From positions 1 through 39,236 of the forward strand of contig JAFZAP010000046.1 of assembly GCA_017557185.1 (NCBI GenBank): a stretch of DNA of 39,236 nucleotides, given 5' to 3'. The translations under genes were made by a program, and so were the position numbers. The notes beneath the pieces are model-generated. The model had not been told where the DNA came from. It saw only the letters and a program-made list of their open reading frames with translations, and ran no database searches. This DNA is from Prevotella sp. Lineage in GTDB: Bacteria; Bacteroidota; Bacteroidia; Bacteroidales; Bacteroidaceae. Positions within the stretch are counted from its first letter, which is position 1. Every line of letters starts with the position of its first letter. Shown piece by piece: positions 1-39,236 of this stretch.

Positions 1-202
<202 letters not shown>

Positions 203-267
203 ACGCCACTACTGCAATCATGACAGATTTATGACAATTTGTCACGATAAACCAAATAGATATCTGA

Positions 268-2877
268 TTACTTGATCTTCACCGTGATGCGCTGGAGCTG
301 GCTGCTGTCGCTACTTCCACCCACCATCACCTCATGCCGACCGGGCACAACGCGGATGGTGTTTGTCTCTGTATCCCAGCCTTCGAAGCGCTGGCGAGGC
401 AGGTCTATCTGCACCTGCCGCTTTTCGCCCGGAGCCAGTTCCACTCGCTGGTAGGCACGCAGGCTCTTCAGCGGACCATCGGCATCAGCCAGGTCGCGCA
501 CGTAGACCTGCACAACCTCGGTGCCCACCTTTTGACCCGTGTTGGTTACGTCGACGAAGACCTTGCCGTTTTTGTACTTCGGTTTGCCATAACTGAAGGT
601 AGTGTAGCTCAATCCGTAGCCGAAACAATACTGCGGTGTGCCAGTAAAATAGCGGTATGTGCGCCCGCGCATGCTATAATCCAAGAAATCGGGCAACTGC
701 TCCACGCTCTTGTAGAACGTCACCGGCAGGCGTCCCGACGGGTTATAGTCGCCGAAGAGCACATCGGCTACAGCCGTACCGCCCTGCTCACCCGGATACC
801 ACGCCTGCAAGATTGCCTCTGCCCACTTGCTCTCGCGTTCCAGCGAGATGGCCGAACCAGAACAGTTGACGTATACCACGTGTCGTCCAGCCTTATGGAG
901 TGCCTCCAAAATTTCGCTCTGAGCCTTTGGAAGGTCGATTGATGTGCGGTCACCACCGCGGAATCCCTCCTCGCTGACGCGCATCTCCTCGCCTTCAAGT
1001 CGCGGCGAGATGCCACCCACAAAGACCACTACGTCAGCATTCTCCGTCTGAGCCAGTACATCGTCGATGGAGAATGCGCTACGACGCACAATGTCGAAAT
1101 CGAGGTGAGCCACACCGCTGAACTGCACATAGTCGATCTGCACCTTATAGGAGCGGCCGGCTTCGAGCTGCAATTCGTGGGTCAACGTTGTCAGATGGTG
1201 ACAGAGTTCCCATCGTCTGGCCAACGTGTCGCCGTCGAAAATGATGCGATAGCCGTCGTCGCCCGACAGCGTAAGAATGGCCTTGCCACTCTCGCGCGGG
1301 GTGAGCGTTGCCTCATAGCGGGCACTGAAGTTCTCAAGTCCCACACCTGGTGCAAACACCGTCGCACCGCCGTTGTCCTTTACGACTCCCTGTGTGTGAT
1401 AGCCATTGGTGACAGGAGTGCCCTCCTGCGCGGTATTGTTCCAATAGGTGACGCGCATGCCCTGCAGTCCATCAGGCGTCTTCATCTCGCCAAACAGACT
1501 CTCCTCAGCGATGTTGCGTGTCAGTCCGCAGCCTTTTACGAAGCGCGTTTGCAGAGCCTTCTGGCGAATGCCTTCAAGAATGGTCACGGTATGGGTGGGA
1601 TAGCCGTTGTAGTTGCCCCACATCATCGTGGAGTCGATGGCGTTGGCACCCATCACCACTACTCGCATATCCTTCTGCAAGGGCAGCAGGGGCGTGGAGC
1701 TATCACCGCCGTTCTTCAGCAACACCATACCCTCACGCGCCAGCTGCAGTGCTGTCTGCTTATGCTGTTTGCTGGCAATGGTGCTCTCAGGAATGCGTGT
1801 CCAAGGCACCATTTCGTCTGGATCGAAGTCACCTAAGTCAAATCGGGCTTTAAGCAGGCGGACGATACTCACGTCGATTTGTTCTTCCGTGATTTCACCT
1901 GCCGCCACAGCCTCGGGAAGTGTGCGGAAGTTGCGTCCGCATTCCACGTCGGTACCCGAGAGAACAGCCTTCGCCGAAGCCTCGTGGGCATTGGCCGAAA
2001 CCCCGTGACGATTCTTTTCCCAGAAGTCGTTGACAGCCCAGCAGTCGCTCACCACCAGTCCTTTATAGCCCCACTCGTCGCGCAGAATCTGTTGCAGCAG
2101 ACGGTTGTTGCCGCAGCAGGGATCACCGTCCCAGCGCTGATAGGCACACATCACCTCAGCCACATTTCCCTCCTGCACCAGCGCCTTGAAGGCTGGCAGA
2201 TAGGTTTCCCACAGGTCGCGCTCAGGGAGATCCTCCACATTGAACTGATGGCGGTTCCACTCGGGACCGCTATGGATGGCGAAATGCTTGGCACAAGCCA
2301 GCGTCTTCATGTATTTCGTCGGCCCTATTTGCTGCGGATCTGTATTGTCGCCCTCCTGAAGACCGCGCACAACAGCAAGACCCATCATCGACGTCAGGAA
2401 GGGATCCTCGCCATAAGTCTCCTGTCCGCGTCCCCACCGCGGATCGCGGAAGATGTTGATATTGGGTGTCCAGAACGACAAACTCTGATAGCGCTGCAGC
2501 CTACCCTTTCGCTTGGCAACCATATTCTTGGCACGAGCCTCATCGCTGGCAATGCTGAAAGCCTTACGCACCAGCGCGTCATCCCACGAGGCAGCCATCG
2601 ACATCGTGATGGGGAACACCGTCGCCGTGCCGTTGCGGGCTACGCCATGCAGGGTTTCGTTCCACCAATGGAAGGCAGGAATGCCCAGCCGCTCGATGGC
2701 TGGCGACTCGTCGGTCATGATAAGCGACTTCTCCTGCAGCGTCAATCGTGAGCAGAGGTCACGGGCACGTTCCTCGCTGGAGAGTGCGGGGTTCTGATAA
2801 GGCAGCAACTGCTGCGCAAGGACTGCCGTGCTGAATGTCAGCAGCAGGGCCATAAGGGTGATTCTGGTTTTCATCAT
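268..2877 (-). CDS. Glycoside hydrolase family 3 with PA14 domain, likely beta-xylosidase or beta-glucosidase
   Basis: This is a secreted exo-acting glycosidase releasing sugars from the non-reducing ends of plant oligosaccharides, probably in the periplasm. From ATG 2877 it is 869 residues, beginning with a signal peptide (MKTRITLMALLLTFSTAVLAQ). The GH3 N-terminal barrel carries FHWWNETLHGVA and the nucleophile Asp278 in GLVVSDCW. A PA14 domain with GDDGYRIIFDGD (about residues 470-600) is inserted in the C-terminal GH3 sandwich, and a fibronectin-III-like domain ends the protein. WWNE-LHGVAR with a PA14 insert is typical of Xyl3A-type xylosidases, but the substrate cannot be fixed from sequence. 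No SusC/SusD neighbour is present; dnaK follows downstream. An in-frame TTG at 2901 is less likely as the start because it would precede the signal peptide. Confidence 0.92.
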   Translation of the reverse strand: MMKTRITLMALLLTFSTAVLAQQLLPYQNPALSSEERARDLCSRLTLQEKSLIMTDESPAIERLGIPAFHWWNETLHGVARNGTATVFPITMSMAASWDDALVRKAFSIASDEARAKNMVAKRKGRLQRYQSLSFWTPNINIFRDPRWGRGQETYGEDPFLTSMMGLAVVRGLQEGDNTDPQQIGPTKYMKTLACAKHFAIHSGPEWNRHQFNVEDLPERDLWETYLPAFKALVQEGNVAEVMCAYQRWDGDPCCGNNRLLQQILRDEWGYKGLVVSDCWAVNDFWEKNRHGVSANAHEASAKAVLSGTDVECGRNFRTLPEAVAAGEITEEQIDVSIVRLLKARFDLGDFDPDEMVPWTRIPESTIASKQHKQTALQLAREGMVLLKNGGDSSTPLLPLQKDMRVVVMGANAIDSTMMWGNYNGYPTHTVTILEGIRQKALQTRFVKGCGLTRNIAEESLFGEMKTPDGLQGMRVTYWNNTAQEGTPVTNGYHTQGVVKDNGGATVFAPGVGLENFSARYEATLTPRESGKAILTLSGDDGYRIIFDGDTLARRWELCHHLTTLTHELQLEAGRSYKVQIDYVQFSGVAHLDFDIVRRSAFSIDDVLAQTENADVVVFVGGISPRLEGEEMRVSEEGFRGGDRTSIDLPKAQSEILEALHKAGRHVVYVNCSGSAISLERESKWAEAILQAWYPGEQGGTAVADVLFGDYNPSGRLPVTFYKSVEQLPDFLDYSMRGRTYRYFTGTPQYCFGYGLSYTTFSYGKPKYKNGKVFVDVTNTGQKVGTEVVQVYVRDLADADGPLKSLRAYQRVELAPGEKRQVQIDLPRQRFEGWDTETNTIRVVPGRHEVMVGGSSDSSQLQRITVKIK

Positions 2878-2898
2878 GTAGTTAGCTTTTATCGTGTT

Positions 2899-2906
2899 CA
2901 AAATTA
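2899..2906 (-). promoter_or_regulatory. Possible -7 element for the GH3 gene
   Basis: The minus strand reads TAATTTTG, fitting TAnnTTTG, 22 bp ahead of the ATG. No convincing -33 TTG is seen at the right distance, so this is a weak prediction. Confidence 0.35.
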
Positions 2907-2998
2907 CAAAAAAAACTCTTCATAGCCGAAGAAATGGCTGATTTTTTACGCAGAATGTTGCGCTTTCCACGTTTTTGCCGCGTTTATGGAGTTCGCAA

Positions 2999-3240
2999 CT
3001 GCATTGATTCTGAGTGTTAAGAGCTATGGTCTAGATCCTCTGGAGCATTGCTCTGTGATGTATGGAGCATTGCTCTGTAATGTCTGGAGCATTGCTCTGG
3101 GCCTTCTAGAGCATTGCTCCAGTTGTTCGAAAGCAGTGCTCCGGCCGTCCGAAAGCAGTGCTCCAGCCGTCCGAAAGCATTGCACCAAGCCTCCTGAAGC
3201 ATTGCACCAAGCTATCAAGCGTCTTGCTCTTGCCATCTTC
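2999..3240. repeat. 22-bp phased palindromic array, eleven units
   Basis: Units begin at 2999, 3021, 3043, 3065, 3087, 3109, 3131, 3153, 3175, 3197 and 3219, exactly 22 bp apart. The first 12 bp are conserved (best copies GAGCATTGCTCT, a dyad GAGC-ATT-GCTC) and the remaining 10 bp vary. The outer units are degenerate: CTGCATTGATTC at the left, GCGTCTTGCTCT at the right, AAGCATTGCACC near the right end. The array lies in the divergent spacer between the GH3 gene and the FKBP operon. Short open frames cross it on both strands, but they only read the repeat and are unlikely to be genes. A second array with the same period is at 25940-26093. Confidence 0.93.
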
Positions 3241-3424
3241 TAAAACGGATTTTAGTTGACTTTTTTCATTTTAACCTCACATGCTACCGTTTTCTTTGTA
3301 ACTATATGTGTATCAACTGGTTATGTTTTTCGACACCTCCCGTCACACCTCCCGTTATACCTCCCGTCACACCTCCCGTTACCTTAATAATCTACAAAAT
3401 ATTCTGAATTTTCATGAAAAACGC
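3241..3424. other. AT-rich spacer between array and FKBP promoter
   Basis: Apart from the 12-bp tandem repeat annotated separately, I see no gene, RNA or terminator here. Together with 2878-2998, which holds only the possible GH3 promoter, it completes the 615-bp gene-free divergent region. Confidence 0.7.
3335..3382. repeat. 12-bp tandem repeat, four copies
   Basis: Four head-to-tail copies of ACCTCCCGTYAY start at 3335, 3347, 3359 and 3371. Copies 1 and 3 end TCAC; copies 2 and 4 end TTAT or TTAC, so the true duplication unit may be 24 bp. It lies about 45 bp upstream of the FKBP operon promoter. Confidence 0.9.
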
Positions 3425-3454
3425 TTGGCTGTCAAGAAAAAATGCGTAACTTTG
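3425..3454 (+). promoter_or_regulatory. Promoter of the FKBP operon
   Basis: TTG (3425-3427), a 19-bp spacer and TAACTTTG (3447-3454) match the Bacteroidota sigma-ABfr consensus. The first FKBP gene starts 38 bp further on. Confidence 0.75.
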
Positions 3455-3492
3455 CACGATTTTTGTTCGTACACATTATTAAATAGAGAAAG

Positions 3493-4098
3493 ATGGATAA
3501 AGTAAGTTATGCTCTGGGCCTCGGCATCGGCCGTCAGCTGAGCGACATGGGTGCCCGCGATCTGAACATTGATGATTTTGCACAGGCCATCAAGGATGTC
3601 ATCGCCGGTAGCAAGCTGGCAATCGACAACCGCGAGGCACAGCAGATTGTACAGGAATTCTTCCAGGCTCAAGAGAAGAAGCAGCGTGCTGCAGCCGCCG
3701 AGAAGCACAAGGCCCTGAAAGCCGAGGGCGAACAATATCTGGCCGAGAATGCCAAGAAGCCAGGCGTAGTGACGCTGCCCAGCGGTTTGCAGTATCAGGT
3801 GTTGCGCGAGGGCAACGGCAAGAAGCCGAAAGCTACCGACAGCGTGCGCTGCCACTATGAAGGTATGCTCGTCGATGGAACGCTCTTCGACAGCAGCATT
3901 CAGCGCGGCGAACCTGCCACCTTCCCCCTGAACGGCGTCATCGCCGGTTGGACCGAGGGTCTTCAGTTGATGCAGGAAGGTGCGAAGTATCGCTTCTTCA
4001 TCCCCTACCATCTGGGCTACGGCGAGCGTGGTGCCGGTGGTAGCATCCCACCCTTTGCCGCTCTGGTGTTCGATGTGGAACTGATTGAAGTGGTTTAA
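3493..4098 (+). CDS. FKBP-type peptidyl-prolyl cis-trans isomerase, cytosolic
   Basis: This 201-residue protein is a FKBP-family prolyl isomerase, accelerating cis-trans isomerisation of X-Pro bonds during folding. The N-terminal half (about 1-90) is the helical dimerisation region of the FkpA/FklB group, beginning MDKVSYALGLGIGRQL and ending in a Lys/Ala-rich helix. The C-terminal FKBP domain (about 105-200) has TLPSGLQYQVLREGNG, VRCHYEGMLVDGTLFDSS and PYHLGYGERGAGGSIPPFAALVFDVEL. There is no signal peptide, so it should act in the cytoplasm, unlike the next two genes. It is the first gene of a three-paralogue operon with a good promoter just upstream. Family assignment is certain; clients are unknown. 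Confidence 0.95.
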   Translation: MDKVSYALGLGIGRQLSDMGARDLNIDDFAQAIKDVIAGSKLAIDNREAQQIVQEFFQAQEKKQRAAAAEKHKALKAEGEQYLAENAKKPGVVTLPSGLQYQVLREGNGKKPKATDSVRCHYEGMLVDGTLFDSSIQRGEPATFPLNGVIAGWTEGLQLMQEGAKYRFFIPYHLGYGERGAGGSIPPFAALVFDVELIEVV

Positions 4099-4152
4099 GA
4101 ATCTAAAAGAATAACGATAACATAAACAATAATAACAAAAACAAGAACAACA

Positions 4153-5022
4153 ATGAAAAAACTGACAATCGTAGCCATTATGGCTATTGCTGCAGGCATC
4201 TTCGCATCGTGCGGCAACGGAACCCCGAAAGCAAATCTGAAGAACGACATCGACACCATGAGCTATGCCATCGGACAAGCACAGAGCCAGGGTCTGAAGG
4301 AGTATCTCGTAGAGCGTCTGAGCATCGACACCACCTACATGAACGACTTTATCAAGGGTCTGAACGACGGTGCTAACGCAGGTGATGACAAGAAGAAGGC
4401 TGCCTACTATGCAGGCATCCAGATCGGCCAGCAGATTTCGAACCAGATGGTCGTTGGCATCAACCGCGAGGCCTTCGGCGACGACTCTACAAAGACCATT
4501 TCGCTGAAGAACTTCATGGCAGGCTTCGTAGCTGGAACTACTGGCAAGGATCAGAAGATGACTATGGACCAGGCTCAGATGGTAGCCCAGTCCAAGATGC
4601 AGGAAATCAAAACCCAGACTGCCCTGAAGGAGTTTGGTCCTAACAAGGAGGCTGGCGAGAAGTTCATGGCTGCCAACGCCAAGAAGGAAGGCGTGCAGAC
4701 GCTGCCCAGCGGACTGCAGTACAAGGTGCTGAAGGTTGGTAACGGCCCGATGCCGAAAGATACCTCGATGGTGAAGGTGCACTATGAAGGCAAGACTATC
4801 GACGGTAAGGTGTTCGATAGCTCCTACGAGAAGGGAAATCCCGTTGACCTGCGTGCTAACCAGGTGATCAAGGGCTTCACCGAGGCTCTGGTTCACATGC
4901 CCGTTGGTTCTACTTGGGAAGTCTACATCCCACAGGAACTGGCCTATGGCGAGCGCCAGGCCGGACAGATCAAGCCTTTCTCTGCCCTGATCTTCAAGAT
5001 TGAACTGCAAGGCATCAAGTAA
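4153..5022 (+). CDS. FKBP-type peptidyl-prolyl isomerase, lipoprotein
   Basis: This 289-residue FKBP protein has a lipoprotein signal peptide: hydrophobic residues 5-17 are followed by the lipobox IFASC with Cys20 as the lipidated residue. It is therefore expected to be membrane-anchored on the periplasmic side. Residues about 30-165 are the helical FKBP N-terminal domain (DTMSYAIGQAQ). The FKBP domain occupies about 185-288 (VKVHYEGKTIDGKVFDSS, IPQELAYGERQAGQIKPFSALIFKIEL). The gap from the previous gene is 54 bp and A-rich, with no terminator, so cotranscription is likely. It is probably a folding helper for periplasmic or outer-membrane proteins. Confidence 0.94.
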   Translation: MKKLTIVAIMAIAAGIFASCGNGTPKANLKNDIDTMSYAIGQAQSQGLKEYLVERLSIDTTYMNDFIKGLNDGANAGDDKKKAAYYAGIQIGQQISNQMVVGINREAFGDDSTKTISLKNFMAGFVAGTTGKDQKMTMDQAQMVAQSKMQEIKTQTALKEFGPNKEAGEKFMAANAKKEGVQTLPSGLQYKVLKVGNGPMPKDTSMVKVHYEGKTIDGKVFDSSYEKGNPVDLRANQVIKGFTEALVHMPVGSTWEVYIPQELAYGERQAGQIKPFSALIFKIELQGIK

Positions 5023-5069
5023 TGGTGGCTGCACCGTAACATGTTCGTCAAAAAAGGTTTTTGCAGACA

Positions 5070-6074
5070 ATGAAAAAGTTGATTATGCTTGCAGCAGTCG
5101 TGGTGCTGGGCGCTTCGCTGAGCACCGCTACCGCTGGCAAGAAAGACAAAAAGAAAAAGACCCAAACCGAGCAGGTGGCCGAGACTCCGGCCGAAGAGCC
5201 CGTAGTGCTCGCTACCTTTAACGACTCGCTGAGCTATGCCGCCGGTAAGACTGCCACCAACGGACTCATCCCCTATCTGGTGCAGCAGCTGAAGGTGGAC
5301 ACCGCCTACATGGCTGACTTCGTGAAGGGTTTCTCTGCTGCCACACAGCATAAAGACGACCCCGTGTATGCTGCTTATCAGGCTGGTGTGCAGATTGCAC
5401 AGATGGCCAATCAGCGCATCCTGCCTAGCATGAAGGCCGACTTCGAGGGTAGTGATAAAGCTATTGCCGAAGACTTGTTCTACAAAGGATTCATGGCTTC
5501 GCTGATGCGCGACAACAGCATCTATAGCGATTCTGCCGCCCTCTCTTTCTTCGACAAGACCAACAAGGAAGTGAAGGAGCAGGTGGCCCAGGAGTACAAG
5601 CAGAAGAATGTGGAGTGGCTGGCCGAGAATGCCAAGAAGGAAGGTGTGCAGACACTGCCTAGCGGACTGCAGTACAAGGTCATCACGATGGGTGAAGGCG
5701 AAAAGCCGCAAAAGGATCAGACCGTGGAGGTGAAGTACGAAGGCAAAATGATCGACGGTACCGTATTCGATAGTTCCTACAAGCGCAACCCACAGACATC
5801 GAAGTTCCGTTGCGACCAGGTCATCAAAGGCTGGACTGAGGCTCTGCTACTCATGCCGGTAGGCTCGAAGTGGGAACTCTACATCCCTCAGGAGCTGGCC
5901 TATGGTGAGCGCCAGGCTGGCAACATCAAGCCTTTCTCTACCCTGATCTTCACCGTTGAACTCATGGGTATCGAGGCCAGCAAAGACATCAAGCCTGATA
6001 CGAAGGTGGACTTGAGCAAGGCTCTGGAAGGCAAGAAGCTTCCTACTATTAAGCGAACTGTCAAGAAAAAGTAG
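5070..6074 (+). CDS. FKBP-type peptidyl-prolyl isomerase, periplasmic
   Basis: This third tandem FKBP protein has 334 residues. The ATG at 5070 is preferred over an in-frame TTG at 5061 because it opens directly into a signal peptide (MKKLIMLAAVVVLGASLSTATA). A short Lys-rich linker is followed by the helical N-terminal domain (NDSLSYAAGKTATNGLIPYL) and the FKBP domain at about 195-300 (VEVKYEGKMIDGTVFDSSYK, ELAYGERQAGNIKPFSTLIF). Unlike the other two it has a C-terminal extension of about 35 residues ending in a basic tail (KRTVKKK). It closes the operon and is followed by a strong hairpin. Confidence 0.93.
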   Translation: MKKLIMLAAVVVLGASLSTATAGKKDKKKKTQTEQVAETPAEEPVVLATFNDSLSYAAGKTATNGLIPYLVQQLKVDTAYMADFVKGFSAATQHKDDPVYAAYQAGVQIAQMANQRILPSMKADFEGSDKAIAEDLFYKGFMASLMRDNSIYSDSAALSFFDKTNKEVKEQVAQEYKQKNVEWLAENAKKEGVQTLPSGLQYKVITMGEGEKPQKDQTVEVKYEGKMIDGTVFDSSYKRNPQTSKFRCDQVIKGWTEALLLMPVGSKWELYIPQELAYGERQAGNIKPFSTLIFTVELMGIEASKDIKPDTKVDLSKALEGKKLPTIKRTVKKK

Positions 6075-6107
6075 CCACAAACACCGTTCTTGGACGGTTT
6101 TCATAAC

Positions 6108-6143
6108 AAAATGCACGAATATCGCAAAATATTCGTGCATTTT
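6108..6143 (+). terminator. Terminator after the FKBP operon
   Basis: A near-perfect 15-bp stem, AAAATGCACGAATAT pairing with ATATTCGTGCATTTT, closes over a six-base loop and is followed by a T-rich stretch. It starts 34 bp after the third FKBP stop. Confidence 0.85.
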
Positions 6144-6144
6144 A

Positions 6145-6175
6145 TTGTTTTTGTCGAAGAAAATAGTTACTTTTG
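6145..6175 (+). promoter_or_regulatory. Promoter of the Lrp/AsnC gene
   Basis: TTG (6145-6147), 20 bp and TACTTTTG (6168-6175) fit the Bacteroidota consensus. The ATG is 27 bp downstream, and the terminator of the previous operon ends just before it. Confidence 0.7.
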
Positions 6176-6202
6176 CTTCCGTTTTAGAAACTATTGAAAA
6201 TC

Positions 6203-6673
6203 ATGGAAAAAATTGACAAACTCGACAAGAAGATACTGAGTATTATTTCCGTCAACGCGCGCATACCTTTTAAGGATGTCGCAGCAGAGTGTGGCGTCTC
6301 GAGAGCCGCCATCCACCAGCGCGTACAGCGCCTCATCGAAGAGGGCGTGATTACAGGCAGCGGCTTCACCGTGAATCCGAAGAGTCTGGGCTATGCCACC
6401 TGCACATATGTCGGGCTGAACCTTGAGCGCGGCAGCATGTACAAGGATGTCGTGAAGCGGCTGAAGAACATTCCCGAGGTTGTGGAGTGCCACTTCACCA
6501 CTGGCGGCTATACCATGCTGGTGAAGCTCTATGCCCGCGACAACGAACAGCTTATGGATCTGCTCAACAACCAGCTGCAGACCATTCCCGGCGTGGTGTC
6601 GACAGAAACGCTCATCTCCCTTGAACAGAGTATCAAGCGCGAAATTCCCATTTCTGTATCCGAGGAAGTCTGA
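6203..6673 (+). CDS. Lrp/AsnC-family transcriptional regulator
   Basis: From ATG 6203 the protein has 156 residues, the usual Lrp/AsnC length. The N-terminal winged helix-turn-helix begins MEKIDKLDKKILSIISVNAR and includes VSRAAIHQRVQRLIEEGVITG. The C-terminal RAM/AsnC effector-binding domain (about 65-140) has GYATCTYVGLNL and FTTGGYTMLVKLYARDNEQL. Members bind DNA as dimers or octamers and respond to amino acids. The next gene starts 25 bp after its stop in the same direction and encodes amino-acid/peptide hydrolases, so local control of that module is a reasonable inference. The upstream TTG at 6194 is a poorer start. Confidence 0.93.
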   Translation: MEKIDKLDKKILSIISVNARIPFKDVAAECGVSRAAIHQRVQRLIEEGVITGSGFTVNPKSLGYATCTYVGLNLERGSMYKDVVKRLKNIPEVVECHFTTGGYTMLVKLYARDNEQLMDLLNNQLQTIPGVVSTETLISLEQSIKREIPISVSEEV

Positions 6674-6698
6674 GCACGGATCTATTTTCACTAAAAAC

Positions 6699-8633
6699 AT
6701 GAAAGCATTTCATCTGCAATCGCATCTCGAAGAGATATACAGCAAGTTTCCTGAAGGAAACCCACGCCCCATCGTTGGCATCACCGCCAACTATGAAGGC
6801 ATGGACGCTACGCTGCGCGACCGCTACTACCAGCAGATCGTCAACGCCGGCGGCACACCTGTCATCATCCCGCCTATTGCCGACAAGGATGTTATCGTGA
6901 ATACCCTCGACAGCATCGACGCTCTGCTGCTCAGCGGCGGTGGTGATTACAACCCTTTGTGGGCTGGTGAAGAGCCGGTGTCAGACCGTTTGCATATCAA
7001 TGCTGTTCGCGACCTGCCTGAACTGCTGATTACGATGCTTGCCTACAATCGCCAGATTCCCATGCTGGGCATCTGTCGCGGCATGCAGACACTGGCGATG
7101 GCACTGGGTGGACATGTGGCTCAGGACATTTCAATTGTTGCTGCGCAACGTTCAAATAGTTCAAATGGTTCAATGCGCTTCGCGCGTTCAAAAGGATCAA
7201 AGGTTGAAGGTGTAAGCATCAAACACTCGCAGGATGCCGACCGCCAGGAACCTACGCACAGCGTGAATATCGAGAAGGATTCCATCCTTTTCGACCTTTA
7301 TGGAGGAAGCCCCACCCCCGACCCCTCCCCCGTAGGGAGGGGAGAATGGGAGGGAAGACTGGAGAATGGGAAATTGAAAATGCTTGTAAACTCCTTCCAT
7401 CATCAGGCGGTGGACAATCCCGGCGAGCTCTTTAGGGCTACTGCCTTGGCTCCCGACGGTGTCATTGAGGCCATGGAGAGCAAGGAGCACAAGATGATCA
7501 TGGGCGTGCAGTGGCATCCGGAATGGATGGAAGAGGCCGGACTGCCACTTTTCCAGTGGCTCGTCGCACAGGGCAGTAACTTCCGCGTTGCCAAGCAGCT
7601 GCATCGCCGCATCATCACTCTTGACACCCACTGCGACACGCCGATGTTCTTCCCGCAAGGCATACACTTCGAGCAGCGCGATGAACGCATCCTTGTCGAT
7701 CTGCACAAGATGACCGAAGGCCGACAAGATGCTGTGATCATGGCCGCCTACCTGCCCCAACCCAAGATGGGTGAGACGTTCTCGGCCACGCTGCAGCAGT
7801 CGTCGTCGTTTGCCGGCATCACCGACAAGGCCATCACCACAACCCCCTATGCCTATGCCAATGGTATCTTTGACCAGATAGAAGATATCGTAGCCAACAA
7901 CAGCCGCTACATCAGCATTGCCCGCACGCCTGCCGACCTCTATGCCGACAAGCGACAAGGCAGGAAGTCTATCATGTTTGCCATTGAGAACGGACTGGCG
8001 CTGGAGCACGACCTGGCGAATGTGAAGCGGTTTGCTCAGCGTGGTGTGGTATATATCACCCTTTGCCATAACGGTGATAACGACATCTGCGACTCTGCCC
8101 GTGGTTGCAACACCCACGAAGGTGTTTCGCAGTTTGGCGAGCAGGTAATCCGCGAGATGAACCATCAGGGCATCATGGTTGACCTGAGCCATGCTGCCGA
8201 GAAGAGTTTCTACGATGCTTTGGAGATCAGTGAGACACCTATCGTGTGCAGTCACAGCAACTGCCGTGCCCTGTGCGACCATCCTCGCAACCTCACCGAC
8301 GACCAGTTGCGCGCCTTGGCTGCCCGCGGCGGCGTTGCCCACACCACGCTTTATGGCGGATTCCTGCGCCAGCACGGTGAAGCCCGTATCCTTGATGCCA
8401 TCAGTCATCTGGAGCACGCCATCGAGGTGATGGGTATCGACCATGTCGGCCTGGGCACCGACTTCGATGGTGACGGTGGTGTGAGAGGTCTTGCCAATTC
8501 GTCGGAGCTCATCAACTTCACGCTGGAGTTGTTGCGCCGCAAGTATAGCGAGCGCGATATTCGCAAGATCTGGGGTGGCAACTGGCTGCGCGTCATGACC
8601 GAGGTTCAGGGGAGAGGGGGAAATAATAAATAA
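6699..8633 (+). CDS. Fusion of peptidase C26 (gamma-glutamyl hydrolase-like) and M19 membrane dipeptidase
   Basis: A 644-residue two-domain enzyme. Residues 1 to about 285 form a class I glutamine-amidotransferase-like domain of the PuuD/gamma-Glu-GABA hydrolase type: GICRGMQ with nucleophile Cys126, and QWHPEW with His273 and Glu275. Residues about 305-640 form an M19 dipeptidase: DTHCDTP (His311, Asp313), ENGLALEHD, DLSHAAEKSF, PIVCSHSNCRAL and HVGLGTDFDGD, so the metal ligands are present. It would hydrolyse gamma-glutamyl amides and dipeptides; no signal peptide is seen, so it is probably cytosolic. The C26 domain is about 40-50 residues longer than usual because residues about 147-169 and 204-228 are encoded by repeat DNA resembling intergenic elements elsewhere in the window. 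The frame stays open through both. Substrates are unknown. Confidence 0.9.
   Translation: MKAFHLQSHLEEIYSKFPEGNPRPIVGITANYEGMDATLRDRYYQQIVNAGGTPVIIPPIADKDVIVNTLDSIDALLLSGGGDYNPLWAGEEPVSDRLHINAVRDLPELLITMLAYNRQIPMLGICRGMQTLAMALGGHVAQDISIVAAQRSNSSNGSMRFARSKGSKVEGVSIKHSQDADRQEPTHSVNIEKDSILFDLYGGSPTPDPSPVGRGEWEGRLENGKLKMLVNSFHHQAVDNPGELFRATALAPDGVIEAMESKEHKMIMGVQWHPEWMEEAGLPLFQWLVAQGSNFRVAKQLHRRIITLDTHCDTPMFFPQGIHFEQRDERILVDLHKMTEGRQDAVIMAAYLPQPKMGETFSATLQQSSSFAGITDKAITTTPYAYANGIFDQIEDIVANNSRYISIARTPADLYADKRQGRKSIMFAIENGLALEHDLANVKRFAQRGVVYITLCHNGDNDICDSARGCNTHEGVSQFGEQVIREMNHQGIMVDLSHAAEKSFYDALEISETPIVCSHSNCRALCDHPRNLTDDQLRALAARGGVAHTTLYGGFLRQHGEARILDAISHLEHAIEVMGIDHVGLGTDFDGDGGVRGLANSSELINFTLELLRRKYSERDIRKIWGGNWLRVMTEVQGRGGNNK
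7137..7206 (+). repeat. Hairpin/GTTCAA modular repeat inside a coding region
   Basis: The hairpin GTTGC-TGC-GCAAC (7137-7149) is followed by GTTCAAATAGTTCAAATGG, then by the hairpin GCGC-TTC-GCGC (7175-7185) and GTTCAAAAGGATCAAAGG. The same architecture occurs outside genes at 24949-25025 and 30435-30504. Here it adds about 23 codons to the C26 domain without breaking the frame. Confidence 0.8.
7308..7346 (+). repeat. 39-bp GC-rich hairpin repeat, copy 1 (intragenic)
   Basis: This segment is identical over 39 bp to 9678-9716. Its core CCCCTCCC-CCGTA-GGGAGGGG can form an eight-base-pair stem. In this frame it encodes SPTPDPSPVGRGE within the C26 domain, between the strand before the second half-domain and VNSFHHQAV. 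Confidence 0.93.
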
Positions 8634-8642
8634 CATCTTAAA

Positions 8643-9674
8643 ATGAGAAAGAATATGATCAGAATCGGCATTGCAGCCCTGCTCATTGCCGCCATCGCCT
8701 ACGGATGGTATACCATTAAAGCTATCACCAGCGCACCAGAAACCGAAGACGTGGATGAACTGGAAAAGACGAATCCCGTGGGGCCCGCATTCGATGCCGA
8801 CTCCGCCTTTGCCTTCTGTCAGGCACAATGCGACTTCGGTCCACGTGCTATGAATACTGAAGGCCACGAGAATTGTCGGGAGTGGATTGTGACGCAGTTC
8901 AGACAATATGGTTGCAAGGTCAGGCAACAGCATGTAGACCTGACTGGCTATGACGGCACCACGCTGAAAGCAACCAACATCATGGCACAATATCGTCCGG
9001 ACCTCACCACACGCATCATGCTCTGTGCCCACTGGGACAGTCGTCCCTGGGCAGATAACGATCCCGACGAAGCCAACTGGCACAAGCCTCTCCTTGCTGC
9101 CAACGATGCCGCCTCAGGTGTTGCCGTGATGATGGAGATAGCCCGTCTGTTGCAGTCCAACGAACTGCCAAACACCAATCTCGGCGTCGACTTCGTATGC
9201 TTAGATGCCGAGGACTGGGGCACACCGCAATGGGCTGAAGATCAGACCAACAGTTCTAGTACTTGGGCGCTAGGATCACAGTATTTTGCACAGAACCTTC
9301 CCGAAGGCTACGAGGCGCGTTATGGCATTCTGCTCGATATGGTTGGCGGTCAGGGGGCTAAATTCTATCAGGAACAAATGTCAATGGCATTTGCTTCAGC
9401 CATTGTGAAGAAAGTGTGGCGTGCAGCCCGTCAAGCCGGCTATGGCAGTTTCTTTCCTAAGAAGGAAGGTGGCGGTATTACCGACGATCATATACCTATC
9501 AACCAGCTGGCAAAGATTCCAACGATTGACATCATTGCCCATTATCCCGACTGCGCACAAAGTTCGTTTGGCCCGACGTGGCACACGATGGCCGACGACA
9601 TGCAACACATTGACCGCAACACCCTGAAGGCTGTCGGGCAGACAATTGTGCAGGTGCTGTGGACAGAGGAATAA
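8643..9674 (+). CDS. M28-family metallohydrolase, glutaminyl-peptide cyclotransferase-like
   Basis: This 343-residue protein begins with a positively charged start and one hydrophobic segment (about residues 5-22), an uncleaved anchor or signal, so it should face the periplasm. The zinc site is intact: Asp155 in NDAASG, Glu190 in LDAEDWG, and His314 in TWHTMADD, with TDDHIPIN also conserved. The pattern PRAMNTEGHENCREWI, LLDMVGG and DDHIPI-WHT matches the type II glutaminyl cyclases known from oral Bacteroidota, which convert N-terminal Gln to pyroglutamate on exported proteins. An aminopeptidase role remains possible. It follows the fusion gene by 9 bp, so the two are probably cotranscribed. 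Confidence 0.85.
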   Translation: MRKNMIRIGIAALLIAAIAYGWYTIKAITSAPETEDVDELEKTNPVGPAFDADSAFAFCQAQCDFGPRAMNTEGHENCREWIVTQFRQYGCKVRQQHVDLTGYDGTTLKATNIMAQYRPDLTTRIMLCAHWDSRPWADNDPDEANWHKPLLAANDAASGVAVMMEIARLLQSNELPNTNLGVDFVCLDAEDWGTPQWAEDQTNSSSTWALGSQYFAQNLPEGYEARYGILLDMVGGQGAKFYQEQMSMAFASAIVKKVWRAARQAGYGSFFPKKEGGGITDDHIPINQLAKIPTIDIIAHYPDCAQSSFGPTWHTMADDMQHIDRNTLKAVGQTIVQVLWTEE

Positions 9675-9677
9675 AAG

Positions 9678-9716
9678 AGCCCCACCCCCGACCCCTCCCC
9701 CGTAGGGAGGGGAGAA
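9678..9716. repeat. 39-bp GC-rich hairpin repeat, copy 2 (intergenic)
   Basis: Identical to 7308-7346 and in the same orientation, 2370 bp away. It fills the 47-bp gap between the convergent M28 and DUF4294 genes, where the CCCCTCCC/GGGAGGGG stem could also serve as a terminator in either direction. Confidence 0.93.
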
Positions 9717-9721
9717 AATGA

Positions 9722-10360
9722 TTATAGCTGACCGCTTTCCACCATGCGCACGACGCGCTCGGTGAGGCGGTCTTTTCCTTGCGGGTCGTACTCCTTCTTC
9801 AAACTGGCACCATATAGCCATGCGAAGGCCTGATAGAAGCCTGCCTTCACAGGACCGAGAATGGCCTGAATAAGTCCGTACGAGGTGGAATTACACTCGC
9901 GGTCGACCAGTTTGATAAGCAACTTGCCCTGCGAATAAGTTAGTTTCTTCATGCGCGGAGTATATGTACGCTTGATATCCTCCTCTACCAGTTTCAAATG
10001 TTCGTCGCGTGCCTTCTTATCGGGCAGGGTCTCCAGATACTCATAGGTTTCAATGATGATGTCATGGCATTCTTTCGCAATGGGCAGCACCTTTTTCACG
10101 TTGTACACCAAACGGTTGTACTGCTGGCGCTGTTTCTCATCCTTGAACGTAGGCTGCGGGTACACATACACATTGTTCATCTCCATATACTGGATGCTGT
10201 CACCGTCGACGAGTGCCTTACCCACGCGCACCATCGGCACATAGGTCGGTGAATCCATCGTAATCTTACGATCCTCGGGATTGATGTGTTCGCGCTTCTG
10301 AGCCATGGTCGTTGTGCAGAACATGCAGAGAAGTATGATGGAAAAGGCAGTACGTTTCAT
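9722..10360 (-). CDS. DUF4294 family secreted protein
   Basis: From ATG 10360 this is a 212-residue protein with a clear signal peptide (MKRTAFSIILLCMFCTTTMAQ), so it is exported. The body resembles the Bacteroidota-specific DUF4294 family: IQYMEMNNVYVYPQPTFKDE, a Tyr/Lys-rich helical region with RLVYNVKKVLPIAKE, and SYGLIQAILGPVKAGFYQAFAWLYGASLKKEYDP near the end. The function is unknown. It overlaps the upstream esterase gene by four bases (ATGA), so translation is coupled. It is the last gene of the rpoN-purE-ispG operon and is closed by the 39-bp hairpin repeat. Confidence 0.88.
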   Translation of the reverse strand: MKRTAFSIILLCMFCTTTMAQKREHINPEDRKITMDSPTYVPMVRVGKALVDGDSIQYMEMNNVYVYPQPTFKDEKQRQQYNRLVYNVKKVLPIAKECHDIIIETYEYLETLPDKKARDEHLKLVEEDIKRTYTPRMKKLTYSQGKLLIKLVDRECNSTSYGLIQAILGPVKAGFYQAFAWLYGASLKKEYDPQGKDRLTERVVRMVESGQL

Positions 10361-11544
10361 TTCTTTTTCAGCGTTTTGTCGAGGAACTGCAGGATGCGTT
10401 GCTGCGCCTGCAAACCACAGCTGTGTGGTATGTCCCAAAGTTCGGTTTCAAGTTGTGAGTCTGCCATCTGGCTGTGCCATACGGCATGCATGATGCCGAA
10501 GGCTTTCTCTACCCCTTCCGGGGCGAAGAGCTTATCCTGCCTTCCGTTGATAAACAACATAGGTTTCGGACAAGCCAGCGATGCCACATGCGGATAGTCT
10601 AGATAGCGGCGCAAGCCTGGCAGACAGTTGGCGAAGCCACCATTTTCTCTACGTCCATGACGAAGGGTGAGCTGGTGGTCGGCGGTGGTCATCCAACAGA
10701 TGGCGGCACCACAGCGGATACGGTCGCTCAATGCCGCCAGCATCCAAGCCCGATAAGCTCCCATCGAACATCCTGCACAACCTATGCGCAGGCTGTCGAC
10801 CATAGGCAACTGAGCAAGGAAGTCGGTGGCATGAATGTCATCGTAGTGCATATAGCCACAGAGGTCGACACCATACATCATCATGTTACCTGCAATGATG
10901 TCATAAGCCTTGCGGTCGACACCCTCTGCCCTACCCCGTTCACCCCATAGAGGAGCATCGGTAGAGAGCACAACGTAGCCATGCTGCGCGAGGAAGTCGC
11001 CCAAATATTGACCTTCATAAAGGCTCGCCACCCACGCATCAGCATCAGCACGCACCAACGAGTCCTCGTTAGTCATCGGGCGAATCATTTTCTCCTTGCC
11101 TATGAAAAGATGGGCACCGTGGTCGTGCAGCACATTGACTGCAGGAAATGGACCCTCGCCATCAGGGACAAGGAGCATGGCAGGCACGTTGTAGTAACTC
11201 GACAGCGGCAGGCTCAAACGATAGGCACGATAACCATCCCGCTGCTCGAAGTCGCTTGGCAGAGCGGCAGGGCTAGCAGTAACAGCAGCTAGCGGCGGAG
11301 GGGTAAGCATGCACTCGAAGACCTTCCTACGAGCTACCTGCCGCCACTCATCGAAATTGTCGATATCGCTATTTCCCCATGCCAAGGGGAAAGACAAATC
11401 TGCGACCAGTTGCTCAGCATAGACAGGCATGTTCTTCTGGAACTCAAACTGCTGGCGTTTGAGTTTCGTGTCGTCGAGGGGGTTCTGCGCCCCTGCCGAC
11501 AGACTAACGATACCTATCAATGCGAAGAGTAACCGCAGGTACAT
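10357..11544 (-). CDS. Secreted alpha/beta-hydrolase (dienelactone hydrolase/acetyl esterase-like)
   Basis: A 395-residue exported hydrolase with a signal peptide (MYLRLLFALIGIVSLSAGAQ). The fold is visible as PAMLLVPDGEGPFPAVNVLHDHG (oxyanion region), the nucleophile elbow GCAGCSMGAYRAW with Ser260, then LFINGRQDKLFAPEG (acid) and DIPHSCG (catalytic His). It belongs with the larger dienelactone-hydrolase/acetyl-xylan-esterase-like enzymes; the ester it cleaves cannot be told from sequence. It lies 10 bp after the aldo/keto reductase and overlaps DUF4294 by 4 bp. Confidence 0.85.
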   Translation of the reverse strand: MYLRLLFALIGIVSLSAGAQNPLDDTKLKRQQFEFQKNMPVYAEQLVADLSFPLAWGNSDIDNFDEWRQVARRKVFECMLTPPPLAAVTASPAALPSDFEQRDGYRAYRLSLPLSSYYNVPAMLLVPDGEGPFPAVNVLHDHGAHLFIGKEKMIRPMTNEDSLVRADADAWVASLYEGQYLGDFLAQHGYVVLSTDAPLWGERGRAEGVDRKAYDIIAGNMMMYGVDLCGYMHYDDIHATDFLAQLPMVDSLRIGCAGCSMGAYRAWMLAALSDRIRCGAAICWMTTADHQLTLRHGRRENGGFANCLPGLRRYLDYPHVASLACPKPMLFINGRQDKLFAPEGVEKAFGIMHAVWHSQMADSQLETELWDIPHSCGLQAQQRILQFLDKTLKKK

Positions 11545-11554
11545 GATAACAGCT

Positions 11555-12511
11555 TTAGTCGATGGCTTTCATATTTCGGCTCAGTTGCTCCACGCTACTG
11601 GCACCCACCAGCACCGATGTGATGCCTTGCTGATCGAGAATCCAACGTAAGGCGTGTTCAGCGAGCGAGCGGCCTTCAGCAGCTGCCTCATCGTTCCATT
11701 GTCGCAATTGGTCGAGCAGTTCAGGAGTAAGCATGTCGGCATTCAAGAATTGTCCCTTCGACATGCGAGAGTCGGCTGGCACATCACCCGAGAGATAGCG
11801 GTCGGTCAGCAGTCCCTGTGCCAACGGTGAGAACGAAATGAATCCTATGCCATGCTCATGGCAATACTGCAGTACTCCATCCTCAAGCGGTTCGCGGTCC
11901 AGCATATTCAGTCTGCCCTGATAAATGAGCAAAGGCACATCGCGCTTACGCAGATACTCATCAGCCACTTTCAAAGATTCGAGTGGCCAGCGCGAGATTC
12001 CCACATAGAGAGCCTTTCCCGAATGCACGATGTCGACAAGGGCCTGCAATGTCTCATCGAGCGGGGTCACAGGATCAAAACGGTGGCTATAGAAGAGGTC
12101 GACATAATCCAGATGCATACGTTTCAGTGATTGATCTATCGATGCCATCAGATATTTGCGCGAGCCCCAGTTACCATAGGGGCCAGGCCACATGTCGTAG
12201 CCAGCCTTCGAGGCAATGAACAATTCATCGCGGAAGGGGCGGAAATCTTGGTCCATCAAGCGGCCGAAGGTTTCCTCTGCCGATCCGTAGGGCGGTCCGT
12301 AGTTGTTGGCCAAATCGAAATGCGTGATGCCGTGGTCAAAGGCATAGTGGGTGATCTGGCGGCTGCGCTCATAGGAATCAATACCACCGAAGTTATGCCA
12401 AAATCCCAGCGAAACCTTCGGCAGAAGCACGCCTGATTGTCCACAGCGACGGTAAATCTGATCGCTATGGTCATAACGGCTTGGGGCGGGGGTGTAAGGA
12501 GGTTGTGTCAT
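11555..12511 (-). CDS. Aldo/keto reductase, YghZ-like
   Basis: A 318-residue NADPH-dependent aldo/keto reductase of the group that includes E. coli YghZ (L-glyceraldehyde-3-phosphate reductase). The catalytic tetrad is visible: Asp and Tyr in FDLANNYGPPYGSAEE, Lys in FIASKAGYDMWPGPYG, and His in YVDLFYSHRFDP. The C-terminal cofactor-binding segment LDQQGITSVLVGASSVEQL is conserved. It is cytosolic, with no signal peptide. Its ATG overlaps the ispG stop (ATGA), so it is translationally coupled to ispG. It probably detoxifies aldehydes; the physiological substrate is unproven. The C-terminus is a few residues shorter than YghZ. Confidence 0.9.
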   Translation of the reverse strand: MTQPPYTPAPSRYDHSDQIYRRCGQSGVLLPKVSLGFWHNFGGIDSYERSRQITHYAFDHGITHFDLANNYGPPYGSAEETFGRLMDQDFRPFRDELFIASKAGYDMWPGPYGNWGSRKYLMASIDQSLKRMHLDYVDLFYSHRFDPVTPLDETLQALVDIVHSGKALYVGISRWPLESLKVADEYLRKRDVPLLIYQGRLNMLDREPLEDGVLQYCHEHGIGFISFSPLAQGLLTDRYLSGDVPADSRMSKGQFLNADMLTPELLDQLRQWNDEAAAEGRSLAEHALRWILDQQGITSVLVGASSVEQLSRNMKAID

Positions 12512-13923
12512 AGCTGTTTTTGTATGATGGTTTGTTGTTGCCTATCGTTTTCGATGAGCAGCAGGAGTTTCTCCACTGCTTCTGCCTCGGGGATGTTCTT
12601 CTCAATACATTCTTTCTGCCGATAAAGCGAGATGCGGCCAGGACCAGCACCCACATAGCCGTAATCGGCATCAGCCATCTCGCCAGGCCCATTCACAATG
12701 CAACCCATGATGCCAATCTTCAGACCCACAAGATGCTGTGTAGCTGCCTTGATGCGGGCAATGGTGTCTTGAAGGTTGTAGAGCGTGCGACCGCAGCCAG
12801 GACAGGAGATGTACTCCGTCTTCGTGAACTTGATGCGGGCAGCCTGCAGGAGAGCATCGGCAAGAGCCACGCTCTGCTGTTCTGATAGCAGCGGCGACGA
12901 GATGACTAACTTCGTAGCCTTGCGGTCGATGAGCAGGGCACCCACTGCCATAGCAGCCTTCAACTGCAACTGCTCTATCGTCATTGATTCACTTGAATCC
13001 TTTAAATCCAGACGGATGGTATCGTCGCTGATGGTAGCCTCGGCCTCTTCACGCAGACGGGAGCATTCCTCAATGTAATCGACCAACTGCCGGGCAACAG
13101 GAATCTCGCACTCGGGCTCTTCAGAAAGCGATACACGAATGGTATCACCGATGCCTTCGGTGAGTAAGGCACCAATACCCAAAGCACTTTTAATGCGCCC
13201 ATCCTCACCTTCACCTGCCTCGGTCACTCCGAGATGCAACGGGTAGTGCATATCCTCGCGGTCCATAGCCTTGACAAGTAGTCGCACACTCTGCACCATG
13301 ACCACCGTATTACTGGCCTTGATGGAAATGACCACATCGTCGAAGTGCTCACGACGGAAGATGCGTAGGAACTCCATGCAACTCTCAACTATGCCTTCGG
13401 GAGTATCGCCATAACGTGACATGATTCGGTCACTAAGTGAACCATGGTTCACACCGATGCGTACTGCCGTATGATGTTCCTTGCAGATATTGATGAACGG
13501 CACCAACCGAGCATCTATCTTCTGCAATTCAGCCTGGTATTCTTCATCCGTATATTCCAGATGGCGGAATGTTCGTGCAGGATCGACATAGTTGCCAGGA
13601 TTGATGCGCACCTTCTCACAATACTGCGCAGCGACATCGGCTACACGGGCATTGAAATGTACATCGGCCACAAGCGGAGTCATGATGCCCTCAGCTTTCA
13701 GCGCTGCCGAGATGTTGCGCATGTTCTCAGCCTCTCGGGTACCCTGTGTGGTGAGACGTACGAGTTCGCCACCAGCCTCGATGATACGCTTCGCCTGACT
13801 GACGCAAGCAGCAGTATCATTGGTGTTGGTGGTGGTCATCGACTGGATGCGGATGGGATTGTCACCGCCAATGGCAATAGGCCCGACATGGGCAACGGTA
13901 GTATATCTGCGTTTGTAGTTCAT
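12508..13923 (-). CDS. ispG: 4-hydroxy-3-methylbut-2-en-1-yl diphosphate synthase (IspG), shortened long form
   Basis: IspG converts MEcPP to HMBPP in the MEP isoprenoid pathway using a [4Fe-4S] cluster. From ATG 13923 the protein has 471 residues. The TIM barrel shows IRIQSMTTTNTND, VADVHFNARVA, VRIGVNHGSLSDR and LGVTEAGEGEDGRIKSALGIG. The cluster ligands are Cys374 and Cys377 (YISCPGCGRT) and Cys408 (MGCIVNGPGE). Residues about 300-370 are a remnant of the extra middle domain found in plant, chlamydial and most Bacteroidota IspG: AVGALLID and ALLQAARIKFTKTEYIS survive, but most of that domain is absent. Its length is between the bacterial short form (about 370) and the long form (about 600). 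It overlaps purE by one base. Confidence 0.95.
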   Translation of the reverse strand: MNYKRRYTTVAHVGPIAIGGDNPIRIQSMTTTNTNDTAACVSQAKRIIEAGGELVRLTTQGTREAENMRNISAALKAEGIMTPLVADVHFNARVADVAAQYCEKVRINPGNYVDPARTFRHLEYTDEEYQAELQKIDARLVPFINICKEHHTAVRIGVNHGSLSDRIMSRYGDTPEGIVESCMEFLRIFRREHFDDVVISIKASNTVVMVQSVRLLVKAMDREDMHYPLHLGVTEAGEGEDGRIKSALGIGALLTEGIGDTIRVSLSEEPECEIPVARQLVDYIEECSRLREEAEATISDDTIRLDLKDSSESMTIEQLQLKAAMAVGALLIDRKATKLVISSPLLSEQQSVALADALLQAARIKFTKTEYISCPGCGRTLYNLQDTIARIKAATQHLVGLKIGIMGCIVNGPGEMADADYGYVGAGPGRISLYRQKECIEKNIPEAEAVEKLLLLIENDRQQQTIIQKQL

Positions 13924-14429
13924 CAATTTACCTTAAATGCGTATTTCACTTCTGCCAGATCGCGGTTAGCCTTTTCAATTTTCTGACCGAGAGTTGCCTT
14001 ATAAGAAGCAAGCCGCTGTGCAACAGCCTCATCGGCGAGTGCCAACATCTCAGTAGCGAGAATAGCCGCATTCATTGCACCATTGACACCCACTGTCGCC
14101 ACGGGGATTCCCGGCGGCATCTGAATGATGCTCAACATGGCATCGAGGCCGTCAAGCATTCCCTTGATGGGCACACCGATAACTGGCAATGTGGTCTGAG
14201 CAGCAATGACACCAGGCAGAGCGGCTGCCATGCCGGCACCAGCTATGATGACACGGATGCCACGCTCGCGCGCACCTTTTGCAAACTGTTCCACTGCATC
14301 GGGTGTGCGATGTGCCGAAAGAGCATTCACCTCGAACGGTATCTGCATATCGTCGAGAAACTTACAAGCTTTTTCCATAACGGGCAGATCGCTTGTGCTG
14401 CCCATGATGATACTTACGATTGGAGACAT
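13923..14429 (-). CDS. purE: N5-carboxyaminoimidazole ribonucleotide mutase (PurE)
   Basis: PurE catalyses the N5-CAIR to CAIR step of de novo purine synthesis in the cytosol. The 168-residue length is standard. Signature segments are PIVSIIMGSTSDLPVME (phosphate-binding loop), NALSAHRTPD, IIAGAGMAAALPGV and TLPVIGVPI. The start is ATG 14429. Its TGA shares a base with the ispG ATG, indicating coupling. A single-domain PurE implies a separate PurK elsewhere, which is not in this window. Confidence 0.97.
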   Translation of the reverse strand: MSPIVSIIMGSTSDLPVMEKACKFLDDMQIPFEVNALSAHRTPDAVEQFAKGARERGIRVIIAGAGMAAALPGVIAAQTTLPVIGVPIKGMLDGLDAMLSIIQMPPGIPVATVGVNGAMNAAILATEMLALADEAVAQRLASYKATLGQKIEKANRDLAEVKYAFKVN

Positions 14430-14464
14430 TAATTTACGTTTTACGGTTTTACTATTGTCAAAGA

Positions 14465-15082
14465 TTAGAAACGCATGATGAGATAGAAGGCACTCACGAA
14501 GCCTACAGCGAAACCTGCCACCACCTGTGCCAGCGTGTGTTGTCGCAGAATCATTCGAGCCGAGCCCACCAGTCCTGCCACCAAGATTACCAAGCAGAGC
14601 CACCACACGGGGTTGTAGGAGAACTTCATGGAGAATGCCACCAGTCCCCCCGCAATACCACCGATGGCAGCCGTATGGGTTGAAATCTTCCACCACACGT
14701 TGACCAGTGCGCAGACGATCTGTATGGCCAGTGCCGCAAGGAGCACGCCTCCTATTATATAAGGTACATGCTGGCTGCTCAAGACGTAGTAGCACGTGAA
14801 GTAGCAGACGATGGAGATGATGTAGGGCACCATTCGGCGTTCGCGAACACCAAGTTCGATGGGACTCCATCCCTGAAAGCGGCGATAGAGGCGAATGAGC
14901 AGCGTTGGCAACAGAATGGTAAAGAGGTAGACGATAAGCAGCACAACAGCCTTATAGTTCCAATCAAGCATGCCCAGATAACTGAACATGAAGAGTGCCG
15001 CCAATCCAACCAATGGAAGGTAGAATGGCGTGAACACCATGCTGACGATGCGTGCTGTAAGTATGATATGCTTCTCTTTCAC
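14465..15082 (-). CDS. PAP2-family membrane phosphatase
   Basis: A 205-residue integral membrane protein with about six hydrophobic helices (for example VFTPFYLPLVGLAALFMF, VVLLIVYLFTILLPTLLI, VPYIIGGVLLAALAIQIV, LCLVILVAGLVGSARMIL). The PAP2 phosphatase motifs are visible as KISTHTAAIGG and GSARMILRQHTLAQVVAG, with the catalytic histidines. Family members dephosphorylate lipid phosphates such as undecaprenyl or phosphatidic acid phosphates. The start is a GTG (15082-15080); no ATG fits before the first helix. It sits between rpoN and purE in the operon. Confidence 0.85.
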   Translation of the reverse strand: MKEKHIILTARIVSMVFTPFYLPLVGLAALFMFSYLGMLDWNYKAVVLLIVYLFTILLPTLLIRLYRRFQGWSPIELGVRERRMVPYIISIVCYFTCYYVLSSQHVPYIIGGVLLAALAIQIVCALVNVWWKISTHTAAIGGIAGGLVAFSMKFSYNPVWWLCLVILVAGLVGSARMILRQHTLAQVVAGFAVGFVSAFYLIMRF

Positions 15083-15155
15083 AATGTTGGAATCTGCTCC
15101 CTCTGACGTTATTCTTATTTCTTACTTCTTAACTCATGAATCTTTATCAAATCCG

Positions 15156-16667
15156 TTATCCTTTGCGCAAGCGGGCTACGGGAATACCCATCTGCTCACG
15201 GTATTTGGCTACTGTGCGCCGGGCCACAGGATAGCCGTCGGCCTTCAGTCGGGCTGTCAGCACCTCATCGCTCATAGGCTTCTTCTTGTCTTCCTTTCCG
15301 ATGAGTTCACGCAATGCTACCTTCACCTTTCGAGTGGAGAGTTCCTCACCATCCTGATTGACCATTCCATCGCTGAAGAAGTGGCGCAGCGGGAACGTAC
15401 CCCATCGTGTCTGTGCATATTTCATATTCGAGACACGTGATATCGTCGAGATGTCGAGACCCGTTTTGTCGGCAATATCCTTCAATATCATTGGCTTCAG
15501 CTCTGCCTCGTCGCCTTCTTGGAAATAGCGGCGTTGCCAGTCAATGATGGCCTTCATCGTGATGTAGAGCGTGTGGCGACGCTGTCTGATTGCTTCGATG
15601 AATCCTTGAGCCCTCTCCACTTTCTGCTTTGCATAGAGCAGAGCCTCCTTTTCCTGTCGACTCATACCCTCGCGGTTGTTCTTGTAGGTGTCTACCATAT
15701 CAGCAAACGACGGTGAAACCGTCAACTCAGGCACCTGCCCCCTGTTAAGCGAGAACGTCACTGTTCCGTCATCGGCAGTATCGACGATGAAGTCCGGGGT
15801 AATCTGTTGCAGATTGCGACCCATGGCCTCGCCCAGTGCAGCACCCGGTTTAGGATTAAGCTTACGCACCTCTGCCTGCAGACTTTCCAACTGCGCATCG
15901 CTCAGATGCAGTGCATCCTGAATCTTATGCCAGTGTTTCTTGATGAATTCCTGATAGTGGTCGGCCACAACGCACCTCAGCAAAGCTGCCTTGTCGTTGC
16001 CTTCTGCCTCCTTGCGGGCTATCTGCAGCAACAGACACTCCTGCAACGTCCGCGCCCCGATACCGGCGGGGTCGAAGGTCTGCAGCTTTTCGAGCACCCG
16101 TTCGATGGTCTCCTCGCTAATGTCTGTGTATTGACGGATATAGAGTTCATCACTGATACTGTCGAGGCTCTTGCGCAGATAACCGTCGCCGTCGAGCGAG
16201 CCTATGAGGTATTCCATAATCAGTTGCTCCTGGTCGGTAAGCTCCAGCTCCCCCATCTGTTCTTTCAACTTATCATAGAACGACGTCGTATTGCCAAACA
16301 CCATCTCCTCGTTGTCGGCAGCCTGATAGGCGGTATTGCCGAAAACCGCTGGCATTTCATCATCGCGACCGATACCCGCTAACGCCATCTCAAGGGCGTC
16401 CTCGCGGTCTTCGCGCTCCGAAGACACTGCATCGTCTTCCTGCGAGTCGCCATAATCGGCTGAATCGCCATAGTCAGAACCATCGGCCATATCAGCAGGA
16501 TCAGTGCTAGTTTCCAAAGCAGGGTTATCGTCGAGTTCCATACGGACGCTGTCCTCAAACTCTGCCAGCGGCATTTCCACCAGACGCACCACCTGCATTT
16601 GCTGTTGGGTAAGGCGCTGCTGCTGTTTCTGTTCCTGCTGCTGTTGCTGTATGATTCGTTGTGACAT
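15156..16667 (-). CDS. rpoN: RNA polymerase sigma-54 factor (RpoN)
   Basis: A 503-residue sigma-54, the alternative sigma factor that needs AAA+ enhancer-binding activators and recognises -24/-12 (GG/GC) promoters. Region I is very Gln-rich at the start (residues 6-24) and is followed by an acidic region II (about 50-90). The core-binding domain includes ETIERVLEKLQTFDPAGIGARTLQECLLLQI. The C-terminal DNA-binding part shows KTGLDISTISRVSNMKYAQT and the RpoN box ARRTVAKYREQMGIPVARLR. No enhancer-binding protein is in this window. A sigma-54-like motif is seen upstream of dnaK. Confidence 0.97.
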   Translation of the reverse strand: MSQRIIQQQQQEQKQQQRLTQQQMQVVRLVEMPLAEFEDSVRMELDDNPALETSTDPADMADGSDYGDSADYGDSQEDDAVSSEREDREDALEMALAGIGRDDEMPAVFGNTAYQAADNEEMVFGNTTSFYDKLKEQMGELELTDQEQLIMEYLIGSLDGDGYLRKSLDSISDELYIRQYTDISEETIERVLEKLQTFDPAGIGARTLQECLLLQIARKEAEGNDKAALLRCVVADHYQEFIKKHWHKIQDALHLSDAQLESLQAEVRKLNPKPGAALGEAMGRNLQQITPDFIVDTADDGTVTFSLNRGQVPELTVSPSFADMVDTYKNNREGMSRQEKEALLYAKQKVERAQGFIEAIRQRRHTLYITMKAIIDWQRRYFQEGDEAELKPMILKDIADKTGLDISTISRVSNMKYAQTRWGTFPLRHFFSDGMVNQDGEELSTRKVKVALRELIGKEDKKKPMSDEVLTARLKADGYPVARRTVAKYREQMGIPVARLRKG

Positions 16668-16709
16668 TAGTTCGTGTGATGTGATTGATGATACGATTGC
16701 CGGGCGCCA

Positions 16710-17357
16710 TCATCTAAAATACTCCTTCAGCTGGGCGGCAAGGGCGGCAAGTTTCTGCGGACTGTCATTGCCGAAGCGCTTCCATATCTGGAAACAGGAG
16801 TCGAGCAACGGACTAGTCACAAAGTCGTTGCGGTTTAGGCAAGGATCGCAGAACTGGAAGATTTCCATGATATCGACCACCTCGCGCGACTTCATCTTCA
16901 ACAGACGAGCCAGTTCCTGCACTTCGGGTGTCTCGCTGACCATTGTCAGGGGAGTGAGGCGGAAATACTGGTCGAGGATGAGGATGAGCATCACAGGAGT
17001 AATATTGGTATTCTCCACGCCCTCCACTGGATAGAAATCTTTCTCCCATGTCTCGTTCAGCTCAACGCCCTCATAGAACATATCGGCATAGCCCAGTTTC
17101 TGGCGCAACAACTTCACGCCCCGGCTCAGCCGGCGTGGGTTGCGACCATAGTCCTTCCATAGTTTCTCCATGCGAGGGGTGTCGATGGTACGCAGGCGGA
17201 ACAATTGTTCATACAAATACTGCGGCGGTATGTGCAATTCGAGTGCCAATGCCACCAACGGGCGCGAATAAAGAGCCTTCACGCCGACTGGCTTCTTTAG
17301 ATACAGCTGCATGAGCAGCAGCCAGTATTCGTCTGACCATAAAGGATGCTTAGCCAT
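16710..17357 (-). CDS. Conserved hypothetical protein upstream of rpoN
   Basis: A 215-residue soluble, basic, mostly helical protein with no signal peptide or membrane segment. I do not recognise a characterised domain. It begins MAKHPLWSDEYWLLLMQLYL and contains GRNPRRLSRGVKLLRQKLGY and ITPVMLILILDQYFRLTP; the latter part has leucine-rich helices that could mediate protein contacts. It is the first gene of the long minus-strand operon, 42 bp ahead of rpoN, with its own -7 element upstream. From position alone a role linked to sigma-54 or replication/growth genes could be guessed, but nothing in the sequence proves it. Confidence 0.8.
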   Translation of the reverse strand: MAKHPLWSDEYWLLLMQLYLKKPVGVKALYSRPLVALALELHIPPQYLYEQLFRLRTIDTPRMEKLWKDYGRNPRRLSRGVKLLRQKLGYADMFYEGVELNETWEKDFYPVEGVENTNITPVMLILILDQYFRLTPLTMVSETPEVQELARLLKMKSREVVDIMEIFQFCDPCLNRNDFVTSPLLDSCFQIWKRFGNDSPQKLAALAAQLKEYFR

Positions 17358-17379
17358 AGGATTTCCGTTTATTTCACTG

Positions 17380-17387
17380 CAAATTTA
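17380..17387 (-). promoter_or_regulatory. -7 element for the rpoN operon
   Basis: The minus strand reads TAAATTTG, fitting TAnnTTTG, 22 bp before the first gene of the operon. The -33 region is T-rich without a clean TTG, so confidence is moderate. Confidence 0.5.
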
Positions 17388-17480
17388 CAAAGATTATTCG
17401 GAAAATGGCAGCATTCATACAAAAATATCGCTCACATTAAAATAAAATAACATCCGCCTGCTTTAAAGTAACTAAGGTAA

Positions 17481-18941
17481 TTATTCTTCTTTTCCCCCTT
17501 TCACCGCCTCGGCGATGATTTGTGCCATATGGCGCACGCCCCTGTCGTTGGGATGTATGCCGTCGTTTTGCATGTTGCCAGGGTCCGTTCCGAAGAGCGT
17601 GTGGAGGTCAATGACCTGCAAACCATATTGACTAGCCACTTCCTGCTGGATGGGTATGACACCATTGGTAATGATGGAGTCGTTGATGTTCCACGATGGC
17701 TTGAGGGCAGGAATGGGAGTACAGAGGAATATCTGCGGCTTAGCTTCAGCTGGTGCTGCCTTGCTCTTCTTACCCTTTTTGGCCTTCTTGGCTGGTTGTA
17801 TGAGGTCGGGACGCAGAGTGGTAATCATCTGGCAGAGATCTTGCTTGAACTCAGCTTTGTACTGCCAGTTCTGGGGTTTTGAGTCGTTGGTACCCAATTT
17901 GATGATCACGATATCGGGCTTGAAAGCTTGTGCGTCTTCCCAAGCCATTTCCTTCATGTAGGGGTTGTCGCCCTTATTGAGCATTGTACGGGCACTGACA
18001 CCGAAATTCTTCACCCAATAGTCGTTGCCCAGCATGCGTTGGAGTTGTGCTGGATAGCCGTTTTGCTCGGCAAGGTCGATGCCGTGGCCGTCGGTGATGC
18101 TGTTGCCGATGCATGCCACTCTGATGGCGTCAGGCTTGGGTGTCTTACGGGCTTTGAGCCATTTGCCGAGCGTGGCGAGCATCTCGTCACGATAGGGGAA
18201 CCACGGTCCGAAGCCGTAGCCGTGGCCGCCTGTGGGATAGAGCAGCATGGCACACTCGTTGCCGGCATTGCGCATGGCCTTATAGTACTCGAGTCCGTTG
18301 GTGACGGGTGGCACCAGATTGTCATCGCTCGACATGATGATGATAGCAGGTGGCGTGAGGTGGCGTCGCACAGCGTTCTGCGTAGAGAAGGAGCGCACGA
18401 GTTCAGGATTCTTCTGCCCTTCTTCACCAAGGAAGTTGCGACACGACCACACATGGGAAACGCGCTCATCCATCGAGATGACGGGATAGAAAAGGATGGA
18501 GAAATCAGGGCGTGAGGCAAAGTCGGAATGAGTCGAGACGACCGAAGCCAAGTGTCCGCCGGCAGAGAATCCCATGATGCCCACATCATGAGGATTGATA
18601 CCCCAAACGGCTGCCGAGTCTCGCACGATACGAATACCTTTCTGCACATCGCCCATAGGTTTGGTGCGATCACCTTCGGGCAGTCGGTAGTTTACCACGA
18701 AATAGGCGATGCCTTGATTGTTGAGCCAGTCGGATGCCATATAGCCCTCATGGCTGTTCGACAAGACAGAATAGCCCCCGCCTGGAACACCTACAATTGC
18801 TTTGCCCGATGAAGTTTCGGGAAGGAAACACACCATTTGGGCCTTTCCGTCCTCAGTCAGGTCGATGGTAAACTTTCTTGCTGTCTGTGCTTGCAACGAT
18901 GTAGCAAGGAGCAACAGACTAAAAATCATCATTTTCTTCAT
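17481..18941 (-). CDS. Secreted two-domain esterase: alpha/beta-hydrolase fused to SGNH hydrolase
   Basis: A 486-residue exported enzyme with a signal peptide (MKKMMIFSLLLLATSLQAQ). Residues about 25-265 are an alpha/beta-hydrolase of the BD-FAE/acetyl-esterase type: GVPGGGYSVLSN (oxyanion), GFSAGGHLA with Ser126, SSDDNLVPP (acid near 206-207) and GGHGYG with His240. Residues about 272-486 are an SGNH/GDSL esterase: IGNSITDGHG with Ser281, the Asn/Gly block, IIKLGTNDSKPQNW, and DGIHPNDRG with the catalytic Asp/His pair. A basic low-complexity loop (KKAKKGKKSKAAPAEAK) interrupts the second domain. Both halves look active, suggesting removal of acetyl or feruloyl esters from plant polysaccharide. 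The chosen ATG precedes the signal peptide directly; a TTG at 18950 is less likely. Confidence 0.88.
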   Translation of the reverse strand: MKKMMIFSLLLLATSLQAQTARKFTIDLTEDGKAQMVCFLPETSSGKAIVGVPGGGYSVLSNSHEGYMASDWLNNQGIAYFVVNYRLPEGDRTKPMGDVQKGIRIVRDSAAVWGINPHDVGIMGFSAGGHLASVVSTHSDFASRPDFSILFYPVISMDERVSHVWSCRNFLGEEGQKNPELVRSFSTQNAVRRHLTPPAIIIMSSDDNLVPPVTNGLEYYKAMRNAGNECAMLLYPTGGHGYGFGPWFPYRDEMLATLGKWLKARKTPKPDAIRVACIGNSITDGHGIDLAEQNGYPAQLQRMLGNDYWVKNFGVSARTMLNKGDNPYMKEMAWEDAQAFKPDIVIIKLGTNDSKPQNWQYKAEFKQDLCQMITTLRPDLIQPAKKAKKGKKSKAAPAEAKPQIFLCTPIPALKPSWNINDSIITNGVIPIQQEVASQYGLQVIDLHTLFGTDPGNMQNDGIHPNDRGVRHMAQIIAEAVKGGKEE

Positions 18942-18973
18942 AATCTGCAATATCTGTTTAAGTTATTCTTCTG

Positions 18974-18981
18974 CAAAGTTA
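18974..18981 (-). promoter_or_regulatory. -7 element for the two-domain esterase
   Basis: The minus strand reads TAACTTTG, 32 bp before the ATG. The -33 part is not clear. Confidence 0.5.
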
Positions 18982-19159
18982 TATTTTTTTATGAAGACTC
19001 TACATCAAATCACAAGAATTTTCACTCAGTAAGTTTCGTGATGTTATTTTCAAGCAATAATTTGTAACATCTAAAGCGATGCTGCTTGACTTTCTGCGCG
19101 TAAAAAACGTTCCTTGCAACAGAAATACGGACGACAACATGTTTTTTTTACATCATTAG
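18982..19159. other. AT-rich divergent spacer
   Basis: This part of the 339-bp gap between the esterase and the CoA-transferase holds no gene, RNA or strong hairpin that I can see. The two divergent promoters lie on either side of it. Confidence 0.6.
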
Positions 19160-19190
19160 TTGCATATCTGCAAGATTATTCGTAACTTTG
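19160..19190 (+). promoter_or_regulatory. Promoter of the CoA-transferase gene
   Basis: TTG (19160-19162), 20 bp and TAACTTTG (19183-19190) are an excellent match to the Bacteroidota consensus. The leader before the ATG is about 80 nt. Confidence 0.8.
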
Positions 19191-19280
19191 CGCCCGAATT
19201 TGCATACATATACACTTTGCGGCTGTATAAAGATACTAGTTGCCGAGTATTAACACCGATACGGAACTGACATATTGACT

Positions 19281-20789
19281 ATGGCATATAAAAGGATAAC
19301 GGCAGAAGAGGCTGCGAGCCTCATCGAAGACGGCGCTATGCTGGGCGTCTCTGGTTTCACACCAAGTGGAAATCCGAAAGGATTCTTCCGGGCTCTCTCG
19401 AAGCGAGCCGTCGCACTCCACGAAAGCGGACAACCATTCCAAGTGGGACTGCTCACGGGAGCATCGTCGTGCCAGAGCGTCGAGGGTGACCTTGCAGCAG
19501 CAAAAGCCATCAAGTTTCGCGCACCCTTCTCTACCAACAAGGACTTCCGCATCCACACCAACCAGGGCGAGATCGACTATGAGGACATGCATCTGGGACA
19601 TGTGGCCGAGCGCCTGCGCCACGGCTACTACGGAAAGATAGACTGGGGCATCGTCGAGGTATCCGACCTTATCGAGGGACAGGACATCTGCAAGGCGTTT
19701 CTCACTTCAGCAGGAGGTATCACCGCAACGGTGGTGAGGTTGGCTCGCCACATCATCATTGAACACAATACTTATCACAATCCTAACGCCCGCCGACTGC
19801 ACGACACCTACGAGCCTACAGAGTGTGGCTTCGGGCGCATGCCCATTCCCATCATTGCGCCCTACGACCGTGTGGGTGACGACTTCGTGGCCATCGAGGC
19901 ATGGAAGATTGCTGGCGTCATCGAGACCTGTATCCCCGAGGAGGCACGTTCATTCAACGAACCCGATGCCGCCACAGCTCAGATCGGACAGAACGTCGCA
20001 CAACTGCTGGCCGGTGACATCCGTGCCGGACGCATCCCGCCTCAATTCCTGCCTATCCAGAGCGGTGTGGGCGCAACAGGCAACGCTGTTTTCAAGGCTT
20101 TGGCAGCCAGTCCACTCATCCCGCGCTTCCACGTCTATAGCGAAGTGGTACAGGATGCCGCCATCCACTATATGCTCGAGGGGAAAATCATCAATGCGTC
20201 GGCAACGGCCATGACCGTCACCAACGAACATCTGAAGATGGTTTACGACAACATCGACTACTTCTCGAAGCACCTGACGCTGCGACAGAGCGAAATCGCT
20301 AACTCGCCGGAGGTGATACGTCGCTTGGGCGTCATCGCCGTGAACACCGCTCTGGAGTGCGACATCTACGGCAACGAGAACTCCAGCCACGTATGCGGAT
20401 CAAGTCTGATGAACGGTATCGGTGGATCGTGCGACTACGAGCGCAACGGCTATCTCTCCATTTTCACAACGCCCTCAACTGCAAAGAATGGTGCCATCTC
20501 AGCCATCGTGCCGATGTGCTGCCATGTTGACTCCACCGAACACGATGTCGATGTAATCGTCACCGAACAGGGTATTGCCGACCTACGTGGCAAAGGACCC
20601 ATGCGCCGTGCCGAAGAAATCATCGAGAACTGCGCTCATCCCGAATACCGCCCGCTGTTGCGCGACTACCTGCACCACATCGCACCGCGCGGCCACGAGC
20701 CACAATCCATGCGCGCCGCACTTGCCTTCCACGACACCTATCTGCGCAAGGGCGACATGCGGCTCACCGACTTCAGCGAGTATCTATAA
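19281..20789 (+). CDS. Acetyl-CoA hydrolase/transferase family (succinyl-CoA:acetate or propionate CoA-transferase)
   Basis: A 502-residue cytosolic class I CoA-transferase of the Cat1/AarC group. It moves CoA between succinate, acetate and propionate, which fits mixed succinate/acetate/propionate fermentation. Recognisable blocks are GVSGFTPSGNPKGFFRAL, QSGVGATGNAVFKAL, HVYSEVVQD (Glu288 is the probable catalytic glutamate that forms the glutamyl-CoA thioester), SSLMNGIGGSCDYERNG, IVPMCCHVDSTEHDVD and VTEQGIADLRGKGP. ATG 19281 is chosen over the TTG at 19275. The M16 peptidase follows 7 bp later. The preferred acid cannot be told from sequence. Confidence 0.93.
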   Translation: MAYKRITAEEAASLIEDGAMLGVSGFTPSGNPKGFFRALSKRAVALHESGQPFQVGLLTGASSCQSVEGDLAAAKAIKFRAPFSTNKDFRIHTNQGEIDYEDMHLGHVAERLRHGYYGKIDWGIVEVSDLIEGQDICKAFLTSAGGITATVVRLARHIIIEHNTYHNPNARRLHDTYEPTECGFGRMPIPIIAPYDRVGDDFVAIEAWKIAGVIETCIPEEARSFNEPDAATAQIGQNVAQLLAGDIRAGRIPPQFLPIQSGVGATGNAVFKALAASPLIPRFHVYSEVVQDAAIHYMLEGKIINASATAMTVTNEHLKMVYDNIDYFSKHLTLRQSEIANSPEVIRRLGVIAVNTALECDIYGNENSSHVCGSSLMNGIGGSCDYERNGYLSIFTTPSTAKNGAISAIVPMCCHVDSTEHDVDVIVTEQGIADLRGKGPMRRAEEIIENCAHPEYRPLLRDYLHHIAPRGHEPQSMRAALAFHDTYLRKGDMRLTDFSEYL

Positions 20790-20796
20790 AAACACC

Positions 20797-22026
20797 ATGA
20801 CCTACAATACCGCAACGCTCCCCAACGGGTTGCGCATCATCCATCGCCCCGATGCCTCGCGCGTCCTTTATTGCGGCTACCAGATTGCCGCAGGCACACG
20901 CAACGAACTGCCTGGCGAGGAGGGACTTGCCCACTTCTGCGAGCATATGACCTTCAAAGGCACCAGCCATCGCTCGGCCATGCAGGTCATCAATCATCTA
21001 GAGCGCGTGGGGGGCGACCTCAATGCATTCACTACTAAAGAGGCGACGACCTACTATGCCGCCATCCTCAACGAACATGCTGCACGCGCCGTCGGCCTGC
21101 TCACCGATATCGTGTTCTACAGCGAATATCCAGAAGAAGAACTCGAACGCGAAAAGACTGTCATCTGCGAGGAGATAGAAAGCTATAACGACACCCCTTC
21201 TGAACTTATCTTCGACGAGTTCGAGAACGTATTATTCAAGGGACATCCACTCGGACATAACATACTTGGCACAGAGGAGCGCGTTCGCTCCTTTACACGG
21301 GCCGACCTACAACGCTTTGCCCATCGCTGGTATCGCCCTGACAACGCTATCTTCTTCGCCTATGGAAACATCAGTTTCCCTTGGCTCGTCAAAACCTTGC
21401 AAAAGGCTCATCAACCTTTAGACAAGAATATTCCCGACAATTCTCAACCGCTCTCTATCGCTCTAGGTGAGAGCCAGAGTGGGATTCAAATCCTCCACAT
21501 GGACACCCATCAGGCTCATGTCATGACGGGGTGCCGAGCCTATCCTATCGGCGACCCGAGGCGCATGGCACTCTACATTATTAATAATATACTAGGCGGA
21601 CCAGGCATGAACGCACGCCTCAACATCTCCCTGCGTGAGCGACACGGATTGGTATACACCGTCGAGAGCACACTCGTCAACTATGGCGACACGGGTACGT
21701 GGGGAATCTACTTCGGCTGCGATCACGCCGACGTCAAGCGCTGTCTGCGACTAGTGCGACGCGAACTTGACCGCCTGATGCGCGCACCGCTAACCTCACT
21801 GCAACTCAATGCCGCCAAGCGACAACTCAAGGGTCAGATAGGTGTGGCAACCGACAACCGCGAACAGTTTGCCCTGGACTTCGGTAAGAGTTTCCTGCAC
21901 TATGGCCGTGAGAAAGACATCGAGTTGCTTTATCGTCAAATCGATGCTGTCACGCCAGAACAGATCCATCAGGTGGCTCAAGAACTCTTCGCTCCTGACC
22001 ATCTGTCAACTATTATTATCGAATAA
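20797..22026 (+). CDS. M16-family zinc peptidase (insulinase/PqqL-like)
   Basis: A 409-residue peptidase. The inverted zinc motif is HFCEH (His47, Glu50, His51), with the distal ligand Glu127 in VICEEIESYNDTPSE, 76 residues downstream as expected. A second, inactive M16 half follows (about 215-400), including HVMTGCRAYPIGDPRRMALYIINNILGGPGMNARLN and the Arg/Tyr segment SLRERHGLVYTVEST. The start 7 bp after the CoA-transferase stop suggests cotranscription. No signal peptide is visible, so it probably degrades peptides in the cytosol. Confidence 0.93.
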   Translation: MTYNTATLPNGLRIIHRPDASRVLYCGYQIAAGTRNELPGEEGLAHFCEHMTFKGTSHRSAMQVINHLERVGGDLNAFTTKEATTYYAAILNEHAARAVGLLTDIVFYSEYPEEELEREKTVICEEIESYNDTPSELIFDEFENVLFKGHPLGHNILGTEERVRSFTRADLQRFAHRWYRPDNAIFFAYGNISFPWLVKTLQKAHQPLDKNIPDNSQPLSIALGESQSGIQILHMDTHQAHVMTGCRAYPIGDPRRMALYIINNILGGPGMNARLNISLRERHGLVYTVESTLVNYGDTGTWGIYFGCDHADVKRCLRLVRRELDRLMRAPLTSLQLNAAKRQLKGQIGVATDNREQFALDFGKSFLHYGREKDIELLYRQIDAVTPEQIHQVAQELFAPDHLSTIIIE

Positions 22027-22038
22027 AAGTCACTAGAC

Positions 22039-22053
22039 TGCGATGAAATCGCA
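22039..22053 (+). terminator. Small hairpin after the M16 gene
   Basis: TGCGAT-GAA-ATCGCA forms a six-bp stem 12 bp after the stop. A T run follows only about 25 bp later, so the terminator call is weak. Confidence 0.35.
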
Positions 22054-22108
22054 AATAATTGCAATATCCAATTAAACTTTTTTCCTATTTGCGAGTCAAA
22101 GATATTGT

Positions 22109-24688
22109 ATGAACCGGTTATTCATTATTATGTTGCTGTGCATGAGTGCAGTGGCAGCATCAGCACAAGGACTAATTAAAGGAAAAATTTTAGACAGACA
22201 GACCAGCGAACCATTGGGGTTCGTGGCTGTGAAAGTCGTACGCCAGGGCACAGACGCTTTGGTGCAGGGCGCTGTGAGCGACGAGGAAGGCAACTTCCAA
22301 ATCACTGACATTCCCAACGGCAACTACACGCTGCAGCTGTCGTTTGTGGGCTACAAGCCGCACGAACGCAACTTCCAGATCAGCGACCGCCATCGCTCTC
22401 ACAATCTGCAGACGATCTACTTGGCCGAGGAAGCGCGACAGCTGAAGGAGGTCACTGTCACAGGACAGCGCTCGTCGATGAAACTGGAGGTCGACCGCAA
22501 GTCGTTCGATGTCTCGCAGTTGGTCACCAATGCCGGACAGACAGCATCTGAGGCTTTGGAGAACATTCCCTCGGTGGAGGTCGACAACGACGGCAATGTA
22601 TCGCTGCGCGGCAACAGCAGTGTGGAGGTGTGGATCAACGGCAAAGCCAGCGGACTCACCGCCGACAACCGCGCACAGATCCTGCAGCAACTCCCTGCCG
22701 AGAGCATCGAGCGCATCGAGGTCATCGACAATCCTTCGGCGAAGTTCTCTGCCGAAGGCTCGGCTGGTATCATCAACATCGTGTTGAAGAAGGACCTGAA
22801 GCCCGGCTATTATGGTTCCGTGCAGGCAGGTGCCAACACACGCGGCGGTGCCAACACCAGTTTCAACATCAACTACAACTCGCCGCGCTGGGACGGCTAC
22901 GCCAACATCGGCTACCGCCATCGTGAGAACAAGAGCCACAGCGAGAGCGAGCAGCTGTTCACGCAGACGAAGCAGTTCCAGTGGTATCGTGGCGAGACCT
23001 CCAACCGCGGCAACAACCTCTTCAGCCGCGCAGGCATCACCCTGCATGCCACGAAGAAGGACGACTTCTCGCTATCAGGGATGATGATGAAGGGCGGTAA
23101 CAACAACAGGGGTCTCACACCCTATCACTACGGTTCCCTCGATGGTAGCGAAGGTCTCAATGCCGCTACTTTCGACGGCTACGACTTCACCACTTTGCAG
23201 CCCGAACGCACGATGACACGACTGAATCGCTCGCGCGGCGACATGAACATGCTCTACACCGAGTTCAACTACCGCCACTCTTTCACCGACCGCCACTATC
23301 TCGACTTCGTCGTCGATTTCCACCGTTGGAAGTCCGACAACGACAACTTCTACCAGGATTCCACCGTCATGTATGCTGCGACACCGTCGCAGCCCACCCA
23401 GTACAGCTATCAGTCGCGCCCCATGCACAGGAACAACCGCACGTGGGAGGTGAAGCTCGACTATGAGAACCCCATCTCCGAAAACTTCCAAGTGCAGGCA
23501 GGCTATCAGGCACGCTTCTCTCACGAGAACACGCCGCAGGAGTCATACATCGACAACCAGAACTGGGACGGCCGTGCCGCTGTGGAGGATAAACTCTACT
23601 ACAACCGCTTCATCTACGATATGGACGTGCACGCCCTCTACACCACGCTCACGCTGAAGTTTGGAAACTTCGGCGTTATGGGCGGACTGCGAGGCGAATA
23701 CTGGCGTGTCGACACCGAGAGCTACGACTGGGAACAGGAACACACTGCCACCACTCCTCCCTCGGCGTTTAAGAAAGACTACTTCCAGCTGTTCCCGTCG
23801 GTGTTCCTCTCTTACCAGATTACCGACAATGACCAGCTGCAGCTGAACTACACACGCCGACTGCGCCGGCCCTGGGGCGGACAGCTCAACTCCTTCCGCG
23901 ACACCCGCGATGCTACCACCGTCTCCTTCGGTAACCCCGAGCTCACACCGGAGTACAGCAACTCCTTCTCGATCAACTACTTGAAGACGTGGACCGAACA
24001 TTCCATGATGATATCGGCCTACTACCGCCCCACCAGCGACGTGATGCAACGCATCAACTGGCAGAATCCCGCCGACGGACTGTTCTATTCCACCTCGAAG
24101 AACCTCGCACGTAGCCTCTCCTCGGGACTGGAACTCACGGTGAAGAACAAGTTGTTCCGATTCCTCGACCTCACCACATCAGCCAATACCTACTACTATA
24201 AGCTCAACGGCTTTACATACCTCATCGACGGACAGACCATTACCGGCGAGGAGCAATCGCGCTTCACGTGGAATGCACGCATGATTGCCTCGTTCATCCT
24301 GCCCTACGACCTATCCATACAGCTCACCGGCAACTACCGCTCCAAGCAGGTCATCACGCAGGGCTATCGCAAGCCTGCCTACGGACTCGACTTCGGACTG
24401 CGCAAGCACTTCTTCGACAAGAAGCTCATGCTCGCCATCAACTGCCGCGACGTGCTCGACTCGCGCCGCTGGGAGAACATCACCGAGAGTCAGACCTTCA
24501 TGCGTCATCAGCTCAACCGCCGACGCGCACGCACTGTGAACTTCACGCTCACCTATAATTTCGGTAACATGAAACCGAAGTTCCGTGAAGACGAAGAAGG
24601 ACAAGGACAGGGTCAAGGACGTCCTGAAGACGCCAGAGACAACAACGGCGGCTTCGGCGGCAACAATGGTGGAGGCTTGGATGACTAG
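22109..24688 (+). CDS. TonB-dependent receptor, outer-membrane beta-barrel family
   Basis: An 859-residue outer-membrane protein. It has a signal peptide (MNRLFIIMLLCMSAVAASAQG), then a carboxypeptidase-regulatory-like domain (about 20-105: IKGKILDRQTSEPLGFVAV, YTLQLSFVGYKPHERNF), a plug domain (about 115-230: VTVTGQRSSMKLEVDRKSF, ALENIPSVEVDNDGNVSLRG, IERIEVIDNPSAKFSAEGSAGIINIVLKK) and a long barrel. The C-terminus continues past the barrel into a Gly/Gln/Asn-rich acidic tail (about 828-859). No SusD-like lipoprotein accompanies it, so it is not a standard polysaccharide-utilisation pair; the ligand is unknown. An 82-bp gap separates it from the M16 gene. Confidence 0.92.
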   Translation: MNRLFIIMLLCMSAVAASAQGLIKGKILDRQTSEPLGFVAVKVVRQGTDALVQGAVSDEEGNFQITDIPNGNYTLQLSFVGYKPHERNFQISDRHRSHNLQTIYLAEEARQLKEVTVTGQRSSMKLEVDRKSFDVSQLVTNAGQTASEALENIPSVEVDNDGNVSLRGNSSVEVWINGKASGLTADNRAQILQQLPAESIERIEVIDNPSAKFSAEGSAGIINIVLKKDLKPGYYGSVQAGANTRGGANTSFNINYNSPRWDGYANIGYRHRENKSHSESEQLFTQTKQFQWYRGETSNRGNNLFSRAGITLHATKKDDFSLSGMMMKGGNNNRGLTPYHYGSLDGSEGLNAATFDGYDFTTLQPERTMTRLNRSRGDMNMLYTEFNYRHSFTDRHYLDFVVDFHRWKSDNDNFYQDSTVMYAATPSQPTQYSYQSRPMHRNNRTWEVKLDYENPISENFQVQAGYQARFSHENTPQESYIDNQNWDGRAAVEDKLYYNRFIYDMDVHALYTTLTLKFGNFGVMGGLRGEYWRVDTESYDWEQEHTATTPPSAFKKDYFQLFPSVFLSYQITDNDQLQLNYTRRLRRPWGGQLNSFRDTRDATTVSFGNPELTPEYSNSFSINYLKTWTEHSMMISAYYRPTSDVMQRINWQNPADGLFYSTSKNLARSLSSGLELTVKNKLFRFLDLTTSANTYYYKLNGFTYLIDGQTITGEEQSRFTWNARMIASFILPYDLSIQLTGNYRSKQVITQGYRKPAYGLDFGLRKHFFDKKLMLAINCRDVLDSRRWENITESQTFMRHQLNRRRARTVNFTLTYNFGNMKPKFREDEEGQGQGQGRPEDARDNNGGFGGNNGGGLDD

Positions 24689-24736
24689 TAGGTTTTTCCT
24701 TCTTCTTTAACATCTTTAACGTCTCCCGTCAAAATC

Positions 24737-24767
24737 TTTGAACTTTGAACTTTTATTCGTAACTTTG
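24737..24767 (+). promoter_or_regulatory. Upstream promoter-like motif before tRNA-Arg
   Basis: TTTG (24737-24740), 19 bp and TAACTTTG (24760-24767) fit the consensus. The start site would fall just after a small GCGAC-AAAA-GTCGC hairpin. It may be a second promoter for the tRNA or a remnant. Confidence 0.55.
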
Positions 24768-24818
24768 CGACAAAAGTCGCGAAGATACTCTGTCTCGGCA
24801 AAAAAATGAATAAATTCT

Positions 24819-24849
24819 TTTGTTTTGCCCTCGACTTTTCGTATCTTTG
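24819..24849 (+). promoter_or_regulatory. Promoter of tRNA-Arg
   Basis: TTTG (24819-24822), 19 bp and TATCTTTG (24842-24849) match the consensus, 24 bp before the tRNA 5' end. Confidence 0.75.
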
Positions 24850-24873
24850 CAGTCGCTAACGTAAACCGTATGG

Positions 24874-24945
24874 GCTCCCTTAGTTCAATGGATAGAACAA
24901 GTCTCTCCTAAAGATTAGATCCGAGTTCGATTCTCGGAGGGAGTA
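24874..24945 (+). tRNA. tRNA-Arg (anticodon CCT)
   Basis: The cloverleaf folds fully: acceptor GCTCCCT/AGGGAGT with one G-T pair, D stem GTTC/GAAC, anticodon stem AGTCT/AGATT around the loop CTCCTAA (anticodon CCT at positions 34-36), and T stem CCGAG/CTCGG with loop TTCGATT. The discriminator is A24945 and CCA is not encoded. It reads AGG codons. Confidence 0.96.
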
Positions 24946-24948
24946 CAC

Positions 24949-25068
24949 GCGCCGCAGGCGCGTTCAAAAAGTTCAATGCTTCTACGCAGCGTTCAAAGGT
25001 TCAATGCGCCGCAAGCGCGTTCAACTATCCGCTCGACCCGCAGGGGCGCTTTCATAGCGAAGCGGAGA
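24949..25068. repeat. Hairpin/GTTCAA modular repeat tract
   Basis: Immediately after tRNA-Arg comes the hairpin GCGCC-GCA-GGCGC (24949-24961), GTTCAAAAAGTTCAAT, the weak hairpin GCTTCTACGCAGC, GTTCAAAGGTTCAAT, then GCGCCGCAAGCGC (25006-25018) and GTTCAAC. A further hairpin-rich stretch with GCGCTTTCATAGCGAAGCG runs to 25068. The following 40 bp is an AACTATCAACTAT-like simple repeat. No gene is seen between the tRNA and 25110. Confidence 0.85.
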
Positions 25069-25109
25069 AAGAACTATCAACTCTCAACTATTAACTATCA
25101 ACTATACTT

Positions 25110-25901
25110 ATGCTTGGTGCTATTATTGGAGACATTGTAGGGTCGCGTTTCGAATTCGACGAACAGCCTACTGAGGGATTCGAACTCTTCACTGACGACT
25201 GCGACTTCACCGACGATACCATTTGTACCGTCGCTATTGCTGATGCCATTCTTAACGATCGGCCTTATAAGGATGCACTCGTGGAATGGTGCCAGCGCTA
25301 CCCCAACCCCAAGGGTGGCTACGGAAACATGTTCCTGCATTGGCTCAACGAGCGCAACCACCTGCCACAAGCATCCTTCGGCAACGGGTCGGCAATGCGC
25401 GTCAGCCCTGTAGGATGGCTGTTCAATGACTACGAAGAGCTGCAGCGCCAGGCAAAGCAAAGCGCTGAGGTCAGCCACTGCCATCAGGAAGGAATACGCG
25501 GAGCACAGTGTATCGCCACCGTTATCTATTGGCTGCGCACCTGCCGACTGACGAAAGACGAGATTGAAAGTGCCGTAGGTCGCAACTTCCAGTACCAGCT
25601 GCCACCGCTCCGCGACATCTTCCGCATCGGCTCGAACGGACACTTCGACTCCACCTGTCAGGAGACTGTGCCCTGGGCCCTGCGCTGCTTCCTCGATGCC
25701 GACAACTTCGAGGGAACCCTTCGCAATGCTATCATGGCACAGGGCGACACTGACACCAAGGGCGCCATCGCCTGTTCCATCGCCGAAGCCTGCTACGAGA
25801 TTCCCGATGCTCTCGCCGACCGCGCCCTAGAGTTCCTGCCCGTCGACATGCTGAAGGTCGTTGAGCAGTTCTACGATCGCGTGCAGCAGAACATCGAGTA
25901 A
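25110..25901 (+). CDS. ADP-ribosylglycohydrolase (DraG family)
   Basis: A 263-residue cytosolic hydrolase that removes ADP-ribose from proteins or other acceptors using a binuclear Mg or Mn site. Metal-binding blocks are intact: GAIIGDIVGSRFEF at the N-terminus, FTDDTICTVAIADA (residues about 33-46), NGSAMRVSPVGW, and the C-terminal QGDTDTKGAIACSIAEA. It stands alone on the plus strand behind the repeat tract and has no adjacent ADP-ribosyltransferase or macrodomain, so its target is unknown. It is followed by a 22-bp array and terminator-like hairpins. Family identity is secure. Confidence 0.95.
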   Translation: MLGAIIGDIVGSRFEFDEQPTEGFELFTDDCDFTDDTICTVAIADAILNDRPYKDALVEWCQRYPNPKGGYGNMFLHWLNERNHLPQASFGNGSAMRVSPVGWLFNDYEELQRQAKQSAEVSHCHQEGIRGAQCIATVIYWLRTCRLTKDEIESAVGRNFQYQLPPLRDIFRIGSNGHFDSTCQETVPWALRCFLDADNFEGTLRNAIMAQGDTDTKGAIACSIAEACYEIPDALADRALEFLPVDMLKVVEQFYDRVQQNIE

Positions 25902-25939
25902 TCTCCTTCGCCGCCGTATTCACCCTACAAATCTTCATA

Positions 25940-26093
25940 GAACATTACTCCCAGAGTTGAAAAGCATAGCTCCCCGTTGTCTAGAGCTATGCTCTAGTTG
26001 TTATGGAGCATTGCTCTACATGGTACAGAGCATTGCTCTGCATGATAAGGAGCATAGCTCTGTAAGGTACGGAGCAATGCTCTATAGCAACAA
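25940..26093. repeat. 22-bp phased palindromic array, seven units
   Basis: Units start at 25940, 25962, 25984, 26006, 26028, 26050 and 26072, exactly 22 bp apart. The 12-bp core is GAGC-NNN-GCTC followed by T or C, and the centre varies between units (TAT, ATT, ATA, AAT) while the arms are kept. The 10-bp remainders differ. The first two units are degenerate. The array sits in the convergent spacer between the ADP-ribosylglycohydrolase and secDF and belongs to the same family as 2999-3240. Confidence 0.93.
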
Positions 26094-26096
26094 AAC

Positions 26097-26126
26097 AAGG
26101 TGGGCAACCAGCTGGCTGCCCACCTT
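26097..26126. terminator. Bidirectional terminator between ADP-ribosylglycohydrolase and secDF
   Basis: AAGGTGGGCA (26097-26106) pairs perfectly with TGCCCACCTT (26117-26126) across a 10-base loop that itself contains CAGCTG. On the minus strand it is followed by GTTTTGTTG, fitting termination of secDF; the plus-strand side is AT-rich. Confidence 0.85.
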
Positions 26127-26131
26127 ATTAT

Positions 26132-26162
26132 ATACATGCGCACGCATGCGCAGCGCATGTAT
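26132..26162. repeat. Second inverted repeat next to the terminator
   Basis: ATACATGCGC (26132-26141) pairs perfectly with GCGCATGTAT (26153-26162), and the 11-base loop is itself nearly palindromic (ACGCATGCGCA). It ends 20 bp after the secDF stop and could be a processing or stability hairpin of that mRNA. Confidence 0.8.
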
Positions 26163-26181
26163 TGTCTGAAAAGCTTTCCGA

Positions 26182-29100
26182 TTACTCTGCGACCTCTTCC
26201 TTAATCTTGCGACCCATGACGCGGTAAGCGATAGGCGAAGCGATGAAAATGGAGGAGAGTGTACCGAAGATTACACCGAGGGTCATTGCGAAGGCGAAGC
26301 CCTTGATGCTGCTACCACCAATGAACAAGATGCAGAGCAGCACGATCAACGTCGAAAGTGAGGTGTTGATGGTACGTGCCAGCGTCTGGTTGATGGAGTC
26401 GTTGAAGACCTTCTGGATGTCCTGTTTCGGGTGCAGGCGCAGGTTCTCACGGATACGGTCGAACACCACCACCTTATCGTTAATAGAGTAACCGATCACC
26501 GTCAGCACGGCACCGATGAACGTCTGGTCGACCTCGAGTGAGAACGGCATGATGTTCTGCAGGAGCGAGAACAGGCCGATCACGGTGAGTGCGTCGAACA
26601 CCAGAGCTGCGGTCGAACCAACCGAGAAGGCTACGTTGCGGAAGCGCAGCAGGATGTAGAGGAAGATAGCAATCAGGGCGATGAACACGCTGATGAATGC
26701 TCCGTGAGTGATGTTCTTAGCAATCGACGGACCTACCTTCGTAGAACTGATGATGGAGCCACCCTCGCGGATGTCGGGGTTCTTGAAGGAAGCAACGTCG
26801 GCCTGGCTCACGAGGCCAGCCTTCTTCAGACCGTTGTAGAGCATCTCCTCAGCCTCGTCGTCGACGGTGGGGCTGTTCGACTCAATCTTGTAGTTGGTCG
26901 ACATACGGATGGTCTTGTTGTCGGTACCGAGTGCGAGAGCACCAGTGTTGCAGCCGGGGAAGGTCTCGGCAAGGATGCCGCGCACCTGCTCAGGCTCTAC
27001 GGGATTCTCGAACTGGATGACATAGTTGCGACCACCGGTGAAGTCGATGCTGCGGCTCAGACCCATCGTTGCAAGGCTGATAGCGAACACGGCGATAGCA
27101 CCGAGGATGACCCAACGGGTGGTATTCCAAGCTGACATGAAGCGGAACTTCGTGCCCTGCATGAGGTTCTTCGAGAACTTCGTGCTGAAGGTGAGTCCAA
27201 GCCAGCGGTCCTTGCTCATCTGGTGCTCGTAGACCAGGCGTGTGAGGAACACAGCGGTGAAGAACGAGCAGATGATACCGATGATCCAAGTGGTGGCGAA
27301 GCCGCGGATGGGACCTGTACCGAAGAGGTAGAGGATGACACCCGTGATGATTGACGTCAAGTTCGAGTCGAAGATAGCCGAGAAGGCGTTGTCGTAACCA
27401 GCGGCCACGGCCTGCTTGATCTTCTTGCCTCCACGCAGTTCTTCCTTGATGCGCTCATAGATCAGCACGTTTGCGTCGACAGCCGTACCGAGCGAAAGCA
27501 CCATACCGGCGATACCACTCATGGTGAGTGCTGCGGAGAACGAAGTCAGAATACCGAGCGTGAAGAAGATGTTCACGAGCAGAGCGAGGTTAGCCATCAT
27601 ACCCGGGATGATGTTGTACATGAGGAGCATGTAGATCATCAGCAGAATGAAGGCGATGATGAACGAGATGACACCCTGCTGGATGGACTGTGCACCGAGC
27701 GTCGGGCCGACCACTTCTTCCTGTACGATGCGTGCAGGAGCAGGCATACGACCAGACTTCAGCGTGTTGGCAAGGTCCTTGGTATCCTCAATGGTGAAGT
27801 TACCGGAGATAGACGACTGACCACCATCGATTTCGCCGTTAACGCGCGGAGCGCTGTAGACGACACCGTCGAGGACGATGGCGATAGCCTTACCGACATT
27901 TGCCTTGGTGAGAGCAGCCCAGCGGCGTGCACCCTCGGTGTTCATCGACATCGACACTTCAGGAGCACCGGTCAGATGGTTGAACTGGTCGCTGGCGTCG
28001 GTGACCACATCACCCTCGAGGGGAGCGCGGCCAGAGGTGCTGGTGACCTTGATGGCATAGAGACCATAGATGTTCTTAGCGGTGAGACCATCCTCAGGCT
28101 TTGCACTCCAGAGAAGCTTGCAGTCGGAGGGAATGATCTGCTTGGCCAGATCGGAATAGATGATCTGGTCGATCTCAGCGGTGTCGCGCACATTGGCATA
28201 GCCGACGAGCGAGAGTGAACCGTTACCAGTGGTCTGCAACATGGCGAGCAGCGGGTGCTGCTTCTTGGCCTCAGCAATCTGAGCCTCAGTGTTGGCGGCA
28301 ACGCCAGCCTTGTTCTTATCGCTATTCACCTGGAACTTAGCCTTGGTAGAGTCGGCCTTGGCGCTATCGGCCTTAGCGGTCTCTGCCTTCACTTCCTCTG
28401 CAGCGGGCTCGGCAGCCTTGGCAGTGGTGTCGGCCTTCAGGCTTCCACCCTCGTTGGCTACGCGGGCATCGAGCTGTGTCAGGAAGGGCACAATCTCCTC
28501 AGCATTATAGGTCTCCCAGAACTCAAGGTTTGCGGAACCCTGCAGGAGCTTACGCATACGCTCCGGCTCACGGATACCCGGCATTTCGACCATGATGCGG
28601 CCGTCCTGACCTTCGAGCTTCTGGATGTTGGGCTGCACAACGCCGAACTTATCGATACGGGTGCGCACCACGTTGAACGAGTTGTCGATGGCGGCCTGTA
28701 CCTCTGAGCGCAGTGCCTTCTCGACTTCCTTGTCGGTGCTCTGCGGAGAAACCTTACCCTGCAGCTGCTGGGTAGCGAAGATCTCGGCGAGATTGCGGTT
28801 GGGGGCGTTCTTGTGGAATGCCTTGATGAACAACGAAATGAAGTCGTCCTGACTGGTTTCCTCCTCAGCCTTGGCTTCCTTCATAGACTTCACGAAATCA
28901 GCGTCTTTCTTGTGGTCGGCGAGCATGTCAACGACGTCGGGTACGGAGATCTCGAGAATCACGTTCATACCACCCTTCAGATCAAGGCCAAGGCCGATCT
29001 GCGTCTCCAGACAGTTCTGATACGAGTAAATACCCAGATACTTCACAGAGTCCTTGTAGTCCTGCTGTGCTACGGGGTCTGTCAGCTTGGCTGCCTGCGT

Positions 29101-29196
29101 GTCGTAGTACTTCGTGGCACCCGAAAATGACAAATAGAAGATGCTTGCCAGCGTCAGTAAGACGGCTGTTACAATTACAATTCCTTTGTTTTGCAT
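26182..29196 (-). CDS. secDF: Protein translocase SecDF fusion
   Basis: SecD and SecF, fused in one 1004-residue polypeptide, use the proton gradient to pull exported proteins through SecYEG. The start is ATG 29196 (MQNKGIVIVTAVLLTLASIF, first membrane helix). SecD features: GLDLKGGMNVILEISV, the periplasmic P1 region, AIVLDGVVYSAPRVNGEIDGGQSSISGNF, and membrane block GTAVDANVLIYERIKEEL. SecF features: SIDFTGGRNYVIQFENP and a final block with YSINDKVVVFDRIRENLR. P1 carries a low-complexity Ala/Lys/Asp/Ser insert (AKADSAKADSTKAK, about residue 280). Six helices per half are expected. It has its own promoter. Confidence 0.96.
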   Translation of the reverse strand: MQNKGIVIVTAVLLTLASIFYLSFSGATKYYDTQAAKLTDPVAQQDYKDSVKYLGIYSYQNCLETQIGLGLDLKGGMNVILEISVPDVVDMLADHKKDADFVKSMKEAKAEEETSQDDFISLFIKAFHKNAPNRNLAEIFATQQLQGKVSPQSTDKEVEKALRSEVQAAIDNSFNVVRTRIDKFGVVQPNIQKLEGQDGRIMVEMPGIREPERMRKLLQGSANLEFWETYNAEEIVPFLTQLDARVANEGGSLKADTTAKAAEPAAEEVKAETAKADSAKADSTKAKFQVNSDKNKAGVAANTEAQIAEAKKQHPLLAMLQTTGNGSLSLVGYANVRDTAEIDQIIYSDLAKQIIPSDCKLLWSAKPEDGLTAKNIYGLYAIKVTSTSGRAPLEGDVVTDASDQFNHLTGAPEVSMSMNTEGARRWAALTKANVGKAIAIVLDGVVYSAPRVNGEIDGGQSSISGNFTIEDTKDLANTLKSGRMPAPARIVQEEVVGPTLGAQSIQQGVISFIIAFILLMIYMLLMYNIIPGMMANLALLVNIFFTLGILTSFSAALTMSGIAGMVLSLGTAVDANVLIYERIKEELRGGKKIKQAVAAGYDNAFSAIFDSNLTSIITGVILYLFGTGPIRGFATTWIIGIICSFFTAVFLTRLVYEHQMSKDRWLGLTFSTKFSKNLMQGTKFRFMSAWNTTRWVILGAIAVFAISLATMGLSRSIDFTGGRNYVIQFENPVEPEQVRGILAETFPGCNTGALALGTDNKTIRMSTNYKIESNSPTVDDEAEEMLYNGLKKAGLVSQADVASFKNPDIREGGSIISSTKVGPSIAKNITHGAFISVFIALIAIFLYILLRFRNVAFSVGSTAALVFDALTVIGLFSLLQNIMPFSLEVDQTFIGAVLTVIGYSINDKVVVFDRIRENLRLHPKQDIQKVFNDSINQTLARTINTSLSTLIVLLCILFIGGSSIKGFAFAMTLGVIFGTLSSIFIASPIAYRVMGRKIKEEVAE

Positions 29197-29244
29197 TTTG
29201 TTAATTTTATTGTTTGATTTATTATTACCTTCATTTTGAGCGCA

Positions 29245-29273
29245 CAAAGTTACGCATTTTTTACCATTTTCAG
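29245..29273 (-). promoter_or_regulatory. Promoter of secDF
   Basis: The minus strand has TAACTTTG (29252-29245), about 50 bp before the ATG; the -33 position reads CTG rather than TTG. Confidence 0.55.
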
Positions 29274-29301
29274 AAATTTCTACCCCTTAAATATGCATTT
29301 T

Positions 29302-30414
29302 TTAATGATTTAGCTGCTTTTTTAGCTTGCAAACAAGGGGAAAATGGTCAGAAAAGTCAATTTTCCGTTCAATATGACACGCTGAGGGAACCCAATCAGT
29401 GGAACAGAAAATATGATCGATGCGCACAAAAAAGGCATTGGCGTGATAGCTGATGGCGGGTCCGTTGCCACTCTCGCGGAAACAGTCGACGAGGTTTCTG
29501 CCGGCAATGCGATGGGCATAGGAGATGGGGCCGTCGTTGAAGTCGCCGCAGACGATGACGGAACGGCAACCGGAGGCTGGCGAATGGAGCAGACTGTCGA
29601 CATAGACAGCTACGGATTCGGCCTGCGGAGCCCGCAGACGAGTGGACTCGGCGAGGCGGTCGACAACCTTGCGCGACTCTTCACGCGCTTCTTCCTTCTG
29701 CATGTCGCCCTTCATCATCTTCTTGAAATCGGAACGCTCCTCAACGGTGAGGTTCGTCGACTCCAAGTGGTTGTTGATGACGCACACGGTATCGGTGCCA
29801 ATGGCAACATAGAACGCAGCCGAGTGATGGGCCTCGGGGGTGAAGGTATGCGCAACATTAGGGACATGTTCCTTCCTAACAATGGGATAACGGCTGAGCA
29901 GCGTAAGCATGTCGCCACCACGAACCACACGTGTTGTGTCACGGTAGGGATAGAGGTCGGCCATACGTTCTCGCTCGCTCTTGTTCAAGTCGAACTCCTG
30001 CAGACACACAAGGTCGGCAGCCTGCTCACGCAGGAAATCGGTGACTCGAGCACGGAACACCTCATCCTCGAGCTTCTGGTGGTTGTAGGCGTTGAAGCAC
30101 ACAAGCGACAACGTACTGTCAGCCGATTCCGAGTGAGGAATGTTCAGTGGACAATAATTGCGCACGGGCTGATAGCACACCAGCAGACCGGCGATAGGGA
30201 TGAGCGTCCAGCGCTTCTTGAACAGCAGCCAGAACAAGAGAAAACCCAGGTTGATTATCAGGAAAAAGGGAAAGATAAGCCCGATATTAGCAAGCCGAGG
30301 ATAGGACGCAGGGTCCAGCCGATCGGAATAGCCCACCAGCAGCATCAGCAGAATGGTTGCCACATTGGCACCGGCAATCATCTGCAACGTGAATCGCTTC
30401 AGTTTCTTCAGCAT
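29302..30414 (-). CDS. Endonuclease/exonuclease/phosphatase family protein, membrane-anchored
   Basis: A 370-residue protein with about three N-terminal membrane helices (TLQMIAGANVATILLMLLVG, IGLIFPFFLIINLGFLLFWLLF, WTLIPIAGLLVCYQPV) followed by an EEP domain (about 105-365). Catalytic motifs of the DNase I/phosphodiesterase fold are visible: LVCFNAYN, VCLQEFDLN, INNHLEST, VCGDFNDGP, RIDHIFCS and FSDHFPLVCKL. It could be a phosphodiesterase acting on lipids, nucleic acid or sugar phosphates at the membrane. It follows the rhomboid gene on the same strand, with a hairpin-repeat spacer between. Confidence 0.9.
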   Translation of the reverse strand: MLKKLKRFTLQMIAGANVATILLMLLVGYSDRLDPASYPRLANIGLIFPFFLIINLGFLLFWLLFKKRWTLIPIAGLLVCYQPVRNYCPLNIPHSESADSTLSLVCFNAYNHQKLEDEVFRARVTDFLREQAADLVCLQEFDLNKSERERMADLYPYRDTTRVVRGGDMLTLLSRYPIVRKEHVPNVAHTFTPEAHHSAAFYVAIGTDTVCVINNHLESTNLTVEERSDFKKMMKGDMQKEEAREESRKVVDRLAESTRLRAPQAESVAVYVDSLLHSPASGCRSVIVCGDFNDGPISYAHRIAGRNLVDCFRESGNGPAISYHANAFFVRIDHIFCSTDWVPSACHIERKIDFSDHFPLVCKLKKQLNH

Positions 30415-30434
30415 GAAATTGTTAGAATCTTAAT

Positions 30435-30504
30435 GTTGCATAGCAACTCTTGAACTTTTGAACCTTTTAACGTTGCGTAGCAACAATTGAACGTCGCAAG
30501 CGAC
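30435..30504. repeat. Hairpin/TTGAAC modular repeat between rhomboid and EEP genes
   Basis: Three small hairpins are present: GTTGC-ATA-GCAAC (30435-30447), GTTGC-GTA-GCAAC (30472-30484) and GTCGC-AA-GCGAC (30493-30504). They are joined by TTGAAC units (equivalent to GTTCAA on the other strand). This is the same architecture as at 7137-7206 and 24949-25025. Confidence 0.85.
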
Positions 30505-30510
30505 TCTTCT

Positions 30511-31416
30511 CTACTTCTTGCTCTGCTCGAAGAGCTTACGTTTCTCTTCACTCGTCAGACTGTCGTAGCCGCTCTTGCGAATCTTGTCAAGAATGCGGTC
30601 AATATCTGCCTGCTCCTGTTGTTTGCGGGCGTTGTAGTCCCAGTCGGTTCGTTGAACGGTACTCGTCGTGGTGTAACTCGATGACTGCCGACGACCACTA
30701 TCAGCCGACTTCTTCGACCGTTTCTCCCAGGCAGAGCGCAAGTTGTCAAAGAACTGTTCGCCCTGCGACTTGCCGTAGCCAGCAGTGGGGTGTTTCTGCC
30801 AGTAGCGTATCATGAAGAAGCCAAACACCATGCCGCCGAGGTGTGCCAGATGGGCAACACCGTCGCCAGTAGTCGACAGCGCCGAGAAGAGTTCAATGCC
30901 GGCATAGATGATGACAAACCACTTCGCCTTGATAGGTACCGGAAGCGGGAAAATGAAGATACGCTCCTCTGGGAATATCATGCCGAAAGCCAACAAAATG
31001 GCGTAGATGGCACCCGAGGCACCCACTGTCGTACCCAGGTTGAGGGTGGGCTGTCCGAAGAGGCCCATGTAGTCGGCAAACTGCGCCATTTCCTGAAAAA
31101 GACCGGCTCCGATTCCGCAAGAAATGTAATAAAAAAGGAATTTTTTCGCTCCCCACACTCGCTCTACCACACAACCGAACATCCACAGGGCAAACATGTT
31201 GAAAAACAAGTGGTCCCAGCCGCCATGCATGAACATGTAGGTAAGGAGTTGATACACATGGAAATCAGGTGCCAGGAAGAAATACAGTCCAAACTGGGAG
31301 TTGAGCGTATAAGCCGTACCGCCCTGATAGGTCGTACCACCTACGAGGACGGTGACTATGAACACCAGCACATTGATGATGAGCAGGTTGCGCGTAATTG
31401 TTGGTATGTTTCGCAT
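30511..31416 (-). CDS. Rhomboid-family intramembrane serine protease
   Basis: A 301-residue polytopic membrane protease cleaving transmembrane substrates. The start is ATG 31416; the in-frame upstream extension is not rhomboid-like. The catalytic serine is Ser134 in TTVGASGAIYAIL and the histidine is His192 in VAHLAHLGGMVFG; the L1 region has MFMHGGWDHLFFNMFALWMFG. Six helices are expected over residues 12-205. The C-terminus is a cytosolic linker rich in Ser/Arg/Gln, ending in a small helical domain with DRILDKIRKSGYDSLTSEEKRKLFE, typical of Bacteroidota rhomboids. The substrate is unknown. Confidence 0.94.
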   Translation of the reverse strand: MRNIPTITRNLLIINVLVFIVTVLVGGTTYQGGTAYTLNSQFGLYFFLAPDFHVYQLLTYMFMHGGWDHLFFNMFALWMFGCVVERVWGAKKFLFYYISCGIGAGLFQEMAQFADYMGLFGQPTLNLGTTVGASGAIYAILLAFGMIFPEERIFIFPLPVPIKAKWFVIIYAGIELFSALSTTGDGVAHLAHLGGMVFGFFMIRYWQKHPTAGYGKSQGEQFFDNLRSAWEKRSKKSADSGRRQSSSYTTTSTVQRTDWDYNARKQQEQADIDRILDKIRKSGYDSLTSEEKRKLFEQSKK

Positions 31417-31450
31417 TGTTACAATTTTCTGATTCTTACTATAATTGGCG

Positions 31451-31458
31451 CAAAAGTA
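31451..31458 (-). promoter_or_regulatory. -7 element for the rhomboid gene
   Basis: The minus strand reads TACTTTTG, 34 bp before the ATG. A TTTTG lies about 23 bp further upstream, slightly beyond the usual spacing. Confidence 0.5.
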
Positions 31459-31539
31459 CGAAAAAATCCCGTTATTTTGCACAAAATCAGGGTATTAAAC
31501 ACAAAATTTCAAAAAAAAATCACTTTTTTCACATTTTTG

Positions 31540-31571
31540 TTTGTTTTTATGAAATGAATGTTCTATATTTG
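31540..31571 (+). promoter_or_regulatory. Promoter of the HU gene
   Basis: TTTG (31540-31543), exactly 20 bp and TATATTTG (31564-31571) fit the consensus well. The leader to the ATG is about 45 nt and AT-rich. Confidence 0.75.
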
Positions 31572-31620
31572 TCACCAAATTGTGAAATTTTCATATTTTA
31601 ATCATTTAAAAACCAAGTTT

Positions 31621-31893
31621 ATGAACAAGACAGAATTGATCGCAAAGATTGCAGAGACCGCTGGTCTTAGCAAAGTTGATGCAAAGAAGGCTCTTGACGC
31701 AGCCGTTGCAGCAGTGAAGGACGCTCTCGTAGCAGGTGACAAGGTACAGCTCGTTGGCTTCGGCACATTCGCCGTAAAGGTGCAGCCCGCTCGTGAGGGT
31801 ATCAACCCCGCTACCAAGGCTAAGATTAAGATTGCTGCTAAGAAAGTTGCTAAGTTCAAGGCTGGCGCTGAGCTCGCTGAGGCTGTGAAGTAA
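31621..31893 (+). CDS. HU-family nucleoid DNA-binding protein
   Basis: A 90-residue HU/IHF-family protein: MNKTELIAKIAETAGLSKVDAKKALDAAV forms the dimerising helices, VQLVGFGTFAVKVQPAREGINPATK is the strand/arm with a variant of the GRNPxTG motif, and the basic C-terminal helix completes the fold. It bends and compacts DNA as a dimer. An in-frame extension reaches 31558, but ATG 31621 matches the family start and lies downstream of the promoter. It is followed by two hairpins. There is no evidence for a specialised role. Confidence 0.96.
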   Translation: MNKTELIAKIAETAGLSKVDAKKALDAAVAAVKDALVAGDKVQLVGFGTFAVKVQPAREGINPATKAKIKIAAKKVAKFKAGAELAEAVK

Positions 31894-31898
31894 GAAAA

Positions 31899-31956
31899 TT
31901 TGTAAAGATTTTTACAAATAAAAAGAAGCGGTTGCCAACAGGCGATCGCTTCTTTT
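31899..31956. terminator. Terminator(s) between HU and kduD
   Basis: TTTGTAAA-GATT-TTTACAAA (31899-31918) is followed by AAAAGAAGCG/CGCTTCTTTT (31921-31930 with 31947-31956), which ends in TTTTCTTTTTG. The second hairpin can terminate both HU (plus) and kduD (minus). Confidence 0.85.
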
Positions 31957-31983
31957 CTTTTTGTCTAGTTTTCAAGTCTTTTT

Positions 31984-32793
31984 TTACTTAGGCTGCTTAC
32001 CGATGTAGGCCAAAATGCCGCCATCGACATAGAGCACGTGGCCATTGACAGCGTCACTGGCATGCGAGGCCAAGAACACGGCAGGGCCACCCAACTCTTC
32101 GGGCTCGAGCCAACGGCCAGCAGGTGTCTTGGCGCAGATGAACGAGTCGAACGGATGACGGCTGCCATCGGGCTGACGCTCACGCAGGGGTGCTGTCTGG
32201 GGTGTGGCGATATAGCCCGGACCGATGCCGTTGCACTGGATATTGTACTCGCCATACTCCGAGCAAATGTTGCGAGTGAGCATCTTCAAGCCACCCTTGG
32301 CTGCTGCATAGGCGCTGACGGTCTCGCGGCCCAGCTCCGACATCATTGAGCAGATGTTGATGATCTTACCCTCGCGGCGCTCCATCATCTCGGGCAGCAC
32401 GGCACTCGAGCAGATGAACGGACCGACGAGGTCGATGTCGATGACCTGCTGGAACTCAGCACGCTTCATCTCGTGCATGGGAATACGCTTGATGATGCCG
32501 GCATTGTTCACCAGGATATCAATTTGGCCAACCTCCTCGTGAATCTTTTCCACGAGTTCCTTCACAGCATCTTCGTTGGTCACGTCGCAGACGTAGCCCT
32601 TCACATTCTCGATGCCAGCCTCCTTGTAGTTATTCAGACCACGCTCCAGCGCAGCCTCGTTGATGTCGTTGAAGATGATTGTCTTCGCTCCTGCGGCCAC
32701 GAAGGCACGTGCGATGTTGAAGCCGATACCATAAGAAGCGCCGGTGATCCACGCGTTCTTACCTTCCAATGAAAAATCTTTTAAACTGGTCAT
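31984..32793 (-). CDS. kduD: Short-chain dehydrogenase, KduD-like (2-deoxy-D-gluconate 3-dehydrogenase / gluconate 5-dehydrogenase)
   Basis: A 269-residue NAD(P)-dependent SDR. The cofactor motif is TGASYGIGFNIA, NNAGI is conserved, and the catalytic residues are Ser149, Tyr162 and Lys166 (SAYAAAKGG). C-terminal SDR block: PAVFLASHASDAVNGHVLYVDGG. The neighbouring kduI encodes the preceding enzyme of unsaturated-uronate catabolism, so the role is probably reduction of 2,5-diketo-3-deoxygluconate to KDG from pectin or glycosaminoglycan breakdown. The sequence alone would equally permit gluconate 5-dehydrogenase. ATG 32793 is chosen because MTSLKDFSLEGK aligns with the SDR start. The GxxExxY gene now separates it from kduI. 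Confidence 0.85.
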   Translation of the reverse strand: MTSLKDFSLEGKNAWITGASYGIGFNIARAFVAAGAKTIIFNDINEAALERGLNNYKEAGIENVKGYVCDVTNEDAVKELVEKIHEEVGQIDILVNNAGIIKRIPMHEMKRAEFQQVIDIDLVGPFICSSAVLPEMMERREGKIINICSMMSELGRETVSAYAAAKGGLKMLTRNICSEYGEYNIQCNGIGPGYIATPQTAPLRERQPDGSRHPFDSFICAKTPAGRWLEPEELGGPAVFLASHASDAVNGHVLYVDGGILAYIGKQPK

Positions 32794-32837
32794 AATTTTC
32801 AAGAATAATTTATTGTTATAATTATCGTCTATTTCTA

Positions 32838-32894
32838 TTTTTTGCCTGCGGCGCCACGTAAATATACGTGAATGACGCGTAAATGATTCGCAAA
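32838..32894. repeat. Left inverted repeat of the GxxExxY element
   Basis: Read outward from the GxxExxY gene (minus strand), it has four units TTTGCGAATCA, TTTACGCGTCA, TTCACGTATA, TTTACGTG, then the GCGCC-GCA-GGC hairpin and a six-A run. It matches the right repeat at roughly three quarters of positions with small gaps. It lies 18 bp beyond the stop of the gene and ahead of kduD. Confidence 0.8.
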
Positions 32895-32912
32895 TTATCT
32901 GTCTATTAACCC

Positions 32913-33383
32913 TTACATGATGAATATGTTGTCAAAATCCCATTCTATTTCTTGAGGAACAATCTCCATATTACGGTCAAGCAGTACACAATCATTTGTT
33001 TCTTCTATGTAACCGTAGCGCTCGCCTTGAAGTTTTGGATTACCAAAATTGATGAGAAGGCCGATGGGCTTTTTTGTTAATCTCAGATAATTGAATAACT
33101 GAGCCCTATGAGCTGGGACAATCTCACTAACCGATTTTAGTTCCACTATTACATCGCCTACTACGATATCCATCTTATATTCTTTTTTGAGCAGATGATT
33201 TCGGTAGTAGCAAGGAATTGCTTCCTCGGCCTTGCTTTCAATTCCGCGGTCTGAAAGTTCCAACACAAGCGATTCGTTGTATACAGCTTCCAACAATCCC
33301 CATCTAAGTTCTGAGTGAACCTTCATGGCTGCACCTATGACGGAATAGACCAAATCCTTATATGGCAGAAATTTACTTCCCAT
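32913..33383 (-). CDS. GxxExxY protein (PD-(D/E)XK nuclease-like)
   Basis: A 156-residue protein with the family-defining GLLEAVY (Gly29, Glu32, Tyr35) and a PD-(D/E)XK-like core: Asp72 in KMDIVVGD and Glu81-x-Lys83 in IVELKSV. Then comes AQLFNYLRLTKKPIGLLINFG. There is no signal peptide. Known members are common in Bacteroidota and uncharacterised; nuclease activity is inferred from the fold. It interrupts an expected kduI-kduD pair, and 57-bp inverted repeats bound it on both sides, as if it were a self-contained inserted unit. The GC content of its flanks and the gene is lower than its neighbours. Confidence 0.92.
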   Translation of the reverse strand: MGSKFLPYKDLVYSVIGAAMKVHSELRWGLLEAVYNESLVLELSDRGIESKAEEAIPCYYRNHLLKKEYKMDIVVGDVIVELKSVSEIVPAHRAQLFNYLRLTKKPIGLLINFGNPKLQGERYGYIEETNDCVLLDRNMEIVPQEIEWDFDNIFIM

Positions 33384-33403
33384 TCTATATAGAACAACTA
33401 ATA

Positions 33404-33460
33404 TTCACGAACATTTACGTTTCATTCGCGCATATTCGCGTGCGTCGCAGACGAAAAAAA
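33404..33460. repeat. Right inverted repeat of the GxxExxY element
   Basis: Read outward (plus strand), it has the units TTCACGAACA, TTTACGTTTCA, TTCGCGCATA and TTCGCGTG, then the hairpin CGTC-GCA-GACG and a seven-A run. Unit order, spacing and the terminal hairpin plus A run mirror the left repeat at 32838-32894. Confidence 0.8.
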
Positions 33461-33486
33461 ATAAGTCACATCATAGACAGGAAAAA

Positions 33487-34332
33487 TCATTTCAGTTCCG
33501 TGATCTCAAAGAAGTCCTGGTCGCCATAGTCGAGGTTCTCACCGCCCATACCCCAAATGAAGGTGTAGTTGTGGGTTGCAGCTGCTGAGTGGATACTCCA
33601 TTCGGGTGAGAGTACGGCCTGATCGCCCTTCATCCAGATGTGACGCGTCTCCTGCGGCTCACCCATGAAGTGGCAGACAGCCTGCCCGTCAGGTACCTCG
33701 AAGTAGAAGTAGGCTTCCATGCGACGCGAGTGGATGTGAGCAGGCATGGTGTTCCAGATAGAACCCGTAGCCAACTCAGTCATACCCATCTGCAGTTGGC
33801 AGGTCGGCAGAACCTGGTTCACAATCATCTTGTTGATGTTACGCTCGTTCGACATCTCGAGGCTTCCCATGTGAGCCACTACGGCATCCTTTTTCGTGAT
33901 TTTCTTGTTAGGATAACTGGTGTGAGCCACGCACGAGTTGAAATAGAACTTTGCGGGCTTCTCGGCATCCTTCGAGCAGAAGAACATGTCGCGGTCGCCG
34001 GATCCTACATACAGAGCCTCTTTAAAAGCGAGTTCAAACTCCTCGTCGCCCACTTTGACGACACCGGTACCCTCGCCCACATTATAGATTCCAAGCTCGC
34101 GACGCGTAGTGAAGAACGGAGCCTTCAGCGGGTCGATAGCCTCCAGTTTCAGGCATTCGCCAACAGGCATAGCTCCGCCTACGACCATTCGGTCATACAT
34201 CGAGTAGACCATGTTCACCTCGTCCTTGGCAAATATTTTCTCAATCAGGAAATCACGGCGCAGACGTGTCGTGTCATAATGCTTGGCATCCTCGGGATGC
34301 GAGGCATAGCGCAATTCGTAGTTCGTCTTCAT
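33487..34332 (-). CDS. kduI: 5-dehydro-4-deoxy-D-glucuronate isomerase (KduI)
   Basis: A 281-residue cytosolic cupin isomerase that converts 5-keto-4-deoxyuronate, released by polysaccharide lyases, to 2,5-diketo-3-deoxygluconate. The metal site is visible in MPAHIHSRRMEAYFYFEV (two His and Glu), and a further His lies in EWSIHSAAATHNYTFIWGM. N-terminal YELRYASHPEDAKHYDTTRLR is characteristic. The product feeds KduD, whose gene is downstream on the same strand. A good promoter lies 35 bp upstream. Confidence 0.96.
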   Translation of the reverse strand: MKTNYELRYASHPEDAKHYDTTRLRRDFLIEKIFAKDEVNMVYSMYDRMVVGGAMPVGECLKLEAIDPLKAPFFTTRRELGIYNVGEGTGVVKVGDEEFELAFKEALYVGSGDRDMFFCSKDAEKPAKFYFNSCVAHTSYPNKKITKKDAVVAHMGSLEMSNERNINKMIVNQVLPTCQLQMGMTELATGSIWNTMPAHIHSRRMEAYFYFEVPDGQAVCHFMGEPQETRHIWMKGDQAVLSPEWSIHSAAATHNYTFIWGMGGENLDYGDQDFFEITELK

Positions 34333-34366
34333 ATTCTTAATTCGTTTTTAGGTTTGTTCTAATTTG

Positions 34367-34396
34367 CAAAGTTACAAATTTTTTCTGATATGTCAA
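34367..34396 (-). promoter_or_regulatory. Promoter of kduI
   Basis: The minus strand has TTG (34396-34394), 19 bp and TAACTTTG (34374-34367), a clean consensus match. Confidence 0.75.
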
Positions 34397-34464
34397 CTAT
34401 AAAAATCAAAAAAAGCCTATACAAAAATCGCAAGCAACTTTAGGTCACTTGCGGATTATTCTTG

Positions 34465-34535
34465 TTGGGTGACTCGGATTCGAACCGGGAATGACAGAAC
34501 CAAAACCTGTAGTGTTACCGTTACACCATCACCCA
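34465..34535 (-). tRNA. tRNA-Gln (anticodon TTG)
   Basis: The acceptor TGGGTGA/TCACCCA is perfect, the D stem is GTGT/ACAC, and the anticodon stem ACAGG/TCTGT surrounds the loop TTTTGGT (anticodon TTG). The T arm CCCGG-TTCGAAT-CCGAG has one C-A mismatch. The discriminator is A and CCA is not encoded. The U1-A72 pair is typical of tRNA-Gln. The 404-bp gap around it holds nothing else except promoters and the tyrS terminator. Confidence 0.95.
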
Positions 34536-34552
34536 ATCACAATTTGCGGCTG

Positions 34553-34582
34553 CAAAGTTACGAATAAAAATCGAACAAACAA
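34553..34582 (-). promoter_or_regulatory. Promoter of tRNA-Gln
   Basis: The minus strand has TTG (34582-34580), 19 bp and TAACTTTG (34560-34553), ending 17 bp before the tRNA. Confidence 0.75.
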
Positions 34583-34679
34583 CAGGATATAGTCTTTTTT
34601 TTCTTTTTCACGCAAAAAAATATATCGTTTGTCTATCTCAATGCTTTGGTGCGGCTCCCCAAAATTGTTGTAATACAAA

Positions 34680-34714
34680 TAATCGGAAAGAGTTTTGCTG
34701 ACTCTCTCCGATTA
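34680..34714 (-). terminator. Terminator after tyrS
   Basis: AATCGGAAAGAGT pairs with ACTCTCTCCGATT with one mismatch across a seven-base loop. On the minus strand the stem begins 22 bp after the tyrS stop and is followed by ATTTGT. Confidence 0.75.
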
Positions 34715-34736
34715 CTATGTTGACGAAGGCAGATGA

Positions 34737-36038
34737 TTACTTCACCGAGATGAGGAAGTAGTTCTTCTTGCCTTTCTGTGCGAGGAGGTACTTGCCGTCG
34801 ATGAGGTCGTCGGCAGTAATCGGGCGCTGCTGGTCGGTGAGTTTCTCCTTGTTGAGCGAAACACCGCCACCCTGCACCATCTTGCGCATCTCACCCTTCG
34901 AGGGAAAGACTGGAGCTGCTGTCGTGAAGAGTTCGATGGCCGGCTGGCCAAGCTGGTCGCTGGCAATCTCGAAACGGGGCACACCATCGAAGACATCGAG
35001 GAATGTCTGCTCGTCGAGGCGCTCGAGGGCTTCCTTCGTAGCCTTGCCGAAGAGGATATTAGAGGCCTCAATCGCCATATCGAGGGCTTCGCGTCCGTGC
35101 ACCATGAGGGTGACCTCTTCGCCGAGTCGGCGCTGCAAGATGCGACGTCCGGGATCCTGCTGGTGCTCTGCCACGAGAGCATCGATGGTCTCCTTGTCCA
35201 GCGAAGTAAAAATCTTGATATACTTCTCAGCCTCTTCGTCGCTGACGTTAAGCCAGAACTGATAGAAGCGATAAGGCGACGTGCGCTTCGGATCGAGCCA
35301 AATATTACCCGACTCGGTTTTGCCGAACTTCTTGCCGTCGCTCTTGGTGATGAGCGGGCAGGTAAGGGCAAATGTCTCGACGTCGTTACCCAGCGTGCGG
35401 CGGATGAGTTCCGTACCCGTGGTCATGTTACCCCACTGGTCGTTTCCGCCAAGCTGGAGCTTCACGCCCTTGTGCTGATAGAGATAGAGGAAATCGTATC
35501 CCTGCAGAAGCTGGTAGGTGAACTCTGTGAAAGAAAGTCCGTCGCGAGCGGTGCCGTTGAGGCGCTGCTGCACGCTGTCCTTGGCCATCATGTAGTTGAC
35601 GGTGATGTGCTTACCCACCTCGCGTGCGAAATCGAGGAAGGTGAAGTCCTTCATCCAGTCGTAGTTGTTCACCATCTCGGCAGCATTGGGCTCCGTCGAC
35701 TCGAAGTCGAGGAAGTGGGCCACCTGTGCCTTGATGCACTCCTGGTTGTGGCGCAGCGTCTCGTCGTTGAGCAGGTTGCGCTCCTGCGACTTGCCCGAAG
35801 GGTCGCCGATCATACCTGTAGCACCACCAACGAGGATGATGGGCTTGTGGCCGCAACGCTGCAGGTGGCGCAGCATCATGATGCCACAAAGGTGTCCGAT
35901 GTGGAGTGAGTCGGCGGTTGGGTCGGTGCCGAGATAGGCTGTTACCATCTCCTTTTGCAGGAGTTCTTCTGTGCCAGGCATAATCTGTGCGAGCATGCCT
36001 CGCCATTTCAGTTCTTCAACGAAGTTTTTTCTCTCCAT
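34737..36038 (-). CDS. tyrS: Tyrosine--tRNA ligase
   Basis: A 433-residue class I aminoacyl-tRNA synthetase charging tRNA-Tyr. The HIGH signature is HIGH at residues 46-49 ([11 protein letters not shown]), and the KMSKS loop appears as KKFGKTESG. Also present are [25 protein letters not shown] (tyrosine and tRNA binding) and a C-terminal S4-like RNA-binding domain ([15 protein letters not shown]). Last gene of the DUF4271-hemD-rnpA-yidD-tyrS operon, 39 bp after yidD, with a hairpin terminator downstream. Confidence 0.98.
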
Positions 36039-36077
36039 ATGTTATTTACGTTTTATGATTTACAATTTATGATGTTT

Positions 36078-36329
36078 TTATGGAACCGGATCGTAACCCG
36101 AACCTCCCCACGGATTGCAACGCAAGATGCGCCAAATGGCCAAGTAAAGGCCTTTGATGGGTCCGTGCTTCAGGAGTGCCTGTCGGGCATACTCAGAACA
36201 AGTCGGAGTGAAGCGGCAGGAAGGCGGAGTATAGGGTGATATGCACGCCTGGTAGAAGCGGATGGGCAGGATGAGCAGCCACACCAAACACTTCGAGATG
36301 AACTTCAGCACTTTCCTGATGGTTTCCAT
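36078..36329 (-). CDS. yidD: Membrane protein insertion efficiency factor YidD
   Basis: An 83-residue small protein with the diagnostic [19 protein letters not shown] and a C-terminal [13 protein letters not shown]. The N-terminal amphipathic/hydrophobic helix (about 12-28) attaches it to the inner membrane, where it assists YidC-dependent insertion. It starts 4 bp after the rnpA stop, the conserved rnpA-yidD order, although yidC itself is not nearby. Confidence 0.97.
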
Positions 36330-36333
36330 AGCC

Positions 36334-36810
36334 CTATTCGTGTTCCGTTCGGTTAATGAGTCTCACCTCGACCTGCGGTTCTTCCTGATTAACTGCTTGC
36401 ATGCGAAGCTTCTCAGCGATGCGCGTGAGCAGGTTTTGTAGTTTGTACTCCACCTCGCCACTTGGCACATGACGGCCATCCATCCAGATGAGCGACAATG
36501 CTACCGCCTTCCCAGGCATATCGGCCACCGCGTCGGCCAGCAGTTGCTTGTGGTGGCGGTAAGCCTCGCGCAATTGGCGCTTCACGCGGTTGCGATCGAC
36601 GGCATGCTTGAAGTGCCGCTTGGGCACGCTGACGATGATGCTTGCCGGCGGCTGTCCCGGCTGTCGCTCTACGGTCGTAAAGACCACTCTTAAAGGAAAC
36701 GACGACATCGATCTTGCGGTGCCGCCATTAAAGAGCTGCTCTATGAGCTTCTTGCTGCAGATGCGCTCTTCCTTGCTGAGTGTGAACGAGCCTTGAGCAG
36801 ACATCGTCAT
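36334..36810 (-). CDS. rnpA: Ribonuclease P protein component
   Basis: A 158-residue basic protein that assists the RNase P RNA in trimming tRNA 5' leaders. It has [63 protein letters not shown] with the conserved RNR motif, and a somewhat long C-terminal extension. Two ATGs (36810 and 36804) are equally plausible starts. It is followed immediately by yidD and preceded by hemD; rpmH is not beside it as in many other phyla. Confidence 0.95.
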
Positions 36811-36850
36811 TTTATGAAATATCCCTGGTGTCGTAACGACAGACCACGTG

Positions 36851-37609
36851 TTATTTCTTCTTTTTGTTTTCTTCCTTCAGGTAAGCCTTCAGTGCACTCG
36901 TCATCGAAGGATAGTTCTCCGACGGTGCCTGCAGGTCGAGACGCAGTCCCACCTCTTCGACAGCCTTGCCTGTGGAAGGACCGAACGTTCCAATACGGAT
37001 ATCACCCTGCTGGAAGTTGGGGAAGTTCTTCATCAGCGCCTGAATACCTGTGGGGCTGAAGAAGATGAGCATATCGTAGTCGAAGTTCTTCACCTCTTCC
37101 TCGGTGAAATCGTTCGATACGGTACGATACATATAGCACTCCCTATGCTGCAGTTTCTTGGAATCGAGCAGATTCTTCACATCGTCGTTATGAACGTCGC
37201 TCAGCGGAACGAGATAGCGCTCAGACTTATGCTTCACCATCGTGGGCACAAGATCCTGAATCTTGCCCGTACTTCCGTAGAACACCTTGCGCTTACGATA
37301 CTGCACGTATTTCTGGATGTAGAGCGCAATGGTCTCCGTAACGCAAAAGTACTTCATGTCCTCGGGAATCGACACATGAAGTTCCTTCGCCAGTTTAAAG
37401 AAATGGTCGATGGCATGGCGCGACGTGAACACAACAGCCGTGTGGTCGAGGATATTCACCTTCTGCTGGCGAAATTCCTTGGCGGTGATCCCTTCAACTT
37501 TGATGAAGGGACGGAACACAAGTTCAACGCCCGTCTCACTAGCTATTTCGTAGTAGGGCGACTTTTCACTGGCTGGCTTAGGTTGCGAAACCAATACTTT
37601 CCTAATCAT
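36851..37609 (-). CDS. hemD: Uroporphyrinogen-III synthase
   Basis: A 252-residue HemD-family protein, which cyclises hydroxymethylbilane into uroporphyrinogen III in heme and corrinoid synthesis. Family features are KVLVSQPKPA at the start, AVVFTSRHAIDHFFKLA, MYRTVSNDF, MLIFFSPTGIQALMKNFPN and IGTFGPSTGKAVEEVG. HemD sequences are divergent, but both domain-specific Thr/Ser-rich segments are present. It lies 7 bp after DUF4271 and 40 bp ahead of rnpA on the same strand. A basic tail (KEENKKKK) ends the protein. Confidence 0.9.
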   Translation of the reverse strand: MIRKVLVSQPKPASEKSPYYEIASETGVELVFRPFIKVEGITAKEFRQQKVNILDHTAVVFTSRHAIDHFFKLAKELHVSIPEDMKYFCVTETIALYIQKYVQYRKRKVFYGSTGKIQDLVPTMVKHKSERYLVPLSDVHNDDVKNLLDSKKLQHRECYMYRTVSNDFTEEEVKNFDYDMLIFFSPTGIQALMKNFPNFQQGDIRIGTFGPSTGKAVEEVGLRLDLQAPSENYPSMTSALKAYLKEENKKKK

Positions 37610-37616
37610 TTCTGTA

Positions 37617-38639
37617 TTAAAAATTTACTTTCAAAAAACTGTTAATCAGCAATAGCGCACCCCATAGGATTAAGAGAGGTACGATTTCGAGGGCACAAAG
37701 GTACAAAAAATTTTGCAAAATAAGCCCTTTCTTCTGAAAAAAGATTAGGTAAGTCTTGTAAAATGTAAGAATTTTAACGAAAATGACGACTATCAGCGTG
37801 TAAATCACTGCACTATGGATGGAAATATCGAAGTAAGAAAGCAACATCACCAACGGGAAAAGTAGCAGTCCTTCGCCTGCAATAAGGAACAAAAACGACT
37901 TACTCCATTGTTCGATTTTTTTGCTTTCGAAGAACACACGTCCCACTCCCCAGTAGAGTATCATCTTCAGAATGAAATAACCTGCTATGACACTTGTATA
38001 TATGCCGATGACCTGATATTGATCCAAGACAAACGTGTCGGTGACACCGGTTCGCTGCCAAGAAAAAAAGATAATGGAAAATAGCAGACAGGTCTGTACA
38101 ACCAGGAACAACTGCACCCACAGCTCACCTGAGGTCTCAGTGATTTCGGTGGTGTTGGCTCGCTGCACATAGAAGAAATTCTTGGCCTGCCGAATGATGA
38201 ACTCGCGCGACTTGGCGAGGGCAAGTAGGGCGAGGATGAAGCAGCCAAGGAGCAAGCCAGTAATAAGGTTGTCGCTGGCTATACTATAGGGAACAGGGTC
38301 GCCAGCAACGCCCAGACGGCCTCCCGTCAGCTCAGGGTGGAACAGGGAGTCTTTCGAGAAGAACGACTCGCGATAGTATTGTGGCAACGACGCATCGCGG
38401 AAGCTCTTTCCCTTCGGGTGACCCGGCATATGCAGCGTGTCGGGTTGTTCGCTCCAATGGATTTCCGAAATCTTGATATGTCGCTGTATGGCAGAGTCCT
38501 GCTGGGCTGGTGTCGCATTAGCAGGCAGCCACGAGAGCACTTCCTTCGGCGTGAGCTCATGAGGCTTTGGCGCAACAGTCACCTGACCGCTGTCGCCAGC
38601 GGCCAGAGTGGTATTGACGGTCAGGGAGTCTTGCCTCAT
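37617..38639 (-). CDS. DUF4271 membrane protein
   Basis: From ATG 38639 this is a 340-residue protein. The N-terminal 115 residues are hydrophilic. They are followed by about six helices: LITGLLLGCFILALLALA, LWVQLFLVVQTCLLFSIIFF, IGIYTSVIAGYFILKMILYW, FLFLIAGEGLLLFPLVMLL, VIYTLIVVIFVKILTF, and a final FLYLCALEIVPLLILWGALLLI. It matches the Bacteroidota DUF4271 family, which usually precedes hemD as here. The function is unknown. A TTG start at 38657 is possible but less likely. Confidence 0.88.
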   Translation of the reverse strand: MRQDSLTVNTTLAAGDSGQVTVAPKPHELTPKEVLSWLPANATPAQQDSAIQRHIKISEIHWSEQPDTLHMPGHPKGKSFRDASLPQYYRESFFSKDSLFHPELTGGRLGVAGDPVPYSIASDNLITGLLLGCFILALLALAKSREFIIRQAKNFFYVQRANTTEITETSGELWVQLFLVVQTCLLFSIIFFSWQRTGVTDTFVLDQYQVIGIYTSVIAGYFILKMILYWGVGRVFFESKKIEQWSKSFLFLIAGEGLLLFPLVMLLSYFDISIHSAVIYTLIVVIFVKILTFYKTYLIFFQKKGLILQNFLYLCALEIVPLLILWGALLLINSFLKVNF

Positions 38640-38680
38640 GAATAACGGTTTTTCCAAACGTTCTAAATTATCTAAGTGCT

Positions 38681-39236
38681 CTAGAGATTAAATTCCCGGC
38701 GAATGTCATCGATGCGGTCGAGTTTCTCCCAAGTGAAGAGTTCCACATCAATCTCGCGGGTGGGATGATAATGGCTGGTGAATACCTTGCGCACCACTTC
38801 GTTCTTACGGCCCATGTGACCATAGGCGGCAGTTTCGAGATACATAGGCTGACGTAGTTTCAGCGTGCGCTCGATAGCCTTCGGCCGCAGGTCGAAGAGG
38901 TTAGGAATGCGCTCAGCAATTTCGCTATCGCTCATTGCCACATGGCTCTTACCATAGGTGTTGACGAAGATGTTGATAGGCTGAGCCAAGCCGATGGCAT
39001 AGCTCACCTGCACGAGCATCTCGTCGGCGACGCCGGCAGCCACCATGTTCTTGGCGATGTAGCGAGCAGCATAGGCAGCCGAACGATCCACCTTCGACGA
39101 GTCCTTACCCGAGAAGGCACCGCCGCCATGGGCACCCTTGCCGCCATAGGTGTCAACAATGATCTTACGACCTGTCAGGCCTGTATCGCCGTGAGGTCCG
39201 CCAATGACGAACTTACCCGTGGGGTTGACATAGTAT
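38681..39236 (-). CDS. metK: S-adenosylmethionine synthetase, C-terminal part
   Basis: The gene enters from the right edge, so its N-terminus is missing; 185 codons and the TAG stop are visible. The reading includes [58 protein letters not shown] and [20 protein letters not shown], all MetK signatures around the ATP/phosphate sites. MetK makes SAM from methionine and ATP in the cytosol. DUF4271 starts 41 bp after the stop in the same direction, and no terminator is obvious between. Confidence 0.97.

Follow-up and report, generated by a model that had tools for sequence, protein, structure and literature searches.

Tandem 22-bp palindrome arrays in intergenic DNA of Prevotella as possible docking tracks for DNA-binding proteins

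Intergenic minisatellites of bacteria are usually taken as neutral. In a contig of Prevotella sp. (JAFZAP010000046.1, positions 1 to 39,236, called the window here) the region between the genes of a family 3 glycoside hydrolase (GH3) and an FKBP-type peptidyl-prolyl isomerase (FKBP) contains a row of short palindromes at constant distance, denoted array 1. This raises the question whether such a row is a neutral repeat, an operator of the neighbouring genes, a string of RNA hairpins or a track on double-stranded DNA that is occupied by proteins. Here, we describe the arrays of the window, follow their distribution in the source genome (G000) and in related genomes, and weigh the possible explanations.

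The arrays of the window

Array 1 shows the GAGCNNNGCTC dyad as core, repeated in tandem at an exact pitch of 22 bp in nine clear units (window 3022-3206). Six of them (starts 3044 to 3154) contain AGCNNNGCT exactly and three further in-phase units (3022, 3176 and 3198) contain it with one mismatch. The strict 22-bp tandem arrangement around a dyad, as given in a preliminary description of this DNA, is confirmed. GAGCANTGCTC is found seven times in the window (four copies in array 1, three in array 2) versus a mean of 0.07 in shuffled sequences. Other details of that description have to be modified. The eleven units mentioned there include two badly decayed ends, because the in-phase left-end unit at 3000 keeps 4/6 core bases and the last unit (3218-3228) has a 5-nt centre, located 21 bp centre-to-centre from the preceding unit (both judged by eye). 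The core is a dyad indeed, but instead of a 12-bp core with 10-bp spacers each unit consists of an 11-bp dyad and an 11-bp spacer, and the full GAGCATTGCTC occurs in four units only. An 85-aa open reading frame at 2986-3243 is a spurious small ORF over array 1, and annotators should be aware that array stretches yield such ORFs.

Array 1 is located in a divergent region, as already stated in the preliminary description, because GH3 is encoded on the minus and FKBP on the plus strand. Array 2, which was missed in the first reading, belongs to the same family and is found between the convergent genes of an ADP-ribosylglycohydrolase and SecDF (Pfam); the inverted repeat that adjoins it is separate from the array and perhaps the bidirectional terminator of this convergent pair. 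Parts of the companion repeat next to array 1 recur beside other arrays of the source genome and of RUG178, a rumen member of the Prevotellaceae. Such partial copies lie 47-396 bp from two other arrays on contig C2 of the source genome and near arrays in two RUG178 loci (L067 and L072).

Table 1. Positions of arrays and other features in the window and in further loci (L, locus handles; G000, source genome; G348, array-rich genome).
Feature	Position	Strand	Remarks
GH3 gene	268..2901	-	left neighbour of array 1; Pfam
Stretch of 418 bp	2963..3380	.	array 1 and companion repeat; absent at orthologous locus of two sister species
Array 1	3000..3228	.	nine clear units and two decayed ends; end units by eye
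Perfect GAGCATTGCTC cores (n=4)	3043..3119	.	starts 3043, 3065, 3087, 3109
Companion intergenic repeat	3260..3381	+	part of about 57 bp together with 12-bp ACACCTCCCGTC repeats
FKBP gene	3493..4098	+	right neighbour of array 1; Pfam
CCCCACCCCCGA repeat	7310-7332, 9680-9702		two copies; also in intergenic stretch of G000 contig C2
GCGCCGCAAGCGCGTTCAAAAGTTCAAT tandem repeat	24949-25024		directly downstream of tRNA-Arg
Array 2	25963..26081	.	six units, all exact AGCNNNGCT, exact 22-bp pitch
Imperfect inverted repeat	26094..26129	.	36 bp, 89% self-match; adjoins array 2
HU-HIG-like match	31609-31905		interrupted by two in-frame stops; perhaps the remnant of an HU-type gene
AGTAAATTAAGTTAATTTACT-type family, G000	L035:6118-6248, L038:4515-4645, L040:10440-10567, L044:992-1117		
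AT-rich GTAATATATAATATATT-type family, G000	L032:17046-17155		again in L200
HU-HIG loci with array	G000: L195, L196, L202, L203; G348: L209, L216, L224, L232		

Distribution, location and turnover

Two AGCN3GCT units spaced by 22 bp are present as 206 adjacent pairs on many contigs of the 3.35-Mb source assembly, and the reversed control of this pattern gave 0 matches in the same assembly. In 761 kb of this genome, mostly taken from contigs already known to list arrays, we found 21 arrays of three or more units, which together comprise 124 units. Of the steps between units, 98 measure 22 bp, three 44 bp and two 23 bp. All 21 arrays are intergenic, with one of them overlapping the end of a called gene by 2 bp (genes were called by a simple codon-score caller, CDS fraction about 0.87). 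Their density is uneven or overstated, because contigs with listed arrays had been chosen and 236 kb from other contigs (the first 20 kb each of C1, C3, C4, C8-C10, C12-C18 and C20-C26) revealed one further array versus 14 in 425 kb of the array-picked contigs (plus the window); selection, an assembly mixture or a regional difference could be responsible for this contrast. At least two further palindromic families with a 22-bp pitch exist in the same genome, namely of the AGTAAATTAAGTTAATTTACT and the GTAATATATAATATATT type.

Among 60 genomes the stricter GAGC pair pattern is restricted to the source genome. Out of 398 genomes from the genus, 121 (the source genome among them) contain the three-unit AGC pattern with at most two mismatches, with up to 415 matches, and 18 genomes besides the source genome hold between 55 and 415 of them. 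This means that the phased motif, for which a search in related Prevotella genomes had been recommended, is not absent from the relatives. Single three-unit matches may nevertheless be due to chance, because 52 of the 398 genomes (hand count) contain the reversed control TCGN3CGA as well, mostly with 1 to 6 matches each. In a few genomes the control far exceeds the AGC pattern (70 against 3 matches in G270, 44 against 2 in G367), which we read as the presence of another palindrome at the 22-bp pitch. At the family level 23 of 201 genomes matched, five of which belong to the same genus. A scan with the AWT core yielded 11 stretches, i.e. six in RUG178, one each in Prevotella RUI067 and in RGIG2694 (with 37, 1 and 4 GAGC pairs per genome, respectively), and three in Mycobacterium, Acidiferrimicrobium and Lachnospiraceae that were judged as chance, with Mycobacterium and Lachnospiraceae having one pair per genome. 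A match in a viral contig (L051) was also judged as chance, being a single pair in an apparent coding sequence.

The feature shared among these organisms is the period and not the sequence. Analysis of sampled contigs with TRF gave a peak at 22 bp that comprises unrelated palindromes, e.g., TTGGCAGCGGCCGCTGCCATCA, AGTAACCCACGTGGTTACTGTC and AAAAGCTTAGCTTTTGC, and several palindrome families coexist in one genome. The sampled relatives comprise 12 genomes from the genus and one from another genus of the family, many of them chosen for AGC or reversed matches and one contig of G341 with a known match. In these 13 genomes 38 of the 54 intergenic tandem arrays with periods of 15-30 bp have a period of 22 bp, 11 of 21 bp and five of other lengths, and among coding arrays of the same range 22 bp occurs once, 21 bp seven times and other periods ten times. 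Genomes of the genus with no or few matches possess three (G083, G099), two (G403) or no (G104, G069) period-22 arrays, and G571 from the other genus, with 17 matches, contains four. There is no peak at 22 bp in 200 kb of E. coli K-12 (none at 22, one at 21 bp) or in 273 kb from other families within the order (20 genomes; 22 and 21 bp once each, 20 and 23 bp three times each), with coding and intergenic arrays counted together in both controls. Most of the sampled stretches in this work were drawn from genomes or contigs with known matches.

At the GH3-FKBP locus of RUG178 and RGIG2694, which are mostly 94-97% identical over the syntenic stretch, about 26-27 bp replace the 418 bp with array 1 and both flanks are conserved; these flanks should hold the divergent promoters of GH3 and FKBP. 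Two arrays common to both sister genomes differ by one unit each (4 versus 5, and 10 versus 11 with a clean 22-nt gap). Such one-unit differences between near-identical genomes support the birth and death of repeats assumed in the preliminary description. Considering 58 intergenic 22-bp arrays for which both neighbours were called (source genome included), 18 are located in convergent, 7 in divergent and 33 in co-directional regions, which comprise 19%, 23% and 58% of intergenic bases, respectively. Arrays are thus over-represented between convergent genes and under-represented between divergent ones. For the AGC arrays of the source genome alone the corresponding numbers are 7, 3 and 8 of 18.

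Constraint on the pitch and possible explanations

The distances between exact cores in 761 kb of the source genome, counted with no selection for pitch, are 22 bp in 55 and 23 bp in two cases but never 20, 21 or 24 bp, and at longer range 44 bp (38 times), 45 bp (twice), 66 bp (27 times) and 67 bp (twice). Over 72 pairs of adjacent spacers, five of them identical, the difference amounts to 5.03 of 13 sites, and intergenic DNA of the sister genomes contains 44 indels versus 265 substitutions, therefore roughly 46 pitch breaks are expected for the 55 exact-core neighbours whereas two were seen (both 23 bp). Unit conversion could lower the expected number, and the pitch could be partly inherited via unit duplication and conversion. 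Within the core-selected arrays the AGC/GCT positions reach 1.45-1.93 bits and positions 7-11 from the centre 0.02-0.51 bits. Among 34 TRF arrays picked without regard to the core (ungapped and at least 60 bp long, out of 47 ungapped ones) the dyad-paired columns are more conserved than the unpaired in 27, and 7/9 dyad pairs are present in 44% of their consensus units versus 12% of shuffled ones; neutral decay of a palindromic ancestor might add to this conservation. In one orthologous array of the sister genomes core positions differ at 2/60 and other sites at 14/148, which is a trend only.

Two turns at 11 bp per turn are expected for negatively supercoiled DNA in the cell. A cooperative phased array should place its dyads a whole number of helical turns apart and leave the spacers free, and this arrangement is found here. 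Helical phasing and a probable binding of protein, both proposed already from the first reading, are supported by the pitch held despite drifting spacers and by 49 of the 54 intergenic arrays at 21 or 22 bp. Periods of 10-11 bp are treated in PMC3940949.

From these data we suggest that the arrays are double-stranded DNA docking tracks for putative dimeric DNA-binding proteins, an explanation whose chances we regard as evenly balanced. Each 22-bp unit would offer one dyad to one protein dimer, and with two turns of about 11 bp successive dimers would come to lie on one face of the helix, where contact is possible. A cooperative track is favoured because the two-turn pitch would put dyad-bound dimers on the same side. 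The arrays would grow and shrink by whole units, appear and vanish between species and lie between genes with no effect on any particular neighbour, the likeliest role being in local nucleoid architecture or insulation. In different species, or in different families within one genome, different cores would keep the same pitch and therefore point to binders of like geometry and diverging specificity. Several families per genome would require several binders, which counts against docking tracks. The convergence on two turns argues for a physical constraint that acts on double-stranded DNA and is probably exerted by a protein filament. The genus is common in the gut and the rumen and offers many natural test arrays, for which a half-turn insertion is predicted to destroy function.

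The arrays could also be neutral or selfish minisatellites whose palindromic units multiply by slippage and conversion and are now and then transposed together with a companion element, so that 22 bp would reflect the mode of multiplication and not a bound protein. Arrays that come and go between species and differ by single units fit this explanation, as do the dispersed companion repeat beside some of them and the 23-nt (BrickBuilt) and, in strain W83, 22-nt tandem repeats reported for Porphyromonas gingivalis (PMC4596501). However, neither the pitch kept despite spacer drift nor a common period and dyad in unrelated sequences is expected without constraint, and we consider this explanation rather unlikely. 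A common mobile element was rejected, since the companion repeat is found near some arrays only and an all-against-all comparison of the 250-bp flanks of 21 arrays revealed no constant leader or tail, only scattered repeats with a longest of 113 bp between two arrays. REP-like elements that owe their movement to a Y1 (REP-associated) transposase are a highly improbable explanation: the palindromes are dispersed and intergenic and the source genome has three Y1 matches, but a Y1 match occurs in 8 of the 18 relatives that hold 50 or more array matches versus 196 of 398 genomes overall, and G063 (230 array matches, 81% complete) has none. Mobilisation by RAYT was thus rejected, as array numbers show no association with Y1_Tnp. 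Operator arrays that control neighbours such as GH3 and FKBP, considered as a possibility in the preliminary description, are very improbable, in spite of the divergent position of array 1 and of some arrays 5' of HU-HIG genes, because the sister species without array 1 keep both flanks and arrays are rarer in divergent regions. Promoter control of this gene pair was rejected on account of the empty site, and a regulon likewise, as the 36 nearest neighbours of 21 arrays share no function in Pfam (three neighbours crossing piece borders were left out and three other window proteins added).

Transcription into strings of hairpins, with a function as 3' stabiliser, terminator or protein sponge, would fit the enrichment in convergent regions, and the RNA of array 1 folds far better than shuffled sequences on both strands (z -6.95 and -5.52), as would that of any palindrome array. 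At core pairs 2-5, however, 124 units show no compensatory change (z -0.9 to 0, observed similar to shuffled), and complementarity is below expectation at pair 1 (z -2.4) and pair 6 (z -3.7). Pair 6 (positions -6/+6) combines G with T in 43 and A with C in 38 units (81 of 124 in total), i.e. G.U on one strand often where the other has A.C, which could be counted in favour of RNA. The same holds for pairs 8 and 9 (z 5.0 and 3.2 in AGC-family units of the source genome), where complementarity exceeds expectation and shared ancestry of units is the sole explanation we can offer. Units are coherently oriented in most arrays and mixed in some, including array 1, with no link to gene direction in eight co-directional cases (three agree, four oppose, one is tied). 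Furthermore, RNA does not need an exact pitch, array 2 is adjoined by a separate inverted repeat, and array 1 lies between flanks that should hold divergent promoters. Double-stranded DNA is favoured over RNA hairpins because the core lacks compensatory changes and orientation ignores transcription. Thus, the hairpin alternative of the preliminary description is right in that the single strand folds well, but as a function it is disfavoured by pairs 2-5, orientation and strict pitch, and we regard it as quite improbable.

If docking tracks are assumed, HU-HIG proteins are a weak lead to their binder. A 22-bp array is present at 10 of 19 HU-HIG loci (6/15 in G000 and 4/4 in G348, the latter covering 4 of 15 matches) versus 3 of 20 HTH_3 loci. 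They stay a lead, because these paralogous copies have flanks in common, the figure for G348 covers part of its matches and in seven other array-rich genomes an array accompanies 5 of 26 HU-HIG loci. Among the paralogues with an array about 0.14-0.65 kb away, four have it on the 5' and four on the 3' side. A far-reaching version would be a chromosome-wide and fast-evolving docking code in Prevotella and close kin, in which every array family would have a separate dimeric nucleoid protein as its reader, possibly a member of the expanded HU-HIG family, and core and reader would change together between species at fixed 22-bp geometry; this is speculative and in our opinion unlikely.

Comparison with known repeat systems

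REP and BIME sequences with their RAYT transposases are dispersed intergenic palindromes of many copies and resemble the arrays in this respect, but they do not form exact two-turn tandem arrays, and the arrays lack a tie to Y1 transposases even in repeat-rich genomes. Plasmid iterons and the ArgR and MetJ boxes are tandem sites bound cooperatively on one face. With them the arrays have in common repeats about two turns apart or tandem-packed, one dimer per dyad and free spacers, but iterons and operators occupy one or few loci with a known protein, in contrast to the many cores and the tens of sites in each genome seen here. In CRISPR loci, of which a genome has one or few, the repeats measure at least about 23 bp and are separated by unique spacers that are about as long. 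The arrays share palindromic repeats and variable spacers with them but differ by repeats that are too short (11-bp dyads), by spacers of 11 bp, some of which are identical or nearly so in neighbouring units, and by their dispersal as 206 adjacent pairs over many contigs. A scan of 39 proteins, including 36 encoded directly next to one of 21 arrays, revealed no members of cas families. That the array is not CRISPR, as previously concluded, is supported by the many dispersed arrays and the 11-bp spacers.

Another known repeat is that of Porphyromonas gingivalis, which we take to belong to the same order as the host of the arrays. BrickBuilt is described as a minisatellite MITE with an intergenic 23-nt tandem repeat at 19 places, limited to the species, with imperfect units that vary mostly in one half and with a leader and tail carrying IS5-like terminal inverted repeats (PMC4596501). 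It is similar in its intergenic tandem repeats, imperfect units and unit length, but has 23 instead of 22 bp and represents one family in one species group, and the sections describing it mention neither a palindromic core nor a constant pitch across unrelated sequences (PMC4596501). The arrays, on the other hand, have a period of 22 bp and no common leader and tail in their flanks. PINSR from Prevotella intermedia and relatives is also intergenic, lineage-specific and present in many copies (177 and 184 in two strains), shows no terminal inverted repeats and has no assigned function in its description (PMC4755523). Its description is that of a single 188-bp repeat instead of 22-bp phased palindromes (PMC4755523). 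In the open-licence literature, as far as it was accessible, we found no report of a genus-wide family of 22-bp phased palindromes. BrickBuilt and PINSR are the nearest described repeats that we found and neither, as described, has a constant two-turn pitch across unrelated palindromes. What unites the arrays is the convergence of unrelated palindromes from several species on two helical turns.
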